Shown: piece after piece, positions 1-64,000 of the stretch
Numbering within the stretch: position 1 is the first letter of the stretch
Layout of the letters: each line of letters begins with the position of its first letter
Source of the DNA: Halovivax cerinus
GTDB taxonomy: Archaea; Halobacteriota; Halobacteria; Halobacteriales; Natrialbaceae
Direction of reading: 5' to 3'
NCBI RefSeq assembly: GCF_024498195.1
Contig: NZ_CP101824.1
Coordinates: 682,001-746,000, forward strand
DNA: 64,000 nucleotides
The notes under the pieces: generated by a model
Databases searched by the model: none
Told to the model about the DNA's origin: nothing
Seen by the model: the letters and a program-made list of their open reading frames with translations, nothing else
Translations under genes and position numbers: made by a program

Positions 1-740
1 TCTACGCCACGCTGTTCAGCCGCCACTACCTGCTCATGTTCGCCATTCTGGGCGCACTCATCCTTCGCGGGATGGCCCCCGAACTGTACGAGCAGCGCCA
101 CGACGAGGCCTGGCGGCGCTGGTGGGGCCGGTCGTTCGTCGTCGGCAGCCTCACCGCGCCGTTCTTCCTCGGTGTCTTCGTCGCCCACTGGCTGTTCGGC
201 GTGACGGCGCTCGTCTCCCTCCAGGGACTCGTCGTCGGCCTCGCCGTCGTCACACTGACGATCGTCGACGGTGCGGCGTTCCTCCGGATCAAGACCCGCG
301 GCGCCCTCCGCGACGACCTCCGGACGGACGCGCTCCTCGCGCTCGGGGCCTACCTCGTCCTGCTCGTCCTGACGCTCGGGCTCCTCTACGCGTCACCGGC
401 CATCCGACCGGCCCTAGTCTCCGCGCCGTCGATCGCACTCGTTCTCCTCTCGCTCACCTTCGCCACCGTCTACGCGCTCGCGACCCGAGCCGACAGGTAC
501 TACATGGCCGTCGGCGCAGCCGCCGGCCTCGTCTTCGCGCTCGTCGCCGTCGTCGCCGTCCTCCTGTACCCCGAGCTCGATCCCGTCACGGGACTGACCG
601 TCGAAGAGGCCGTCGTCTCGACCATCCCGCTCAACCTCATGACGATCGGGATGGCGATCCTGCTACCGCTCATCTTCGGCTACTTCGCCGTCCTCTACTC
701 GTCGTTTTCGGGGCCGGCCGAGGAGGGAGAGGGGTACTAG
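1..740 (+). CDS. cydB: Cytochrome bd ubiquinol oxidase subunit II (CydB), 5' end missing
   Basis: This is the C-terminal part of the CydB membrane subunit of cytochrome bd, the quinol oxidase that reduces O2 to water. The frame is open from base 3, and the first visible residues, LFSRHYLLMFAILGALILRG, fit the CydB family; EL.EQRHDEAWRRWW follows. About six hydrophobic helices are visible before the stop at 738-740. An internal ATG at 36 is not the real start, because coding continues upstream of the window. cydA presumably lies just before it. The protein partners CydA, which carries the hemes, and both sit in the cytoplasmic membrane. The identification rests on family resemblance of the visible part. 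Confidence 0.88.
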   Translation, partial: YATLFSRHYLLMFAILGALILRGMAPELYEQRHDEAWRRWWGRSFVVGSLTAPFFLGVFVAHWLFGVTALVSLQGLVVGLAVVTLTIVDGAAFLRIKTRGALRDDLRTDALLALGAYLVLLVLTLGLLYASPAIRPALVSAPSIALVLLSLTFATVYALATRADRYYMAVGAAAGLVFALVAVVAVLLYPELDPVTGLTVEEAVVSTIPLNLMTIGMAILLPLIFGYFAVLYSSFSGPAEEGEGY

Positions 741-839
741 GCGGCAGACCTGTGAAGTGGAGAAGAGGCGGGAGAGGGGTACCGGCGGGATCGAACGCGG
801 CGACTACTCGGACCGTCCCAGGAGGTCTCGGGGAGTAAT

Positions 840-1745
840 TCACCCCAGACTCACGTCCAGATATAGCATGACGATCACGCCGGCCATGACGCCGAGGGTG
901 GCGATCCGCTCGTGGCCACGGGTGTGGGTCTCGGGGATAATCTCGTCGGAGATGACGAAGAGCATCGCGCCTGCAGCGAAGCCCATCGCGTAGGGGAGCA
1001 ACGGTTCGACTGTGGCCACGGCGAGTGCGCCCAGTACGGCGAGGGGAATCTCGACGACACCCGAGCGCACGCCAGCGAAGACGGCGTAGATACGTCGATC
1101 CAGCCCAGCGTTGATCGCGGCGACGGAGACGGCGAGCCCCTCCGGAATGTTCTGGATCCCGATCGCGAGCATGAGCGCGATCGCGTTCTCGACGTTGCCG
1201 GAGCCAAAGCCCACGCCCACGGCCAGCCCCTCGGGCATGTTGTGCAGCGTGATGGCGAGGATGAACAGCACGACGGGGGCGAGGCGTTCCGAGCGCTCTG
1301 TAGCGGTTTCGGCCGCCGTCGATCCGTCCGGGTCGAAGACATCACTCGTGGATGGGTCGCCGATGTCGGGTCGCCTGCTGCCCGTCAGGAGGTAGTGGGC
1401 GTGGGGGACGAGGATGTCCGCTCGATCGAGGAACGCGACGCCGAGGGCGACGCCGACGAGAGTCGGAATCGGGTCACCGCCGGAGTACTGCTCGATGCCT
1501 GGGATGATGAGGCTGGTGAAGGCCGCGGCGAGCATCACGCCGGCCGCGAAGCCCAGCGCGCCGTCCAGCGCGCGTTCGGATGGGTCCCGCCAGACGAAGA
1601 CGAGTGACGCGCCGAGCAGGTTCAACGTGGCGATGACGACGCCGCCGACGAACGCCTGTCTGACGGGGTTCTCGCCGATCAGGCCGACGAATCCGTCGAC
1701 GAGGGCGAGGACGGTCGGCGGGCTCGCTATCGTCGGTCCGATCAC
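840..1745 (-). CDS. ZIP-family divalent metal transporter
   Basis: This is a 301-aa polytopic membrane protein with about eight helices. The two ZIP signatures are clear: LHNMPEGLAVGVGFGSG near residue 167 and IQNIPEGLAVSVAAINAG near residue 197, whose His, Asn and Glu form the metal site in ZIP transporters. A variable loop rich in Asp and Ser (about residues 125-150) lies between helices 3 and 4, as usual in the family. ZIP proteins move Zn2+, Fe2+ or Mn2+ into the cytoplasm; the substrate cannot be read here. The start is a GTG at 1743-1745. It is convergent with cydB and divergent from the halocyanin gene. Confidence 0.9.
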   Translation of the reverse strand: MIGPTIASPPTVLALVDGFVGLIGENPVRQAFVGGVVIATLNLLGASLVFVWRDPSERALDGALGFAAGVMLAAAFTSLIIPGIEQYSGGDPIPTLVGVALGVAFLDRADILVPHAHYLLTGSRRPDIGDPSTSDVFDPDGSTAAETATERSERLAPVVLFILAITLHNMPEGLAVGVGFGSGNVENAIALMLAIGIQNIPEGLAVSVAAINAGLDRRIYAVFAGVRSGVVEIPLAVLGALAVATVEPLLPYAMGFAAGAMLFVISDEIIPETHTRGHERIATLGVMAGVIVMLYLDVSLG

Positions 1746-1889
1746 GGTAGTGGGCCGTGTCTACGACGTCCTCCGGGAAATATGATCGGTCGTCTCCCGC
1801 CACTGTCAGCCAGCGGCGTCCCTCCCGACCGAACGACACTCTTCGATCGGGTGGCAGCGGTTTATCACACGTTTCGGTGTCCGTTCGGT

Positions 1890-2360
1890 ATGAGTGCTCG
1901 ATTCACTCGACGAGCAGCGTTACGAGCCGGTGCGACGGTTGCAACGGTATCACTCGCAGGGTGCGGCGGTGGTGGTGGCGGCGGGCCGAGTGGTGGCGGC
2001 AACGGTGACGGCGGTGGCGCGATCGAAATCGAACCCGGAACGCAGATCGAACTCGACGGCATCACCGCCGGGTGGGAGGGGCTCGCGCCGAGCGCGATCG
2101 AGGGATCGACGAACCCGACGCTCTCGCTCGTCGAGGGAGAGACCTACGAGATCGGGTGGACTCAGGGTGACGGCGCGAATCACAACATCGCCATACACGA
2201 CGACAACGAGGAGGTCGTCGACGACCTGGCGACGGAGATCGTCTCCGACCCCGGCGACGGGCAGTGGCTCGAGTTCGAGGTCGGCAGCGAGATGACGACC
2301 TACATCTGCGAGGTCCACCCGACGACGATGATCGGCGATATCGAACTCCGAAGCGGGTAG
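1890..2360 (+). CDS. Halocyanin-like blue copper lipoprotein
   Basis: The 156-aa product begins with a twin-arginine-like lipoprotein leader (FTRRAALRAG, lipobox SLAGC), so it is probably exported and lipid-anchored. A Gly/Ser-rich linker follows, then a cupredoxin fold. The type 1 copper ligands are visible: His in GANHNIAIH and the Cys-His-Met trio in ICEVHPTTMIG. Halocyanins are small membrane-bound electron carriers between quinol oxidation complexes and terminal reductases. An upstream in-frame ATG at 1782 was rejected because the leader and lipobox begin properly at 1890, and TTTATCAC at 1861-1868 is a TATA-like element about 26 bp upstream. Confidence 0.88.
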   Translation: MSARFTRRAALRAGATVATVSLAGCGGGGGGGPSGGGNGDGGGAIEIEPGTQIELDGITAGWEGLAPSAIEGSTNPTLSLVEGETYEIGWTQGDGANHNIAIHDDNEEVVDDLATEIVSDPGDGQWLEFEVGSEMTTYICEVHPTTMIGDIELRSG

Positions 2361-2449
2361 GCGACGGCGAACGGCTCCGGGTGGGTCGAATAGGGCCGGT
2401 GTTCGAAGGGCAACGTGCGGAGTGGGGACGGCGTTCGGAGCGTGGGTGC

Positions 2450-3295
2450 CTACACGTGCGCGCCCGGCGGCACGAGGAGCACGTTCCCGTTCGCACGAGA
2501 GACGATGTCTTCGGAGACGCTGCCGAGCAACAGCCTGCGGAGTCGGCTGTGGCCGCGCGATCCGACGAGGGTCGTCGACGGCCCGTAGTCGGTTTCGGCG
2601 GCCATGATCTCGTCGGCCGGGTCGCCCTCGCGAACCTCGGTCTCGACGTCGATGCCCCACGATTCGAGCTGAGTCGCCAGTTCGTCGAGGCGGACCTCGG
2701 GGTTCGCGTCCTCCGGCAGGCCGGGGTCCTTCGGGGTCTGTACGTGGACCAGCCTGGCCTCCTCGGTCGCGTTCTCGAGAACGGAGAACAATTCGAACGC
2801 GTGTTCGGCGTTCTCGGAGAAGTCAGTGGCGTAGAGCATGCGCTGGAACAGGTGCGACTCGAGCAGGTCGGGTTCGTCGGCCTCGCGCTCGACACGGTTG
2901 ACCAGCAGCGGCGTCTCCGTCGTCCGCGCGAGGTTGCGCGCGGTCGAGCCGATGACGCGGTTCTCGAGCGGGCTCTTCCCGCGCGATCCGACGATCGTCA
3001 GGCTCGCACCGATCGTCTCGGCGATACCCGTGATGCGGCGGTGTGGTGTCCCGCGGACGACGTGGGTCTCGACGTCGAACCCGGCGTTCTCGATGACAGT
3101 GCTGTACCGGTCGAGGGCGCGCCGACGTCGACCCTCGAAGTCCATTCCGGGCATGCCCGCGTGGACGTTGGACGGAACGACGGTCACGAGGTGGATCTCC
3201 TCGATACCGATACGCCCGAGACAGCCGAGACAGGTCTCGTTCTCGATCATCGCCTCGCTGGCGGCCGAGAGGTCGGTCGCGATAACGGCCTTCAT
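2450..3295 (-). CDS. Tandem-domain universal stress protein (UspA family)
   Basis: The 281-aa protein has two Usp domains in a row. Domain 1 starts MKAVIATDLSAASEAMIE and ends with TIVGSRGKSPLENRVIGSTA. Domain 2 starts MLYATDFSENAEHAFEL and ends with TLVGSRGHSRLRRLLLGSVS. Both carry the G-S-R-G-x-S type ATP-binding loop. Usp proteins are cytoplasmic and act in stress physiology; the exact role is unknown. A longer ORF reading starts at 3451, but 3295 is preferred because Usp domain 1 begins there and a TATA-like element lies about 25 bp upstream, giving a leaderless transcript. Confidence 0.9.
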   Translation of the reverse strand: MKAVIATDLSAASEAMIENETCLGCLGRIGIEEIHLVTVVPSNVHAGMPGMDFEGRRRRALDRYSTVIENAGFDVETHVVRGTPHRRITGIAETIGASLTIVGSRGKSPLENRVIGSTARNLARTTETPLLVNRVEREADEPDLLESHLFQRMLYATDFSENAEHAFELFSVLENATEEARLVHVQTPKDPGLPEDANPEVRLDELATQLESWGIDVETEVREGDPADEIMAAETDYGPSTTLVGSRGHSRLRRLLLGSVSEDIVSRANGNVLLVPPGAHV

Positions 3296-3690
3296 ACCCG
3301 AGGCTACGGGCCGAGGGTATAATATTGTTTGGCTTATCCAATACCGGTGGCGAGCCAGCGCGCCCATGCGACGGGTGTGCGCGCGTACTCCGCGCGGGTT
3401 CTCCGTCCACCGCAGGTGGATCCACACCGACGACCGCTCCGCCGGCGCCACGAAGAGCGACTATCAGCTCGGTGACCGGATTCAGCGCGCGCCCCGGTGT
3501 GGGTGAAGACCGGAGGAAACGAGCCTATATTTGGAGAACCTACAGGAATATTCTCGTCGGTTTCGCGTTACATACTCTGCAGTAATATTGTGCGCCGATC
3601 CCAAAAGCGTTATACGTCCTCTCCGGGTACGATGCACCGAGCAGAAATCCATGATTCGCACACAACCGATGATCGACGAGGTCGATACCG
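3296..3690. other. Divergent intergenic region (395 bp)
   Basis: No supported gene lies here. The region separates the Usp gene (minus) from the small-protein/TauE operon (plus). It holds the Usp promoter at 3315-3328. An AT-rich patch at 3522-3560 contains the palindrome GAATATTC. AATATTGT occurs at 3594-3601, and GTTATACG near 3610 may be a TATA element for a transcript running into 3691. Short ORFs in this region lack recognisable protein features. Confidence 0.5.
3315..3328 (-). promoter_or_regulatory. Promoter of the tandem Usp gene (TATA box, leaderless)
   Basis: On the minus strand the sequence ACAATATTATACCC is AT-rich in a GC-rich background. It is centred about 25 bp before the ATG at 3295, the standard spacing for a leaderless haloarchaeal gene. 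It includes ATATTGT, which resembles the core of the sulfur-regulon motif seen at 5155 and 12888; this could be chance. Confidence 0.6.
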
Positions 3691-3840
3691 ATGATTGACT
3701 TCGCATCGCTCTCACCGACAGCACAGGCACTCGCACTCGTCGGCGTCATCCTCGTGGAGGCACTCGTCCTGTACGGCGGGTACGGTCTCCTCGAACGCGT
3801 CGTCGCACCACCACTCGTTCGCACGATCACGGAGTCATAG
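3691..3840 (+). CDS. 49-aa single-pass membrane protein before tauE
   Basis: This short gene lies directly before the TauE/SafE exporter. The product starts MIDFASLSPTAQALALVGV and carries one hydrophobic helix (about residues 10-32) followed by a short basic tail ending in ITES. Its stop codon TAG (3838-3840) abuts the ATG of the exporter at 3841, so translation is likely coupled. From memory, short proteins of this type occur before sulfite-exporter genes in haloarchaea and are catalogued as a domain of unknown function. A role as accessory subunit or chaperone of the exporter is inference. Confidence 0.75.
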   Translation: MIDFASLSPTAQALALVGVILVEALVLYGGYGLLERVVAPPLVRTITES

Positions 3841-4884
3841 ATGGAGCTATTTGGAATCGCACTCACGATGTTGCTCGTCTTCGTGGGCTTCGGCTTCATG
3901 GTCGGCGTCCTGTTCGGGTTCTTCGGGATGGGTGGATCCTTCCTCGTCACGCCCGCGCTGCTGGTGATGGGGTATCCGACCACCACCGCCGTCGGGAGCG
4001 GGATGGCCTTCGTCTTCGGGACGGCGGTCATCGCGACCCTGAAACACAGAGACCTCGGGCAGGTCGACTACAAACTCGGCGCGCTGATGGTGGTCGGGAC
4101 GACCGCCGGCATCGAGCTGGGGAAGATGATCGTCGAACACCTGGAGGAACTGGGACTGGCAGGCGGCGTCATCGGTGTCACCTACGTCTTCATGCTCGGT
4201 GGCATCGGGCTGTTCGTCAGCTACACCGCGCTGAAGTCCGACGGCTCGGACGATAGCGGCGGTGGCGGTCACCACGAAGCGGCGAACGACGAGATCGATC
4301 CTGACGACATTCCGGACATAGCCAAGAAGATCCAGTCGTACAACGTGCCGCCGATGATGACGCTCGGTGGCGGCATCCGGGTGTCGCTCTGGATGATCCT
4401 CGGCGTCGCCTTCGCCACGGGCCTGCTGTCCGGCTTCCTGGGCGTCGGTGGCGGCTTCATCCGGATGCCCGCGCTGTTCTACCTGATCGGCGTCCCGGTC
4501 CCGATCGCGGTCGGGACCGACCTGTTCGAGATCGTCATCTCGGGTGGGTTCGGGGCGTTCACCTACGGATTGAGCGGCGGTGTCAACCTCGGCATCGTCG
4601 TGCCGCTGCTGGCCGGGAGCGCGCTCGGGGCCCGGATCGGCTCCGCGGCGACCAGCATCGTCAACGAGGACGACATCAAGATCTACTTCGGTCTGATGCT
4701 CCTCGGTGGCGCCGTGGCCGTCGCCTTCCAGCAGTCCGCCGGGGCGTTCGGGATGCCCATCCTGGACACGGTCGGGATCATCCTGATCATGCTCTCGGCG
4801 ATGCTGGTCAGCGGAGCCGTGATCTACAGTACGATCACCGAACTGCGAGCGAACGCCCGATCTACCGCACCAGCGGCAGACTGA
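3841..4884 (+). CDS. TauE/SafE-family sulfite/organosulfonate exporter
   Basis: The 347-aa membrane protein has two homologous halves joined by an acidic, His-containing loop (about residues 135-170). Each half begins with a Gly-rich motif typical of TauE/SafE: FGFFGMGGSFLVTPALLVMG in the first and SGFLGVGGGFIRMPALFYLI in the second. About eight helices are present. Family members are thought to export sulfite, sulfoacetate or related anions. It is coupled to the 49-aa gene and followed by a Cys-containing regulator and a disulfide oxidoreductase, which suggests a role in sulfur-compound detoxification. Confidence 0.9.
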   Translation: MELFGIALTMLLVFVGFGFMVGVLFGFFGMGGSFLVTPALLVMGYPTTTAVGSGMAFVFGTAVIATLKHRDLGQVDYKLGALMVVGTTAGIELGKMIVEHLEELGLAGGVIGVTYVFMLGGIGLFVSYTALKSDGSDDSGGGGHHEAANDEIDPDDIPDIAKKIQSYNVPPMMTLGGGIRVSLWMILGVAFATGLLSGFLGVGGGFIRMPALFYLIGVPVPIAVGTDLFEIVISGGFGAFTYGLSGGVNLGIVVPLLAGSALGARIGSAATSIVNEDDIKIYFGLMLLGGAVAVAFQQSAGAFGMPILDTVGIILIMLSAMLVSGAVIYSTITELRANARSTAPAAD

Positions 4885-5211
4885 ACGCGAACTGGCGGCG
4901 AATCGCCTGCGGACCGACCGCAGACATCCTGCCGACCGACCGCAGTCCCTCTACCGACCAGCCGTGGACCGCCCGCCGACCGACTGCAGACTGTGACGGT
5001 CGGTCCAATCGACACGCCGGCCACCGACGTTTTTTCGCAGCGCCGTCTCCCACTGCATCGCGACGGTGTTCGGCCAGCCGTTTCGTGTCCACACGTGTCC
5101 CGACGACGAGCCGGTACTTTCCACGATCGCGTCCGCCCCGACCGGCTCAGCGAGATTGTACAATATACACACAACCCTTTTATCGCTGTGGCCCCACCCT
5201 CCAGCTAGAAA
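4885..5211. other. Intergenic region between tauE and the HTH regulator (327 bp)
   Basis: No gene is supported here. The region contains short direct repeats of GACCGACCGCAG (near 4914 and 4935) and a T-run (GTTTTTTCG near 5030) that may end transcription of the tauE operon. The promoter of the downstream regulator is at its 3' end. Confidence 0.5.
5155..5183 (+). promoter_or_regulatory. Promoter and TTGTACAA operator of the Cys-containing HTH regulator
   Basis: The palindrome TTGTACAA (5156-5163) begins the run TTGTACAATATACACACAA. It is followed by the TATA-like CTTTTA (5178-5183), 29 bp before the ATG at 5212. Almost the same block precedes the thioredoxin gene at 12888 with the same relation to its TATA box. 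The position just upstream of TATA suits an activator or a BRE-competing regulator. The binding protein is unknown; the adjacent regulator is the obvious candidate. Confidence 0.6.
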
Positions 5212-5613
5212 ATGGCACAGTCGATGGCGGAACAGCTTCAGCAGGACATGGAGTGTGAGGGCCTGCTGGAGTGCATCCACGGACTCAAGCAACTCGACAA
5301 GGACTGTTTCAGGGCGGTCGTCGAGAGCGACGACCCGCTGACGATCGACGAGATCGCCGACGACGTCGACCGCGAGCGCTCGACGGCGTACCGTTCGATC
5401 CAGCGGCTCCTCCAGAGTGGCTTCATCCAGAAAGAACAGATCAACTACGAGCAGGGCGGCTACTACCACGTCTACCGGCCCACCGATCCCGACCAGATCG
5501 CGAGCGACATGCAGCGCAAGTTGAACGACTGGTACGCGAAGATGGGCCAACTCATTCAGGAGTTCGAGAACAAGTACGACGCCCCCGAAGACATCGCCGT
5601 CGCCGACAGCTAG
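5212..5613 (+). CDS. HTH transcriptional regulator with N-terminal cysteines (TrmB/MarR-like)
   Basis: The 133-aa protein has a winged helix (about residues 30-85). The helix-turn-helix is in IDEIADDVDRERSTAYRSIQ and is followed by RLLQSGFIQKEQI and an aromatic wing (GGYYHVYRP). A C-terminal helix (about 95-120) probably dimerises. Three cysteines, C15, C21 and C32, precede the HTH in ECEGLLECIHGLKQLDKDC, a layout that could sense thiol or persulfide state. The gene lies between tauE and an FAD disulfide reductase, and its promoter carries the TTGTACAA motif shared with thioredoxin. Redox or sulfur sensing is inference from the cysteines and the neighbours. Confidence 0.8.
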   Translation: MAQSMAEQLQQDMECEGLLECIHGLKQLDKDCFRAVVESDDPLTIDEIADDVDRERSTAYRSIQRLLQSGFIQKEQINYEQGGYYHVYRPTDPDQIASDMQRKLNDWYAKMGQLIQEFENKYDAPEDIAVADS

Positions 5614-5619
5614 GCCACG

Positions 5620-6006
5620 ATGTCCGATCCCGCTCCCGGGCCCGATCCGGCTCTCGGGTCCGATCCCGCTCCCGGGCCCGATCCGGCTCTCGGGTCCGAT
5701 CCCGCTTCCGAAACCAGTGCGGCCAGTTCTACCGACGACGAGACAGTTCGGGTCTGGCTCGTCGAGCGAACCTATTCCGACGACGAGCAGAACCTGATCA
5801 TCCTCGTCTACGCGACCCTCGACGGCGAGCGCTACTTCCGCAAGGAGCGCGCGTTGACGAGCAGTACCGATATCCGCGAGACGACGGCCGCCCTCGACGT
5901 GGCGGCCGACGACCTTGGTGCCGTTCGGAACGACGACGAACGCGAGCGCTACGCGCTCGAGGCGAGACGCATGGCCGACGAACACGACCCCGACGACGCG
6001 ATCTGA
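5620..6006 (+). CDS. Acidic hypothetical protein with N-terminal Pro/Asp repeats
   Basis: I do not recognise this 128-aa protein. Residues 3-26 are built from six-residue repeats of the GSDPAP/GPDPAL type, encoded by an 18-bp tandem repeat. The rest looks like a small folded domain (VRVWLVERTYSDDEQNLIIL, YFRKERAL) with a helical acidic C-terminus (LEARRMADEHDPDD). It starts 6 bp after the HTH gene, so the two are probably cotranscribed. No membrane segment or signal is seen. The repeat probably varies in copy number between strains. Confidence 0.7.
   Translation: MSDPAPGPDPALGSDPAPGPDPALGSDPASETSAASSTDDETVRVWLVERTYSDDEQNLIILVYATLDGERYFRKERALTSSTDIRETTAALDVAADDLGAVRNDDERERYALEARRMADEHDPDDAI
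5626..5709 (+). repeat. 18-bp tandem repeat inside a coding region
   Basis: Alternating 18-bp half-units, GATCCCGCTCCCGGGCCC and GATCCGGCTCTCGGGTCC, make two full 36-bp units (5626-5661 and 5662-5697) and a partial third. They encode the Pro/Asp-rich N-terminus of the gene at 5620. Confidence 0.85.
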
Positions 6007-6068
6007 CGTCGCCGCTCGCTTTGCCGACTGCCTGCTAGTTTCATCCCCGTCGCCGTGGTTCGACACCC

Positions 6069-7736
6069 ATGGCGTCAGGAACCGAAGCGGTCGACTTCCT
6101 CGTCGTCGGCTCTGGCTCCGGACTCGACGTGGCGAACGCCGTGGCGAACCGGGACCAGTCGGTCGCCGTCGTCGAGAAGGACCCGCTCGGAGGGACCTGT
6201 CTCAACCGGGGCTGTATCCCCTCGAAGCGGCTACTGTATCACGCGACCGTACGCCAGACGATCGACCGCGCCGAAGCGTTCGGGATCCACGCCGACGTCA
6301 CCGGCGTCGACTTCGCCGAGATCGTCCGCGACGTGAACGACGACGTCTCGGGCAGCGCCGAGTCGATCCGTCGCGGACTGCGCTCGTCGAACCACCACAC
6401 CCTGTTCGAGGGGATGGGCCAGTTCGTCGACGACCACACGATCGAGATCGTCGACGGGAAAGACGCCGGCGAGCGTATCCGTGCGGAGACCATCCTCCTC
6501 GCCGCCGGGTCGCGACCGTCGATCCCCGACATCGAGGGAATCGAGGACGTCCCATACCTGACGAGTCGGGAGGCCCTGCAACTCGAAGCACCGCCCGGAC
6601 ACCTCGTGATAATCGGCGGCGGGTACGTTGGGGCCGAACTCGCGCACTTCTTCGGCACCTTCGGCAGCGACGTGACCATCGTCGGTCGCCGGCCCCGGCT
6701 GTTGCCACACGCGGACGAGCCCGTCGGTATCTCGTTCACCGAGCGTTTTAGAGACCGATTCGACGTTCACGTGGGGTACGAAGCCGTTAGCGTGTCGAGT
6801 GGTGACGAGCGCTCCTCGAGTGGCGACGACTCGTCCGCGGACGCGGGCGCGATCACCGTCGACGCTCGCCCCTACTCGCCCGCGTGGAACGACGCCTCCG
6901 AACTCGACGACGTGACCGTCACCGGCGACACGCTCCTCGTCGCGGCGGGCCGCCGCCCCAATTCGGACACGCTTGCGCTCGACGTCCCGGGCGTCGAGAC
7001 CGACGAGCAGGGGTTCGTCGAGACGGACGAGTACCTCCGGACCACGGCCGACGACGTCTGGGCGCTCGGGGACATCGTCGGCGAGTACCTCCTGAAACAC
7101 AACGCCAACCACGAGGCCAGAACCGTCGTCAGGAACGTTCTCCGCGACGAGCTCGACCCGATCGACTACACGGCGATGCCCTACGCCGTGTTCGCCTCGC
7201 CGGAGGTCGCCGGCGTCGGTACGACCGAGCAGGCACTGATCGCGGCCGACCGCGAGTACGCCACGACAACATACGACTACGCAGACACGGCCCGTGGGAC
7301 GGCCATGAACGCCGAGGGCTTCGTTCGAGTCCTGATCGACCCCGACGGCACCATCCTCGGGTGTCACATCGTCGGACCCGACGCCGCCTCGCTGATTCAG
7401 GAAGTCGTCGTCGCGATGAAAGCCGGATCGGGGACCGTCCACGACATCCGCGAGTCGGTTCACATCCACCCCGCGCTCCCCGAGGTCGTCGACCGCGCGT
7501 TCTCGAGCCAATTCGTCCTGGCGGGTCACGATCACGATCATAGCCACGACCACAATCATAGCCACGGTGACGGACACGAACAAGACCATAGCCACGGTGA
7601 CGACCACGAACAAGACCATAGCCACGGTGACGGCCACGATCACCACCACGGCCACGGTACCGACCACGATCACGGCCACGATCACGACCACGGCCAGAGA
7701 GGCGACGAGCGCGGTCCCGAGGCCGACAGCGGGTAG
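6069..7736 (+). CDS. FAD-dependent pyridine nucleotide-disulfide oxidoreductase with His-rich tail
   Basis: This 555-aa protein has the class I disulfide reductase fold of dihydrolipoamide dehydrogenase and mercuric reductase. The N-terminal FAD motif is VVGSGSGLDVANAVA. The redox-active disulfide is GGTCLNRGCIPSK. The NAD(P) motif is VIIGGGYVGAELAHFFG, the second FAD motif is VWALGDIVGE, and the interface His-Glu motif is HIHPALPEVV. The usual fold ends near residue 483. An extra tail of about 70 residues is mostly His, Asp and Gly and should bind metal ions. No 2-oxoacid dehydrogenase genes are nearby, so a role in thiol, persulfide or metal reduction fits better than lipoamide metabolism. 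The substrate is unknown. Confidence 0.88.
   Translation: MASGTEAVDFLVVGSGSGLDVANAVANRDQSVAVVEKDPLGGTCLNRGCIPSKRLLYHATVRQTIDRAEAFGIHADVTGVDFAEIVRDVNDDVSGSAESIRRGLRSSNHHTLFEGMGQFVDDHTIEIVDGKDAGERIRAETILLAAGSRPSIPDIEGIEDVPYLTSREALQLEAPPGHLVIIGGGYVGAELAHFFGTFGSDVTIVGRRPRLLPHADEPVGISFTERFRDRFDVHVGYEAVSVSSGDERSSSGDDSSADAGAITVDARPYSPAWNDASELDDVTVTGDTLLVAAGRRPNSDTLALDVPGVETDEQGFVETDEYLRTTADDVWALGDIVGEYLLKHNANHEARTVVRNVLRDELDPIDYTAMPYAVFASPEVAGVGTTEQALIAADREYATTTYDYADTARGTAMNAEGFVRVLIDPDGTILGCHIVGPDAASLIQEVVVAMKAGSGTVHDIRESVHIHPALPEVVDRAFSSQFVLAGHDHDHSHDHNHSHGDGHEQDHSHGDDHEQDHSHGDGHDHHHGHGTDHDHGHDHDHGQRGDERGPEADSG
7557..7646 (+). repeat. 30-bp tandem repeat encoding the His-rich tail
   Basis: Three near-identical 30-bp units begin CATAGCCACGGTGACG (7557, 7587, 7617). 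They encode HSHGDGHEQD-type repeats at the C-terminus of the oxidoreductase. Expansion of the repeat lengthens the His-rich tail without shifting the frame. Confidence 0.85.
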
Positions 7737-7775
7737 TCGTCCAGATCGTCTCGTCGGCGCCTCGACCCGGCGGAA

Positions 7776-8042
7776 TCAGGAACGGAGCGAGAGCAACACG
7801 AGCACCATGCCGCTCGAGACGATCGCCGCCTGGATGAGGCCGGCCGAGGCGAGCGAGGTGTCGAAGGCGAGGTGGATCAGCCCCTCGCAGATTGCCCCCG
7901 CACCGATGAAGACGAAGCCGGCGGCGACGTAGAGCATCGGTTGCTGCCCGCTCCGGCGGTAGCCGTGATAGGCCAGCGCGGCAACGACGAGGCTCAGGAC
8001 GAGGGTGAGCGATTTCGCGACGAGGACGGGTGTTTCGATCAT
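7776..8042 (-). CDS. Small three-helix membrane protein
   Basis: The 88-aa product has three hydrophobic stretches (about residues 5-25, 37-58 and 65-85) with YHGYRRSGQQPMLYVAAGF between helices 1 and 2. Proteins like this are common in haloarchaea beside winged-helix regulators and are listed, as I recall, as a family of unknown function. It follows the regulator at 8052 by 9 bp on the same strand, so the two form a regulator-membrane protein pair. The function is unknown; a signal-receiving partner is one possibility. Confidence 0.75.
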   Translation of the reverse strand: MIETPVLVAKSLTLVLSLVVAALAYHGYRRSGQQPMLYVAAGFVFIGAGAICEGLIHLAFDTSLASAGLIQAAIVSSGMVLVLLSLRS

Positions 8043-8051
8043 ACGGGCTCC

Positions 8052-8408
8052 TTACGGCGTTTCGTCACGAATGTCGGTCCAGAGGTCGGTGAACGAATCG
8101 GCGAGGTCGTCGGCCGTCTCGACGGTAACTCGAAACTCGCCGTCGGCGAGGTCGACGGCCAGCCCTTCCAGGGCAGTCTCGTACTCCCGTCGGTGCGCGC
8201 CGTCCGGTCCGATGGTCGTTCGCTCGTCGATCAGACCGTGTTCGTCGAGCATCGAGAGTCGCCGGTAGATCGTCGACAGGGAAGCGTCGCAGGCGTCGCT
8301 GAGTGCCTTCGCCGTCTTCGGTGAGCCGTCCGCGGCGGCGAGCATCCGGCGGGCGTAGTCGTCCGCGAGGACGTCGAAGAGCGCCCCCGGATCGGGCTCT
8401 CTGGACAT
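8052..8408 (-). CDS. Winged-helix transcriptional regulator
   Basis: The 118-aa protein contains an ArsR-like winged helix: FDVLADDYARRMLAAADGSP, then AKALSDACDASLSTIYRRLS as the recognition region, then LDEHGLIDERT. The second half is a beta wing and an acidic helix. The ORF extends upstream to 8816, but that extension is Arg/Pro-rich shadow sequence. The ATG at 8406-8408 fits the usual start of the family. It is divergent from the small Cys protein at 8524 and precedes the three-helix membrane protein. It resembles the regulator at 20232 in layout. Confidence 0.82.
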   Translation of the reverse strand: MSREPDPGALFDVLADDYARRMLAAADGSPKTAKALSDACDASLSTIYRRLSMLDEHGLIDERTTIGPDGAHRREYETALEGLAVDLADGEFRVTVETADDLADSFTDLWTDIRDETP

Positions 8409-8523
8409 GGTCAGTTCGTGGGGCTCCGACCAAAAGTACCCGCCGATCTCCCCCAGCGGCCCCGCATTCAGCGGATGAAGACGGTCCACAACGCCTATGG
8501 GAATCGCTCGCCTGGATCGACAT

Positions 8524-8766
8524 ATGGACGACGATACCGCGTCTCGACGGTCGATCGTCGGCCTCGGCGCCCTGGCGAGTTTCTGCTGTCTGGGGCCCGG
8601 CGGGGCCGCGGTGGCCGGCGGTACGGCCGCGACGTCGGGGGGTGCGGCCGTCGGACTGGGTGCCGGCGTCGTCGAGGCGCTCTTCGTCGGGCTCGCGATC
8701 CTCCTCGTCGGCGCCGCCGTGCGCTGGCGAACCGGCTGTGGGTCCTGCGAGGCATCCGGCGCCTGA
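8524..8766 (+). CDS. Small Cys-motif membrane protein (MerT/MerE-like layout)
   Basis: The 80-aa product has two hydrophobic helices. The first carries a Cys pair (ASFCCLGPGGAAVAGG, about residues 18-20) and a second Cys pair ends the protein in TGCGSCEASG. A Cys pair inside a helix plus a Cys motif near the terminus resembles the layout of small mercury or copper transport proteins, but I see no full match. An earlier in-frame start at 8497 is less likely. It faces two larger membrane proteins with Cys motifs (8792-9831) and a DsbA-like protein. Soft-metal or thiol chemistry at the membrane is inference. Confidence 0.65.
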   Translation: MDDDTASRRSIVGLGALASFCCLGPGGAAVAGGTAATSGGAAVGLGAGVVEALFVGLAILLVGAAVRWRTGCGSCEASGA

Positions 8767-8791
8767 TCGCTGCGCCGTTCGGTTCGGTCCA

Positions 8792-9274
8792 TCAGTCGGT
8801 CGAACAGGCGAGACACGATCGGCGGTTCCGGACGTAGATCAACCCGCCAAGCATCGCTACCGAGACGAGCCCGAGGACGGGTCGTAGCGGGTCGAAGTAG
8901 GTCATCAGCGCCGAGGAACTGAACAGTGCGAGCAGGAAGACGTTACAGATCGGGCAGCCGACGGCGAGGAACCCGCCGACGAGCCCGCCGATCGCCCACC
9001 GGTCCTCGCCGGTCGCGTCGCCGGTCCCGGTGCGTTCGGTCGCCAGCCGCTGGGCGACGTAGACGCCCGCGAGGAGCGCCGTCACGGTGAGGAGCAGGTA
9101 ATCGACCGGCGTCCGCGGAACCATCCGGACGTACAGCGGATTCTCGACCAGCCCGGTCACGACGCCGAACAGCGAGAAGACGCCGACGGCGACGAGGGCC
9201 CCCCAGCCGATCGCCCGCCGGTTCGTCCGGGCGAGGCGGACGCTCCAGCGGAGACGGGATTCGACCCCACTCAT
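8792..9274 (-). CDS. Membrane protein with CPxC and CxxC motifs
   Basis: The 160-aa protein has an N-terminal basic segment and about four helices. One helix begins with FLAVGCPICNVFLLALFSSS (about residue 105), and the C-terminus ends RRSCLACSTD. The two CxxC-type motifs suggest thiol exchange or metal relay with its partner. Its ATG overlaps the stop of the gene at 9271 by four bases (ATGA), so the two are translated together. I do not recognise the family. Confidence 0.75.
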   Translation of the reverse strand: MSGVESRLRWSVRLARTNRRAIGWGALVAVGVFSLFGVVTGLVENPLYVRMVPRTPVDYLLLTVTALLAGVYVAQRLATERTGTGDATGEDRWAIGGLVGGFLAVGCPICNVFLLALFSSSALMTYFDPLRPVLGLVSVAMLGGLIYVRNRRSCLACSTD

Positions 9275-9831
9275 CCCTCAGTTACCCCCGGCGAGACGAC
9301 ACACCGTTCCGGGTGGCCGGCCCGCCCGAGGAAGAATACGAGGAGGACCAGACCACCGATCCGCAGGAGGGCGCCGTCGTAGGGAAGCGCGGCGAGCCCG
9401 CCCGCAAAGCCCAGGAAACCGAGGAGGCCAGCACCACAACTGGCACACCCTGACGCGAGGACGCCGGGGAGGACGCCGGTCAGGTCTGTCAGCCCGGCGA
9501 GGCCGACGAGCCGGAGCTGAGCGGCCGCGTTGACGGCCGCGACGCCGGTGAGGACGGCGTAGAGGGCCACGATCGCGAGGCCGGTCGAGCCGTCGGTCCG
9601 GTAGATGGTGTCCGTGAGGTCGACGAGGACGAGGTCGAACCAGCGGAGGCCGTCGGCGAGCATCTGCAGGGAGTACCCCGGCATCGAGGTAAGCACGAGC
9701 AGCGTGTACGTGGCGACCGTCACGGCTACCAGTCCAGCCGTTCCGCGCCACGACTCGAAGGGGTACGTCACCGCCTCGGCCAGATTCCGCCCGAACGCCG
9801 AGGTCCAACCGTGTACACGACCGGTCGCCAT
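9271..9831 (-). CDS. Polytopic membrane protein with GCASCGAG motif
   Basis: The 186-aa product has four or five helices. A motif, LASGCASCGAGLLGFLG, sits at the start of a helix (about residue 130) and mirrors GCPIC in its operon partner at 8792. Family membership is not clear to me. A GTG start at 9849 is also possible; the ATG at 9831 is used. It is divergent from the DsbA-like gene at 9943. The pair may form an integral complex that handles disulfides or metal ions with DsbA, which is inference. Confidence 0.75.
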   Translation of the reverse strand: MATGRVHGWTSAFGRNLAEAVTYPFESWRGTAGLVAVTVATYTLLVLTSMPGYSLQMLADGLRWFDLVLVDLTDTIYRTDGSTGLAIVALYAVLTGVAAVNAAAQLRLVGLAGLTDLTGVLPGVLASGCASCGAGLLGFLGFAGGLAALPYDGALLRIGGLVLLVFFLGRAGHPERCVVSPGVTEG

Positions 9832-9942
9832 GTTCGGTCGAACGGACACACTCTCGGTACTAAACCGTCGGCCCCGATTCGCTGAGCCAGCAAATCGCCG
9901 AACCCGTTTACCGTGGCTCGTTCGAAGTCGAGAGCGACACAG

Positions 9943-10668
9943 ATGGCGCTCGATCCGAAATCCCGTCGCGCGGTCGTCGCCGGCGGTGCGCTCGCACTCG
10001 GTGGTGGCGGACTCTTCTTCGCCCGCTCTCGCGGGGGTTCAGAGACGGCCGTCTCGCCGTCGTTCCACGCGAGTGAGGAGACGACGGCGATCGGCCTCGA
10101 ACTCACCGGCAAGCCCCTTCTCGGTTCGCCGGATGCGCCGATCGACCTGTACTACTGGACCGACTTCCAGTGTCCGTTCTGCGAGACGTTCGAGCGGGAG
10201 ACGCTCCCGGACCTTGTCAGAGAACACACCCAGTCGGGCGACGTCCGCGTCGTCTTCGTCCCGATCGCGGTCTTCGGCGAGGACTCGATGACCGCGGCGG
10301 TTGCCTCCCGCTGCGTCTGGGACCAGGTGGTCGCGGACGATCCGTCGGTCTACTGGGACTGGCACGGCGCGATCTTCGAGGAACAGGACGGGAAGAACAC
10401 CGGCTGGGCGGACGCCGGCACCCTCGTCTCGTACACGCGTTCCGTCGACGGCGTCGACGCCGATGCGCTCGAGACGTGTCTGGCGGACGACCGCGATCGG
10501 TTCCAGTCGATGGTCGAAGCGGATATCCAGTTCGCTACGGAGCTCGGTGTCACAGGTACACCGACGTTCCTGGCGTTCAACCGCGAGAGCGAGGCCCATC
10601 AGACCCTCATCGGCGCCCAGCCGCTCGAGAAGTTCTCCGATGCGATCGCGCGCGTCAGGCGTAACTGA
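9943..10668 (+). CDS. DsbA-like exported thioredoxin-fold protein
   Basis: The 241-aa protein begins with a TAT-type leader (DPKSRRAVVAGGALALGGGG), so it acts outside the membrane. The thioredoxin fold follows, with the active site FQCPFCETFERETLPDLV (CPFC), the alpha-helical insert typical of DsbA, and the cis-Pro loop GVTGTPTFLAFN. It should oxidise or shuffle disulfides of exported proteins, or act as reductant for the Cys-motif membrane proteins divergently encoded next to it. A GTG at 9913 is an alternative start in the same frame. Confidence 0.88.
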   Translation: MALDPKSRRAVVAGGALALGGGGLFFARSRGGSETAVSPSFHASEETTAIGLELTGKPLLGSPDAPIDLYYWTDFQCPFCETFERETLPDLVREHTQSGDVRVVFVPIAVFGEDSMTAAVASRCVWDQVVADDPSVYWDWHGAIFEEQDGKNTGWADAGTLVSYTRSVDGVDADALETCLADDRDRFQSMVEADIQFATELGVTGTPTFLAFNRESEAHQTLIGAQPLEKFSDAIARVRRN

Positions 10669-10670
10669 CT

Positions 10671-10741
10671 CCGACCGTCGCGGGGCACCTGACAGTCCGA
10701 CCGTCGCGGGGCACCTGACAGTCCGGTCGTCGTGTGACAGT
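10671..10741 (+). repeat. 26-bp tandem duplication after the dsbA-like gene
   Basis: A 26-bp unit beginning CCGACCGTCGCGGGGCACCT occurs at 10671-10696 and again at 10697-10722. A diverged partial third copy follows (10723-10741). The gap up to 10796 shows nothing else. Confidence 0.85.
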
Positions 10742-10796
10742 CGACTTGCAGTCCCACGTTCGGGCTTGATGGACGCTCGTATCGACCATCGACTCG

Positions 10797-11312
10797 ATGT
10801 CGTTCGACCGGACCGGGGAGTCGCGGCTGGGGTTTCGTGAGCGAGCGGTGCCGTCGATCCGCGCTGGTCTCGTCCTCGGCGTCGGTCTCGGTGGCTTCTT
10901 CGACGGGATCGTCCTCCATCAGGTGCTGCAGATCCACCACATGGTGTCGTCGCGGGTCGACCCGACCGACGTGGCCGGGTTAGAAGTGAACGTCCTCGCC
11001 GACGGGCTCTTCCACGTCGGGACGTACCTGTTCACGATCGCCGGAATCGTCCTGCTCTATCGGGCCCTGCGGCACCCTGGCGTGTCGGTGACGGGGCGAG
11101 CGCTCCTCGGTTCCGTGTTGATGGGGTTCGGCCTCTTCAACCTCGTCGAGGGGGTCGTCGATCATCACCTCCTCGGACTGCACCGCGTCTGGCCGGCTGG
11201 ACCGGGCCCACCCATCCTCTGGGACGCGCTCTTTCTGCTGTCCGGCGCGGTCGTTCTCGTCGGCGGCTACGCGATCGCCCGCTCCGACGCGGCCGGCGTC
11301 CCCGAGCAGTAG
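10797..11312 (+). CDS. DUF2243 membrane protein
   Basis: The 171-aa protein has four helices and the DUF2243 signature: GGFFDGIVLHQVLQIHHMVS near residue 35 and LVEGVVDHHLLGLHRVW near residue 115. The repeated conserved His residues in and next to the helices suggest heme or metal binding, but no function is established. It stands alone between the dsbA-like gene and the convergent rhodanese fusion. Confidence 0.85.
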   Translation: MSFDRTGESRLGFRERAVPSIRAGLVLGVGLGGFFDGIVLHQVLQIHHMVSSRVDPTDVAGLEVNVLADGLFHVGTYLFTIAGIVLLYRALRHPGVSVTGRALLGSVLMGFGLFNLVEGVVDHHLLGLHRVWPAGPGPPILWDALFLLSGAVVLVGGYAIARSDAAGVPEQ

Positions 11313-11394
11313 CCTGAGAGAGCGATGCGGCTAGAGACGGCGACGCGACTGGAGACGGAGACGGTCCCGCGAGAATCGGAGCGATGGACGCCGT

Positions 11395-12555
11395 TCAGTT
11401 CGCCGCGCAGTTGTTCGGCCCGAGTTCGAGCGATTCGGCCTCCTCGGTCAGGGCTTCCTCGCCCCAGTTGATCGCCTTGATCCGGTTGTAGTTCGCCGGT
11501 TCGTCGGAGAGGCCCGCGACGATCGTCTCGACGAACGCCTCTCGGTCGTCCTCCCCGAAGAGGTCGTTCTCGGCCTCGAGGGCACCGAGCGTCGTCGCGA
11601 GCGGACGGATCGCCTCGTCGCTCATGTGTCCAGGCAGGACGACCGTCTCGTCGGGTAACGCGGCGAGGGTCTCCAGGCTGGCGAAGAGCTCGGTCGCCCC
11701 CTCGCGGACGTCGGCCTCCGTCGACCCTTCGAGGTCGGGCCGGCCGACGCTGCGGATGAACAGCGTGTCGCCCGAGAGCAGGCCATCGTCCCAGCGCAGC
11801 GAGATGCTACCGGGCGTGTGACCGGGTGTGTGGAGCACGTCGAGCGTGCGGTCGCCGACGGGGATCGAATCGCCGTCCGCGACCGACTCGAAGTCGTCGA
11901 GATCGCCGCCGTCGCCCTCGTGGAGGTAGTACGGGATTCCCCACTCCTGGGCCATGACGCGGCCGCCGCTGACGTGGTCTGCGTGGGCGTGCGTGTCGAC
12001 CGCGGCGACGATCTCCACGCCTCGCTCGTCGGCGAGTTCTCGATACTCGTCGACGTAGAGGCTCGGGTCGACGACCGCGGCCTCGTCGCCATCTTCGACG
12101 AGGTAGGAGACACAGCCAGTCCCTGGTCGGACGACCTGCGTGACGCCGTCGACCGACGGCGCGTCGGTCGTGGCCGGCTCTCCGACGCGCGTGCCTGCGC
12201 CGTCGACGGGGTAGGCAACGTGGACCTGGCCCCAGCCGGTCATTCCGTCCGCCATCGAGCGGGCGTCGAAGCCGTGCTCGCGGAGGTGCGCGGCCGCGGT
12301 GGCCGAGGTGACGCCCGCAGCACAGACGACGGCGACCTCGCTATCCTGTGGGATGTCGTCGATGGAAGCCTCCAGCCCGGAGAGATCGTGCTCCAGGAGT
12401 TCGTCGTAGATCGGGAGATTGGTGCTCCCCTCGACGCGCCACTCCGCGAAGTCCGCCTCGCGGCGCACGTCGAGGACGAACAGATCCTCGTCGTCGCGTC
12501 GCGCCGCCACCTCGTTCGGATCGATCGTCGGGTCGGATTCAACTGTCTTGCTCAT
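11395..12555 (-). CDS. Rhodanese/metallo-beta-lactamase fusion (persulfide dioxygenase-like)
   Basis: The 386-aa cytoplasmic protein has an N-terminal rhodanese domain (about 8-105) with the active-site loop VVCAAGVTSATAA. An ETHE1/glyoxalase II-type metallo-beta-lactamase domain follows (about 130-350). The metal ligands are in DTHAHADHVSGG, HTPGHTPGS, SGDTLF and LPGHMS. ETHE1 enzymes oxidise glutathione- or protein-bound persulfide to sulfite, and rhodanese moves sulfane sulfur. The fusion therefore would oxidise persulfides to sulfite that TauE could export. The usual bacterial fusion has the dioxygenase first; here the order is reversed. The start is at 12555, nine bases after an alternative at 12564. 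Confidence 0.88.
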   Translation of the reverse strand: MSKTVESDPTIDPNEVAARRDDEDLFVLDVRREADFAEWRVEGSTNLPIYDELLEHDLSGLEASIDDIPQDSEVAVVCAAGVTSATAAAHLREHGFDARSMADGMTGWGQVHVAYPVDGAGTRVGEPATTDAPSVDGVTQVVRPGTGCVSYLVEDGDEAAVVDPSLYVDEYRELADERGVEIVAAVDTHAHADHVSGGRVMAQEWGIPYYLHEGDGGDLDDFESVADGDSIPVGDRTLDVLHTPGHTPGSISLRWDDGLLSGDTLFIRSVGRPDLEGSTEADVREGATELFASLETLAALPDETVVLPGHMSDEAIRPLATTLGALEAENDLFGEDDREAFVETIVAGLSDEPANYNRIKAINWGEEALTEEAESLELGPNNCAAN

Positions 12556-12556
12556 A

Positions 12557-12570
12557 CGATACAATAGTAC
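12557..12570 (-). promoter_or_regulatory. Possible operator at the start of the rhodanese-fusion gene
   Basis: GATACAATAGTACC on the plus strand sits immediately upstream of the start codon and shares ACAATA with the TTGTACAATA blocks at 5156 and 12888. A weak TATA-like GTTAAG lies near 12584. Occupancy here would cover the start site of a leaderless transcript, suiting repression. The match is partial. Confidence 0.4.
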
Positions 12571-12887
12571 CCGGTCGGACCCTTAACTCTGCTGGTGCAC
12601 CGACGAACACAGGAGTGGGGCCCTGGTGGCCCGATCACCCTCGCAACCCCGTCCGACTCGACCGACTCACCTCAGTTTCTACGATCACGTGAGAGATCGG
12701 CCAGGGAATCCAAATACGGACGCGTCGCCGCGTTCTGCACAGCGGGGCGACCGTCCGGCCGCCGCTCGCGCCACCCCTGTCTTGGACGTTTGTTCCACGG
12801 CCAGTATCCAGTCATGAAGTGTATTTCACCCGTGTTCGTCGCTGCGGGTGAGAGACGGCGATCGAGACAGGACCCGGCGCCACTGTA

Positions 12888-12915
12888 TTGTACAATACAC
12901 ACAAAACCTTTAAAC
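12888..12915 (+). promoter_or_regulatory. Promoter and TTGTACAA operator of the thioredoxin operon
   Basis: TTGTACAATACACACAAAA begins at 12888 and is followed by the TATA-like CTTTAAAC (12908-12915), about 28 bp before the ATG at 12940. It repeats the arrangement before the Cys-containing regulator at 5155, differing by a 2-bp shift. This strongly suggests one regulator for both. Confidence 0.62.
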
Positions 12916-12939
12916 GGGTTCGGCCCCAACGAGGGAGTG

Positions 12940-13299
12940 ATGACAACTGACTCACCCACTTCGACCGAGGGTTCCACCGACGAACCCGTCTACATCGACG
13001 GACAGGACCACCTCGATACTGTGGTCGCCGGAAACGACGTTGTCCTCACGGACTTCTACGCCGACTGGTGTGGCCCCTGCAAGATGATCGAACCGATCCT
13101 GGAGAATCTGGCCGCCGAGACCGACGCCACCATCGCGAAGGTCGACGTCGACGCCCACCAGCCACTGGCCGCCGAGTACGGCGTCCGCGGCGTCCCGACG
13201 CTCGTGCTCTTCGCCGACGGCGAGCAGGCCGAGCAGGTGACCGGTGCGCTGCCAGAAGATCGACTGCGCGACCTGATCGAGAGTCACACCGCGGCATGA
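12940..13299 (+). CDS. trxA: Thioredoxin
   Basis: The 119-aa protein has an acidic N-terminal extension of about 25 residues, then a classical thioredoxin fold. The active site is TDFYADWCGPCKMIEPILEN (WCGPC), and the cis-proline loop is YGVRGVPTLVLFADG. It is a cytoplasmic dithiol carrier, reduced by the thioredoxin reductase whose gene overlaps it (ATGA at 13296). The longer ORF from 12595 is rejected because the promoter lies inside it. Confidence 0.93.
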   Translation: MTTDSPTSTEGSTDEPVYIDGQDHLDTVVAGNDVVLTDFYADWCGPCKMIEPILENLAAETDATIAKVDVDAHQPLAAEYGVRGVPTLVLFADGEQAEQVTGALPEDRLRDLIESHTAA

Positions 13300-14432
13300 A
13301 CGGTGAGACGATGAGCGAGGTATCCACAGCGACTGATCAGTCCGTCCGCGACGTCGTCATCGTCGGCTCCGGCGTCGCCGGCCTCTCGGCCGCGGTCTAC
13401 GCCGCCCGCGCCGACCTCGAGCCGCTGGTCCTCGAAGGCCCGGAGCCGGGCGGCCAGCTCACGCTGACGACCGACGTCGAGAACTACCTCGGCTTCCCCG
13501 AGGGCGTCGGCGGCATGGAGCTGATCCAGCGAGGCAAAGAGCAGGCGCAGACGTTCGGCGCCGAATTCGCCCACGAGACCGTCGAGGACGCGACGCTGGA
13601 CGACCGGCCGTTCACGCTCGAACTGGCCTCCGGCGAGCGCCTCCGGACCCGCGCACTGATCGTCGCCACCGGCGCGAGCGCCCGCTGGGTCGGCGCCGAG
13701 GGGGAGGACGAACTCATGGGCTACGGCCTCTCGACGTGTGCGACCTGTGACGGCGCGTTTCACCGCGGCGACGACGTCCTCGTGATCGGCGGGGGCGACT
13801 CGGCGATGGAGGAGGCGCTCTTCCTCACGAAGTTCGCCGAGAGCGTGACGATCGTCCACCGGCGCGACGAACTGCGCGCCTCCGACATCATGGCCGACCG
13901 TGCCCGCGAGCACGACGACATCTCGTTCCGCTGGAACACGGAACTCCTCGAGATCTGCGGCTCGCAGGAAGACGGCGTCACCGGCGCGACGCTGGTCTCG
14001 CACCCCGAGGGCTACCCGAAGGACCGCTACGAGGAAAGCGCGCCGCAAGGCGACGCGGACGGACGAGCGGGGGACCCGCGAGACGGCGAGGACGTCACGA
14101 AAGAGACCGTCGACGTCGGCGGGATCTTCTACGGCGTCGGCCACGTCCCGAACACGGACTTCCTCCCGGAGACGCCCGTCCCACTCACGGAGTCCGGCCA
14201 CCTCGACACGCTCACCGGCATGACGACCGAGACGGCCGTCGAGGGCGTCTTCGGCGCCGGCGACGTGATGGACCCCGACTACCGGCAGGCGATCACCTCC
14301 GCCGGGACCGGCAGCATGGCCGCCCTCGACGCCGAGGCGTGGCTCGATACGGTCGACGCCGAGGCGGACGGCGAGCGAACCGAGGCGCCCGACGCGAACG
14401 GAATTCCGATCACGCCGGAACAGACTACGTAG
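13296..14432 (+). CDS. trxB: Thioredoxin reductase-like flavoprotein
   Basis: The 378-aa protein belongs to class II pyridine nucleotide-disulfide reductases. FAD binding is seen in VIVGSGVAGLSAAVYAARAD and GQLTLTTDVENYLGFP. The active site is GLSTCATCDGAFHRG (CATC). The NAD(P) motif is VIGGGDSAMEEALFLTKFA, and the second FAD motif is GVFGAGDVMDPDYRQAITSA. An acidic insertion (about 245-270) and an acidic tail are halophilic additions. It overlaps trxA by four bases, so it should reduce the partner thioredoxin. A second ATG at 13311 could be the start. NADPH use cannot be shown from the sequence alone. Confidence 0.92.
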   Translation: MNGETMSEVSTATDQSVRDVVIVGSGVAGLSAAVYAARADLEPLVLEGPEPGGQLTLTTDVENYLGFPEGVGGMELIQRGKEQAQTFGAEFAHETVEDATLDDRPFTLELASGERLRTRALIVATGASARWVGAEGEDELMGYGLSTCATCDGAFHRGDDVLVIGGGDSAMEEALFLTKFAESVTIVHRRDELRASDIMADRAREHDDISFRWNTELLEICGSQEDGVTGATLVSHPEGYPKDRYEESAPQGDADGRAGDPRDGEDVTKETVDVGGIFYGVGHVPNTDFLPETPVPLTESGHLDTLTGMTTETAVEGVFGAGDVMDPDYRQAITSAGTGSMAALDAEAWLDTVDAEADGERTEAPDANGIPITPEQTT

Positions 14433-14597
14433 ACGGCGGCTATCGGACCCGTTTCTGTACCGTAGCGCTCGAAATACCATCCTCGTGACGGCCCGTCCTG
14501 ATCGCCGATGCACCGTCGACCCGTCGAAGAACGTCTCCGAGCAGGGACCCTGTTTATTTAACCCCGGTGAGAAGCGGATATCGTTCGCCGTACTCGT

Positions 14598-14810
14598 ATG
14601 ACAGACCTCATCGTCGTCGCACTCGCCATCACGCTCGCGGTCGGCCAGTGGCTCGTGGCGGCGGTCGTGTACATCGACGCGCGCCGTCTCGGTCTCGATC
14701 GGCCCGGTCACTACCCGCTCGCCATCGTCGTCCCGCTGGCCGGGTTCGTCGTCGTCGCGGTGTACGCCACGGAGCGGACCCGGCTGGCCGAGCGCACAGC
14801 GGCCGATTGA
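14598..14810 (+). CDS. Small two-helix membrane protein
   Basis: The 70-aa protein has two hydrophobic helices joined by YIDARRLGLDRPGHYPLA. This layout is common in haloarchaeal PLD-nuclease-N-like or other small membrane proteins of unknown role. TTTATTTAA at 14551-14559 is a TATA-like element about 40 bp upstream. The function is unknown. Confidence 0.7.
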   Translation: MTDLIVVALAITLAVGQWLVAAVVYIDARRLGLDRPGHYPLAIVVPLAGFVVVAVYATERTRLAERTAAD

Positions 14811-14877
14811 CGTGGCGCGCGCCGTACTTCGGGAAGCGAACCGCGCGTTTTACGGACACTCCGACGAACCGTCCGGT

Positions 14878-15291
14878 ATGGCGACCGATCGTACGGATAC
14901 GGTTCTCTGGATACTGCTCGGTATCGGCGTCGTCGGGACGCTCTTCACGCACGGTCGGTACCTGCCGCGATACGGACTCGAGATCACGCTCGAGGCCGTT
15001 CCGATCGTCGTCACCGCATGGCTCTCCGTGGCACTGCTGTTCTACGCGCTCGGACGCCTGTTCGCCGATCCACCCGAGTTGCCGAGCATGCGCGGCGGCG
15101 ACGTCGGCGTCGCGCTGATCGTCCTCTCGCTGCTCCTGGCCGGCGGTCTGAGTAACTACGGCTTCGTTCCGCGGGCGGTGCCCTGGCTCTACGTCGCGCT
15201 CGCGATCGCGTTGTACGCCGGTCTCGCGCTCGTCGGCTGGTCGCTCGGCCAGCGAACGAGGGCGGTCAATCGACTCGTCGAAGACCTGTGA
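14878..15291 (+). CDS. Four-helix membrane protein, function unknown
   Basis: The 137-aa product has four hydrophobic helices (about residues 10-27, 39-58, 77-96 and 103-125) and short charged loops. It starts at 14878, because GTTTTACGG about 30 bp upstream looks like a TATA box; a GTG at 14812 is an alternative in the same frame. I do not recognise the family. It is convergent with the Usp gene at 15426. Confidence 0.65.
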   Translation: MATDRTDTVLWILLGIGVVGTLFTHGRYLPRYGLEITLEAVPIVVTAWLSVALLFYALGRLFADPPELPSMRGGDVGVALIVLSLLLAGGLSNYGFVPRAVPWLYVALAIALYAGLALVGWSLGQRTRAVNRLVEDL

Positions 15292-15425
15292 GCGAACACG
15301 GTCGCCGGGCGCTCGGACGTCCGAGCGGTACACACCGTGTGTTTCGATCGGTAGCGAGTGGATTCGGTTCGATCGGCAGCGGTAGCACCCGTTCCGATCT
15401 GTCCTCAACGTGCGTCAGCGACCGT

Positions 15426-15875
15426 TCACGCGTCGGCGACGTCCTCGCCGGCGTCGACGACGAGGACGCGGAACTCGCCGAACCGGATGACGTGGTCGGC
15501 GACGCTCCCGACGGCCATCCGGTGGAGGCCGCCGCGACCGCGGCTCCCCATGACGATGACGTCCGCGTCGATCTCGCGGGCGTACTCGAGAATCTCCGAC
15601 GAGGGTGGACCGTTCCGGACCGTTCCGGTGGCCTCGACGCCAGCCTCCTCGGCGAGCGCGACTGCGTCGTCGACGAACGTCTGTGCACGTTCGGCCAGCG
15701 CCTCGCTCGGGTTCGCCGCCTCGCCGGGCAGGCGCACGTCGCCGAGCGGCCCGCTGTCGGCGACCGATAGTGCGTGCAGGGTGGCCTCCTGATCGGCCGC
15801 GAGTTCGATCGCGTCCTCGACGGCGGTCGTCGCGTGCGGGCTGCCGTCGGTCGGCACCAGGATCGTCGTGAACAT
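15426..15875 (-). CDS. Universal stress protein (UspA family)
   Basis: The 149-aa protein is a single Usp domain. It starts MFTTILVPTDGSPHA and has the ATP-binding loop VIVMGSRGRGGLHRMAVGSV. The end, FGEFRVLVVDAGEDVADA, completes the last strand. The start at 15875 is preferred over the longer ORF from 15947 because the first beta strand begins there. It is a cytoplasmic stress protein of unknown target. Two other Usp genes lie at 2450 and 19400. Confidence 0.9.
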   Translation of the reverse strand: MFTTILVPTDGSPHATTAVEDAIELAADQEATLHALSVADSGPLGDVRLPGEAANPSEALAERAQTFVDDAVALAEEAGVEATGTVRNGPPSSEILEYAREIDADVIVMGSRGRGGLHRMAVGSVADHVIRFGEFRVLVVDAGEDVADA

Positions 15876-16001
15876 AGTGATACTTCGTCGAGCTGGCACG
15901 TCAACGTTGGGCTTTGGGACTGGTCGACCCGAGTCGACTCGCTCCACGTGGCAGTGTGGTATTCGGTGCCACTGACTGGCAGCTAGCCGTATCTGTGGAG
16001 G

Positions 16002-16520
16002 TCACTGTGTATCGGCATAACAGAGACAAACGCCACCCTCGCGGAGTTGATCGGTGACGAACCCGTGAACCGCTCCCGAGAGAGTCCGCATGGCGGTCGC
16101 CTGTCGCTCCGTCGGGCGCCGTCCACCGTAGTAACTGTCCGTCCGATTCGTGTCGTATAGCTGCCGTAGCCGTATCGTCGTCTCCGGAGAGAGGAGTCCG
16201 AGCGCTGATGCCCGATCATAGCAGGTCGTATGATCACGGGAATCACCGAGTTCGTCTCCACCCTCAGCGAGTGCGAATGCCTCGACGGAGCGCTCGGTCG
16301 CCCCAAAGCAGAGTTCTATGGTCGCCGTAAAATAGTCGTGTCCGTCGAGACGATCAACGGCGGCGAGCAGTCGACACGCTTTCGTGAGTTGTGTTTTCCA
16401 GTCCGCCTCCGGGTCGATTGCAGGCTCTCGCGTCGGGACGCCGAACCCCTCTTCGTTGAACGCGTCGGTGGCTGCATCGAGCGCGTCCCTGATTGTACGC
16501 GGATCGGACTCCCTAGGCAT
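16002..16520 (-). CDS. HEPN-domain protein, partner of the nucleotidyltransferase
   Basis: The 172-aa protein is mostly helical. It has RQLYDTNRTDSYYGGRRPTE near residue 130, the place where HEPN toxins carry the R-x4-6-H RNase motif; no His is present at that spacing. It overlaps the MNT gene by eight bases (16513-16520) and follows it. HEPN/MNT pairs are toxin-antitoxin modules in which MNT modifies or neutralises HEPN. Whether this HEPN cleaves RNA is doubtful because the His is not evident. The start ATG at 16518-16520 gives MPRESD; longer ORF readings are shadows of the MNT gene. Confidence 0.72.
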   Translation of the reverse strand: MPRESDPRTIRDALDAATDAFNEEGFGVPTREPAIDPEADWKTQLTKACRLLAAVDRLDGHDYFTATIELCFGATERSVEAFALAEGGDELGDSRDHTTCYDRASALGLLSPETTIRLRQLYDTNRTDSYYGGRRPTERQATAMRTLSGAVHGFVTDQLREGGVCLCYADTQ

Positions 16521-17205
16521 CGAACCCACCGTGGAACAGTAGCGTCTGTACGGTGTCGAAAGTCTCCGTGTCGTACAGGGTGATGGCGCTTGTAAGTATC
16601 TCTCTGATGGAGTCCTCGTAGTTCGGGACCGCCGACAGTCCTTCGACGTCGATTTCGTAGGCGTACCGATCGTCGTCGAAGGTCCGATCTTCGAGGTCCT
16701 GTCGAACGCGGTTGGCAACCCGTTGTGATGCCATCCGGTCTTCCTCGACGAGTACCCACAGATCGATGTCGCTCCGACGGTCGGCCTCACCACGCGCGAC
16801 GCTCCCGTATACGACGATTCCCACGATATCGTCGATTCGATCGAGAAGTTCGTCCACGGCGACTCGGACCGGTTCCTGAAACGCCGCCTGCGGAATCTGC
16901 AGGAACGGGTCGTCCGGTCGGCTGAGGCGCTCTCGATTGATTTGCACCGTCCGTTTGTTCCCATCGCGCTGATCGGTGACGAGATAGTTGGCGGCCAGTA
17001 CGTCGATGGCTTTCGACACGCTCGCCTGCGAGTACTCGACGGCGTCGGTCAGTTCAGTTATCGTGAACTCGTCCGTGTGGTGTCGAGATAAAAAAGATAA
17101 GATGTCGTTCACCGCTCGACTTGCAAAGATACGCGGCTCATTAGGCGGAATATCGAGGATGATCGTCGACCTACTTTCGGTATCCATATTCGAGAATCGA
17201 CTCAT
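16513..17205 (-). CDS. HTH-MNT nucleotidyltransferase fusion (antitoxin-like)
   Basis: The 230-aa protein fuses a winged helix (about residues 25-95, with ITELTDAVEYSQASVSKAID) to a minimal nucleotidyltransferase domain (about 115-200). The catalytic motif is YGSVARGEADRRSDIDLWV, with the GS pair and the DxD metal-binding aspartates. MNT antitoxins transfer nucleotides to their HEPN partner, encoded next. The HTH presumably lets the protein regulate its own promoter. Starts at 17205 and 17187 are both possible. The promoter region at 17215-17260 is notably AT-rich for this genome, which hints at acquisition. Confidence 0.82.
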   Translation of the reverse strand: MSRFSNMDTESRSTIILDIPPNEPRIFASRAVNDILSFLSRHHTDEFTITELTDAVEYSQASVSKAIDVLAANYLVTDQRDGNKRTVQINRERLSRPDDPFLQIPQAAFQEPVRVAVDELLDRIDDIVGIVVYGSVARGEADRRSDIDLWVLVEEDRMASQRVANRVRQDLEDRTFDDDRYAYEIDVEGLSAVPNYEDSIREILTSAITLYDTETFDTVQTLLFHGGFDA

Positions 17206-17225
17206 TATCTAGTGATGGTTTCCCT

Positions 17226-17258
17226 TTCCACTTATAGTTTATATTGAATTGCGGATGC
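17226..17258 (-). promoter_or_regulatory. AT-rich promoter of the MNT/HEPN pair
   Basis: On the minus strand, TATAAACTATAAG lies 25-45 bp before the ATG at 17205 in an unusually AT-rich stretch. It contains two overlapping TATA-like elements. The MNT protein's own HTH domain may bind here. Confidence 0.5.
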
Positions 17259-17361
17259 CTTTATAAGGGATTCGTGGAGAGAGGTGCAGAACGAATGGCG
17301 GTGCTGGCGATGTTTCAGCGTGTGGCGCGTTCTACCGGCACGAACTGCGACGGGAATGCTG

Positions 17362-18147
17362 TCACACGTCGCGCCGCCGGAACCACAGCTGCGAGACGAC
17401 GACGAGGACGATCGTGGCCGCGACCAGGATCCCCGCGCCGACGAGGTCGTACTCGGCGTCCAGGAGGATCGCGTTCGGATCGTAGTACCGCGTGGGCGAG
17501 ATAGCGCCGACGATCTCGTAGTCGGTTCCCTCCAGGAGCGATTCGAGCATGTAGAGTCCGAAGATGGCCCCAAGGGCGACGCGCTGGGCGATCGCCGCCC
17601 GACTGGCGACGACGGACGCGAGCAGGCCGATCGCCGCGCAGGCGAAGAGGTACGGGATGGAGAAGACGTGCACGGCGGCGAGATCCGCGACGCCGATCGG
17701 GTGGTCGACCAGCCGGGTGCTCACGAAGACGACGACCGGTGTGATCACGTTGACGACGACGATCGGGACGGCCAGCGCCGCGAAGGTCTGCGCGACGACG
17801 CTGGCGCGCGAGATCGGCAGCGTGAGGAGGACGTCGGTCCGTTCGCGGTCGACGTCGTCGGCGATCGTCCCCGCGGCCAGGTACGCGAGGTACAGGCCGA
17901 GGAGGATCACCCAGCCGAACGTGTACAGTTCGAACGAGAGGAATCCCTCGATCGAACTCATCGTCTCGATATCGAACACCTGGAGGACCTGCGGGGGATA
18001 GGCCTCTAACAACTCGTCCTCGCCGAACGTGTCGGCGAAGGAGGGGTAGACCCAGATCACCATCGCGGCGAGCAGCGACATGGCCGCGGCGAGGTAGACG
18101 CTCCCCCGAACGCGCTCGCGACCGTAATAGGCGGCGAGTTCCATCAT
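17362..18147 (-). CDS. ABC-2 type transporter permease
   Basis: The 261-aa protein has six helices with a large extracytoplasmic loop after the first. DDVDRERTDVLLTLPISRAS near residue 105 is the coupling region typical of ABC-2 permeases (ERTxGTLExLLxxPxSR). It overlaps the ATPase gene by four bases (18144-18147) and forms an exporter with it. The substrate is unknown; such pairs may export drugs, lipids or peptides. Confidence 0.87.
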   Translation of the reverse strand: MMELAAYYGRERVRGSVYLAAAMSLLAAMVIWVYPSFADTFGEDELLEAYPPQVLQVFDIETMSSIEGFLSFELYTFGWVILLGLYLAYLAAGTIADDVDRERTDVLLTLPISRASVVAQTFAALAVPIVVVNVITPVVVFVSTRLVDHPIGVADLAAVHVFSIPYLFACAAIGLLASVVASRAAIAQRVALGAIFGLYMLESLLEGTDYEIVGAISPTRYYDPNAILLDAEYDLVGAGILVAATIVLVVVSQLWFRRRDV

Positions 18148-19274
18148 CGCGACGCACCTCCGGCGTCGTCGGCAGGCGTCGACGCGGGCGGATCGGTCTC
18201 GTCCGTTTCGGCGCCGTAGAACCGGAGGAAGACGTCCTCGAGCGGCGCCTCTTCTATCGTGCAGTCGTGCAGCGAGTACTCCCCGAGGCGGGCAAGCAGC
18301 GTGTTCACCTCGCCCGTGTACGTGAACGTGTACTCGTGGAAGTGATCGTCCGTGTCGGACTCGTGGAAGTGGTCGCCCGTGTCGGACTCGTGGAAGTGGT
18401 CGCCCGCGTCGGACTCGTGGGAGTGGTCACCAGCGTCGGGATCGGTGGCGGTCCGCTCACCACCCGCATCCGCGCTGTCCGTCGCGTCCGTCTCGGCACC
18501 TGCGGCGGAGCCGGTCGCCGAACCGGCGACGCCGGCACCGAGATCGTGGACCCCGTCGAGGCCATCGAGCGCGGCGTGCGGGATCGGCTCGGCGGCGGCC
18601 AGGCGGACGACCTTGCCGCTGCGTTCGAGCAGCGATTCGACCGGTTCCACCGTCACCAGTCGGCCCTGCCGGATGATGGCCACACGGTCACAGAGGCGGC
18701 GAACCTCGCCGAGGATGTGCGAAGAAAAGAGGACGGTGAGGCCGGTCTCGCGCTCCCGGCGGAGGAACTCGCCGAAGCGCTGTTTCATGAGCGGGTCGAG
18801 GCCACCCGTCGGCTCGTCTAAGATCACCAGTTCGGGATCGTGCATGAACGTGAGCACGAGACCGAGCTTGCGGACGTTGCCGTGGGAGTACTCCCGTATC
18901 GGGCGGTCGAGCGGCGGGTCGAACAGCTCGACGAGTTCGTCGCTCCGCCGATCGCCCTTGATGCGCTCGTGGAGGGCGATGAGCTCCCGGCCGGTCGCGG
19001 TCTCGTCGTACTGCGGGTTGTCGGGCAAGTATCCGATCCGGCGGCGCGCGTCGATGAGCGCCGATTCGTCGCGCACGTCGGCGCCGAGCACCGTCGCCGA
19101 ACCGTCCGTCGGCGAGATGAGGCCGAGCAGCATTCGGATCGTCGTCGTCTTGCCGGCGCCGTTCGGCCCGAGGTACCCGAAGATCTCGCCGCGCTCGACG
19201 GCGAACGAGACGTCGTCGTTCGCGAGTACCTCGCCGTAGTCCTTCGTGAGTCCGTCCAACGTGACCGCGTCCAT
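18144..19274 (-). CDS. ABC transporter ATPase with His-rich C-terminal repeats
   Basis: The 376-aa ATPase has Walker A GYLGPNGAGKTTTIRMLLGL, a signature-region motif YSHGNVRKLGL (in place of LSGGQ), Walker B LVILDEPTGGLDPL, and the switch His in FSSHILGEVRRL. A C-terminal regulatory domain follows after residue 225. Between its strands is an insertion of about 90 residues that includes four nine-residue repeats of the type GDHFHESDT. It is translationally coupled to the permease at 17362. Membrane-associated export is the role; the repeats may bind metal ions but are probably just expanded linker. Confidence 0.88.
   Translation of the reverse strand: MDAVTLDGLTKDYGEVLANDDVSFAVERGEIFGYLGPNGAGKTTTIRMLLGLISPTDGSATVLGADVRDESALIDARRRIGYLPDNPQYDETATGRELIALHERIKGDRRSDELVELFDPPLDRPIREYSHGNVRKLGLVLTFMHDPELVILDEPTGGLDPLMKQRFGEFLRRERETGLTVLFSSHILGEVRRLCDRVAIIRQGRLVTVEPVESLLERSGKVVRLAAAEPIPHAALDGLDGVHDLGAGVAGSATGSAAGAETDATDSADAGGERTATDPDAGDHSHESDAGDHFHESDTGDHFHESDTDDHFHEYTFTYTGEVNTLLARLGEYSLHDCTIEEAPLEDVFLRFYGAETDETDPPASTPADDAGGASR
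18334..18440 (-). repeat. 27-bp tandem repeat inside the ABC ATPase gene
   Basis: Four units start TCGTGGAAGTGGTCGCCC or close variants (18334, 18361, 18388, 18415). The last is the most diverged and one base short. They encode the His/Asp nine-residue repeats of the ATPase. Confidence 0.88.
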
Positions 19275-19399
19275 AGGCTCCGTTCGAACCCACAGACCGT
19301 AACTGTCGGGGGCCGTTCTCGGCCGTCCGGCCGAGTGACCCGTCCAGACCGGTCGGAATCGGCGCCTGGTTTTATACTCGCTCGCTCGAATCTACCCGT

Positions 19400-19822
19400 A
19401 TGTATCACGTTCTGCTCCCGATCGACGACGACGAGGACCGCGCGCTCGCACAGGCCCAGTACGTCGCCGACCTCCCGAACGCGAGCGAGTCGGTCCGGGC
19501 CATCGCCCTCTTCGTCTTCCACGGCGAGGGCGAGGACCTCCCCGACGAACTGGCCCAGTTCAACTCGGCGACGCGCGTCGGGTCCGTCCGCCGGGCGACC
19601 GAGTACCTGGACGACCGAGGGATCGAGACGACGGTCGTCGAGGACAGCGGCGACACGGTGGAGGATATCCTCGGCGTGGCCGAGGACCACGACGTCGACT
19701 CGATCGTCCTCGGCGGACGGAAGCGCTCGCCCGTCGGGAAGGCCCTCTTCGGGAGCGTCACCCAGTCGGTCATCCTGGAGACCGACCGACCGGTCGTCGT
19801 CACCGGGAACAACCACGGGTAA
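19400..19822 (+). CDS. Universal stress protein (UspA family)
   Basis: The 140-aa protein has one Usp domain: it starts [20 protein letters not shown] and contains [20 protein letters not shown], a variant of the ATP-binding loop. It ends in [18 protein letters not shown] at 19372-19380 is a TATA element about 25 bp before the start, giving a leaderless transcript. It is divergent from the ABC exporter. Confidence 0.9.
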
Positions 19823-19848
19823 CGGGCTCTGCGAGCGACGACGGTCGG

Positions 19849-20097
19849 CTACGCGACCGCGGCCAGGATCGTCCAGCCGACCAGTGCCATCCAGGCGATC
19901 GCCGCGACGCCGCGAGGGGTCCCGTCGGCCGAGACAGGCGGATTTCGGACGAGCGCATCGTAGACGAACGGTGTGGCGGCGAGCACGCTCACGACCCGGG
20001 CTAGCTGCATCGGAACCTGCGTGAACGTCCCGACGAGCCACCCGGACGCGAGCAGGACGGCGATCGCGACGAGGACGCGGTCGTAGTGCTCGACCAT
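19849..20097 (-). CDS. Small membrane protein
   Basis: The 82-aa product starts MVEHYDRVLVAIAVLLASGW and has two or three hydrophobic helices separated by TQVPMQLARVVS and VRNPPVSADGTPRG. A longer ORF reading reaches 20508, but the extension is Arg-rich shadow of the regulator at 20232. It is downstream of that regulator on the same strand. The function is unknown. Confidence 0.68.
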   Translation of the reverse strand: MVEHYDRVLVAIAVLLASGWLVGTFTQVPMQLARVVSVLAATPFVYDALVRNPPVSADGTPRGVAAIAWMALVGWTILAAVA

Positions 20098-20231
20098 CTC
20101 TCTCGTTCGTGAGTAGTCGTTCGACCGGTTTGAGTACTGCGCTTGCTCTCGGGTAGAAAGCCGCTGACTGACCGACGACGTGCGGCCCGAATCGAAGAAG
20201 CTACCGCCACGGTTCGAGAAGACGCCGCCGC

Positions 20232-20612
20232 TCAGAGGGCGCTCACGCTGCCGACCGTGTTCCGATCGGCGGTGCGCAACTGGACGCCGTCCTCGGGGGA
20301 GACGGTGAGGACGAACTCGTCGAGTCGCGCCGCGTACTCCGCGGTGTGATTGCCGGACCGACGAATGCGCAGTCCCTCCTCGAGGAGCCCGGCATCCGAG
20401 AGCTGGTCGAGCTTTCGGTACGTCGTCGAGAGCGCCAGGTCGGCCGACTCCGCGATCTCCTTCGCCGAGCGCGCCTCGTCGCTGGTCGCCTCGAGAACCT
20501 GTCGGCACGCCGGATCGTCGAAGGCGCCGACGACGTCGTCGACGTCGTACGTGGGTTCGTTCGTCGAGTGTGGCGCGTGCGAGTTCCGGGCCGCCTGCAT
20601 GGATTGGCTCAT
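20232..20612 (-). CDS. Winged-helix regulator (ArsR-like)
   Basis: The 126-aa protein has a winged helix: VVGAFDDPACRQVLEATSDE, AKEIAESADLALSTTYRKLD as the HTH, then LSDAGLLEEGLRIRR, and a beta wing (NHTAEYAARLDEFVLTV). It resembles the regulator at 8052. Its promoter carries a perfect inverted repeat around the TATA box (20660-20680), which it probably binds itself. Ligand and targets are unknown. The small membrane protein at 19849 follows, echoing the regulator-membrane protein pair at 7776-8408. Confidence 0.82.
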   Translation of the reverse strand: MSQSMQAARNSHAPHSTNEPTYDVDDVVGAFDDPACRQVLEATSDEARSAKEIAESADLALSTTYRKLDQLSDAGLLEEGLRIRRSGNHTAEYAARLDEFVLTVSPEDGVQLRTADRNTVGSVSAL

Positions 20613-20659
20613 ACTACAGAGTGGGAACCGGAGGGGGAGGAGTGCACACCACCTGTATC

Positions 20660-20680
20660 GGGGGTAGTTTATATACCCCC
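20660..20680 (-). promoter_or_regulatory. Perfect palindromic operator enclosing the TATA box of the 20232 regulator
   Basis: The site is GGGGGTA-N7-TACCCCC with 7-bp perfect arms (20660-20666 and 20674-20680). The spacer plus arm edges form TATATAAAC on the minus strand, the TATA box. A dimer bound here would exclude TBP. The ATG of the regulator is about 50 bp downstream, leaving a short leader. Confidence 0.72.
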
Positions 20681-20730
20681 GCCGCCTCGGCCGGCTCCGA
20701 ACGGTGTGTGATCCGGTCTGGCAGCCGGTT

Positions 20731-20855
20731 ACGCAGTCGGTGAGGATGTAGACACCCCGTCACACAGTCGGTGACGGTGTCGGCCCCTGTCACACAGTCG
20801 GTGACAGGGTGCTGTGACTCGCCGCGGAGTGGGTGAGGGTGTGGACACCCGGTCG
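20731..20855. repeat. Imperfect 30-bp tandem repeat in the 20613-20991 intergenic region
   Basis: Units beginning ACGCAGTCGGTGAGG or ACACAGTCGGTGAC lie at 20731, 20762 and 20792. A diverged fourth (GCGGAGTGGGTGAGGGTG) lies near 20824. The inner copies contain short inverted repeats. The rest of the 379-bp gap holds the palindromic operator and promoter of the regulator and no supported gene. Confidence 0.7.
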
Positions 20856-20991
20856 CGCGACGCGGGACCGCCGTCTCCGGCACCGCTCGATGGGGCATCC
20901 CGTTCGGGTCGGTATCCCCGTCGCGGCCCCGCGCATCGACCGACAAACGCGAGTCGACAGGCTGGCCTCGTTTGCAGACCCGCAGGCTGTC

Positions 20992-21132
20992 TCACGCGAA
21001 CGAATCGGGAGGGACCGACGTCCCACACAGCGCACAACCGTGTTCGACGAGCCCGTCTCGCTGCACCGCAGTCACGTCGAAGGACGCGCCGCAGGCCGGA
21101 CAGACGAACGTCGAGGAGTCGTGGGTTCCCAT
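20992..21132 (-). CDS. 46-aa zinc-ribbon protein
   Basis: The short product has two CxxC knuckles: FVCPACGASFDVTAV and EHGCALCGTSVPPDSFA. Spacing and the end motif DSFA match the 45-aa protein at 22974, so the two are paralogs. Haloarchaea encode many such one-domain zinc ribbons of unknown function. The start at 21132 is chosen because the family begins about eight residues before the first Cys; the longer ORF from 21288 adds Arg/Ser-rich shadow. Confidence 0.75.
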   Translation of the reverse strand: MGTHDSSTFVCPACGASFDVTAVQRDGLVEHGCALCGTSVPPDSFA

Positions 21133-21428
21133 GACACGTGTAGATCGGACACCCACGGATAAGCAACCGGTGGGCGTTCTCGCGCCCCTGGAATGCGGAC
21201 GGGACTCGCGTTCGGCTGCATTGCGTTCTGTGGTCGTTCCGAACGAATCCGAGTCGCTGCCGGCTCTACCGGTACGAATCGTCGGCACTACGGACCTCGG
21301 ATCGTGGCGGTGATCGCACGAGAACGCTCGTCAGACTGGATCACGTCCCCCGTCCGCGGTCATCGGGGCGCTCACCGCCGACCCACCACTGCACTGAAGT
21401 CGGGCCGCGTCCAAGGCCGTGCGTACGA

Positions 21429-22136
21429 ATGGCCGATGGGATACGCGCGACGGTGGCTATCATGGCGCCCGAGGGCTGTCCGATCGCCCGGGAATCGGCG
21501 CGGACGGAGTCGATCATCGATCAGACGGCGACCAGCGTCTCGCCGGCCGGATCGACCGGCAGCGTCACCGAGTACCTCGCCGCGGCCGACGACCCCGCGA
21601 CCGATACAGCGAACGCGGCCGACGAGGGTCCGGCGACCAACGCGGGGTCCACGCCGGACGAACCCGCGGCCGACGCCGTGTTCACGTACGGATCCGACGT
21701 GGTCTACCGCACGTCACACGAGGAGCCGGAGGGCTGTCCATGCGCGTGTCTCGGCTCGTACGGGTGTCCGGTCCACCGGTACGTCGCGGACGACGGGGAG
21801 GTGACCATCGTGTTCCACGCCGAATCGTTCGGGCAACTCCAGGACGTCATGGCCGACCTTCGAGAGCGGTTTCCGTCGGTCGACGTGCGGCGACTGCTCC
21901 AGCCGCCGCTCGACGGTACGCCGGACGACGGCGTCTTCGTCAACCGCGGCAAGCTCACCGACCGCCAGCGAGAGGTGCTCGAGACGGCGTACGAGAACGA
22001 CTACTTCGAACGTCCCAGAGGCGCGAACGCCTCCGAACTCGCCGCCGAACTCGACATTTCACCGTCGACGTTCACCGAACACCTCGTCACCGCCCAGCGA
22101 AAGCTCCTCGACGACGTGCTTGATCCCGGTTCCTGA
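21429..22136 (+). CDS. HTH_10 (Bat-like) regulator with Cys-rich motif
   Basis: The 235-aa protein ends in the bacterio-opsin-activator HTH_10 domain: LTDRQREVLETAYENDYFER, then ASELAAELDISPSTFTEHLV and AQRKLLDDVL. Near residue 100 it carries GCPCACLGSYGCPVH, four cysteines and a His that could bind a metal or cluster. A sensor-like alpha/beta region follows (VTIVFHAESFGQLQDVMADL). The N-terminal 70 residues look disordered. It resembles the redox-type HTH_10 regulators of haloarchaea. The target is unknown. The preceding 296-bp gap (21133-21428) shows no gene. A second start at 21462 is possible. Confidence 0.82.
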   Translation: MADGIRATVAIMAPEGCPIARESARTESIIDQTATSVSPAGSTGSVTEYLAAADDPATDTANAADEGPATNAGSTPDEPAADAVFTYGSDVVYRTSHEEPEGCPCACLGSYGCPVHRYVADDGEVTIVFHAESFGQLQDVMADLRERFPSVDVRRLLQPPLDGTPDDGVFVNRGKLTDRQREVLETAYENDYFERPRGANASELAAELDISPSTFTEHLVTAQRKLLDDVLDPGS

Positions 22137-22282
22137 ACCGCCGGCCGAGCGCCAGGCTGGCGCGGTGGACCGATTACGGCGAGAGCGAACACGGAGGAGC
22201 GACGGACGAACGCGGGGGAGCGACGAACGACCTCGGTGGGAACGACTTAAGACGGCCCGCGCGCACGGGCAACTGTACGACG

Positions 22283-22747
22283 ATGTCACTCGCACGGGAA
22301 ACGGAAATGGCGCCGGACGAACTCGACGCGTTTGTCGGCCAACAGGAGACCGGCGTGCTCTCTCTCGCGCGCGACGACGAACCGTACGCGATCCCGATCT
22401 CCTACGGCTACGACGCGAACGAGCGCGTGTTCTACCTCCGACTCGTCTCGACGCCCGAGAGCGAGAAACGACGCTACCTCTCGTCGTCGCCGCGGGCACG
22501 CCTCGTGGTCTACGACGAGAACCGACCCGAGTCGACCTACCGGAGCGTCGTCGCCGTCGGGTCGCTGGCGGAGATCCCGCCGGGCGAGCTCACCGTCGAT
22601 CGAATCGAACAGTACGGGGAGGCCAAGCGCCCGCTGTTCGAGATCTGGGCGAACTCGAAACAGGACCTCGACATCCAGCTCTACACCCTCGAGCCGGCCG
22701 AACTGAGCGGTCGACGAACGGAACTCGCCGCAGAGACCGACGCGTAG
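22283..22747 (+). CDS. Pyridoxamine 5'-phosphate oxidase-like flavin protein
   Basis: The 154-aa protein has the split-barrel FMN-binding fold: ELDAFVGQQETGVLSLARDD, AIPISYGYDANERVFYLRLV, ARLVVYDENRPESTYRSVVA, GSLAEIPPGE. This family is widespread in haloarchaea and includes FMN or F420 dependent reductases and flavin-binding proteins of unknown substrate. No partner gene is evident; it precedes a convergent zinc ribbon after a 226-bp gap with no features. Confidence 0.82.
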   Translation: MSLARETEMAPDELDAFVGQQETGVLSLARDDEPYAIPISYGYDANERVFYLRLVSTPESEKRRYLSSSPRARLVVYDENRPESTYRSVVAVGSLAEIPPGELTVDRIEQYGEAKRPLFEIWANSKQDLDIQLYTLEPAELSGRRTELAAETDA

Positions 22748-22973
22748 ATCGGCTCCTGGCGGGCGCGAAAACCCGACTCGTCGGGGCTGTACGCGCCGTG
22801 ACCGAGCGATCGACGGTCGGTCACCGCCGACCGTCGCACCGACTATCGTTCGGCGCGTGCGTGCAGATGGGTCCCCTCGGAGCGACCGGCGAATGCGAGC
22901 GAAGCACACCACCAGGTTCACGTCGTGAAAATCGGGTCCAGAGGGCGTTGCACCGACGGTCGTCGACCGCTGA

Positions 22974-23111
22974 CTACGCGGGGGCGAAGCTCTCGTCGCC
23001 GACAGCCTCGGAACAGATCGGACAGCCGTTCGACAAGATAGCCGTCCGCATCGGGCCGTTGATCTCGATGTGCTGGCCACACTCGGGACAGGTGAACTCG
23101 TATTCCGTCAT
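22974..23111 (-). CDS. 45-aa zinc-ribbon protein at the end of the TlpA/SCO operon
   Basis: The product starts MTEYEFTCPECGQHIEINGP and ends SNGCPICSEAVGDESFAPA. It has two CxxC knuckles 20 residues apart. Its ATG overlaps the stop of the TlpA-like gene by four bases (23108-23111), so it is translated with it. It is a paralog of the 46-aa ribbon at 20992. The position in a copper-enzyme maturation operon suggests a role there, but that is inference. Confidence 0.78.
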   Translation of the reverse strand: MTEYEFTCPECGQHIEINGPMRTAILSNGCPICSEAVGDESFAPA

Positions 23112-23776
23112 TTGTTGCTCCGTGCCGTCGTTGCGGTGGCTTCGCTCCGGGTGGTGATATGGGTTACCCCTCGTGACGCCGCCCCGGGTCGCACGCCTGC
23201 GGCCGGGTCACCGCGAGCGCCGCCGTCGTTCCTGGGGTGGTCTTTCGCGGCGGTAACCTGCTCTCGGAGTGCGTCGACGCCGACGTACTCGCTGTGGCGC
23301 CAGACGATCCGATTCTCCGCGTCGAGGACGACCGTGTAGGGGACGCCGGCCGCGTCGAGCGTCGCCGTCAGGTCGAGATCGGGGTCGTGTGCGACCGGCC
23401 AGCGGCCATCGTGGCGCTCCCACCAGTCCGCCACGTCCTCGCGAGTGATCGTGTCGCCGAGCGGCTCGTTCGTCACGGAGACGATCTGGACGTCCGTGTC
23501 GGTCTCGTCGACGAGTCGACCCATGGGCTGCATCTGGCGCGCACAGACGTCACACCAGGTGGCGAATATCTCGACGACGCTGACCCGTCCGCGTTCGGGT
23601 ACCGTCGTGGTCTCGGCCGGGTCGGCAGTTCCCGGGATCGTCGGCAGCTCGATCGGGTCGATCCGCGCCTCCTCGGAGCCGGGACGCCAGCCAGTCGTCG
23701 CCATCGCGCCCGCACCGCCGAGGACCGCGAGGGCGCCGGCACCGGCTATCAGCTCGCGACGACGCATCGTTACCAT
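23108..23776 (-). CDS. TlpA/ResA-like exported thioredoxin
   Basis: The 222-aa protein has a TAT-type leader (MRRRELIAGAGALAVLGGAG) and a thioredoxin-fold domain with VVEIFATWCDVCARQMQPMG (CDVC) and the cis-Pro loop GVPYTVVLDAENRIVWRHSE. A basic, low-complexity tail of about 40 residues follows. TlpA/ResA proteins keep cysteines of CuA or heme proteins reduced outside the membrane. It overlaps SCO1 by seven bases and the zinc ribbon by four. Together they look like a CuA or NirK copper-site assembly set. Confidence 0.88.
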   Translation of the reverse strand: MVTMRRRELIAGAGALAVLGGAGAMATTGWRPGSEEARIDPIELPTIPGTADPAETTTVPERGRVSVVEIFATWCDVCARQMQPMGRLVDETDTDVQIVSVTNEPLGDTITREDVADWWERHDGRWPVAHDPDLDLTATLDAAGVPYTVVLDAENRIVWRHSEYVGVDALREQVTAAKDHPRNDGGARGDPAAGVRPGAASRGVTHITTRSEATATTARSNK

Positions 23777-24618
23777 CCCTCCACGACCGCCCGCGCGTCG
23801 TCGCGAACGGTCTGCGGTGCCGGCGGTCCACCGGTGTACGCTCGCTCGACCAGTCCCGCCCGGTTCACCAGGAGGACCAGCGAAGTGTGGACGAAGTGGC
23901 GCGCGTGCGCCCCGTGGCCACCGTCGGTTTCGTTCGTCGTCTCCGCGGTGTGGCTGGTTTCGTTCGTCGACTCGGCGGTGTGGTTCCCACCCGTCTCGTC
24001 ACCGTCGCCCGGTTCGCCACCGTCGGGATCGTCTCCGCTCTGGTCCGTCGAGTCGGCTCCGTCCACGCGTTCGAAGGCGACGCCGAACGTGTCGTCGACG
24101 ACCGCCCTGGCCCGTGCTGGCGACTCCGGTCGGAGGAAGTACCAGTTGCCCGCGTCGAAGTCGACGCCGAGATCCCGCCCGTACTCGCGCAGGACCGGTC
24201 CCGTATCGTACTCGGGGTCGAATGTGATCGCCTGGAACACGATCTCGTCGGCGTCGCCGCGCTCGGCCGCGTCCGCCTGGACGCGCCGGATCGTCGCTGT
24301 GAGGCCCGGACAGACGGTCGTGCAGCTGGTGAAGACGAACGTCAGCATGGTGTGGCGCGCGCCGACGAACCCGGTGGTCGTCACCGATCGATCCTGCAGC
24401 GGTGCCGGAACCGTCGCGCTCGGGAGCTCGTCCCCGTAAATCGGGTGCGGAACGTCCGTCGTCTTCGCGCGCTCGTGGCCCTCCGGTGGGGCAAGGATCA
24501 GGTCGGTCGACGCGCGCTCTCCGCGTCCGAGACACCCCGCGAGCGTGCCGCCGATAGCCGTCGCTCCGGCGCTCCGGAGCACCGTCCGCCTGTCGATCGT
24601 CGATTGGGTCGTGTGCAT
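23770..24618 (-). CDS. SCO1/SenC copper chaperone lipoprotein
   Basis: The 282-aa protein has a lipoprotein leader (DRRTVLRSAGATAIGG, lipobox LAGC). The SCO fold carries FVFTSCTTVCPGLTATIRR (CxxxC) and, near the C-terminus, ARHFVHTSLVLLVNRAG with the third copper ligand His. An acidic, Thr/His-rich insertion (about residues 195-240) interrupts the fold before that His. SCO proteins deliver copper to the CuA site of oxidase subunit II. A CuA subunit is encoded at 36499, and NirK is encoded two genes upstream, so both are possible clients. Confidence 0.9.
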   Translation of the reverse strand: MHTTQSTIDRRTVLRSAGATAIGGTLAGCLGRGERASTDLILAPPEGHERAKTTDVPHPIYGDELPSATVPAPLQDRSVTTTGFVGARHTMLTFVFTSCTTVCPGLTATIRRVQADAAERGDADEIVFQAITFDPEYDTGPVLREYGRDLGVDFDAGNWYFLRPESPARARAVVDDTFGVAFERVDGADSTDQSGDDPDGGEPGDGDETGGNHTAESTNETSHTAETTNETDGGHGAHARHFVHTSLVLLVNRAGLVERAYTGGPPAPQTVRDDARAVVEGW

Positions 24619-24755
24619 GGGGTGTCGCCTCGGTCGGTGAGTCGCTCGCGGTGTCGGTCAGTCTGCAATCCGTTCGAATCGGGTGATTGTCGTCGCCCGT
24701 AGTGCAGGGCTCGCTGTCGGCGCCTGACGGCGTGCAGTGGCTGTCGTCGCTCGTC

Positions 24756-25337
24756 TCAGGGTCCCGCCTCGAGCGTCGGCGCCGTACGCTCGTTGAACAT
24801 CGTCAGTGCGTTGACGGCCCGTCTGGGCATCGTCTCCGGCGGATCGGCCATCGCGGGTTCGTCGACGGGGTCGGGCCAGCCGACGACCACGCGGCCGATG
24901 TTTCCCGCGACCTCGTGTGAGGTGCAGACCTGTTGCGTGTCGACGTAGTCGTACACGCCCTCGCGGTCGAACGTGTACGCGAAGGTCTGGCCGGGCTGGC
25001 TGAGTCGACCGCTGCCCCACGGCTCGACGTTGTCGGGCGTCCGGTGGGGCGGGTGGCCGTCGCGATGGTACGCCGTCACGTCGTGGCGACCGGTTTCGAC
25101 CACCCACTCGACGGTCCCACCCTCGACGACGTGGACGACCTGCGGGTCGAACTCGGGGAACGGCCGCGACGTCGTCGTGACCGTGGTCCGTTCGGCCGGC
25201 GTGCCGAGTTCGCCGGCGTTCTCGGGCGGCGACGGGACGGTCGGCTCGTCACCTCCCAGGCAGCCGGCGAGTAGCGCGACAGCGGCACCGCCGCTGGCGC
25301 GGAGCGCGTCGCGGCGATCGATTCGAGTGGTCGTCAT
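24756..25337 (-). CDS. Halocyanin-like cupredoxin lipoprotein with altered axial ligand
   Basis: The 193-aa protein has a TAT lipoprotein leader (DRRDALRASGGAAVALLAGC) and a cupredoxin domain. His in GRHDVTAYH and Cys-His in VCTSHEVAGNIGRVVVG are present. Where halocyanins have Met (PHE.LGM.G), this one has Asn (HEVAGNIG). A C-terminal extension of about 40 residues follows. It lies 93 bp after nirK on the same strand and is the likely electron donor or partner of NirK. The missing Met would raise or lower the potential or change the copper geometry. The start ATG at 25337 is preferred over 25424. Confidence 0.82.
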   Translation of the reverse strand: MTTTRIDRRDALRASGGAAVALLAGCLGGDEPTVPSPPENAGELGTPAERTTVTTTSRPFPEFDPQVVHVVEGGTVEWVVETGRHDVTAYHRDGHPPHRTPDNVEPWGSGRLSQPGQTFAYTFDREGVYDYVDTQQVCTSHEVAGNIGRVVVGWPDPVDEPAMADPPETMPRRAVNALTMFNERTAPTLEAGP

Positions 25338-25430
25338 GGTGGATGTCTCCGTTCGAATGTGGGTCCTGGGGCGCCCGTCGATGGACGCCCCCGTATGGTT
25401 CGACTGACGGGATCTATCCGCCACCGGCGT

Positions 25431-26528
25431 CTACGCGTCCGGGTTGAAGATCTCCGGCTCCTCCTCGCCCTCGACCTGGATCACGCCGAGCATTCCCTTG
25501 CGGACGACCCGACTGAGCGCGTGGTCGACGATCTTGATCGGGCCGGGAACTGGCGTGTCGATCTCCGCCGCACCGACCGACCCGGGGACGACCGGAGTCG
25601 TCTCGACGTATCGGGCGGGGTCTGAGACCATGTCGCCATCGCGGTAGAGCGTCTCCCAGACGTTGCCGATGGCGTGCCAGGAGCTGATGAGGTTCGGTCC
25701 ACCGTTGGCGTGGAAGATACGGACGCGCTCTCCCTTGTCGACGGTAACCGGCCCGTACCCGTTCTCGGTGAAGGCGTACGCTTCGCCGTTCAGGGTGACG
25801 TAGGTCGGCTCCTCGCTGGTCATCGCGTCGTAGTCGAACTCGTGGTGGCCCTTTTCGCCGGGCGCGCCGGACGTGTAGAGTTCGTTCTGTCCGAAGTACA
25901 GTTCGCGGTCGACCTCGGGGAGGCCGTCCTCCGGCTCGACGAGGATCGCGCCGTACATGCCCGCGCTGATGTGCATGTCCATGTCCGGGACCGCACAGTG
26001 GTAGACGTGGACGCCGGGGTACATCGCTTTGAACTCGATCGTCGCCGACTGGCCGGGATCGACCATCGTGTCGTCAGCGCCGCCGCCGGGTCCGTAGACG
26101 GCGTGAAGGTCGATGTTGTGGACCATCATCGCGTCCGTGTCGTTCGTCAGCGTGAGCCTGATCGTGTCCCCGCGTCGCACGCGGATCATCGGGCCCGGAA
26201 CCTGGTCGTCGAACGTCATGTATTTGAACGTGACGCCGGGTTCGATCTCGGCGATACGTTCGGTCGTCGTCACTTCGATCTCGTGGGTCCGCGGGGACGA
26301 CCAGTCGACCGGGTCCGGCAGGTCCGTCGGGTCTGCTGCGATCCGGTCTACGTCCGTGGCCTTCGCGTCCGCCAGGCCCTCCTCGGTCTCGCTCGCCGTC
26401 GGGGGTGGGGTCGCCGCCTGTCCGCCGGGGTCGGTACTACCGTCGTCGAGACAGCCTGCAACCGCTACCGCGCTGGTCGCGCCGAGAGCCGCCAGAAGTC
26501 GTCGTCGGTTGGTGGTGAGGGAAGTCAT
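25431..26528 (-). CDS. nirK: Copper-containing nitrite reductase (NirK)
   Basis: The 365-aa lipoprotein has a leader with lipobox VAVAGC and two cupredoxin domains. Domain 1 has MVHNIDLHAVYGPGG, with the catalytic Asp and the type 1 and type 2 His ligands, and VYHCAVPDMDMHISAGMYG, giving the type 2 His, type 1 Cys, His and Met. Domain 2 supplies SSWHAIGNVWET (catalytic His) and IVDHALSR (type 2 His). All copper ligands are present, so the enzyme should reduce nitrite to NO outside the membrane. It sits in a copper locus (halocyanin, SCO1, TlpA, Cu-ATPase). A CGAA-N4-TTCG site lies 71 bp upstream. The start at 26528 is used; the ORF extension to 26717 is leaderless shadow. Confidence 0.95.
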   Translation of the reverse strand: MTSLTTNRRRLLAALGATSAVAVAGCLDDGSTDPGGQAATPPPTASETEEGLADAKATDVDRIAADPTDLPDPVDWSSPRTHEIEVTTTERIAEIEPGVTFKYMTFDDQVPGPMIRVRRGDTIRLTLTNDTDAMMVHNIDLHAVYGPGGGADDTMVDPGQSATIEFKAMYPGVHVYHCAVPDMDMHISAGMYGAILVEPEDGLPEVDRELYFGQNELYTSGAPGEKGHHEFDYDAMTSEEPTYVTLNGEAYAFTENGYGPVTVDKGERVRIFHANGGPNLISSWHAIGNVWETLYRDGDMVSDPARYVETTPVVPGSVGAAEIDTPVPGPIKIVDHALSRVVRKGMLGVIQVEGEEEPEIFNPDA

Positions 26529-27025
26529 TGTCACATATGGGAGTAGGGGGCTACATATGTTCAATACGGAAGATGATTCCACGACATCGAGAACGCTCCG
26601 AAGCCGTTCGGCGTGAATACGTAAACCTATAAAAAGACACACAGTATGACGCGTCGCTCTCGGGTAGTTTCGGTCCGGAGCGCCGTCTCTATCGTGCGGA
26701 CGGCAGGGTCGAAACAATCCATCGTTGAGTTCGGAGAGGTCGACGGAAACTGTGTAGAATCGGTCGGTCCAGCCGTGTTCAGGACCGATGGGTGCCTGGA
26801 ACAGTTCGGTGTTTATGACACCGGAACTGTCGACGGGCGCCCGAGACGCGTGTCCGTTCGCACGCGCACGGTACGACGGGAGAGGATCGGCAGAGCGACT
26901 CCGGGTCGTCTCCGACGTGGCCGGAACACGTTCGGGGACAACGCCGTGACGGTGACTCCCGTTTCGTCGCGTATCGGCCAGTTAGACACCTCGCGACCGG
27001 TCGGCGGGTCGCGGCCCACTCCACC
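26529..27025. other. Intergenic region between nirK and the DUF3054 gene (497 bp)
   Basis: This holds the nirK promoter: two copies of ACATATG near 26533 and 26553 and a TATA-like region near 26560. It also holds the NarO-type box at 26599 and a strong rightward-looking TATA element at 26626. A 127-aa ORF (26646-27029) is Arg-rich with no recognisable domain and is probably not a gene. Confidence 0.5.
26599..26610. promoter_or_regulatory. NarO-type box upstream of nirK
   Basis: CGAAGCCGTTCG matches the CGAA-N4-TTCG pattern known for the NarO regulator of denitrification genes in Haloferax. It is 71 bp before the nirK ATG. A TATA-like CCTATAAAAAG follows at 26626-26636 on the other side, so the site could also serve a rightward transcript. 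Confidence 0.7.
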
Positions 27026-27490
27026 ATGAACGACTCACACACGCTCGCTCGCAGATGGGCCGCGCTCGAACCGTTCGTCCCGCTGGTAACGGTCGGGGAC
27101 GGCGTCGTCGTCACGGCCTTCATCGCGTTCGGACTCTGGACGCACGGCATCGAGCCGTGGACCGTCCCGGGCTACACCCTGCGGACGGCGGCGCCGTTCG
27201 TGATCGGCTGGCTCCTCGTCACACCGGTGGTCGGCACCTATCGTGACCGTACCTGGTCGTCGTTCCGGCGATCGGCCGCCGTCGTCGGTGTCACCTGGCT
27301 CGGCGCGACGCTCCTCGGGGGCGCGATCAGATCGACGGCGCTCGTTCCGGGTGCCGCGCCGCCGTCGTTCCTCCTCGTCAACGCCGCGCTCGGGCTCGTG
27401 TTCGTCGTCCCCTGGCGGGTGTTCGTGACGGCGGCCACGCGACGGCGGCGGCGAAGGGCGCGACAACCGGCGACGACGTCGGCCGACTGA
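27026..27490 (+). CDS. DUF3054 membrane protein
   Basis: The 154-aa protein has four hydrophobic helices and a basic C-terminus. [20 protein letters not shown] near residue 20 and [17 protein letters not shown] near residue 60 match the DUF3054 pattern as I recall it. The function is unknown. It ends 61 bp before the copper ATPase gene on the same strand and may be cotranscribed. Confidence 0.75.
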
Positions 27491-27551
27491 ACCCCGTCGC
27501 TACCATGTTCGGGACCACGGCTACCCGCCGCGAGGCCGTATCGACGCGGCG

Positions 27552-30200
27552 ATGAGCGCCTGCTCACTCTGTGACCTGCCGACACCCGACTCGCCGGTGA
27601 CGGAGCGGGGCGTCGAGGGGACCTTCTGCTGTCGCGGCTGCCTCGAGGTGAGCCGCGCGCTCGACGACGTGGACGGAGTGGATCGGGCGGCGGTTCGCGA
27701 GCGAGCGAGCGCGTCGGACCCTCGAACGGGCAGCGAGGAGGACGGGGCGACGGGACGGATGGCGGACGAACCAGCTCGAGCGGGTGGGAACGAGGCGACA
27801 GCCCAGACGGTAGCCCCGTCCGAGACGACCGGGCGAACCGTCCCCGAGGGCGCCGACGAGGCGTTTCTCGCCGTCGACGGGATGCACTGTGCGACCTGTG
27901 AGGGATTCGTCTCGTTGCTCGGCGAGCGCGAGGACGGGATCGTATCGGTCGAGGCCAGTTACGCGACCGACACCGCACGCGTGGTCTACGATCCCGACCG
28001 CGTCGACGCTGACGCCCTCCCCGAAACGATCTCGGGGTACGGCTACGAGGCGCGGGATCGGGCCGGAACCGGTCGGAACACTCGCACAGCCGAGAATCTG
28101 GTCACGCGCCTGCTCGTCGGCGGCTTCCTCTCGATGCTCGTCATGCCCTGGTACCTGTTCTACCTCTATCCGGGCTACGTCGGAATCGACACCGGAATCC
28201 TCTCGACCGGGGGGACGTCGGCGGCCGGAACGTACGTCCCGCTCGCGATGATCGGGCTGTTCTCGGGCGGCGTGCTCTTCTACACCGGGTATCCCATCTT
28301 GCGCGGGGCGTACGTCAGCGTCCGCGTCGGTCGGCCGAACATGGACCTGCTGATCGCCGTCGCAGCCGGGTCGGCCTACGCCTACAGCACGCTCACACTG
28401 GCTGCAGGGGGCATCCACCTCTACTACGACGTGACCGTGGCCGTCGTCATGGTCGTCTCACTCGGCACGTACTACGAGGGACGGATCAAGCGGCGTGCGA
28501 CCGACCTGCTCGCGGACGTGACGACCGCGGGCGTTCGCGAGGCTACCCGACGAACGGACGGCGGTGAAACCGAGACGGTAGCCGTCGACGAACTCGCGCC
28601 CGGCGACGTGGTCGTCGTCCGGCCGGGCGAGCGCGTCCCCGTCGACGGGGCGGTGATCGACGGGACGGCCGCCGTCGACGAGTCAGTCGTCACTGGCGAG
28701 TCGATACCGGTGACCAAGCGCCCCGGAGACGCTGTCGTCGGCGGCGCCGTCGTCACCGACAGCGCACTCGTCTGTGAGGTGGGCGATGACGCCGAGAGCA
28801 CGCTCGACCGTATCGCGACCCTCATGTGGGAGATCCAGAGCGCGACGCCGGGCGTCCAGCGCCTGGCCGACCGGCTCGCTGCGATCTTCGTCCCGCTCGT
28901 GCTGGCCCTCGCTGTCGGCGTCACGAGCTGGCGGGTTCTCGCCGGCGCACCGGTCGAAACCGCCGTTCTGACCGGGTTGACCGTCCTCGTCGTCTCCTGT
29001 CCGTGCGCGATGGGGCTCGCGACGCCACTGTCCGTCGCCGCCGGTCTTCGCGACGCGCTCGAACGCGGCATCGTCGTCGCGAACGCGGCGCTGTTCGAGT
29101 CCGCACCGGCCGTCGAGACGATCGTCTTCGACAAGACTGGAACGCTGACCGCCGGCGAGATGACCGTTCGCGAGGTCCACGGCGACCCCGACGCCGTCGA
29201 GCGCGCCGCGGCCGTGGAACGCTACTCGACCCATCCCGTCGCCGACGCGATCGTGGCCCACGCCGCGGACTCGACACCGGACGGCGCGACCGACGGGAAC
29301 GGGTCCGGAGACGGGATGGAACGTACCACCGACATCGCGGCCGACGGCGGGGTCGCGACCGAGGAGCCCCACGGGACGCGCGAGGGGGACACCGGTTCCG
29401 GCGGCAGTCGCGCACGAGACTTCGAACGGCACCCTGGCGAAGGCGTGAGTGCCGTCGTCCCCAGCCCGTCGTGCGACGATACAGGGGCCGTTGGCGAGAC
29501 AAGCGACGATACAGTCGGCGAGCGGGTCGTCGTCGGCACGCCAGCCCTCGTCGAGCGGCTCGTCGGTCCGGTTCCCGACGCCCTCGCGGAGGTCATCGAC
29601 GGCGCGCGGGACCGGGGCCACCTGCCGGTCGTCGTCGGGTACGACGGTCGGGCGCGAGCCGTCGCCGTGGTCGGCGATCGGACCCGCTCGTCCTGGCGGT
29701 CGGTGCTAGAGGCCGTCGCGGACCGCGAGGTCATCGTCCTCACCGGCGACGACGAGTCGGCGACTGCGACGGTCCGGGATCACCCGGCGGTCGACCGTGT
29801 CTTCGCCGGCGTTCCACCGGACGGGAAGGTCGCGACCGTCCGGCGACTCTCCCAGGAGGGTGTGACAGCGATGGTCGGCGACGGAACCAACGACGCGCCG
29901 GCGCTCGCCGCCGCGGACGTCGGCATCGCTCTCGGCACCGGCACGGCGCGGGCGACGGACGCCGCCGACGCGGTCCTCGCGTCGGGCGATCTGACGGCCG
30001 TCCCCGACGTCTTCGCGCTCGCGACGGGAACCCGACGGCGAATCCACGAGAACGTCCGCTGGGCGCTCCTGTACAACGCGGTCGCCATCCCGCTCGCTGC
30101 CGCAGGCCTCATCAATCCCCTCTTCGCCGCGCTCGCGATGGCCGGCAGTAGCGCTATCGTCGTAGCGAACGCGTCGCGGCCGGTGTTCGACTCCTCCTGA
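27552..30200 (+). CDS. Copper-translocating P1B-type ATPase, FixI/CcoI-like
   Basis: The 882-aa ATPase begins with a Cys-rich metal-binding region: [13 protein letters not shown], then [15 protein letters not shown], the layout seen in FixI/CcoI. A heavy-metal-associated domain with [12 protein letters not shown] (about residue 112) follows. It has eight helices with the transport motif [20 protein letters not shown], the phosphorylation site [11 protein letters not shown], the [10 protein letters not shown] motif and the hinge [18 protein letters not shown]. The nucleotide-binding domain contains an acidic insertion (about residues 575-655). FixI-type pumps export copper for assembly of copper enzymes rather than for detoxification, which fits the neighbouring nirK and CuA genes. 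Confidence 0.9.
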
Positions 30201-30477
30201 TGGCCCCGAGGGTGCCGCCATAGCCATTCCGAGGCGACTGTACGACCGACCGGGTTCGTTTGCACCGTTCATCTTCAGGTCGTTGTTTCCGCGCACTACA
30301 GACGCGAACTGAGAACTGACACTGCTCCTATCTACTGTGGATGAAGATGAACGCGAAGTGAAATAGACAGCGTGTAGTCACCCACGGAATCTATCGAAGT
30401 AGGTTTTGGCAGGAAGAGTGTCCGCTCGACCACAACAACGTCTGTTGGCCTCCGCCGATCGGACGGAGGGTTGTCCC

Positions 30478-32172
30478 CTACGTTCGGTCGTCACCGATGC
30501 GCCGATTCACCAAGTAGCCCGCACCGCCGAGTCCGCCGAGGGCACCGACCCACCCATAGTCCGATAGATGGCCATACCACCGATCGGTACCCGGTTTCTC
30601 GATAGGGATCGTCAGTTCGGCCTCGTCTTCGAAGACCCGGACAGCCAAGAAGAGTTTACCTGGCCATTTGTAGGCCGGAACCGATATATTATTTTCAACT
30701 GTTTCGGACACCTCGAAGGTCTGCGATTCGCCACCGTCGAGTTCTATCGGTGTCTCGAAGGAACCGGGTCCGTCGTAGTCTACCTCTCGCCGCCCGGCCT
30801 CGTCCCCGACATTCGTGACGGTCAGCTGTACATCGATCTCGTCGCCCTGTGTTACCGGGTTGGGAGCAGCATCGAGCTCGACCTCGAACTCGGCAGGGGC
30901 GAGGTCGGCCGACGCTTCCTCGGCCCACACGTGATGGTGGTTTTCCGTTCCGAGGAGGACCCGCGAGTCCTCGCTCGAACCGTGGACACCGGCATCCAGC
31001 GCGTAGACTGTGCTGGCCGTGTCCGCGAGGTAGACCGTCCCGTCGACGACGATCGGTGCTGCGTTGATCTTGGCATCTGCCTCGAAGCGCCATCGCTCAC
31101 TCCCATCGGCGACGTCGAGTGCGTACAGGAACCCGTCGTCGCTCCCGACGAACAGCGTATCACCGACCACCGTCGGTGAGGAGTGTACCACACCGCGAGG
31201 TTCGAACCGCCACTGTTCCGTGTCCGCAGCAGTATCAAACGCGGCGACGACGCCGCCCTCCCTCTCGTAACTCTCACCACCCACGTACACCGTTCCATCG
31301 GCGACCGTCGGTGACGAGAGGATTCCCCATTTCGGCTCGTAGCGCATGCGCTCCTGCCCGCTCTCGGTGTCGATGGCGTACATGAATCCGGCGGTGCAAA
31401 CGTAGAGAGTTCCGTCGGACACCGTCGGTGATGTGAGAATAGGTTGTTGACCTTCGACACGCCACCGCTCCTCACCGGTTTCGCCATTGTACGCGTACAG
31501 GTTTCGGTACACGCCCCCCGTGTAGACAGTCCCATCGACGACCAAAGGCGATACTCTCCCTCCACCCGTAGGGCCCCCTTCGACCCATCGGAGTTTCCCG
31601 ACTGCGGCGTTAAACGCAGCCACGAGAGGCCCGTTCCCGAGATAGACGGTCCCCTGGGACACCGCCGGTGACGAACGTGTGGGATATCCGTGGTAGCCGC
31701 GCTTCTCGGGGAGCCACAGTCTCTCGCCAGTTTCCTGATCGAGAGCCTGGACACTGTACCCTGAGACGTAGACGATACCGTCGACTACTTCCAGGCCGCC
31801 CAATTTTGGATTGACCGACACTCGTTCGTTTGTCGCACTGATCCGTAGGTCTTCGAAGCGCCACTGTTCCTCACCGCTGTCACTGTCGAGTGCATAGGCA
31901 ATTCCGTTTCCCTCCGATCCCGAACAACTTGCCACGTAGACGGTCCCGTCGACGACCGTCGGCGACGTCGGAAGTGAATACGTGGTCTCAAATCGCCACC
32001 GCTCCTCACCGGCAGTCGCTGTCCCACGAGTCCGGCCGACGCCAGCAATCGACGCGAGCCCGGCTCCCGCGGTCGTTAGAAGGACGCGACGACGGCTCAG
32101 CCCCTGTCCAGTCGTACCGTCTCCGGGCGCCAAGAGTGAGGTGTTGAGCGGTTCTCTGTGATGTGACGGCAT
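30478..32172 (-). CDS. PQQ-like beta-propeller exported protein
   Basis: The 564-aa protein has a TAT leader (LSRRRVLLTTAGAGLASIAG). It continues with about eight repeats of the PQQ/quinoprotein type: SPTVVDGTVYVAS...ALDSDSGEEQWRFE, repeated with variation to about residue 400. A CARDB-like beta domain follows (PNPVTQGDEIDVQLTVTNVG), then a C-terminal helix (GWVGALGGLGGAGYLV) as anchor. No PQQ-binding active-site residues can be assigned, so it is more likely a structural or binding propeller than a dehydrogenase. The 277-bp gap before it (30201-30477) shows nothing clear. Confidence 0.85.
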   Translation of the reverse strand: MPSHHREPLNTSLLAPGDGTTGQGLSRRRVLLTTAGAGLASIAGVGRTRGTATAGEERWRFETTYSLPTSPTVVDGTVYVASCSGSEGNGIAYALDSDSGEEQWRFEDLRISATNERVSVNPKLGGLEVVDGIVYVSGYSVQALDQETGERLWLPEKRGYHGYPTRSSPAVSQGTVYLGNGPLVAAFNAAVGKLRWVEGGPTGGGRVSPLVVDGTVYTGGVYRNLYAYNGETGEERWRVEGQQPILTSPTVSDGTLYVCTAGFMYAIDTESGQERMRYEPKWGILSSPTVADGTVYVGGESYEREGGVVAAFDTAADTEQWRFEPRGVVHSSPTVVGDTLFVGSDDGFLYALDVADGSERWRFEADAKINAAPIVVDGTVYLADTASTVYALDAGVHGSSEDSRVLLGTENHHHVWAEEASADLAPAEFEVELDAAPNPVTQGDEIDVQLTVTNVGDEAGRREVDYDGPGSFETPIELDGGESQTFEVSETVENNISVPAYKWPGKLFLAVRVFEDEAELTIPIEKPGTDRWYGHLSDYGWVGALGGLGGAGYLVNRRIGDDRT

Positions 32173-32384
32173 CTATCTTAGAACATAATTTGTTAACAAT
32201 AAGCCTTCACCATCTCGATCAATATCGGGTGTAGATTTGCGGGGCGACAAGGCTAGAGCGCCGGCGCGGTCACGTCGATCGGCCTCCCGGTTGGTACGGT
32301 CCTTCGACGGGCGGATCGGACACGGTCGACTGTCACAGCGGTGCGCTGTCACACGGCGACGGGGACGTCCTCGACGGCGGGGCG

Positions 32385-32699
32385 ATGGCGCGGGTCGAGG
32401 CCGACGACGTTCGACTCGAGGTACCGCTGTCCGTCGAGACGGTTCGAGGCCAGGGGATCGACCGGCTCTCCGTCTTCGATGCGAACGGCAAGCTGGCGTT
32501 CGAAATCCCGGTTTCCGCGGCGGACGAGGACGTGATGGCGAACAAGGCCGGCGTCGGCGAGGGACAGCTGCTGTACGAACAGCACCTGGGTTGCCGGCCG
32601 TACCACGGGGTGTACACGGTCGTGGCGACCGACGAGGACGGCGAGCGCCTCGATTTCGTCACCGTCGAATTCAACTGTTCTCCCGACGTCGACGAGTAG
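32385..32699 (+). CDS. Hypothetical protein, about 104 aa
   Basis: I do not recognise this small protein. It looks beta-rich: EVPLSVETVRGQGIDRLSVF, KLAFEIPVSAADEDVMANKA, YHGVYTVVATDEDGERLDF. No signal or membrane helix is present. The same frame stays open upstream (DTVDCHSGALSHGDGDVLDG before the ATG), so the ATG at 32385 may not be the true start and the 5' end may be remodelled. No operon partner is evident. Confidence 0.55.
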   Translation: MARVEADDVRLEVPLSVETVRGQGIDRLSVFDANGKLAFEIPVSAADEDVMANKAGVGEGQLLYEQHLGCRPYHGVYTVVATDEDGERLDFVTVEFNCSPDVDE

Positions 32700-32893
32700 G
32701 CTCGGCGCCGCGGTCGCGGAACGTCCTCTCCGGTCGACTCCGCCCCGACGTGACGCCGGTCTCCCGCCGGGCCGTCGCAGCCGCGTCTTCCGGGACACGG
32801 CGATCGACCCGCGCCGTTCGTGAAACGCGTCCAACTGCATCTCGCTTCGGGGAGCACTGAAGCGTCGCGGATTCCAGTCATCGCACACGAACT

Positions 32894-33880
32894 ATGGACA
32901 ACGGAACGACCGACAGGTATCTAGCGCGAATCGGCCTCGATCCCGCCTCTCCACCGGACCCCGACCTGGACGGCCTCTCGGTCGTACAGCGGGCACACGT
33001 CACGTCGGTGCCGTTCGAGACGCTCGCCGTCACCGGCGACCCGTTCGACCGGTTCGACGGCGCCGGCGTCTCCGTCGCGCTCGACGACCTGTACGAGAAG
33101 ATCGTCACCCGGGGCCGGGGCGGGTTCTGCTACGAACTCAACGGCCTGTTCGCCTGGCTCCTGGCGGAACTGGGGTTCGACGTGACGCCCGTCGCGGCGC
33201 GGATGGTCGGCGGTTCCGGCACTCCGGCCGCTCACCGGAGCACCGTCGTCTCGCTCCCGTCCGGCCGGTACGTCGTCGACGTCGGGATGGGGTCGCCGAC
33301 GATGCGCCGGCCGACGCCGCTCCCCGAACGCGACGCGGGTGGGAGGCCCGTTCCCACCGACGACGGCGGAACGTTCGATACCGCCGACGACGGCGGCACG
33401 TTCGGTACCACCGACGGCGGCACGTTCGATACCACCGACGACGGCACGCCCGACGCCTCCGCCGACGGGGCGTCGCCCCGGACCGTCGGCGAGGAACGGA
33501 TCGACGACGCCGGCGTCCGATGGCGCGTCGCGCGCGTCGACCGTCCGGACGGAGACTACCTGACGCAGTACCGGGAGCCGGGCGACCGCGAGTGGCGGGA
33601 CCGGTACCGTTTCGGGACGACTCCCCGGGAACCGGCGTACTTCGCGGCGACACGCGAGTACCTCGTGACGGCCCCCGACTCGCCGTTCACCGGCGATCCG
33701 GTCGCGACGCTCGCCACCGAACGCGGCCACGTGAAACTTCGGCCGGACGCGTTCGTCAGGACGGAGGGGCGAGAGCGATACGAGCGCGCGATCACGAGCG
33801 GGGAGTGGGACGCGCTGCTCGAACGCGAGTTCGACATCGACGTCGACGCGCTTGCCGCGGGAGCGGCGGTCGACGAGTAG
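32894..33880 (+). CDS. Arylamine N-acetyltransferase family protein
   Basis: The 328-aa protein belongs to the NAT family, which transfers acetyl from CoA to arylamines or related acyl groups. The catalytic triad is visible: Cys in RGRGGFCYELNGLFAWLL (about residue 79), His in GTPAAHRSTVV (about 116) and Asp in VVDVGMGSP (about 132). Between the triad and the C-terminal domain is a low-complexity insertion of repeats like DDGGTFDTADDGGTFGTTD (about residues 155-190). The VPFETLAVTGDPF segment near residue 40 is also typical. The native substrate is unknown. It starts at 32894, about 200 bp after the hypothetical gene. Confidence 0.9.
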   Translation: MDNGTTDRYLARIGLDPASPPDPDLDGLSVVQRAHVTSVPFETLAVTGDPFDRFDGAGVSVALDDLYEKIVTRGRGGFCYELNGLFAWLLAELGFDVTPVAARMVGGSGTPAAHRSTVVSLPSGRYVVDVGMGSPTMRRPTPLPERDAGGRPVPTDDGGTFDTADDGGTFGTTDGGTFDTTDDGTPDASADGASPRTVGEERIDDAGVRWRVARVDRPDGDYLTQYREPGDREWRDRYRFGTTPREPAYFAATREYLVTAPDSPFTGDPVATLATERGHVKLRPDAFVRTEGRERYERAITSGEWDALLEREFDIDVDALAAGAAVDE

Positions 33881-34004
33881 ACGAGACGATCACCGACGGA
33901 GTTGCGGAAGACGCACACCTCTAGTGACGGCGGCCCCGGCCGGTGGATGCGGACGTCGGCTGGCTACCGGGGGCCGTTCCGAACCGGTTGCGTGGGCGAC
34001 GTGG

Positions 34005-34718
34005 CTAGATCGACGACGTGTACTTCCGATAGCGCCGTATCGTGTCGCCGTCCTCGTCTCTGAGTTCCACGACGAACTCCGTCTGGCCGACGACTTCCTG
34101 GAGGTCGTCCTCGTGGATCGTAAATTCGAACGGCGGCTCGTCGACCCGGTCGATCTCGTCGGTGCCGCTCGTCACGACGACGTGATCGATCCCGGTCGAC
34201 TCGGAGAGGTGACAGTGGATCTCCGCGTCGGTGCTCGTACAGGTGAGCTCGGGATCGACGTCGGGTCCCGAGTCCGCGGACAGCGCGCTCTGGAAGTCGA
34301 GCACCATCGGCGAGACGGGCGCCGCCGTCAGGAGCAGGACGATCGTCAGGAAGATCGAGAGGTTGAGCTTCGAGCCGTGGCGGGCGATCACCCGTCGGAC
34401 GCCGCCGTCGGCGGTTCGGCGCAGCCTGATCACCGACGGGACGATGACGGCGTGGGTCAGCGGCCCCCAGAGGATGAGGACGAACCCGTACGCGCGGAGG
34501 ACGTAGAGAACGCTCCAGTCGATCCCGTACGAGAGGACGAGGTTGCTCGCCGACCAGCAGAAGAACCCGAAGAAGAGCAGACCCGCGCTCTTCAGCAGCC
34601 GCCAGATCGGCGTGTTCGCGTAGTAGATACTCAGCAGATCCCGCCAGGCGCGCGTGGCGACGCGCGACAGGGACGCGATTGGCGATGCCGTCGTGTCGGG
34701 GTCGGTGGAGCCGGTCAT
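34005..34718 (-). CDS. Membrane protein downstream of the heme-copper reductase genes
   Basis: The 237-aa protein has a cytoplasmic N-terminus (ATRAWRDLLSIYYANTPIWR), four helices (about 43-60, 68-92, 97-107, 125-150) and a beta-rich outer domain of about 85 residues with two cysteines (ELTCTSTDAEIHCHLSES). It begins 33 bp after the catalytic subunit on the same strand and is probably the last gene of that operon. I do not recognise the family. A role as accessory subunit or assembly factor is inference. Confidence 0.7.
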   Translation of the reverse strand: MTGSTDPDTTASPIASLSRVATRAWRDLLSIYYANTPIWRLLKSAGLLFFGFFCWSASNLVLSYGIDWSVLYVLRAYGFVLILWGPLTHAVIVPSVIRLRRTADGGVRRVIARHGSKLNLSIFLTIVLLLTAAPVSPMVLDFQSALSADSGPDVDPELTCTSTDAEIHCHLSESTGIDHVVVTSGTDEIDRVDEPPFEFTIHEDDLQEVVGQTEFVVELRDEDGDTIRRYRKYTSSI

Positions 34719-34751
34719 TGGGATAGCGAGAGGAACCGCTGTTCCGGGCGC

Positions 34752-36497
34752 TCAGGCGCCGATCGACCAGAGCTGGGTGAGGAGGTACCAGTTCAACAGG
34801 TACGTGATCACGAACGCGGCCAGGAAGACCAGACAGAGGACGAACGTGCCCCGCATCTCGTAGGCGTGGACGGGGTCGTCGGGATCCTCGGCCATCGCTA
34901 ACCCCCCATCAGCGACGAGATCGGACACGCCGTCCCGTCCGTCGATCCGCTTTCCGAACAGGAGCGATCCGACCGCGAGCAGGACGAACAGGACGCCGGC
35001 AGCGATAGCCAGCAGCGCGAAGACGCCGAAGATGGCGAACAGCGGGCTCGCCGCGGAGAGGCTGAACTCGGTGCCCGGGATGGTCTCGACGACCTCGACG
35101 GTTCGGCGCGGGACGCCGTAGAGGATACCGACGTACATCATCATGAGGACGGCCACGCCCATCGCGCCCGCGTAGAGGAACGGCTGGGCACTCGCCAGTC
35201 GGGTCGAGAGCCACTGGCGCCCGAACATGGTCCTGATCAGGAAGAAGATGAGACCCATGAACGCGATCGTGGTGCCCAGGACGACCGTCGCGTGGAAGTG
35301 CCCCACCGTCGCGAACGTGTTGTGCCAGGTCATGTTGAGCTGGAGCTGTCCCATCATGACGCCGGTGGTCCCGCCGAGGAAGCCAAAGAGGATGATCGAG
35401 AAGATCGTCGACGAGAAGACGGGGTTCCCCCAGGGAGCGGAGGTGAGCCAGCCGAAGAGACCGCCGCCCGTGCCGCGCTTACGACGACCAGCCTCGATAC
35501 CGGCCGGGATGGCGAACGCGTGGATCAGACTGGCGAACGTCGCCCCGTAGAACGCGTAGGAGGTGTTCCAGATGCGCCACCCGGTCGAGACTGCGGGGTC
35601 CGACAGCAGGTGGTGGGCCGCCCCGAGGTTGATGAAGAAGAGATAGAGGATGAAGGCCGTCCGCGAGACCTTCTCGCTGACCACTTCCGCGCCTGCGACG
35701 ACGTGGGTGAGGAAGTACCAGACCGTGATCATCGCGACGAGGTTGATCTGCTGGGTACCGTGACCGACGATCCAGTACATCTGCCGGTACCAGGCCGCGT
35801 CGACCCACTCGATGATCTCGAAGCGCCAGAGCATCGCCGGGACGAACGCGACCAACCCGCCGACGAGCGCCTCGACGGCGATGATCGACGTGACGAACGC
35901 TCCGAAGGCCACCAGCGGGAGCGTCTTCCCCGGATTCTCCCGCTTCTCGTGCCACATCGTGACGAAGAACGGCAGCGCGGCGACGACCGTCCCGACGATG
36001 AAGAGGCTCGCGGCGGCGTAGAACCACGGCGAGACGGGCATCGGGACGTAGGCAGTCAGGAGCGGGGCCTCGTTAGGCGCCGACGTCGTCCAGATGGTGT
36101 AGTTGACTGCGACCGCACCGGCGACCATCGTGACCCAGCCTGCCGTCGCCACCTTCGTCCACGGCAGTCTGCGACCCAGCACCATCGGCCCGCCGACGTA
36201 GAGGATGGCCACCTCCGTGAACACCATCCAGAAGATGAGCAGGTTCCAGGCGTGCATGCTCAGGTGCGTGTAGAAGGCGTCAGGGCCGAGGAGGCCGATC
36301 GCCTCCCACCGGGTCGTCGCGACGGTGAACGCGAAGATCCCGCCGACGAGCAGGGCGACGACCGCCGTCAGCCCGAACAGCTTCACGTGGTTCTCGACGG
36401 TGTGGTGGATCCGGAGCCCGGTCACCGAACACGTCCGGAAGCCCTCGTCGTCGTACTCGTTGTCGAACAGCCCGAGGACGTCGTAGCTGTGGGCCAT
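34752..36497 (-). CDS. Heme-copper reductase catalytic subunit with NO-reductase-like active site
   Basis: The 581-aa protein has about 13 helices and all heme-copper signatures but one. LSMHAWNLLIFW gives the low-spin heme His. INLGAAHHLLSDP gives two active-site metal His. VGHFHATVVLG gives the two heme His. The helix VI motif is WIVGHGTQQINLVAM: the His is present, but the Tyr of HPEVY, four residues on, is Gln. Without the His-Tyr cross-link, O2 reduction is unlikely. Nitric oxide reductases lack that Tyr. With CuA subunit II next door and nirK in the same window, an NO reductase of a non-classical, CuA-bearing type is the best call. It ends an operon with 36499 and 37049. Confidence 0.8.
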   Translation of the reverse strand: MAHSYDVLGLFDNEYDDEGFRTCSVTGLRIHHTVENHVKLFGLTAVVALLVGGIFAFTVATTRWEAIGLLGPDAFYTHLSMHAWNLLIFWMVFTEVAILYVGGPMVLGRRLPWTKVATAGWVTMVAGAVAVNYTIWTTSAPNEAPLLTAYVPMPVSPWFYAAASLFIVGTVVAALPFFVTMWHEKRENPGKTLPLVAFGAFVTSIIAVEALVGGLVAFVPAMLWRFEIIEWVDAAWYRQMYWIVGHGTQQINLVAMITVWYFLTHVVAGAEVVSEKVSRTAFILYLFFINLGAAHHLLSDPAVSTGWRIWNTSYAFYGATFASLIHAFAIPAGIEAGRRKRGTGGGLFGWLTSAPWGNPVFSSTIFSIILFGFLGGTTGVMMGQLQLNMTWHNTFATVGHFHATVVLGTTIAFMGLIFFLIRTMFGRQWLSTRLASAQPFLYAGAMGVAVLMMMYVGILYGVPRRTVEVVETIPGTEFSLSAASPLFAIFGVFALLAIAAGVLFVLLAVGSLLFGKRIDGRDGVSDLVADGGLAMAEDPDDPVHAYEMRGTFVLCLVFLAAFVITYLLNWYLLTQLWSIGA

Positions 36498-36498
36498 C

Positions 36499-37044
36499 TC
36501 AGCTCCCCTCCGTCACGACGATCGTGCCGTGCATCGTCCGGTGGCCCTGCCCGCAGAACTCGTTGCAGATGATGTGGTAGGTGCCCGGCTCGTCGAAGGT
36601 CATCGGGACGACCCACTCGTAGCCCGGCAGCACCTGCAGGTTGATCTGCTTGCTGAGCGCGTCTTCCGGTCGCAACGAGAAGCCGTGCTGGACGTCCATC
36701 GAGTTCAGGTGGATGTCGTACTCGGTGCCGGCCTCCAGGACGACCGGCGCGCCGTCCCAGTAGAACCGCATCGCCTGGATGTAGACGTCCGTCCCCGGTG
36801 GGACGAGCCCCTCGTCGGTCTCCGTCGCCGCATCCTTGTAGGCCGACAGCTTCTCGCGAAACGCCTCGGCCTCGATCCGATAGGTCTCGCCGATGGGGTT
36901 CTGGTCACCGGCGGTGGTCCAGACGCTCATCCAGCCGAAGAGGATCACCGACCAGATGGCCCCGAGCCCCAGCCAGATCGATTCGCGCCGGTCGACCGGC
37001 TGACTCCACCAGTCGCCCTCGGGTGGTTTGAGTGGTGACGTCAT
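36499..37044 (-). CDS. CuA-containing subunit II of the heme-copper reductase
   Basis: The 181-aa protein has one N-terminal helix (RESIWLGLGAIWSVILFGW) and a cupredoxin domain outside. The binuclear CuA site is complete: His in SMDVQHGFSLRPEDAL and CNEFCGQGHRTM with two Cys, the backbone Glu, His and Met. It accepts electrons, probably from a halocyanin, and passes them to subunit I, whose ATG lies just past its stop. The start at 37044 is chosen because the longer ORF to 37131 adds Arg/Ser-rich shadow. SCO1 and TlpA at 23-24 kb probably assemble its copper. Confidence 0.9.
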   Translation of the reverse strand: MTSPLKPPEGDWWSQPVDRRESIWLGLGAIWSVILFGWMSVWTTAGDQNPIGETYRIEAEAFREKLSAYKDAATETDEGLVPPGTDVYIQAMRFYWDGAPVVLEAGTEYDIHLNSMDVQHGFSLRPEDALSKQINLQVLPGYEWVVPMTFDEPGTYHIICNEFCGQGHRTMHGTIVVTEGS

Positions 37045-37048
37045 CTGA

Positions 37049-37204
37049 TCACCCCGCAGGGACCGAGAAGACGTCCGCCCAACCCCACCCGACGTACGAG
37101 ATCGCGAAGAACGCGAGGGCGGCTGCGGCAAGTAGCCATATTCTGTCGTAGAGCCGTTGCATCACGGGGACCTCGTCGGTTGGGGTCGAGTCGTCCGGAG
37201 TCAT
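37049..37204 (-). CDS. 51-aa single-helix subunit of the heme-copper reductase operon
   Basis: The product starts MTPDDSTPTDEVPVMQRLYD and has one helix (IWLLAAAALAFFAISYVGWG) ending in VFSVPAG. It ends four bases before the start of subunit II, so it is the first gene of the operon. Many B-type and related oxidases have a one-helix small subunit in this position. Its start at 37204 gives the first ATG with a compact leader; ORF readings from 37252 are longer. Confidence 0.72.
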   Translation of the reverse strand: MTPDDSTPTDEVPVMQRLYDRIWLLAAAALAFFAISYVGWGWADVFSVPAG

Positions 37205-37353
37205 GACACGTCCGTCGGTCTGGACGGTATCTGCATACCCGTTGTCCCGCACATATTCCGCCGCCGCTGGCCGCTACCGCCACATTGGGGGCCTTTATGC
37301 GTCGCCCGAAGGCGGCTCGGGGGTTCGGTACCAACGGGGTCCTTCGACCTGCC

Positions 37354-37613
37354 GGCTCTGGGCGACCACGTTCGGTCCACGGCTCTGGACGACCTCGTTC
37401 GATCCGCGACCCTGGGCGACATCGTTCGGTCCACGGCTCTGGACGACCTCGTTCGATCCGCGACCCTGGGCGACATCGTTCGGTCCACGGCTCTGGGCGA
37501 CCTCGTTCGATCCGCGACCCTGGGCGACATCGTTCGGTCCACGACTCTGGGCGACATCGTTCGGTCCACGACTCTGGGCGACATCGGTTGCTCCGCGACT
37601 CCGGACGGTGTCG
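37354..37613. repeat. 27-bp tandem repeat (minisatellite) upstream of the heme-copper operon
   Basis: Nine complete 27-bp units run from 37354 to 37596 with no spacers, then a partial tenth. Two alternating unit types begin GGCTCTGGACGACCTCGTTC and GACCCTGGGCGACATCGTTC. The 37205-37676 gap holds the operon promoter near 37205-37260 and this array. Because 27 is a multiple of 3, several frames stay open across it, but none has protein-like context. It is not a CRISPR array, since units are contiguous. Confidence 0.88.
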
Positions 37614-37676
37614 ATAGGCCGACCGGCACCGACGCGACTGGTCGACGGGCGAGAAGGGACGTCGCGAACCCGGCCC

Positions 37677-39251
37677 TCAGGCGAACACGAGCGTCTCGAC
37701 GACGATGGCGACGAGTATCGCGCCGAGGTAGTAGTTCGAGACGTAGAACGATCGAAGTGTGCGCTCGTCGGTGGGGTGGCGGTACTGCCGGAGCACCGAC
37801 CGGAGGAAGACTCCGCCGAGTGCGATCGACGTCACCGTGTAGAGCCAGCCGAGCCCGGCCACCCAGCCGAGTGCGCTCGCCGCCAACAGCGTCGCGCCGA
37901 GGTAGAGTGTGAGCTGGCGTCGAGCGGCGGCGACCCCTTCCACGACGGGGTACATCGGGAAGCCCCCACGCGCGTAGTCGTCACGGAATGCGATCGCGAG
38001 GTTGTAGAAGTGCGCGGGCGTCCACAGGAAGATCACCGCGGCGAGGCCGATGGCCGGCCAGCCGACGTCGCCGGTGACGGCGGCCCAGCCGATGACTGCC
38101 GGGAGTGCACCCGCGCCGCCGCCGAGGACGGTGTTCCACGCCGTATTCGGCTTCAGTACCACGGTGTAGAGCACGGCGTAGTAGCCGATGGCCGCGAGCG
38201 TCAGCGCCGCCGCGAGGACGTTCGTCCACGTCACGAGGACGGCCATCGAGGCGACGACGAGCGCGACGCCGAACACCAGCGCGTTCCCGACCGGAACCAG
38301 GTCGTGAACCAGCGGCCGGTCGTTCGTCCGATTCATCTTCCGGTCGCGATCGCGCTCGTAGACGTGGTTGAACGTCCCGCTTGCGCCGATCGCGAGGACG
38401 CCACCCGCGAGCGTGGCGAGGACGGTCGTCGCCGTGAGCGTCGCGCCGGTCAGCGTGGCCAGTCCCATCCCGGCGACGGCGACGAGACAGAGCAACCACA
38501 TCAGCCGCGGCTTCGTCAGCGTCAGGTACGCACCCGCGAGGCGGCGAAGCCCGGAGCGCCCGTCGTTCGGTGTGTCGACCTCGGCGTCCGGATCGACGCT
38601 CGGATGCTCCGATGGGCCCTCCACTGGCTGGTCGGCACTCGAACCGACCGACGGATCCGCCACTGGCTGGTCGACGTACGTCTCGACTGCCGGCTTTTCC
38701 CCCGTCCTGTCGTCGCCTGCACTGAGAACCGACTCCGCCCCAGTTGGGTCCACGCTGGACGCCTGATCACGCCTCGCATCCGCCGCCGTGTCGAGCGTCC
38801 AGACGAGCGCGACGAGGAGCGTCGCGAAGATTCCCATCGCGAGCACGAGGTGGACAGTGTTCGCCAGCGACGGTCCACCGACGACGATGAGCGCGCCGAG
38901 GCCCACCTGTACCGGAAAGGCGACGACTGCCGCGTAGACGGCCACGCGGATACGCCGACCGAGCCTCGCCCGTCGAACAGCCAGTCCCGACGCGGCGACC
39001 AGCAGGCCGGTCACCAGCGCCGCCGCCCGGTGGGCCCAGAAGAGGAACTGATCGCCGGAGAGCGGTCCGAACGTCGGATCGGTCCCGCAACTCGGCCAGG
39101 TCGAACACGTGGTTCCGCCGCCTGACGAGACGGCCGTCCCGAGCGCGACGAGCGCGTACGCCGCGATCGTCGTGACCGCAAGCAGCGTGGCGACTCGAAA
39201 GCGGGCACCGCTGTCGGGATCGAAGCCGTCCGCTTCGAGTGTGCTACGCAT
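37677..39251 (-). CDS. ctaB: Fused heme A synthase-like / protoheme IX farnesyltransferase (CtaA-CtaB)
   Basis: The 524-aa protein joins an N-terminal CtaA/COX15-like half (about residues 20-160, four helices, GTAVSSGGGTTCSTWPSCG, FWAHRAAALVTG) to a C-terminal UbiA-type prenyltransferase (about 240-524). The CtaB motif NHVYERDRDRKMNRTNDRP has the Asp-rich metal site. The second Asp-containing loop is AFRDDYARGGFPMYP. CtaB converts heme B to heme O. The CtaA half appears to be only half of a heme A synthase. The linker (about 165-235) is acidic and Pro/Ser-rich. Its product supplies the heme-copper reductase encoded upstream. Confidence 0.9.
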   Translation of the reverse strand: MRSTLEADGFDPDSGARFRVATLLAVTTIAAYALVALGTAVSSGGGTTCSTWPSCGTDPTFGPLSGDQFLFWAHRAAALVTGLLVAASGLAVRRARLGRRIRVAVYAAVVAFPVQVGLGALIVVGGPSLANTVHLVLAMGIFATLLVALVWTLDTAADARRDQASSVDPTGAESVLSAGDDRTGEKPAVETYVDQPVADPSVGSSADQPVEGPSEHPSVDPDAEVDTPNDGRSGLRRLAGAYLTLTKPRLMWLLCLVAVAGMGLATLTGATLTATTVLATLAGGVLAIGASGTFNHVYERDRDRKMNRTNDRPLVHDLVPVGNALVFGVALVVASMAVLVTWTNVLAAALTLAAIGYYAVLYTVVLKPNTAWNTVLGGGAGALPAVIGWAAVTGDVGWPAIGLAAVIFLWTPAHFYNLAIAFRDDYARGGFPMYPVVEGVAAARRQLTLYLGATLLAASALGWVAGLGWLYTVTSIALGGVFLRSVLRQYRHPTDERTLRSFYVSNYYLGAILVAIVVETLVFA

Positions 39252-39510
39252 CGCGCCAGATCAGCGTCACGACGTCGTCTTCACGCTCGACCGACTCGTA
39301 CGCGTAGCCCCGCTCCTCGAGTTTCGGGAGGAGAAACTGCGGGACGCGGTCGTTTCGCTGGACGAGAACGACCTCGTCGTCAAGCTCGGGCAGCCGTTCG
39401 AGCGTCTTCGCGAGCGGATTCGGCGGCCCCATCGACCGCACGTCCAGGTGGTCACGCGGTCGATCCGCCGGTGCGTCGGTCCGGTCGAACACGCCCTCGA
39501 TCGAGTACAT
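39244..39510 (-). CDS. DUF2249 protein
   Basis: The 88-aa protein shows the DUF2249 pattern: HLDVRSMGPPNPLAKTLERL, then DDEVVLVQRNDRVPQFLLPK and a final strand. DUF2249 proteins accompany NO, hemerythrin and denitrification genes; the reaction is unknown. It overlaps ctaB by eight bases (39244-39251), so the two are probably cotranscribed. The start at 39510 is chosen because a CGAA-N4-TTCG site lies 39-50 bp upstream, the same distance as at the other genes; ATGs at 39543 and 39597 are alternatives. Confidence 0.75.
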   Translation of the reverse strand: MYSIEGVFDRTDAPADRPRDHLDVRSMGPPNPLAKTLERLPELDDEVVLVQRNDRVPQFLLPKLEERGYAYESVEREDDVVTLIWRDA

Positions 39511-39548
39511 GCTCGTCCGTCGGGTCGCCAGCCGTGTGTGCATCCCCC

Positions 39549-39560
39549 CGAACGAGTTCG
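39549..39560. promoter_or_regulatory. NarO-type box upstream of the DUF2249-ctaB operon
   Basis: CGAACGAGTTCG lies 39-50 bp before the ATG at 39510, flanked by a CCC/GGG extension that lengthens the palindrome. The spacing equals that at 40008 and 40154. Confidence 0.65.
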
Positions 39561-39640
39561 GGTGTGCGGGCGCTCGTACTCGTATCACCCGCCCCAACGC
39601 CGCTCACGAGACTGTCGCTCGCTGCGCCAGACCTACTTCC

Positions 39641-39780
39641 GCGCCGCTCACGGCTCCCGCCGGTCGCCGTTCGCCGTTCGAGACCTTCGCTCGCTGCGCG
39701 GGGATTGTTCCGCGCCGCTCACGGCTCCCGTCGGTCGCCGTTCGCCGTCGGAGGCCTTCGCTCGCTGCGCTCGCTCAGGC
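39641..39780. repeat. 71-bp imperfect duplication between the two DUF2249 genes
   Basis: A segment beginning GCGCCGCTCACGGCTCCC occurs at 39641 and again at 39712, ending with CTTCGCTCGCTGCGC in both. Part of it recurs at 39600. Such GC-rich direct repeats are common in haloarchaeal spacers. The second copy runs into the 3' end of the gene at 39775. Confidence 0.75.
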
Positions 39781-40008
39781 CTCCCGCTTCGGAAACGTCG
39801 CTCGAAACTCCGCATCGTCGACCTGTTCGACCTCGTAGCCGTCGGCGTCGAACGTCTCGACTTCGGCCTGGAACTCGTAGAACAGCGGTTTGGGCTCGTG
39901 GTCGTTGACGATCGTGAGGCTCTCACCGTCGTTCAGGTCCTCGAACGCGTCGTGAATCTTCGGGTGGCGCTCCATCGGTGGCACGTCACGGACGTCCAGT
40001 TCTGTCAT
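39775..40008 (-). CDS. DUF2249 protein
   Basis: The 77-aa protein is a clear DUF2249 member: MTELDVRDVPPMERHPKIHD, then AFEDLNDGESLTIVNDHEPK and LFYEFQAEVETFDADGYEV. The conserved RH and NDHEPKPL motifs suggest a metal or ligand site. It is a paralog of the protein at 39244. A CGAA-N4-TTCG site lies 41-52 bp upstream, so it is likely induced with denitrification genes. The function is unknown. Confidence 0.85.
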   Translation of the reverse strand: MTELDVRDVPPMERHPKIHDAFEDLNDGESLTIVNDHEPKPLFYEFQAEVETFDADGYEVEQVDDAEFRATFPKREA

Positions 40009-40048
40009 GCGAGTGGGGATCGGTCCCCGGCCCCTATCGGGGTTCGGC

Positions 40049-40060
40049 CGAACCCGTTCG
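40049..40060. promoter_or_regulatory. NarO-type box upstream of the 39775 DUF2249 gene
   Basis: CGAACCCGTTCG lies 41-52 bp before the ATG at 40008. A second short inverted repeat (GGTTCGGCCGAACC) overlaps its left side at 40041-40054. Confidence 0.65.
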
Positions 40061-40102
40061 GGGCCAGGCGCGAGCGGACGAAGCTACCCACGAGCGCCGC
40101 TT

Positions 40103-40114
40103 CGAATATGTTCG
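40103..40114. promoter_or_regulatory. NarO-type box upstream of the 40154 regulator
   Basis: CGAATATGTTCG lies 40-51 bp before the ATG at 40154. A weak TATA-like GCTTTTGCC follows at 40122. The spacing suits activation. Confidence 0.65.
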
Positions 40115-40140
40115 GGCCAACAGCTTTTGCCATCTCCTCC

Positions 40141-40152
40141 CGAACGTGTTCG
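40141..40152. promoter_or_regulatory. NarO-type box abutting the start codon of the 40154 regulator
   Basis: CGAACGTGTTCG ends one base before the ATG. At a leaderless gene this covers the transcription start, which suits repression. The same placement occurs at the regulator at 41405. Confidence 0.65.
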
Positions 40153-40153
40153 T

Positions 40154-40828
40154 ATGGCACACGCGACGCTTTCGGTGACGCTGCCCAGGCGTGTCTGGAT
40201 CGCACAGATCTCTCGCGACCATCCGGAGGCGACGTTTCGCGTCCTCGCCGGGGTTCCCGGTCAGGAGAACGGGTTCGCGTTGGTGAACATTACTGGCCCC
40301 GACGTCGAATCGGTGGCCGAGTCGATGGCTGCCCACGACCAGATCACGGAGTTGTCGCCCGCGCAGGTGAGCGAGGGTGAGCTCACGGTTCACTTCGAGA
40401 CGACCGCTCCCCTCCTGCTCTTCTCCTCGAAGGAATCGGGGATGCCGCTCGAGCCGCCGATCGTCATCCGCGACGGCGAGGCGGAGGTCGACGTGACGGG
40501 TTCGCGTGCCCGCCTCTCGGAGTTGGCCGACCAGCTCGAAGCGTTCGGCTTCACCTACCGCGTCGAGCACGTCCGCGAACGGCTCCACGACAGCCAGCTC
40601 CTCTCCGAGCGCCAGCGCGAGGTCCTCGTCGCCGCCGTCGAGGAGGGCTATTACGACACGCCCCGCTGTTGTACCCTCACGGAACTCGCGGAACGACTCG
40701 ACATCGCGAAATCGACCTGCAGCGAGACGCTCCACCGGGCCGAGGAGACGGTCATCAAGCGCTTCGTCGCCGACCTGCCGACGGAGGACCAAGACGGCGA
40801 ACTGGCGGCTGCGCTCGCCGAACCGTAG
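40154..40828 (+). CDS. HTH_10 (Bat-like) regulator in the denitrification region
   Basis: The 224-aa protein has an N-terminal sensor-like domain (LSVTLPRRVWIAQISRDHPE, FALVNITGPDVESVAESMAA) and a C-terminal HTH_10: LSERQREVLVAAVEEGYYDT, LTELAERLDIAKSTCSETLH, RAEETVIKRFV. No Cys cluster is found in the sensor part; three cysteines lie in the HTH (PRCCTLTELAE, STCSETL). It is preceded by two CGAA-N4-TTCG sites, one at -40 and one at the start codon. It may correspond to the second denitrification regulator type (NarR-like) known in Haloferax, but that is uncertain. The ATG at 40154 excludes a promoter-containing extension to 40007. Confidence 0.83.
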   Translation: MAHATLSVTLPRRVWIAQISRDHPEATFRVLAGVPGQENGFALVNITGPDVESVAESMAAHDQITELSPAQVSEGELTVHFETTAPLLLFSSKESGMPLEPPIVIRDGEAEVDVTGSRARLSELADQLEAFGFTYRVEHVRERLHDSQLLSERQREVLVAAVEEGYYDTPRCCTLTELAERLDIAKSTCSETLHRAEETVIKRFVADLPTEDQDGELAAALAEP

Positions 40829-40995
40829 CCGGTAGATGCCCGACGTGGTCACCCGGCGCGTCGTCTCGCAGGGTGAATCGACAGGCTGGCGACTCGTCTT
40901 CGACTGGCGTCGACGCGTCGCGACCCGTTCGTCGCGATTCCCATCGAAGGAGAACTGCACGTGCCACGTAAGTGGCCGACTCATCAACTCTCGGT

Positions 40996-41319
40996 ATGGA
41001 CCTCGGACTCGTCCTGGAGACCAACGACCCCGAACGCGTCTGGAACGCGTTCCGTCTCGCGAACACCGCGCTCGAGGCGAATCACGCGGTCGAAATCTTC
41101 CTCCTCGGAGACGGCGTCGAGGCGCCGGATCTCGAACACGAGAAGTTCAACCCCCACGGCGTCATGGTACAGTACGCCAGAAACGGCGGCGAAATCGCCG
41201 CCTGTGGCACGTGTCTCGACTCCCGCGACCTCGACGCCGACGAGCTTCGGCCCCGGGGAACGATGTCGGACTACCTGCGAATCGTCGAGGACGCCGAGAC
41301 GGTGCTCACGATCGGCTGA
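40996..41319 (+). CDS. DsrE-family protein
   Basis: The 107-aa protein has the DsrE/YchN fold: GLVLETNDPERVWNAFRLAN, LEANHAVEIFLLGDGVEAPD, and the Cys-containing AACGTCLDSRDLDADELRPR. DsrE proteins are small cytoplasmic sulfur carriers or hexameric proteins of unknown activity. The two cysteines (CGTC) could carry sulfane sulfur. A GTG at 40972 is an alternative start. It lies between the two HTH_10 regulators and is probably part of the same neighbourhood. Confidence 0.85.
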   Translation: MDLGLVLETNDPERVWNAFRLANTALEANHAVEIFLLGDGVEAPDLEHEKFNPHGVMVQYARNGGEIAACGTCLDSRDLDADELRPRGTMSDYLRIVEDAETVLTIG

Positions 41320-41404
41320 CGTCGCCAGCGAGCCGGCGAGTGACGGCCAGCCACGGGCGACTGCGGGGGAACGACCGGTGGTCCACGAGCGAACTGCCGG
41401 ACCG

Positions 41405-42139
41405 CTAGTCGGCGGCTCGTTCGGCCTTTCGGGAGCGGTCGACGCCCAGCGGGTTACCCGTCGACGTCGCCGTGACGAGGCGCAAGAACTTCCCCGCGTT
41501 CGTGAGCAGTTTGTTCTCGGCCTTTCGGAGGTGCTCTTCGTACGTCGAGCGAGCGACGGCCGTCCTGTCGGCCAGTTCCCGGAGGGAGGTCCCCCGCGGC
41601 TGTTCGTAGTAGCCGCTCTCCAGCGCGAACTGGAGCGCCGCGAGCTGGCGGTCCGTGAGGTCCTCGAACAGGTGACTCGCCGGGGCCAGCATGCTGTGGG
41701 GGATCTGTGTCTCCGAAATCGAGGTCTTCGAGAGGAGTTCGATCTCTCTGTCGCTGCGCAAATCGCCAAGCAGCGCCCGAACGTCTTCGCTATCGAAGGC
41801 GACCAGCGTGTAGTGTTCCCAGCCCTGGCGGTAGATCGTCGGCGACTGGTACAGGCAGTTGTGCGCCTCGAACCGGTCGACGATGGACTCCTCGAGCGAG
41901 CAGAGACACGACTGCGTGACGACGTGATAGCCGTCGTCGTCCGCGGATTCGTGTAGCACGGTTCCGAGCTGGTCGATCTCGTCGAGTAGCGCGTCTGTCG
42001 GCGTTCCCTCCGCGGTGAGTTCGAGCACCTGGCAGTCGGAGAGCGGCCACTCGCGGATCGTCAGGTCCGGATGCCGTTCGGAAATCGCCCGATACGGGCA
42101 CTCGTGTTTGACCCGGATCGAGGCTTCGTACAGGCTCAT
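41405..42139 (-). CDS. HTH_10 regulator with Cys cluster (NarO/DmsR-like)
   Basis: The 244-aa protein has five cysteines in its N-terminal sensor: C14 (KHECPYRAIS), C36 (LSDCQVLEL), C78 and C80 (TQSCLCSLEE) and C95 (AHNCLYQSP). They could hold an Fe-S cluster or sense redox state. The C-terminal HTH_10 is LTDRQLAALQFALESGYYEQ, LRELADRTAVARSTYEEHLR, KAENKLLTNAGKFL. In Haloferax, NarO has a Cys-rich motif and activates nar, nir and nos genes under anaerobiosis through CGAA-N4-TTCG. Such a site abuts this gene's start codon, and five others lie nearby. The ATG at 42139 is preferred to 42181, since the site ends just before it. Confidence 0.83.
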   Translation of the reverse strand: MSLYEASIRVKHECPYRAISERHPDLTIREWPLSDCQVLELTAEGTPTDALLDEIDQLGTVLHESADDDGYHVVTQSCLCSLEESIVDRFEAHNCLYQSPTIYRQGWEHYTLVAFDSEDVRALLGDLRSDREIELLSKTSISETQIPHSMLAPASHLFEDLTDRQLAALQFALESGYYEQPRGTSLRELADRTAVARSTYEEHLRKAENKLLTNAGKFLRLVTATSTGNPLGVDRSRKAERAAD

Positions 42140-42140
42140 A

Positions 42141-42152
42141 CGAACCACTTCG
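42141..42152. promoter_or_regulatory. NarO-type box abutting the start of the Cys-cluster regulator
   Basis: CGAACCACTTCG lies two bases before the ATG at 42139 (minus strand). Its placement matches that at 40141 and suggests autorepression. Confidence 0.65.
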
Positions 42153-42386
42153 GACTGGACAGCCGTAACGGTGCCGGTCATGTCCGGCAGTGCCCATATG
42201 CGAATCTCCCTGTTATTCCGGTATATCGATGCACGCGCTTTCGCCAGTCACACGTCGTAATCGAAATCGAACGCGATCGCAGCCGAACCGGAGCGGAGAC
42301 AGACGGAACCGACGAACACCCTGGTTCGACAGGTACCCCGGAAGCGCCGTCGATGACCGCCACCGACGAGACTGCGCCACCGATCG

Positions 42387-43676
42387 ATGAGTGACACAGC
42401 CGACCTTAGACAGGGAATTCGCGAACACCTCGGACAGTTCTCGCTACACGTCCTGCTGGTGTTCGCGACCGGATTGACCATCGGGTCCGAACGAACCGTC
42501 GTCCCCGTTCTGGGAGAGGAGGTTCTCGGCGTCGAGTCGTTCCTCGTCATCGGTTCGTTCGTCGTCTCGTTCGGGATCGTGAAGTCGATCCTCAACCTCT
42601 ACGCTGGCAAATGGGGTGAGGAGTACGGCCGTAAGCCAGTTCTCGTCGCCGGGTGGGCGACGGCGCTCCCGTTGCCGCTCATTCTCGTCTTCGCTCCCAG
42701 CTGGGGCTGGATCACGGTCGGGAACATCCTGCTGGGTATCAACCAGGCGTTGACGTGGAGTATGGCGATCAACGCGAAGATCGATCTCGCCGGACCCGAG
42801 CAGCGTGGCCTTGCGGTGGGCATCGACGAGTCGTTCGGATACACTGGTGTCGCAGTCGGTGCGTGGCTCACTGGCGTCATCGCTGGGCAGTGGAGTCTCC
42901 GTCCCGAGCCGTTCTACTTCCTCGCGGTCGTCGTCGTGCTGGCATTCCTCATTTCGATCTTCCTGATCAAAGAGACCGTCCAGTACGCCCAGGCCGAAGG
43001 TGACGACGATCACCACGACGCGAACCTCCCGTTCGACGAGGTGGTGAAGCGAGCGACCTACGGCGACCGAACCCTGTTCGCGGCCGCGCAGGCTGGCCAC
43101 ATCGAGAACTTCGTGGACACGCTGTTCTGGATCGCCGTGCCGCTGTACCTGACGAGCGAGGGGCTCCCGATCGCCGCCGTCGGACTCGTCGTCGGCGTCC
43201 ACAGCGCGATGTACTTCCTCCAGATCGTGACCGGCGGACTCGCGGACCGCATCGGCCGGCGCCCGCCGGTCATCTGGGGCATGTTCCTCGCGGGCGGGGG
43301 CGTCCTCGGGATGGTGCTCGTCGAGGGCTCCCTCCCGTGGGCCGTTCTGGCTGCCGCCTCCGGGCTGGGTATGGCGCTCCTGTATCCCAACCTGATGACC
43401 GTCCCCAGCGACGCGGCTCACCCGACGTGGCGGTCCGCGGGTATGGGCGTCTACCGGATGTGGCGCGATTCCGGCTACGCCGTCGGCGCGATCCTGATCG
43501 GGCTCTCGATGGAGTTCGTGAACGCCGAAGCCGCATTCTACCTGACTGCGATTCTGATGTTCATCTCTGGCGCAGTCGTGTACATCTGGATGGAAGAGAC
43601 CCACCCGGACTTCGGCACGCACGAGCCGCCAGCACCCGCGACCGAGCAGGTGACCGGATCGGTCACGCAGGACTGA
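42387..43676 (+). CDS. Major facilitator superfamily transporter
   Basis: The 429-aa protein has 12 helices in two halves joined by an acidic, His-containing loop (about residues 195-225). The A-loop motif between helices 2 and 3 is YAGKWGEEYGRKPVL, and the equivalent in the second half is GGLADRIGRRPPV. ESFGYTGVAVGAWLTG is a helix 5 motif. The substrate is unknown; it resembles drug or nitrate/nitrite-type MFS proteins only in general layout. It follows the Cys-cluster regulator divergently after a 247-bp spacer with no gene. Confidence 0.85.
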   Translation: MSDTADLRQGIREHLGQFSLHVLLVFATGLTIGSERTVVPVLGEEVLGVESFLVIGSFVVSFGIVKSILNLYAGKWGEEYGRKPVLVAGWATALPLPLILVFAPSWGWITVGNILLGINQALTWSMAINAKIDLAGPEQRGLAVGIDESFGYTGVAVGAWLTGVIAGQWSLRPEPFYFLAVVVVLAFLISIFLIKETVQYAQAEGDDDHHDANLPFDEVVKRATYGDRTLFAAAQAGHIENFVDTLFWIAVPLYLTSEGLPIAAVGLVVGVHSAMYFLQIVTGGLADRIGRRPPVIWGMFLAGGGVLGMVLVEGSLPWAVLAAASGLGMALLYPNLMTVPSDAAHPTWRSAGMGVYRMWRDSGYAVGAILIGLSMEFVNAEAAFYLTAILMFISGAVVYIWMEETHPDFGTHEPPAPATEQVTGSVTQD

Positions 43677-43824
43677 GGCGACGGATCGTTCACCCACCGG
43701 TCCGATCGGCGCAGGACGACGGATCGTTCGTCGCCGTCGACCCGGCCGCCTGCCCCCGTCCGATTATCGGCAACACGCCGTTCGGACGGTGCACTCAAGA
43801 GACGACCGTCCGTAGCGAGCGACA

Positions 43825-44481
43825 GTGAGCCAGGACCTCGTCACCGTCCTGTTCGGCGATCCGTTCGCCGTCATGAACACGATCGGGCTGGTCGCGTTCG
43901 CCTTCGTCGGTGCGTCGAAGGCGATCCGCGAGGAGTTCGACCTCTTCGGCATCACGATCGTCGGTCTGACGATGGCGTTCGCCGGCGGTGCGACGCGGGA
44001 CCTCTTCGTGATGCGCGTGCCCCTCGCGCTCCAGTCGCCGGTCGAGATCGCCCTCGGCATCCTGGGGGTCGGACTGGCGATCGCGCTTCGCGTCGTCCTC
44101 GCCTCGCCGGACACCCACCCGATCACGCTCGTCGCCGACGCCATCGGCCTCGCCGCCTTCGCGACCACCGGCGCCATCGTCGCGACCGGGGCGGGCGTCT
44201 CGGCGTTCGGCGTCGTCGCGATCGCGACGATCAACGCGGCCGGTGGCGGCGCCGCCGCGGACATCCTCCTCGATCGCGCCCCCTTCATCCTCTTCGAGGA
44301 CTTCTACGCGAGCTGTGCGGTCCTCGGCGGGACGGCGTACCTGCTCGCCGGGGCCCTCGGCGTTGCAGACGGAACCGCTGCCGGCGCCTGTGCGGCCGTC
44401 ACCGTCGGAACTCGACTCGTCGCCGTCACGCGCGGCTGGCACCTGCCGTCGGTGCAGGAACTGGGGCTGTTCGAGCGGTGA
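43825..44481 (+). CDS. TRIC-type (UPF0126/YadS) cation channel protein
   Basis: The 218-aa membrane protein has six or seven helices and two copies of the UPF0126 unit. The first contains AFAFVGASKAIREEFDLFGI and GGATRDLFVMRVPLAL; the second contains AFATTGAIVATGAGVSAFGV and GGGAAADILLDRAPFIL. Bacterial and archaeal TRIC homologs are trimeric K+ channels. The start is GTG at 43825. It stands alone after the MFS gene. Confidence 0.88.
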   Translation: MSQDLVTVLFGDPFAVMNTIGLVAFAFVGASKAIREEFDLFGITIVGLTMAFAGGATRDLFVMRVPLALQSPVEIALGILGVGLAIALRVVLASPDTHPITLVADAIGLAAFATTGAIVATGAGVSAFGVVAIATINAAGGGAAADILLDRAPFILFEDFYASCAVLGGTAYLLAGALGVADGTAAGACAAVTVGTRLVAVTRGWHLPSVQELGLFER

Positions 44482-44650
44482 ATACTGGGCGATCGTAGCT
44501 GGGGACGACCCCGGGACGACGTTCAGAGCGAGGCCGGTTGCTCCGTCGACGCGCCCCTGTTTCGTTTGCACTCATTGGAATTGAGATCCCAGGCGTCGAC
44601 AGGGATTGTTCTTGCTGCCTGTGGCTGTCTCGCCGATTTATCTTGGAGAG

Positions 44651-44710
44651 TTAGAATTTATATAAAAGATGTAGATCCATAAACTCTATATATAGTTACT
44701 GTAACTAGAG
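44651..44710 (+). promoter_or_regulatory. AT-rich promoter of the giant toxin-like gene with inverted repeats
   Basis: The stretch is far more AT-rich than the genome. It has a TATA-like ATTTATATAAAAG (44658-44669) and a second TATA candidate, CTATATATAG (44686-44695), about 25 bp before the ATG at 44715. The inverted repeat AGTTACTGTAACT (44694-44706) overlaps the second, and CTCTA/TAGAG arms lie outside. Two promoters or a regulator site at the leaderless start are both possible. Confidence 0.55.
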
Positions 44711-44714
44711 TTTC

Positions 44715-47700
44715 ATGAAAATAGCCAATCGGCCGAGGCGTGTGGAAATATCTACCAGGACGGCTGTCAGCGTCGTCTTCGCGATCCTGCTCACGACTTC
44801 GCTGGTCGCGATGCCGGTGCTGGCCGCGGGGCCGGATCCGTTCGACAGTGACAGTCGCGAGGACGTCCGTTCGCTCTACCGAACGGCCGACCAGTCGGGT
44901 TACGAACCGTCCAGTGATTCGATCTACGGACCGACCGGACACCCGTTCGTCTCGCCCGACGCCACACCGGCCGACGGGGCAACACGCGCCACACCAGTCG
45001 ATGCTGAGGGATCACCGTTCGTCGGCGGCCCGCCGCTCGGGTACGCTCCAAACAGCACGTTCGATCGGGAGGCGATCCTGGAGGAGGCTAACCTCTCTCC
45101 GGAGCTCGTCGACCTGATCGACGGCGACGGCATCGTGTTCCCCGACGGTCGCGACTCGACGGCGAGCGTGGCCTCCGTCGAAGCGTGGAACGCGAGACTC
45201 GCCGCGGCCACGGACGAGTTCGCCTACAACACGAGCGTCGAGGCGCTTTTGGCGGCGTCCGCGACCCTCGACGAACTCGATCTCGACGAGGAGTGGGCCG
45301 ACGAACTCGGGAACGTCACGGCGTCGGTGAACGCAACGACCGCTGCGTACCGGTCGGCCAACCGCGTCACATCGGTCGACGCGTACGAGAACGCGACCGA
45401 CGCCCAGGAACGTCTGCGGACGCTCGCCACGGAGTTCGGCGCGGACGAAGACGATCCGCTGGAGAACGCGAGTGACGACCTCTCGGAGGCGACCCAGCGG
45501 ACCGCCGAGCTGGCCGTCGACGACGGCTATCGCGTGGTCAAGACGTACAACGAGACGATCTACAGCACGGACGCGTACGACCAGGCCCAGTTCAAACTCA
45601 TGAGTGCGTCGCTGGCGCTGGCGGGCGCCGAGCAAGTGCGCAACGAGTCCATCCCGGAGAACGCCTCGGCGGCGAACGAGTCGGTCTATCGGATGGGGCG
45701 GACCGTACTCGCGACGTACTTCGAGAAGACAGCCTGGACGGCTGCCCAGAAAGCGATCGATGTCGTCGCTGCCGATGTAGAGCCGACGCTTTCGGTCGAC
45801 CATCGTCGGCCGATCGAAACCAACGGCTCCATCTTGGTTCCGATCGAAGCCCACCTCTCTGGCGTTCGGTCGTACGCGTACGACGCCGAAGTCGCGCTGG
45901 AAGGGGACTCCGAACCGGTCGCCGTCTCGTTCGACGGGAGTCAACCACCTGGATCGCTCGCAACGGGCGAAGCGCCCGTGGTCGTCGACCGGGACACCGA
46001 AGCGGTGACCGTCACGGTGACCGCGATGCGCGAGGACAGTGACCGGACGACCTCGACGTCCGCCACAATCGAGATAGATCGGGATGAGGTCGTTCCGGAC
46101 CGTCCGGACCCGGACGAACCGCAGGAGGTCACGATCGACGACGAGGCGTCGGGCGCATCCGTCACGGCTCGCGGGCTCGGTCTCCACGCGAGCGACGTCA
46201 GGGTCACGAACGTGACGCCCGACGGGAACACGAGCGCGTACGCCAGCCCGATCGTCGACGTGCAGAACGCGAGTTCGTTCGAGAACGCGACGGTCTCGAT
46301 TCCGTTCGACGCGTCGCGTCTCGACGCCGAGGCGAACCTCTCGATCGTCCACCTCGGGGTGGGCCAGGGTGACGACGGCTGGCGGGCGCTCGAAACCGAG
46401 GTCGACGCGGCGAACGCGACGGCCCGTGCGAACGTCACCTCGTTCTCCCGGTTCGCGGTGGTAGATCCCGACCGGATTCGGGATTCGACGTCTGAGTTCA
46501 TCGAGGCCGGGTGGCCGGTCCTCGACGATTTCCAGTCCGTGAGCGACTGGGACACCGCGGGATCGGTCTCCCAGCAGGATGGACTGGCAGTCCTCGAGAG
46601 CGACCCGCCGGACGATGGTGGCGGTGGCGGTGGTGGTGACGACCCGGAGGGCCCGACCGCCAAGATCACCGGCCCGTCCGTGGTCAACTTTAAAGAGGAA
46701 CGCACGTGGTCGGGCGCGACCTCGTCCGGCGACGATCTCAGCTATCACTGGACCGGAGCTGCCGAAGGGACGGGCTCGACCATCACGAAAACGTTCTTCC
46801 ATGGGCCGATGACCGTCGAGTTCACCCTCACCGTCACGGACGACGAGGGGCGGACCGACTCGACGACGAAGGATGTCCAGGTCATCTGTCCCTCCGGTTC
46901 CTGTCCGGAACCCTACGAGGCGAACGAGTCGGCGGGCCCCTTCGAGACGCCGTCACCCGCTGATCCGCAACCGATGGACGCACGGACCTCGACGATGGAT
47001 CGGACTGTCTCGATCGCCGAGGGCGTCGAGTCGGCCGAACTGAACTCGCGTGTGCGCACTGACGTCGAGCCGGAGGGCGTCGCGAGAATCACGGTCACCG
47101 GCGAAGACGGCGAGACGCGGGTCCTGTTCGAACGTGGTGAGGAAAGCGGGTCACCGGTCGATCCCAGCGGCCCGACCGCCAGGATCACCGGCCCGGATAC
47201 GGCAAACTACGGCGACGAGTACACGTGGTCGGGCAAATCCTCGTCCGGTGAGGGGCTCAGCTACCTGTGGAGCGGAGCTATCGACGACGAGACGGGTCCG
47301 ACCGTCACGAAGGCGTTCTTGGAGGGAAAGACGAGCAAACAGATCACCCTCACAGTCACCGACGACGAGGGTCGCAGCGACGCGACGACGAAGGACGTCC
47401 AGGTCATCTGCCCGTCCGGATTCTGTCCGGAACGTTTCGAGGCGAACGAGACGAACGTCACGACGGCCGATTCCGCGACGACGCGGGGCGGGGAGTGGCG
47501 GGACGTGTCTGCCGACATCAGCGAGTACGCCGGTGAGGAGGTAACGATCACGTTCGAGGCCGCCGACGGCGCGACGCTGTCGGCGGAGTACGCGAGCGTC
47601 CTCGTCGACAGCGCGGGGAGCGGGATTCCGGACGTCGCCGAGGAACTGGACCTGCACATGCCCGCGGCGGGGGAGGGCCAGCACCTGTTCTCGCCGCTTG

Positions 47701-49889
47701 CCCTCGATCCGACGGTCGCGGACACGGACGGCGACGGCCTTCGGGACGACGATGAGGTCGACATCGCCGTCAGTTACGTCCACTCGAGTTCCGGCGGGAA
47801 ACTGCGCGGGTACGTCTCCCAGGCCTACTCGCACCCCGCCCGTGTCGATTCGACCGGTGACGGGCTGACTGACCCCGAGCAGACCGAGGGTTGGCTCGCC
47901 ACGTACGCGACGAACGAAGAGCAGACGGAGACGTTCCTGGAGGAACTCGACGCGGCAGAGGACATCGGCGATCTGGACGAGGATATCCTCGAAGAGACAC
48001 GTGTCTTTGCCGACCCGCTGGTCGAGGACACCGACGGTGACGGGCTCTCAGACGCCGACGAGTTGCGCTACGGGACGGATCCGGAGGCGACTGACACGAC
48101 GGGCGACGGCGGCGTGTCGGACGGCGAAGCGCTGACGGGCGCGTACGATCCGAGGCTGTACGACCTTCGGCCGCCGTCGATCGAGGTCTGGGACGCGTCG
48201 TACGACGGCGAGCCGATCTTCGAGGGGACGTACCACACGGAGTACTACGTCGAGGATCCGGCGGGGCTGGCGGAGTCGGAGGTGCTGTACAACGAGGAGG
48301 TCAGGGAGACCCACTCACTGGACGGCGTGTCGAGCGAGCCGATCGACAGCGCGGTGACGATCGGCGCGGCAGAGATGGTTGGCGATATGTTCTCGGGGTC
48401 GACGATCGCGGTCACCGCGGCGGATCGAAACGGGAACGTAGAGCGGGTGGTGGCCTACGAGCGGACCAACCTCATGGGGCAGATCTCCGAGGAGTTGCGC
48501 GCCCAGGGCCTGAGCCACGCGACGGTCGAATATTACATGGGCGTGCTCTCGGGGCTGACGTCGGGTGCGGGCGAGATCTACGGCTTCCTGCTGGCGCTGT
48601 ACAAGAAGCCGGTCGAGACGATCACGGCGATAACGGAGATCGTCGACGTGATCACGAACTTCACGGAGGTGATCGCGTCGCTGCCAGGGGCGATCGACGC
48701 CCAGCAGGAGCAGAACAACCCGCACGCGCCGGGCAGCGAGTTCTACCAGGAGTACCGAATCGGGTGGTACGAGGGCTACGTCGCCTGGTTCATTCTGGAG
48801 GCGCTGGTGCCGGGCGGCGCGATCGTGAAGGCGGTGAAGAACACGAAGCGCTTCCAGAAAATCGCGAGCAAGCTGGACGCGGGCGAGATCAACCGGGCGG
48901 CGAAGCTCGCTGGTCGGGTCAAGCACACGACGGAGACGCAGGCGAAATTCGCGCGGACGCAGTTGTCGCGTGGGCTCGCCAAGAGCGCGGGCGTGAGTCG
49001 CGAGGTCAGTTCGCGAGTGCTCCGGTCGGTCCAGACCAGCGGTCAGTTGCTCCGCCGAGCGAAACACGCGAGACACCTCGACGACGAGACGCTGGAGGTG
49101 CTGGCGGATGGCTCCGGCGAAGTCGCTGAAGGATACCGACGGGCGACGCTCAAGGCGGCCGACGGCGATGCGATCAGCTCGTACAACCAGATCGATCGCG
49201 CGGTCAAGAAGATCGACGAACTCGAAGGCCAACCGAAACTGCGCGCTCAGCGGCTCGTCCGATCGACGCGCGGGCACGGCATCCGTCTCGTCGACGACCT
49301 CGACGACGAGGCGTTCGAGGCGTTCGTCCGGATGGATCATCAGCCGGGTTTCAAAGGTAGTCCCGACTTCGATCAGTGGCGAAAGAATCTCGCACTGGGA
49401 GAAAGTGGACTCGATTCGTGGGGTGTGTCTGGGTATCTCACAAACGTCCACAAGGCTGCAAATCACCCAAGAATTACGAAACCAGATGGGCTCGTCACGG
49501 ATATCACCGGTGACGGAGCAGATGCGGCCCAGATCAGGGGTCAGATCGGCGAGGCCAGGAGTGCCGTCCGATACGCGGACGACGGTGCAGAGGTGGCCGT
49601 TGAGCCGGGTAATGGTGGTTACGACCTGGGTATCACCCGAAATGGGCAGACCGAATACGTCGACGTGAAAACCGCGGGTGGCGAGACGCCACTCGGAGGT
49701 GGCTTTTGGCGCCGCCAAGTTGATAGCATGAACGACAAATTCGAAAACGCCGATGATGTCGCCCGCGAGGATGCTGTCCTCGAAGTCCAAACTAAGAAAG
49801 GAGCGTCGGAACTGGACGATGCAGTGTCTGAACTAAATACGGCCTTGTTTAGACGGCTGAAATCAGCCAGTAGCAGCGTCAAGCGCTAG
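44715..49889 (+). CDS. Giant secreted polymorphic-toxin-like protein, C-terminus replaced by an IS insertion
   Basis: The 1724-aa product has a signal peptide (VVFAILLTTSLVAMPVLAAG). A helical and Ig-like N-terminal part follows to about 630, then a Gly run. Two PKD-like repeats (about 646-735 and 818-910) each start GPTA.ITG and end QVICPSG.CPE. Three calcium-type repeats are DTDGDGLRDDDEVD (about 1002), DSTGDGLTDPEQ (about 1044) and DTDGDGLSDADELRYGTDP (about 1104). A hydrophobic, pretoxin-like segment (about 1270-1400) follows. The tip has E1613, GGYDLGITRNG (D1637) and EYVDVKTAG (D1650, K1652), a PD-(D/E)XK nuclease-like pattern. Base composition falls in AT direction after about 49350, as expected of an exchangeable toxin tip. 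The last 15 residues come from the IS at 49841; the native gene would be 1770 aa. Confidence 0.78.
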   Translation: MKIANRPRRVEISTRTAVSVVFAILLTTSLVAMPVLAAGPDPFDSDSREDVRSLYRTADQSGYEPSSDSIYGPTGHPFVSPDATPADGATRATPVDAEGSPFVGGPPLGYAPNSTFDREAILEEANLSPELVDLIDGDGIVFPDGRDSTASVASVEAWNARLAAATDEFAYNTSVEALLAASATLDELDLDEEWADELGNVTASVNATTAAYRSANRVTSVDAYENATDAQERLRTLATEFGADEDDPLENASDDLSEATQRTAELAVDDGYRVVKTYNETIYSTDAYDQAQFKLMSASLALAGAEQVRNESIPENASAANESVYRMGRTVLATYFEKTAWTAAQKAIDVVAADVEPTLSVDHRRPIETNGSILVPIEAHLSGVRSYAYDAEVALEGDSEPVAVSFDGSQPPGSLATGEAPVVVDRDTEAVTVTVTAMREDSDRTTSTSATIEIDRDEVVPDRPDPDEPQEVTIDDEASGASVTARGLGLHASDVRVTNVTPDGNTSAYASPIVDVQNASSFENATVSIPFDASRLDAEANLSIVHLGVGQGDDGWRALETEVDAANATARANVTSFSRFAVVDPDRIRDSTSEFIEAGWPVLDDFQSVSDWDTAGSVSQQDGLAVLESDPPDDGGGGGGGDDPEGPTAKITGPSVVNFKEERTWSGATSSGDDLSYHWTGAAEGTGSTITKTFFHGPMTVEFTLTVTDDEGRTDSTTKDVQVICPSGSCPEPYEANESAGPFETPSPADPQPMDARTSTMDRTVSIAEGVESAELNSRVRTDVEPEGVARITVTGEDGETRVLFERGEESGSPVDPSGPTARITGPDTANYGDEYTWSGKSSSGEGLSYLWSGAIDDETGPTVTKAFLEGKTSKQITLTVTDDEGRSDATTKDVQVICPSGFCPERFEANETNVTTADSATTRGGEWRDVSADISEYAGEEVTITFEAADGATLSAEYASVLVDSAGSGIPDVAEELDLHMPAAGEGQHLFSPLALDPTVADTDGDGLRDDDEVDIAVSYVHSSSGGKLRGYVSQAYSHPARVDSTGDGLTDPEQTEGWLATYATNEEQTETFLEELDAAEDIGDLDEDILEETRVFADPLVEDTDGDGLSDADELRYGTDPEATDTTGDGGVSDGEALTGAYDPRLYDLRPPSIEVWDASYDGEPIFEGTYHTEYYVEDPAGLAESEVLYNEEVRETHSLDGVSSEPIDSAVTIGAAEMVGDMFSGSTIAVTAADRNGNVERVVAYERTNLMGQISEELRAQGLSHATVEYYMGVLSGLTSGAGEIYGFLLALYKKPVETITAITEIVDVITNFTEVIASLPGAIDAQQEQNNPHAPGSEFYQEYRIGWYEGYVAWFILEALVPGGAIVKAVKNTKRFQKIASKLDAGEINRAAKLAGRVKHTTETQAKFARTQLSRGLAKSAGVSREVSSRVLRSVQTSGQLLRRAKHARHLDDETLEVLADGSGEVAEGYRRATLKAADGDAISSYNQIDRAVKKIDELEGQPKLRAQRLVRSTRGHGIRLVDDLDDEAFEAFVRMDHQPGFKGSPDFDQWRKNLALGESGLDSWGVSGYLTNVHKAANHPRITKPDGLVTDITGDGADAAQIRGQIGEARSAVRYADDGAEVAVEPGNGGYDLGITRNGQTEYVDVKTAGGETPLGGGFWRRQVDSMNDKFENADDVAREDAVLEVQTKKGASELDDAVSELNTALFRRLKSASSSVKR

Positions 49890-50819
49890 TTCGACGTTTC
49901 TGACGGCACATTTCAGGACGAGTTCGCGGAACTGGCCGAACCAGGTTCGAGCTCGCACGATCTCACCGTATTTTCGCCGGAGCGCGAAAAACGTCGCTTC
50001 GATATTCGATCGTTGATGGTACGTCGTATCGTCGAGCAAGACATTGTTTGCGATGCCGTGCCAACCGAATTCTCGGTACTTTATCACCGGTGTAACGCCC
50101 TCAGATCGCAATTTATGACGAAGTAGTTCCCAGTCGTAACCTTTGTCCGCGGTCAGTATCGTCAGTTTCTCTAGGTTCCGCGTGAGCAGTTGCCACGCGA
50201 TCTGAGAGTCGTGAGGTTGTTTCATCGAGCAATGAATGTCGAGAATCACCCCAGTTTCGCAGTCGATCAACGCCGTCGTTTTCACCGCTCTAAAGGTGTA
50301 ATTCGTCCGTTTGGCGTAGTGCTGACTCGCCGCGATGCGATCCATTCCGGTTGCGTCGATCGCCTGAATGTCGCCGGTGTCGTGCAACTGCGCCGACAGG
50401 CGGAGAAAGTCGCGCCAGATCGGCATTTTCAGCGGCTGCATGCGCGCACAGACGGTGGTAAAATCGGGCAACTCAGCCGGTTCTAAATCGAGAATTCGAC
50501 CGATTCGAGGCATTTCTGCAAGGACGTCGAGCAGCCGTCGATACGGCAAATCGAGGTAGGTTTTGAGACCGTGAATTGTCACGATTACCCAGTCGGCATA
50601 GCCGCCCTCACCCGGTTGAAACGCCGGTCTTGGCGCTCCAGCGACGGCTTTTTGTGAGAGCGACACAACCTGCTTCGTGAAGCGGGCAATCTTCGTAGGC
50701 ACAACCGAAGCTACCCGCTTCATTTCCTAGTACATTCGACAAGTAGCAGCGTTTGCTAGGACCCTAGAACTTACTAGTGAAGCGCGCTCCGTGCTGGTGA
50801 CGAGCATCTAAACAAGGCC
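49841..50819. mobile_element. IS5-type insertion sequence (979 bp) with perfect target duplication
   Basis: The element has terminal inverted repeats starting GGCCTTGTTTAGA at both ends (right end as reverse complement). It carries one transposase gene on the minus strand. It is flanked by identical 8-bp duplications CTAAATAC (49833-49840 and 50820-50827). Size, TIRs, 8-bp duplication and transposase fit the ISH1-like group of the IS5 family. It is inserted inside the 3' end of the toxin-like gene. The perfect duplication indicates a recent event. Confidence 0.93.
49863..50723 (-). CDS. IS5-family transposase
   Basis: The 286-aa protein has the DDE transposase pattern: IQAIDATGMDRIAASQHY (first Asp), TILTADKGYDWELLRHKL (second Asp) and the YREK-like region QRSNIEATFFALRRKYGE (Glu). 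The length fits ISH1-like transposases, so the gene is probably intact. It overlaps the altered 3' end of the toxin ORF on the other strand. Confidence 0.92.
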   Translation of the reverse strand: MKRVASVVPTKIARFTKQVVSLSQKAVAGAPRPAFQPGEGGYADWVIVTIHGLKTYLDLPYRRLLDVLAEMPRIGRILDLEPAELPDFTTVCARMQPLKMPIWRDFLRLSAQLHDTGDIQAIDATGMDRIAASQHYAKRTNYTFRAVKTTALIDCETGVILDIHCSMKQPHDSQIAWQLLTRNLEKLTILTADKGYDWELLRHKLRSEGVTPVIKYREFGWHGIANNVLLDDTTYHQRSNIEATFFALRRKYGEIVRARTWFGQFRELVLKCAVRNVELALDAATG

Positions 50820-51014
50820 CTAAATACATATCTTGGAACCCCCGATACCCCGGCGTACTTCCGGGAAGTTCGCCTTCATTCGACGAACGCGGAAACGAGA
50901 ATCATCTCGGTTCCAGGAACACAGAAACGGGAACTATCAATGTTCGACGTACGCGGAAGCGATATTAATAACCGTTCTATGAACGCACAGACTAGGGTCC
51001 ACACGGTGGTCTAA
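50820..51014 (+). pseudogene. Displaced native 3' end of the toxin-like gene
   Basis: Joining 49840 to 50828, that is removing the IS and one target copy, keeps the toxin frame. The joined frame reads TYLGTPDTPAYFREV and so on for 61 more residues to NAQTRVHTVV and a TAA at 51012-51014. No stop interrupts it. The stop is one base before the ATG at 51016. In the present arrangement this piece has no start of its own and is cut off from the toxin. Confidence 0.88.
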
Positions 51015-51015
51015 C

Positions 51016-51726
51016 ATGAGTCAAGCGAATCGGGATCACGTTGCACTCCGCCCGGACCGGGACGTTATGTTCTGGGAGTTTATCGTCCCTTCGAGGGTGA
51101 AAACCTGCGAGGCACAGGCTACCGAGATGGTGAGCCTGTTCGAGAGGCTCTTCGAGACGTTCGGGAGCTTCTTCGTCCCCACGGAAATCACCTATGCCAT
51201 CGGCCGATTCCCGCCGGGCCAACGCCTTCCGGTCGACGTGAACGTGGACGAGTATCGCGGCCATATCCGGCGAGAATTACGAGACGAATCAGGAATCACC
51301 GTCGAAGCGTTCCGCGAGTCGGCTCGAATCGACGGATCAGAGGCGCGGTGGATTCCCCGCATCGAGTTTGACGAAACCGAGGTGACGGTGCGGCTAGAGC
51401 AGGGTGACGTCGCAGCCTCGAAACACAAGAATACGGTCTCATACCGTAAGGGCGAGCCAGTTGAGGACGCCCCAGCGCAAGATCCGCTAGATCTTTCGGC
51501 ACTACATGGGCAGAATACCGGCCGTTACAACACAGACGCGGAGTACGTTACTAGTTTTGTTGTGGCGCCGATGAGTGATATCTGGTTCGAGAACACCGAG
51601 ATCGGGGCGACAAATCGGCGCTACCTCACTGCGTTCCTCGAACGGATCGAAGCGGCGTTACCCGTCGTGGACGTCGAACGAACGTCCGAGTGGGTGCCCC
51701 TTTCGGATCTCGAAGCGGTGTATTAG
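51016..51726 (+). CDS. Putative immunity protein for the toxin at 44715
   Basis: I do not recognise this 236-aa soluble protein. It has no signal peptide and no membrane segment. Visible segments include MFWEFIVPSRVKTCEAQATE, PTEITYAIGRFPPGQRLPVD, SGITVEAFRESARIDGSEAR and a C-terminal helical region (NRRYLTAFLERIEAALPVVD). Before the IS inserted, its ATG lay one base after the toxin stop, so the two were translationally coupled. That position, plus a cytoplasmic fold and lower GC, are the marks of an immunity gene. The IS now separates it from the toxin promoter. Confidence 0.65.
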   Translation: MSQANRDHVALRPDRDVMFWEFIVPSRVKTCEAQATEMVSLFERLFETFGSFFVPTEITYAIGRFPPGQRLPVDVNVDEYRGHIRRELRDESGITVEAFRESARIDGSEARWIPRIEFDETEVTVRLEQGDVAASKHKNTVSYRKGEPVEDAPAQDPLDLSALHGQNTGRYNTDAEYVTSFVVAPMSDIWFENTEIGATNRRYLTAFLERIEAALPVVDVERTSEWVPLSDLEAVY

Positions 51727-51951
51727 GGGTAGAGTGAGTCTCCGAATCGGATCGGTAGAGAAACGAATTCTGCGGTTGGGTCGAATCCTCTCCCGTGGAC
51801 CGAGCAGCGTACAGGCCGTAGTCCGGATGGTGACGTGCTCTCGCAGCGACGAGCGGACACGCGTCGTGCGTATCGGTAGCTCGTGTCGTGATAACAGTCG
51901 GTTCCGCTGGCGTGCGGTTTTTACCCCTCGTTCGGGTACTCGTCGCACACC

Positions 51952-53295
51952 ATGGCAGAACGTGAAACGTGGGCCACCAGGCTGGGGTTCATCCTGGCGG
52001 CCGTGGGCAGCGCAGTCGGACTGGGGAACCTCTGGCAGTTCCCGTTCAAGACATCGGCAGAGGGCGGCGCGGCGTTCGTCTTCGTCTACCTCGTCGCCGC
52101 GTTCCTCATCGGCCTCCCCGCCATCCTCGGTGAGTTCGTGATCGGCCGCCGGGCGAACATCAACGCCGTCGAGGCGTTCGACCGGCTGAAACACCCGGCG
52201 TGGACCGTCGTCGGCGTGATCGGGCTGCTGACGGGGCTGTGGATCCTCTCGTACTACAGCGTCGTCGGCGGCTGGGTCATCCGCTTCATCGCAGACAGCG
52301 CGACAGGCGCCTACTTCGGGGATCCCGCCGGCCACTTCGGCGACGTCTCGATGGGGTGGGCGGCCATCGCGCTTCACGGTCTCTTCATGGCGGCGACCGC
52401 CGTCATCGTGGCGTTCGGCGTCGAGAAGGGTATCGAGAAGGCGACCAGATTGATGGTTCCCTCGATCGTCGTGATGCTCGTCGGGCTCGCCATCTACGCG
52501 TTCACGCTCGACGGCTCCGGACCGGCGTACGGCTACTACCTCTCGCCGGACTTCGACTACCTGGCGAACAATCTCGGGAGCATCGTCCCGTTCGCGGTCA
52601 GCCAGGCGTTCTTCTCACTGTCGCTGGGGATGGGGGCGATGATCACCTACGCCTCCTACATCGGTGACGACGACAGTCTCCCGGCCGACGGGAGCCTCAT
52701 CGTCGTGCTGAACACCGCGGTCGGCCTGCTCGCTGGTCTCGTCGTCATCCCGCTCTTGTTCGTCCAGTTCGGGAGCGTCCCCGACGTGGCAGCAGGCGGC
52801 GGTCCGGACGCGCTGTTCGTCGGTGTCTCGCAGGTGTTCGCGGATCTCGGCCTCGCCGGTCGGGTGTTCGGCGTCGCGTTCTTCGGCGTCGTGCTCATCG
52901 CCGCGCTCTCCTCGGCGATCAGTCTGCTGGAGGTCGCCACCTCGTACGTCGTCGACAACTACGGCTACAGCCGACCGGTCACCGCGTTCGGCTTCGCCAG
53001 CGCCATCTTCGCACTCGGGACGCTGTCGGCGTGGAACACCGCCTGGCTCGGCTGGTTCGACTCGCTCGCCTACAGCGTCTTGCTCCCAGTCTCCGTCCTG
53101 CTGGTCGTTATCTTCGTCGGCTGGGTGTACGGCCCGGAGGCCGTCGACGAGATCGAGAAGGGCACCGGCGGCGGGGAGACATTCGCGACGGCCTGGCTGT
53201 GGTCGATCCGGACGTTCGTGCTCGCCGGCGTCTTCGTGACCCTCTACCTCGGCGTTACGGACATCTACGCGGCGCCGCCCATTCCGTTCCTCTAG
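51952..53295 (+). CDS. Neurotransmitter:sodium symporter (NSS/SNF) family transporter
   Basis: The 447-aa protein has 11 to 12 helices. The NSS signature is intact: TRLGFILAAVGSAVGLGNLW and QFPFKTSAEGGAAFVFVYLV in helix 1-2, then SQAFFSLSLGMGAMITYASY in helix 6. Members are Na+-coupled amino acid or amine symporters, related to LeuT. The substrate is not clear from the sequence. The 225-bp gap before it (51727-51951) shows nothing supported. Confidence 0.92.
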   Translation: MAERETWATRLGFILAAVGSAVGLGNLWQFPFKTSAEGGAAFVFVYLVAAFLIGLPAILGEFVIGRRANINAVEAFDRLKHPAWTVVGVIGLLTGLWILSYYSVVGGWVIRFIADSATGAYFGDPAGHFGDVSMGWAAIALHGLFMAATAVIVAFGVEKGIEKATRLMVPSIVVMLVGLAIYAFTLDGSGPAYGYYLSPDFDYLANNLGSIVPFAVSQAFFSLSLGMGAMITYASYIGDDDSLPADGSLIVVLNTAVGLLAGLVVIPLLFVQFGSVPDVAAGGGPDALFVGVSQVFADLGLAGRVFGVAFFGVVLIAALSSAISLLEVATSYVVDNYGYSRPVTAFGFASAIFALGTLSAWNTAWLGWFDSLAYSVLLPVSVLLVVIFVGWVYGPEAVDEIEKGTGGGETFATAWLWSIRTFVLAGVFVTLYLGVTDIYAAPPIPFL

Positions 53296-53356
53296 TCGTA
53301 GCTCCCGTTCCGCTAGCCGTCGAGAACCGTTCTCCTGGGTGATCCGGTCGGGGGCG

Positions 53357-53710
53357 TCACACCGTCCGGAGGCCCAGACTGTACTCGAGCGCCCGATCGA
53401 CCGCTTGCAGCCGATCGTCCGGAATCGATCCGATCCGCTCCGTGACGCGGTGGTCGATCGACACCGTTCGAATCTGGCTGCAGTTCGCCACGGAATCCGC
53501 TCGCAGGGCGCACTCCGAGGCGGGCAATAACACCTCGAAGGGAAACAATTCGTCGTCGAACGCCGTCGTCAGCGGAACGATAATCGTCGTCGGCGCGTTC
53601 TCGTTACCGACGTCGTTCTGCACGACCAGCCCGGGTCGCGTTCCCCGTTGTTCGGACCCTCGTGTCGGATCCAGCTCGACCACGACGAGGTCGCCCCGAC
53701 GGACGGACAT
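53357..53710 (-). CDS. MazF/PemK-type toxin
   Basis: The 117-aa protein is a PemK/MazF endoribonuclease: MSVRRGDLVVVELDPTRGSE, RPGLVVQNDVGNENAPTTII, PLTTAFD, and CSQIRTVSIDHRVTERIGSI. The family cuts mRNA at short sites. It lies 3 bp after its AbrB-type antitoxin, on the same strand. A decayed copy of a mazF is at 54837. The protein looks full length. Confidence 0.92.
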   Translation of the reverse strand: MSVRRGDLVVVELDPTRGSEQRGTRPGLVVQNDVGNENAPTTIIVPLTTAFDDELFPFEVLLPASECALRADSVANCSQIRTVSIDHRVTERIGSIPDDRLQAVDRALEYSLGLRTV

Positions 53711-53713
53711 CGA

Positions 53714-53989
53714 TCACTCGTCCTCCCAGGCTGGCACGTCGCCGAGCACGTCGTTCGCTTCGCGACTGGTCCCGGCGAACTCCTCGGCGAGCTCGCGGTG
53801 GTGCTCGGCCCGCCGTCGGTACCCTTCGGCGAGTTCCGCCCGTGACGGCGTCGGCTCGACGACGATCTTCCCGTCCGCTTCGCGGACGCGAACGTCGTCA
53901 CCGCCCGCGATGCCGAATCGTTCTCTGAGTTCTTTCGGAATGGTGATCTGGCCCCGCGAGCCGACCGTGCGTCTCTCGGTGTCGTCCAT
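53714..53989 (-). CDS. AbrB/SpoVT-type antitoxin
   Basis: The 91-aa protein has the swapped-hairpin DNA-binding domain RTVGSRGQITIPKELRERFG, then IAGGDDVRVREADGKIVVEP, and an acidic helical C-terminus that would bind the toxin (about residues 50-91). It precedes mazF by three bases, forming a type II toxin-antitoxin pair, and should regulate its own promoter. AT-rich sequence just upstream (53995-54015, ATATTCATATCC) contains its TATA element. Confidence 0.9.
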   Translation of the reverse strand: MDDTERRTVGSRGQITIPKELRERFGIAGGDDVRVREADGKIVVEPTPSRAELAEGYRRRAEHHRELAEEFAGTSREANDVLGDVPAWEDE

Positions 53990-54171
53990 GCAAATTCATA
54001 CCATATTCATATCCAAAGCCGTTTCGCCCCGGACGAAGGTGCTATTCAGTGCAGCGATTGAAGGAGCGAGGCGGTGGCGGGTTCGGGTGTATGGCCAAAA
54101 CCCCGAGCACTACCCGGATGTAGGTGTCTCCCACAGACAGACTTATTACCCACATGCATTAGTAAGGCGGT

Positions 54172-54840
54172 ATGACCGATATTCGGACCGACACTGACGC
54201 CGCAGGCGCGCTCGGGCGACTCTCGCGAACGGTTGGCCGGTACGTCAACGCCGACTCCGTTCTCGTCCGGTTCGCCTCGCTGTGGGTCATCGTCGCGTTC
54301 GTCTTCACCGGCGCGTGGGTCACGAGCTACTACCTGCTTCCGCAGGGAGTGTTGCGCGGGGGCAATCCGGCTGCCACGGCGGACTACGCGGGAAGCGTTC
54401 CGGCGGAGTTTCTGACGCTCTTCGGATGGAACGTCGGCGTCTCGCTGATCGCCGTCGGAGCGAACACGCTCCGGTCTGTGAACACGCCACTGGGGTACGT
54501 CCTCCAGGTGATCCAGGCGCCCCGGTACGGAGCGGTGTGGGGGACCGGATCGCTCGTCGTGGGGAGCGGGGCGCGCATCGAACCCTCGCTCGCCGTCCTC
54601 GTCGAACGGAGCGGGCCGATGGAGCTCACGGCGATGGTCGCGATCGTGGTCGCGACGCGCGGCGTGATGATCTGGCACCAGTCGTCCGGACCCCGGTGGA
54701 GCGAATCCTTCGACCGGGTCCGGTCGCCACGCGAGTGGTCGATCTCGAAATCCGAGTGGGCGCTGTTACTCGGCGGGTACCTCCTCCTCGCGTTCGCGTG
54801 CTATCGCGAAGCCATGGCGATCGCGCAGGTCGCAGGCTAG
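54172..54840 (+). CDS. Membrane protein of unknown function
   Basis: The 222-aa protein has an N-terminal soluble stretch, then about five hydrophobic helices (about 38-58, 82-97, 106-120, 140-160, 196-218). YVNADSVLVRFASLWVIVAF and SVPAEFLTLFGWNVGVSLIA are recognisable segments, but I cannot place the family. ACTTATTACCCACATGC near 54141 is a TATA candidate about 28 bp before the start. It is convergent with the mazF remnant. Confidence 0.68.
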   Translation: MTDIRTDTDAAGALGRLSRTVGRYVNADSVLVRFASLWVIVAFVFTGAWVTSYYLLPQGVLRGGNPAATADYAGSVPAEFLTLFGWNVGVSLIAVGANTLRSVNTPLGYVLQVIQAPRYGAVWGTGSLVVGSGARIEPSLAVLVERSGPMELTAMVAIVVATRGVMIWHQSSGPRWSESFDRVRSPREWSISKSEWALLLGGYLLLAFACYREAMAIAQVAG

Positions 54841-55064
54841 CGACCGGGATCGGGACTTCCGAACGGATCCAGTCGAGGCGTTCGTCGGATAGCTTGTCGT
54901 CGCATGACGCCGATCGGAAGCCCCAGGCTGGATCCGGGCGCCCGGTCGACCGCTCGTGGTCGATCGTCCGGTACCATCGTAGGTCGGGGACTCCGCGTCG
55001 GACCGAATTCGACCACGACGAGGTCGCCGCGACGCACGCCGGTTCTCACTCCCGTCTCCGTCAC
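54837..55064 (-). pseudogene. Decayed mazF copy with internal deletion
   Basis: The 75-residue ORF starts like MazF (GVRRGDLVVVEFGPTRSPRP) and then jumps to PDDRPRAVDRAPGSSLGLPI, which matches the end of the MazF at 53357 (PDDRLQAVDRALEYSLGLRT). The middle of about 65 residues, with the toxin core, is missing. A meaningless tail follows. It overlaps the cupin gene by four bases (55061-55064). It is the residue of a former toxin gene or a duplicate. Confidence 0.75.
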
Positions 55065-55399
55065 GACTCTCGTTTCGCCAGCACGAGCAGCGCGGTACTG
55101 TCCTCCAGCGCCTCCGGCGAGACGTCCTGGTTTCCATCGAAGCGGACGACCTCGCCGGCGCGGACCTCGTGTTCGTCGTCACCCAGCGTCACCGAGAGCG
55201 CGCCCTCCACGAGGTGCAGGACGATCCGTCTGTCAGGGTGCTGGTGGGCCGGGACCGACTCGCCGGCATCGAGCGAGAGCCGGACCGTCATCGGCTCTTC
55301 TTCGAAGCAGTGGGCGTGAGGCTGGCCGTCGAGTTCGTCGAGCGTCACGCGTTCCGTCGGGGCAACGGGTTGCTCGGTCGCGTCGTGGTCTGTCGCCAT
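55061..55399 (-). CDS. Cupin-domain protein
   Basis: The 112-aa protein has a cupin fold: VRLSLDAGESVPAHQHPDRR with His ligands, then IVLHLVEGALSVTLGDDEHE and VRAGEVVRFDGNQDVSPEAL. Such single-domain cupins bind a metal and may act as small dioxygenases, isomerases or regulators; the substrate is unknown. It overlaps the mazF remnant at its stop by four bases. Confidence 0.85.
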   Translation of the reverse strand: MATDHDATEQPVAPTERVTLDELDGQPHAHCFEEEPMTVRLSLDAGESVPAHQHPDRRIVLHLVEGALSVTLGDDEHEVRAGEVVRFDGNQDVSPEALEDSTALLVLAKRES

Positions 55400-55467
55400 A
55401 CGTGCCCCGTCGCGGGCCGGCTACCTGAGGGTTGGGCCGAACGTGATTGCTCGATACGTGACGGTCT

Positions 55468-56775
55468 TCATCGTCGCTGTTCGAAGAGCGACAGGACGAT
55501 CCACGCGTAGCCGAGCGATCCGACGACGACGAGTCCGGCGCCCGCGGTCCGAACGAACCCGGGATCGAGCACGTCTACCGGAGACCAGGGATCGATCGTG
55601 CCCAGCCCGACGCCGATCGCCTCGATGGCGAACCCGGCCGCGAGGGCCGCGATGACGACCGTCGCGCCGCGGTCCCCGACGCCGGGTGCCTCGCCGATCG
55701 CAGGCGGGTAGAACTGGAAGCTGACGCCGACGATCGTCAGGCCGAGAAACCCGCCGAGGGCGAGTCGATAGTGGGCGGCCGCGAGCGTCGGGTCGAGGCC
55801 GTGGACGCCCATCCCCCAGCCGAGCGCGACGACGGCGAGCCCGAAGACGGCACCCACAGCGATGGCTGGAAAGCCCACACGGCGGCGATCGCTGGTGACG
55901 ACGAGTTCGAGGACGACGACGGCGTACGCGGCGATCGCTGCGGCGAGCAGTGTCGCGCCGGCGGTGAAGAGGGTGCCGCCGTAGAAGTCGACGGCGAGGA
56001 AGAACGGTGCGACGGCACCTGTCGCCAGTGCAACGACGACCAGCGACGTGCGCGGCGTTCCGACGAGAAATCGCGGGAGGAGTCGGAAGCCGACGCCGAA
56101 GAGCATGAGGGTGGCCGCGCCGGCGGCGAGGACGTGCGAGGCCGCAGGTCCAGTCGGCACGAGGGTCACCGCGACGGGGTCAGACGAGAGCGGGCCGAGG
56201 TCGAGCACGAGCGGAGCCGGACGGACGTCGAACGCGTCGAGGACCGGCAGGAGGCTCCCCCAGACGAGGTAGAGAGCCACGAGCGGGACGACGGCGTTCG
56301 CTGCACGGTCGACCCGGCGTCGGTGCTGGTTCGCCCCTGCCGTTCCCGTCTCCGCGCCGGTGAGGTTGTCCCGAAGGCTCCAGCCGAGGCTGGCGACGAA
56401 GACGCAGACGCCGGCGAGCCAGGCGGCGGCGCCGACCGCGAGTAGTTGGTCCGCCGGGACGACAGCCGTCGAGAGCAAGCCAGACAGCGGATCGCCGGGA
56501 GTCAGTCGGCCGCCGAAGAGTCCGACGACGCCCACGACCGCGAGCGGGAGGTGGACCAGCGGCGCCCGCGGAAAGCGCAATTGCCTGTCGAAGTACGAGG
56601 GGACGAGCGCGTAGGCCTTCCCGAAGATCACGGCGAAGACGAAGCCGTGGAGGCCGAGAACGGTCGCAGCCGAGCGGCTGGTACCGGCCAGGACGGCTGC
56701 GTTGAACGCGACGAACCAGCAGACACCGACGGCGACGAACGCCCGCGAGCCGCGGGTCGTCGCACTCGCGCTCAC
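55468..56775 (-). CDS. Polytopic membrane protein with NnrS-like or heme-copper-like pattern
   Basis: The 435-aa protein has 12 helices. Conserved-looking His residues occur in helices: VLGLHGFVFAVIFGKAYALV, AASHVLAAGAATLMLFGVGF and LAAAHYRLALGGFLGLTIVG. The spacing and the Gly/Arg motifs (RLLPRF, FYPPAI) recall NnrS and heme-copper oxidase subunit I-like proteins of NO metabolism. I cannot confirm the family. A link to NO response would fit the nirK and reductase genes, but those lie about 20 kb away. Confidence 0.55.
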   Translation of the reverse strand: MSASATTRGSRAFVAVGVCWFVAFNAAVLAGTSRSAATVLGLHGFVFAVIFGKAYALVPSYFDRQLRFPRAPLVHLPLAVVGVVGLFGGRLTPGDPLSGLLSTAVVPADQLLAVGAAAWLAGVCVFVASLGWSLRDNLTGAETGTAGANQHRRRVDRAANAVVPLVALYLVWGSLLPVLDAFDVRPAPLVLDLGPLSSDPVAVTLVPTGPAASHVLAAGAATLMLFGVGFRLLPRFLVGTPRTSLVVVALATGAVAPFFLAVDFYGGTLFTAGATLLAAAIAAYAVVVLELVVTSDRRRVGFPAIAVGAVFGLAVVALGWGMGVHGLDPTLAAAHYRLALGGFLGLTIVGVSFQFYPPAIGEAPGVGDRGATVVIAALAAGFAIEAIGVGLGTIDPWSPVDVLDPGFVRTAGAGLVVVGSLGYAWIVLSLFEQRR

Positions 56776-57068
56776 GGTCGCTCACCCCCGTATTCGTTGG
56801 CCACAGATGGTGCAACTCGCCGCCGAGGCGTCGGTCGCGTCGTCATTCCGTGTGGGTTCACAGGCCGCCCCGTTGAATCTACCCCCGAATCGGGTCGCTC
56901 CGGCTCGGCGGGAGCGCGACCCCCGTCGGTCCGTATCGCCTCGACGGCGACGCCCGTCGGCCCGGAGAGAGTCCGCCGATGGTCGGCGGCCGCCCCGCGG
57001 TCGGGGACGTCGACCACCCGCGCGAGAACGCAGGGCTTTTTATGTGGACCCTCCGTATCCCGACGCAT

Positions 57069-57812
57069 ATGTTCAAGGCCATCGTGAGTGCGGAAACGCT
57101 CTCGAGCGCGCTGGATTCGGTGAGCGTGCTGGTCGAGGAGTGCAAGATACACCTGGAGGAAGACGGCCTCCGGATCCGGGCGGTCGATCCCGCCAACGTG
57201 GGGATGGTCGATCTCTCGCTCGAGGCCGACGCGTTCGAGTCCTACGAGGCCGACGGCGGCCTCATCGGCGTCGACCTCTCTCGTCTCGAAGACATCGCCG
57301 GCATGGCCGAATCCGGCCAGCTCGTCCAGCTCGAACTCGACGAGGAGACCCGCAAGCTCCACGCCCAGATCGAGGGGCTCGAGTACACCCTCGCGCTGAT
57401 CGATCCCGACTCCATCCGCCAGGAGCCGGACATCCCGGACCTCGACCTGCCCGCTCGCGTCGTCCTCGAAGGGAAAGACGTCAACCGCGCAGTCACCGCC
57501 GCGGACATGGTCTCCGACCACATCGCACTCGGCGTCGACGAGGCCGAGGAGTACTTCTACGTCGACGCCGAGGGCGACACCGACGACGTCCACTTAGAAC
57601 TCACCGCCGACGAACTCATCGACCTCGAGGTCGGCTCCGCACACTCACTGTTCAGCCTCGACTACCTCAAAGACATGAACAAGGCCATCCCCCGTGACGC
57701 CGAAGTCGCCGCCGACCTCGGCGAGGAGTTCCCCATCAAGATGTACTTCGGCTTCGCGGAAGGGCAGGGCCAGGTCACCTACATGCTCGCGCCGCGCATC
57801 CAGAGCGACTGA
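57069..57812 (+). CDS. pcn: DNA polymerase sliding clamp (PCNA)
   Basis: The 247-aa protein is the archaeal [24 protein letters not shown], then [20 protein letters not shown], the second domain ([20 protein letters not shown]), the interdomain strand [20 protein letters not shown], and the end [20 protein letters not shown]. It is a homotrimeric ring that tethers DNA polymerase. The start at 57069 is the family start; TTTTTATG near 57037 is the TATA element, so the transcript is nearly leaderless. It lies alone, with a 252-bp gap to the subtilase. Confidence 0.96.
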
Positions 57813-58064
57813 CGAGAGCGACCGATTCTGCGACCGTTTCCCGCACGTACCGCGTCTTTTCGAGATGGCCTGACGGCTCTCCGCGCCAGTTCGACCGCGT
57901 CGTACCCGAATTTATCAGACAACTAACGTACCGTTCGTCGAACCGTGCCGAGTTGGGTGTGTGGGTCATTCCCCTAACGACTAGAATCGCTCTTCGGTTT
58001 AACAAACCGGACTAAACGCACTATCAATTGGGAAGATATAAGATGGATACTCTTTCTTCTATGT

Positions 58065-61000
58065 GTGGTTGTCTCTATGACAAACAGACGCACGATATCA
58101 ACCGTGTTCGTCGGTATCGTGGCACTCGCGATGCTTCTATCGCCGGTTGCCATGGCCGCGGGGGGACCGATGGACGCGACGAATCCGTCTGAATCGGGGG
58201 AGAACGCGGTCGAACTCGCCGACGAGGACGTCGCAGTACAGACACAGACCGGGACCGACGTCACGGTCGCGTCAGAACTCGAATCGAACGCGGGCGGCGG
58301 CGAGACGGTCGAGGTATTCGTCCGTTTCGACGCGGCGACGTCGGAGAACTTCGCGACCGCCACGGATGGCGCGGCGCCGACGGGCGACTCGAAAGTCGCC
58401 CTGAAGCGTGAGGCCGAACTCGCGCAAGCCGGGTTCGACAAACTCGCCGCCGATTCCGACGCCGTCTCGGTGATAAACGACTTCTGGATCACGAACGCCA
58501 AGCTCGTCGAGGTCGACACCTCACAGGTGTCACTCGACAGCCTCACGACGGTCGACGGCGTGACGGCGCTCCACCCAAACTACGCCGTCGAACAGGTCGA
58601 CCCGGAGCCGGTTCAGACCGACGCCGTCGAACCGGCCGACCACGGCGTGTCCACCTACGGTCTCCAGCAGGTGAACGCGCCGGCGGCCTGGGAGGCGTTC
58701 GACGCGACCGGGCAGGGCGTCGACGTGGCCGTCATCGACACGGGGATCCACGCCGACCACCAGGAGTTCGACGACTACAACGAGTCGAACTGGGCGGCCT
58801 TCGACTTCGAAGGCAATCAGCGCGACGTGGGACCGCACGACGACAATGGCCACGGGACGCACGTCGCGGGGACGATTCTCGGCGGGAACGAGAGCGGCGT
58901 CCACATCGGCGTCGCACCCGACGCGAACCTGTACGCGATCAACGTCTTCCCCGACCCGAACGGCGGGACGACGCTCGCCGCTATCGTCGCAGGGATGCAA
59001 CACGCCGTCGAGGAGGACACCGACCTCATCAGTATGAGCCTCGGTGGCGGCGGCTACGCCGGCGTCTACGTCGACGTGGTACAGAACGCACAGGCGGCAG
59101 GCACCCACGTCGTCGCCTCGTCCGGCAACGACGGACCGAACGCCGAAGGAACGCCCGGGAACGTCTACAACGTGACGGCCGTCGGGGCGACGGACGCGAC
59201 CGGCGCCGTCGCCGGCTTCTCGACGGGGACCGAGATCAACACGTCCGAGGAGTGGGGCTTCATCGCGCCGGAGTCCTGGCCGGACGAGTACGTCACGCCC
59301 GACGTCGCCGCTCCAGGCGTGGACGTGTACAGCAGCGTTCCGGGTGGCACGGACACCTACTCCGGCGCGTACTCGGGAACCAGCATGGCCGCGCCGCACG
59401 TGAGCGGCGTGATGGCGCTCGTGCTGTCGGCCCAGGAGCAGGATCCGACGCCGAACGAGCTGAAGGACACCATCGAGGAGACGGCGACGAAGCCGGCTCC
59501 CGACGCACTGAGTCCGGCGGTGCTCGACCAGGCCGGGCAGATCTCACAGGCGCAGATCGTCAATCTACACGACGACACCGTGGCGGACGCCCGGTACGGG
59601 TACGGGATCGTCGACGCGTACTCGGCGATCACGGCGCTAAACGCCAGCAGCAACCAGCTGACGGTGGACGTCCAGGACCCGGACGGTAACCCCGTCGTCG
59701 ATAGCGGTCAATTGGTCAACGACGGCACCGCGGCGAGCGTCACGCTCGACGACGCGAGCCGAACCGAGTACGCGGCCGACGGAACTGCGACGTTCGACGT
59801 GGCCAAGGACACCGTCGAGGTGACGGCCGCCGACGCGTTCGGGTACGTCTCGAACAACGCGACCGTTACCCTTTCGGGGGACACGACGGAGACGATCCAG
59901 CTCGACCGTCGCGTCGACCTGCAGGCGCTCCAACCGCTCCCGTCGGAGCTGAACGCGACGGATGGCGCGACGCTTTCGGCCGACGTGGCGCACCTGGAGA
60001 ACTACACGGTCTCGCTCGGGCCGAACGCCGACGTCGCCGAGGAGAACGTCACGCTCACTCTGAGCGCGGGCACGTACGGCCCGACCGAGATTCAGCTCGG
60101 CCAGACGATCGACGTCACCGAGCAAACGCCGAACGGACAGACCGGCGAATTCGCGCTGAACGTGACCGTCGACGGCGCCGTCGGCGAGGTCGTCGAACTC
60201 GAACACACGTTCGAAGGGCACAACGAATCGGCGACGGTCTCGGTCGGATCGACCGAACTCGTCGAGGACGCCGGAGCCCTCGCCGACCTCCAGATCTCTG
60301 AACACGACCCGCTCACGGAGGCCCTGCCGGGCAGCCAGATGCGGACGAACGACATCACGGTTCACAACCCGGCCGACGAGGCCCAGAACGGGACCGTTGT
60401 CTGGAACTTGGAGCCGCTCGGCGCCTTCACGGAATCCGTGTCGCTCGGACCCGGTGAGAGCGAGACGTTCAACATCTCGCTGCACCTCGGAACCGTGCCG
60501 GCGCCGTGGAGCTACGAGTACGGGGTCGGTGACACGGCCCAGCAAGCGCTTATCCTCGAAGACGAGCGCGGAAACGTAGACGACACCGACGTCTGGGGGA
60601 CCGAAATCGTCGGCGGGGATCTCTCCGGGCAGGTGACGGACACCGACGGCGAGGCCCTCGGCGGCATCACCGTCACCGCGACGGACGGATTCAACACCGT
60701 CGAGACGACGACGAACAGTTCCGGTCACTACCAGCTCGTCGCGCCCGCTCCCGGCGAGTGGACGGTGACGGCACAATCCGGGAGTTACGGACCCGCGACG
60801 TCGACGGTGACGATCGATCAGAACATGACGCCGGTCACCCACGACGTCGCGGTCGGCTCGACGCCGACGTTCGACCTCCAGATGGCGGCCGACGAGTCGT
60901 TCGCGCTCGGCATCCCGGCTGACGTGAAGGGCGGGACCGTCGGCGACGTCGTCGAGACCGACGCTGCGAAAATCTGGGCGTTCGACACCGAAACCGACGG

Positions 61001-61988
61001 CTGGTCGCTGGTCAACTCCAGCTACGAGATCGGCGCGCTCGACGCGATCGTCGTGAGCACGAACGCCAGAACTAACGTTTCCATCACCTTTGCCGGCACG
61101 CCCGGCGAAGACGGGATGGCGACGCCCGGTTCGAAGCCGATCGACGAGGGCTGGAACTTCGTCGCGCCCGCCGAGTTCGACACGCCGAGCGATGCGTTCA
61201 CGTCCTCGGCGTCGATCGAGAGCGTAATGGGGATTCAGGAACCCGCGCAGTCGCCGATGCTACCGGACGGCGGTTTCCAGGGCGTCGAGACGATGAACAC
61301 CGCGGACAACGTCAGTCCGTTCGGCGGCTACTTCGTCTTCGCCGCCGACGACGGCGAACTGGGTGCGAACACGTACGAGGGAATGACGCTCGACTCCGCG
61401 TACGCGAACCTCGGTGTGAGCACGTCGGCGATCGAAGGGCAGGTCACCAGCGCGGTGACCGACGATCCCATCGAAGGCGCGACGGTCTCCATCGCCGGGA
61501 CCACGCTCTCGGCGACGACCGACGAGACGGGGCAGTACACCCTTCCGTCGGTGCCGAACACGCTCGACCAGGACCTCGTCGTCGACGCACCCGACTACGA
61601 CCGGACGACGGTCGCCGACGCGTCGGGCCCGACCGACGTGACGCTCCAGGACGAGGTCTACTTCAACGTCACCGACTTCACGCTCACGTCCGGTACCGAC
61701 TACGAGATCGGCAACAGCACCGTCGAACTCAGCTACACGATCCGTAACGACGGCTCGCAGACCGCACAGCAGGTCGTCTCGAGCGAGTTCGGCGTCGACG
61801 TCGAGAACGCCCGGATCAACGAAAGCACGTGGCAACTCAACGCGACGATGTTCACGCTCGACCCGGGCGAGTCGATCACCGTCTCCGTGACGGAGCCGGT
61901 CGGCGAGTTCGTGACGACCGACGCTTCGCACGTGGGCGTCTTCACCGCCGACGATCACGAGATTCGCGAGGTCACGGTCACGGAGTGA
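58065..61988 (+). CDS. Large secreted subtilisin-like serine protease
   Basis: The 1307-aa protein has a signal peptide (TVFVGIVALAMLLSPVAMAA), a propeptide with inhibitor-like fold (about 30-190), and a subtilase domain (about 200-525). The triad is VDVAVIDTGIHADH (Asp), DDNGHGTHVAGTIL (His) and GAYSGTSMAAPHVSGVMALV (Ser), with the oxyanion Asn in HVVASSGNDGPNA. C-terminal regions are beta-rich with two carboxypeptidase-regulatory-like repeats (GQVTDTDGEALGGITVTATD and GQVTSAVTDDPIEGATVSIA). It lacks a C-terminal anchor. ATAAGATGG near 58036 and AT-rich sequence before it supply the promoter. It is extracellular. Confidence 0.93.
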   Translation: MVVSMTNRRTISTVFVGIVALAMLLSPVAMAAGGPMDATNPSESGENAVELADEDVAVQTQTGTDVTVASELESNAGGGETVEVFVRFDAATSENFATATDGAAPTGDSKVALKREAELAQAGFDKLAADSDAVSVINDFWITNAKLVEVDTSQVSLDSLTTVDGVTALHPNYAVEQVDPEPVQTDAVEPADHGVSTYGLQQVNAPAAWEAFDATGQGVDVAVIDTGIHADHQEFDDYNESNWAAFDFEGNQRDVGPHDDNGHGTHVAGTILGGNESGVHIGVAPDANLYAINVFPDPNGGTTLAAIVAGMQHAVEEDTDLISMSLGGGGYAGVYVDVVQNAQAAGTHVVASSGNDGPNAEGTPGNVYNVTAVGATDATGAVAGFSTGTEINTSEEWGFIAPESWPDEYVTPDVAAPGVDVYSSVPGGTDTYSGAYSGTSMAAPHVSGVMALVLSAQEQDPTPNELKDTIEETATKPAPDALSPAVLDQAGQISQAQIVNLHDDTVADARYGYGIVDAYSAITALNASSNQLTVDVQDPDGNPVVDSGQLVNDGTAASVTLDDASRTEYAADGTATFDVAKDTVEVTAADAFGYVSNNATVTLSGDTTETIQLDRRVDLQALQPLPSELNATDGATLSADVAHLENYTVSLGPNADVAEENVTLTLSAGTYGPTEIQLGQTIDVTEQTPNGQTGEFALNVTVDGAVGEVVELEHTFEGHNESATVSVGSTELVEDAGALADLQISEHDPLTEALPGSQMRTNDITVHNPADEAQNGTVVWNLEPLGAFTESVSLGPGESETFNISLHLGTVPAPWSYEYGVGDTAQQALILEDERGNVDDTDVWGTEIVGGDLSGQVTDTDGEALGGITVTATDGFNTVETTTNSSGHYQLVAPAPGEWTVTAQSGSYGPATSTVTIDQNMTPVTHDVAVGSTPTFDLQMAADESFALGIPADVKGGTVGDVVETDAAKIWAFDTETDGWSLVNSSYEIGALDAIVVSTNARTNVSITFAGTPGEDGMATPGSKPIDEGWNFVAPAEFDTPSDAFTSSASIESVMGIQEPAQSPMLPDGGFQGVETMNTADNVSPFGGYFVFAADDGELGANTYEGMTLDSAYANLGVSTSAIEGQVTSAVTDDPIEGATVSIAGTTLSATTDETGQYTLPSVPNTLDQDLVVDAPDYDRTTVADASGPTDVTLQDEVYFNVTDFTLTSGTDYEIGNSTVELSYTIRNDGSQTAQQVVSSEFGVDVENARINESTWQLNATMFTLDPGESITVSVTEPVGEFVTTDASHVGVFTADDHEIREVTVTE

Positions 61989-62052
61989 CCGTCGCGACGC
62001 TCACTACCACGTTACAATCCATGACACGAAACGCAATCGAGGTGTTCGCCGC

Positions 62053-63240
62053 GTGAGCGGAAGACGGCGCCTGCTGGCGCTCGCCCTGACGGCAGCGATG
62101 GTGCTGTCGGTCGTCGGCGTCGCAGCGGCGCCGGCGCTCGCCCAGAGTGATCCTGAGCTACCGGGGGCAACGTACTACGGAACGGTCCAGATCGACGGCG
62201 AACCGGCACCGGTCGGAACGCACGTCGCGGCGTACGTCGACGGGGTGAAGCAGGACGCTCTCACGATCGAAGAGGCAGGCATCTACGGCGGGCCAGGGGG
62301 TGGTGACGGACAACTTGTGGTCGGCGCCGAAGCCGGAGACGAAGTCCAGTTCTTCGTCAACGGCGAACCGGTCGACACGGATCCGTCACCCGTCGTGTGG
62401 GAGTCCGCCGATTCCGAGCAGGTCAATCTAACCGGGACGGACGTCGGCCAGCCGAACGTTACCGTCGAGATCGATCCGGAGGCGTCGGTCACGACGGTCG
62501 AACCGAACGGGACGGCGGCCGTCCTCGCGACGGTGGAAAACACTGGCGACGGCGAGGCGCTCGACCGGACGATCTCGTTCGGCGTCGAAGGCGACCGGCA
62601 GGACGCGACGACCGTCTCGCTGTCGCCCGGCGAGAGCCGGGACGTCCAGTTCAACGCGACGTTCGCGGAGACGGGCGAGTACGAGGCCACCGTCGACACG
62701 ATCGACGCGACCGCGTCGGTGACCATCTCCGTCGAGGAGGGCACCGGCGGCGGTCCCGGACTGCCACCACCACCGCCGGACGACGGCGACACCGGCGAGC
62801 CGGACGTGACCGTGACTAACGCGACGCTCAGTGAGACCGAGATCGCACCCGGCGACTCGGTGTCGATCGTCGTGACGCTCCAGAACGACGCCGACGACCG
62901 CGCGTTCGCCACCCTCCCGATCACCGTCGACGGGACAGAGGTCGCGACGGAGACCGTCACCGTCGAGGGCGGCGCCGAGACGGAGGTGACGTTCACGCGG
63001 TCGTTCGACGAGCCGGGCGAGTACGCGATCGCCGTCGACGGCGTCGACGCCGGGACGGTCACCGTCGCCCCGGACGACGATAGCGACACCGGTGGCGGTG
63101 ACGATTCCGGCGACGACGGATCGGCAGACGACAGTGACGACGGATCGGGCGGCGGAGACGGCGTCCCCGGCTTCGGGCCGGTGGCGGCCGCGCTCGCACT
63201 GCTCGCCGCAGTCGGGGTCGCTCGACTCCGAGTCGCGTAA
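62053..63240 (+). CDS. Secreted PGF-CTERM surface protein with CARDB-like domains
   Basis: The 395-aa protein has a signal peptide (LLALALTAAMVLSVVGVAAA), two CARDB-like domains of the same pattern (VTTVEPNGTAAVLATVENTG and ETEIAPGDSVSIVVTLQNDA), a Pro-rich hinge, an Asp/Ser/Gly-rich linker and the C-terminal PGF-CTERM signal VPGFGPVAAALALLAAVGVA with basic end. Archaeosortase probably cuts there and anchors it to a lipid. The start is GTG at 62053. It follows the subtilase after 64 bp on the same strand. Confidence 0.88.
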   Translation: MSGRRRLLALALTAAMVLSVVGVAAAPALAQSDPELPGATYYGTVQIDGEPAPVGTHVAAYVDGVKQDALTIEEAGIYGGPGGGDGQLVVGAEAGDEVQFFVNGEPVDTDPSPVVWESADSEQVNLTGTDVGQPNVTVEIDPEASVTTVEPNGTAAVLATVENTGDGEALDRTISFGVEGDRQDATTVSLSPGESRDVQFNATFAETGEYEATVDTIDATASVTISVEEGTGGGPGLPPPPPDDGDTGEPDVTVTNATLSETEIAPGDSVSIVVTLQNDADDRAFATLPITVDGTEVATETVTVEGGAETEVTFTRSFDEPGEYAIAVDGVDAGTVTVAPDDDSDTGGGDDSGDDGSADDSDDGSGGGDGVPGFGPVAAALALLAAVGVARLRVA

Positions 63241-63444
63241 TCGACTCGCGCACGACCCGCGGTTTTCACTATTTTCCCCGCCGACAGGCGAGACGACGCC
63301 GACCGCTTCGGGTCCCGGTCGCGTTGCCGACCCGTCGGACGCGAGTCACGACCTGACGTCTCGATTCCGATACTCTCTAGCAGTATCAAATCGTCTCGGT
63401 GGTAATACCAGCACTTAACATCGGACGAAACGAAGGGCCGCCAG

Positions 63445-64000
63445 ATGAGCGACGTAGTCACCCCCACCGGCGACGGCGTCGACCCGTCGACGCTCTTCGA
63501 CGCGATCCGGTCCGAGACGAATCGGGTGCTGGTGGGTTCGGACGACCAGCTCGAGTACCTGACGATCGCGCTCCTGATCCGCGGGCACGTCCTGATCGAG
63601 GGCGTGCCGGGCGTGGCCAAGACCACGATGGCGACGCTGTTCGCCCGCGCGAGCGGGATGGAGTCGACGCGGATCCAGCTCACGCCCGACCTCCTGCCGG
63701 CCGACCTCACGGGGACCCAGATCTACCGCGAGGCGACCGGCGAGTTCGAACTCCGGCGCGGGCCGATCTTCTCGAACCTCGTCGTCGCCGACGAGATCAA
63801 TCGCGCGACGCCGAAGACCCAGTCCGCGCTGCTGGAGGCGATGGGGGAGCGCCACGTCACGATCGACGGCGAGACGCTGTCGCTGCCGTCCCCGTTCATG
63901 GTCGTCGCGACCCAGAACCCGATCGAGATGGAGGGCGTCTTCGCCCTTCCGGAGGCCCAGCGCGACCGGTTTACGTTCAAGCTGACCGTGGACCTTCCGG
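63445..64000 (+). CDS. MoxR-type AAA+ ATPase, 3' end missing
   Basis: The frame is open to the window end for 185 codons. Walker A is GVPGVAKTTMATLFARASGM, Walker B is FSNLVVADEINRATPKTQSA, and sensor 1 is FMVVATQNPIEMEGVFALPE, which fit the MoxR family. MoxR proteins act with VWA-domain proteins to fold or activate complexes. The start at 63445 follows a 204-bp gap. The partner VWA and DUF58 genes would be expected downstream, outside the window. Confidence 0.9.
   Translation, partial: MSDVVTPTGDGVDPSTLFDAIRSETNRVLVGSDDQLEYLTIALLIRGHVLIEGVPGVAKTTMATLFARASGMESTRIQLTPDLLPADLTGTQIYREATGEFELRRGPIFSNLVVADEINRATPKTQSALLEAMGERHVTIDGETLSLPSPFMVVATQNPIEMEGVFALPEAQRDRFTFKLTVDLP

Follow-up and report, generated by a model that had tools for sequence, protein, structure and literature searches.

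A probable eNOR-family nitric oxide reductase operon in Halovivax cerinus and the gene that accompanies it

Genes and features of the locus

The window analysed here, that is, the whole stretch of 64,000 nucleotides, lies within a 3.9 Mb haloarchaeal contig of Halovivax cerinus and contains, on the minus strand and in 5' to 3' order, the genes of a 51-residue protein (37204–37049), a subunit II (37044–36499), a subunit I (36497–34752) and a membrane protein here called orf237 (34718–34005). A previous sequence-only reading had delimited a span ending at 37204, which is the exact start of the 51-residue reading frame, and the conserved gene located 3' of subunit I was absent from it. Subunit I, of 581 residues, is a COX1 protein (PF00115, 174.6 bits). 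Subunit II, recognised by COX2/CoxB matches, is formed by one N-terminal helix and a cupredoxin domain, and inspection of its motif, H...C-x-E-x-C-x3-H-x2-M (HGFSL...CNEFCGQGHRTMHG), confirmed the earlier statement that its CuA site is complete; a subunit II homologue adjoins subunit I in 47 of the 48 loci compared, referred to as eNOR loci after the family discussed below. The 51-residue product is a single-helix membrane protein that resembles subunit IIa of ba3 oxidases in position and size. Its homologues are found 5' of subunit II in nearly every eNOR locus in which that region is covered, ending −13 to +3 bp from the start of subunit II in nearly all haloarchaeal, Rhodothermota and Bacteroidota loci (L006–L049), and a similar small reading frame is present at −4 to −35 bp in Thermus, Defluviimonas and Thermomicrobium.

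Next to the operon lies a gene for heme o synthase (CtaB; 37677–39251, minus strand; TIGR01473, 284 bits), whose N-terminal part is CtaA/COX15-like (PF02628, a weak match below the cut-off). It is overlapped operonically by the gene of a DUF2249 protein (39244–39597, minus strand, likely start at 39510; PF10006, 48.3 bits), and a second DUF2249 gene, encoding 77 residues, occupies 39775–40008 on the same strand (PF10006, 86.2 bits). The sequence-only reading was right about the presence of these neighbours, but it had them follow the subunit genes; since they are located 5' of these genes on the minus strand, they precede the operon. Haloferax induces DUF2249 genes when denitrifying (PMC11218638), and a heme o synthase gene also follows eNOR in Defluviimonas and Thermomicrobium.

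Divergent from the second DUF2249 gene is a regulator of the HTH_10 (bacterio-opsin-activator) type (40154–40828, plus strand; PF04967, 68.4 bits), and in the upstream region shared by the two genes the palindrome CGAATATGTTCG (40103–40114) exactly matches CGAAYATDKTYG, the denitrification promoter motif of Haloferax (PMC11218638). The motif occurs once in the window, as this palindrome with 0 mismatches on both strands; 0.12 occurrences are expected in 64 kb, and two matches were obtained in none of 100 shuffles. Across the eNOR loci, 35 sites were counted in 23 of 44, against an expectation of ~1.2 matches, and in several Halorubrum loci the site is placed 30–50 bp ahead of the reading frame of ctaB, which there precedes the subunit genes. 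Another HTH_10 regulator, with an HVO_A0563-type N-terminal domain, is encoded at 41405–42181 on the minus strand (PF24280, 149 bits; PF04967, 72 bits); the DsrE-family gene between the two regulators (40972–41319) has a homologue in none of the 48 eNOR loci.

The intergenic regions contain repeats. Between ctaB and the small subunit gene there is a tandem array (37356–37607) of approximately nine 27-bp units, with a 54-bp super-unit, and each unit has a CGAAC half-site; the same gap is shorter and free of the array in Halovivax asiaticus (L006) and in genome G100 (L076). Between the two DUF2249 genes, two tandem copies of 71 bp that are 93% alike cover positions 39637–39770.

The copper nitrite reductase gene nirK, which the earlier reading had also placed in the window, is found at 25431–26717 on the minus strand (TIGR02376, 379 bits, over the cut-off; also supported by Pfam). 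It is followed on the same strand by Pfam-identified genes for a halocyanin (24756–25424), an SCO1/SenC protein (23770–24618) and a redoxin (23108–23776), the whole group being located 8 kb downstream of the subunit genes, on their strand. A copper-type P1B ATPase is encoded at 27552–30200 on the plus strand (TIGR01511, over the cut-off), and 30 of the 48 loci have a homologue of it in the eNOR flanks analysed.

The active site of subunit I and its family

The closest match of subunit I in the PDB is the Thermus ba3 oxidase (E ~1e-36), and its predicted fold, from an AlphaFold2 model of only moderate quality (pLDDT 75), also matches the T. thermophilus ba3 enzyme best (Foldseek E 2e-14, TM 0.71); the nearest named relative of the gene belongs to Halovivax asiaticus (94% identity). 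The comparison with T. thermophilus ba3 (1EHK) reveals a common fold, a CuA subunit II, a single-helix small subunit and, as the earlier reading had stated, the conservation of every heme and metal histidine, given that the six ligands H72, H233, H282, H283, H384 and H386 all align.

The main difference is located in helix VI (WIVGHGTQQINL), in which the residue at the position of Tyr237, four after the helix VI His, is Gln250 (H246-GTQ-Q250, codons at 35748–35762, minus strand), in agreement with the earlier proposal that Gln replaces the Tyr that becomes cross-linked to the CuB ligand His in oxygen reductases. The proposal had contrasted HGTQQ with HPEVY; the altered motif is real, but HPEVY is the A-family form, and the proper B-family form for comparison is HP(I/V)VY or HAVVY. 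This column contains Gln in the target and in all 48 aligned eNORs, and Tyr in all 12 aligned B-family oxidases, two of which come from the target's own genome. Q249, at the position of V236, and Q250 are both invariant among 30 aligned eNORs, and H-x-x-Q-Q is present in all 14 further bacterial homologues, which were drawn from one phylum. Chance is not an issue, because the Gln never varies among 48 homologues, the most distant of which is 38% identical.

In cbb3 oxidases it is helix VII that supplies the Tyr of the cross-link, from a position six residues ahead of the HH pair. In the eNOR alignment no Tyr occupies that position, which holds an invariant Ile289, and therefore no substitute is evident. 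A single conserved proton channel is expected of eNORs; here the K-path of ba3 is kept in part, with invariant Y261, S274 and S323 in place of Y248, S261 and S309, while T312 is replaced by an invariant H326 and Y244 by Ile (Ile or Val among eNORs).

A variant of another ligand was observed in three eNOR subunits, two from Thermus thermophilus plasmids (L050, L051) and one from a Bacteroidota-side genome (L097, G661), in which GHFK replaces GHFH, so that Lys takes the place of the low-spin heme's distal axial His (H386 in T. thermophilus). Judged from the alignment, this would give a His/Lys low-spin heme. The Thermus eNOR gene is at least 99% identical in most plasmids, and the variant of L097 appears to be a separate occurrence.

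It has been described that the residue at the Tyr site distinguishes the families of heme-copper NO reductases, being Gln in eNOR, Asn in sNOR and CuANOR (bNOR), Asp in gNOR and Glu in cNOR and qNOR (PMC8756737, Table A4). A maximum-likelihood tree of 41 proteins, in which two deep joins between long branches are unsure, separates the Gln proteins from the Tyr-bearing B-family oxygen reductases on a branch with 100/100 support, as the sequence-only reading would have it. The target is placed among Natrialbaceae, then with other haloarchaea, and then with Salinivenus, Bacteroidota and Rhodothermus; deeper in the Gln clade are Thermus, Defluviimonas and Thermomicrobium. Rhodothermus and Thermus are genera counted as eNOR (PMC8756737). 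Plasmid sequences among the matches at ~30% identity had been considered as references for sNOR, gNOR, bNOR or nNOR, and were rejected as Tyr-bearing B-family oxidases.

The earlier reading had proposed a NO reductase of one of the new heme-copper families and had left the family unassigned; the active-site residue, the tree and the neighbourhood identify it as eNOR. The B-family heme-copper core with all its histidines, the Gln in place of Tyr, the adjacent CuA/cupredoxin subunit II and a nearby nirK are shared with that family, and in the catalytic part there is no difference from it. The operon thus very probably encodes an eNOR-family nitric oxide reductase descended from the B-family (ba3-type) oxygen reductases, an enzyme that, to judge from its sequence, would reduce NO. 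With Gln and a CuA subunit II, it differs from cNOR and qNOR, which have Glu together with heme c or a fused quinol subunit. This applies to the qNOR of the same genome (G000:C1:787620-789914; L004), which is likewise a NO reductase of the heme-copper superfamily tied to NirK, but is a single fused chain with a NorB cytochrome c-like domain, contains no CuA and belongs to another branch of the superfamily.

The eNOR family was proposed by Hemp and Gennis in 2008 (as cited in PMC4653789) and was later surveyed and reported in Natronomonas and other Halobacteria (PMC8756737), a haloarchaeal eNOR cluster being published in 2022. The novelty implied by the earlier reading is consequently unsupported, because eNOR in haloarchaea was already in print: the target is an ordinary and complete member of the family in a group of organisms in which it had been reported. 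Reportedly, the enzyme of Rhodothermus marinus was purified and its NO reduction demonstrated by Murali et al. in 2024 (PNAS). A paper citing that work counts eNOR among the biochemically characterised families.

Association with NirK and other readings of the enzyme

The distribution of eNOR was evaluated in 292 haloarchaeal genomes, of which 53 are carriers and 239 are not; the matches to eNOR show 61–100% identity, followed by a sharp gap to oxidases at ~31% and below. NirK is present in 50 of the 53 carriers, three having none, and in 108 of the 239 other genomes (OR 20, p 3e-12), while for the ba3 oxidase, taken as a control, the OR with NirK is 2.7. The association holds within the nine genera that have both carriers and non-carriers (CMH p 5e-9, with species within a genus not being independent); these were tabulated by hand, leaving out g34, g46 and g69, in which NirK is near-universal and there is one carrier each. 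The largest contrast is that of genus g2, with NirK in nine of nine carriers and none of seven non-carriers.

Bacterial eNORs are also found next to genes linked to NO. In Ardenticatena, nirK and eNOR are part of one operon (PMC4653789), and in Thermus the cbcBA pair, an eNOR homologue, adjoins the NO-sensor operon nsrRST, the authors having already suspected NO to be the substrate (PMC7694296). Downstream of one bacterial eNOR (L090, genome G624) inspection revealed an Rrf2-type regulator, a DUF542/hemerythrin-like (RIC-type) protein and a HemN-like protein, which would make it an NO-stress-like neighbourhood; orf237 is absent there.

A different reading is that of an unusual oxygen reductase that still reduces O2 in vivo, perhaps inefficiently, NO reduction being a side activity or a protection under microoxic conditions. 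The fold and all the ligands of subunit I are indeed those of ba3 oxidases, and qNOR is kept by 35 of the 53 carriers, so that a second NO reductase is not always needed. We nevertheless consider it very improbable, given that the cross-link Tyr of B-family oxygen reductases is missing in every eNOR member, that the strict association of eNOR is with NirK, within genera too, and that the genome of H. cerinus already has three oxidases, two of ba3 type and one of A type, that carry the Tyr or exceed the COX1 cut-off. The chance that the enzyme belongs to another group derived from the B-family (sNOR, gNOR, nNOR or bNOR, the CuANOR of Bacillus azotoformans reported from Bacillota only), all of which share that origin and a cupredoxin/CuA subunit II (PMC8756737, PMC11388526), is close to negligible, since the Asn or Asp that, as the sole distinguishing feature used here, sets sNOR, CuANOR and gNOR apart is Gln in all members, and the target groups with the Rhodothermus and Thermus eNORs in a tree whose 41 proteins exclude sNOR, gNOR, bNOR and nNOR references and the R. 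marinus eNOR itself.

As an eNOR, the enzyme would act in a partial pathway. According to family searches, the genome of H. cerinus contains NirK, qNOR and eNOR, no match to NarG, and only cupredoxin-domain matches to NosZ; denitrification is therefore at most partial, and the conversion of nitrite to N2O is its expected span. Because qNOR is also present, the main role in NO reduction may not fall to eNOR in this organism. Among haloarchaeal NirK carriers, eNOR is somewhat commoner where qNOR is absent (17/38) than where it is present (33/120; p 0.04).

The partner gene orf237 and the proposed complex

The gene located 3' of subunit I appears to be an uncharacterised partner of the enzyme. 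It has no match in Pfam at E≤1e-3 or at E≤1, in NCBIfam or in PHROGs; weak matches to Ig domains were obtained for 13 of 36 relatives. The papers on eNOR that were consulted make no mention of orf237 or of the small single-helix gene.

In 42 of the 48 loci, subunit I is followed on its own strand by a homologue of orf237, normally at a distance of 30–300 bp downstream, or else beyond a ctaB-like gene that has been inserted; of the other six, two are contig ends and four are the distant eNORs. Among the haloarchaeal genomes, orf237 is found in 52 of the 53 carriers, the exception being a contig that ends inside subunit I, and the 239 non-carriers contain only two truncated remnants. One of the carriers (G207), of the same genus, has two complete eNOR-orf237 sets at distant sites (L073, L074). 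In one of the two non-carriers with a remnant (L071, G280:C1:2739000-2746500), subunit I is gone and the end portion of orf237 directly adjoins what is left of subunit II, its initial 73 residues, an arrangement that marks a deleted eNOR operon. In one bacterial phylum orf237 accompanies close-clade eNORs (L085–L089), and is absent in the close-clade genome G624 and in eight distant-clade genomes; profile searches detected no homologue in the eNOR loci of Thermus, Defluviimonas, Thermomicrobium and distant Bacteroidota.

In the AlphaFold2 model of orf237 (pLDDT 89.5), a predicted amphipathic helix at the N-terminus is followed by three membrane helices and a C-terminal seven-strand sandwich, for which the fold search returned generic Ig/FnIII domains only. 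By the positive-inside rule, the positively charged loop joining helices 2 and 3, together with the acidity of the final domain, puts the sandwich on the outer, CuA side. Two invariant Cys on neighbouring strands of the model suggest a disulfide. Metal binding by these Cys together with an HCH motif was contemplated and dropped, since the second His is not conserved and the Cys are on neighbouring strands.

These features make orf237 a candidate accessory subunit or assembly factor. The more specific proposal, to which we give even chances, is that it serves the eNOR lineage of haloarchaea, Rhodothermota and some Bacteroidota as a dedicated subunit or assembly factor, as yet undescribed, gained and lost with the enzyme and having its Ig-like domain on the CuA side, and that eNOR would in that lineage be a complex of four proteins (small helix, CuA subunit, catalytic subunit and orf237). 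Co-inheritance of adjacent genes alone could explain part of the pattern, and it is conceivable, though we would not bet on it, that orf237 is a mere passenger kept through operon inheritance with no role in eNOR: the gene is adjacent and co-transcribable, and would therefore be inherited and lost together with the enzyme, and it is absent from one close-clade bacterial eNOR (that of G624) and from the distant clades. Against this, ctaB, DUF2249, nirK and HTH_10 genes differ from locus to locus, but orf237 persists, even where a ctaB gene separates it from eNOR, and no full-length orf237 was found apart from eNOR in the 239 non-carrier genomes.

The working scheme for the enzyme, within the very probable eNOR reading, starts from the observed sequence features, family membership, co-occurrence and promoter motif. 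A soluble blue copper protein, probably halocyanin, would deliver electrons to CuA in subunit II, from which they would pass to the low-spin heme (H82/H402) and then to the centre formed by the high-spin heme (H400) and CuB (H246, H295, H296) in subunit I, where two NO molecules would be converted to N2O. Gln250 would stand in for the Tyr from which oxygen reductases must draw the fourth electron for O-O cleavage, so that the centre would suit NO and not complete O2 reduction. NO would be supplied by NirK, encoded 8 kb away, and the likely source of protons would be the cytoplasm, by way of a K-type path in modified form (Y261, S274 and S323 kept, H326 for Thr). The single-helix protein would pack as the equivalent of subunit IIa, and orf237 would act as the dedicated accessory subunit or assembly factor, its Ig-like domain facing the CuA side.

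The catalytic finding is not new, and the parts worth following are the tight link of orf237 to the enzyme and the conserved small single-helix gene; the former represents a concrete, testable addition to the make-up of eNOR. The family is commonly annotated as cytochrome c oxidase, and therefore hypersaline archaea are credited with too little NO reduction and N2O output, on a scale indicated by the presence of eNOR in 53 of 292 haloarchaeal genomes and by the 17 NirK carriers, devoid of qNOR, in which it is the only recognised NO reductase.
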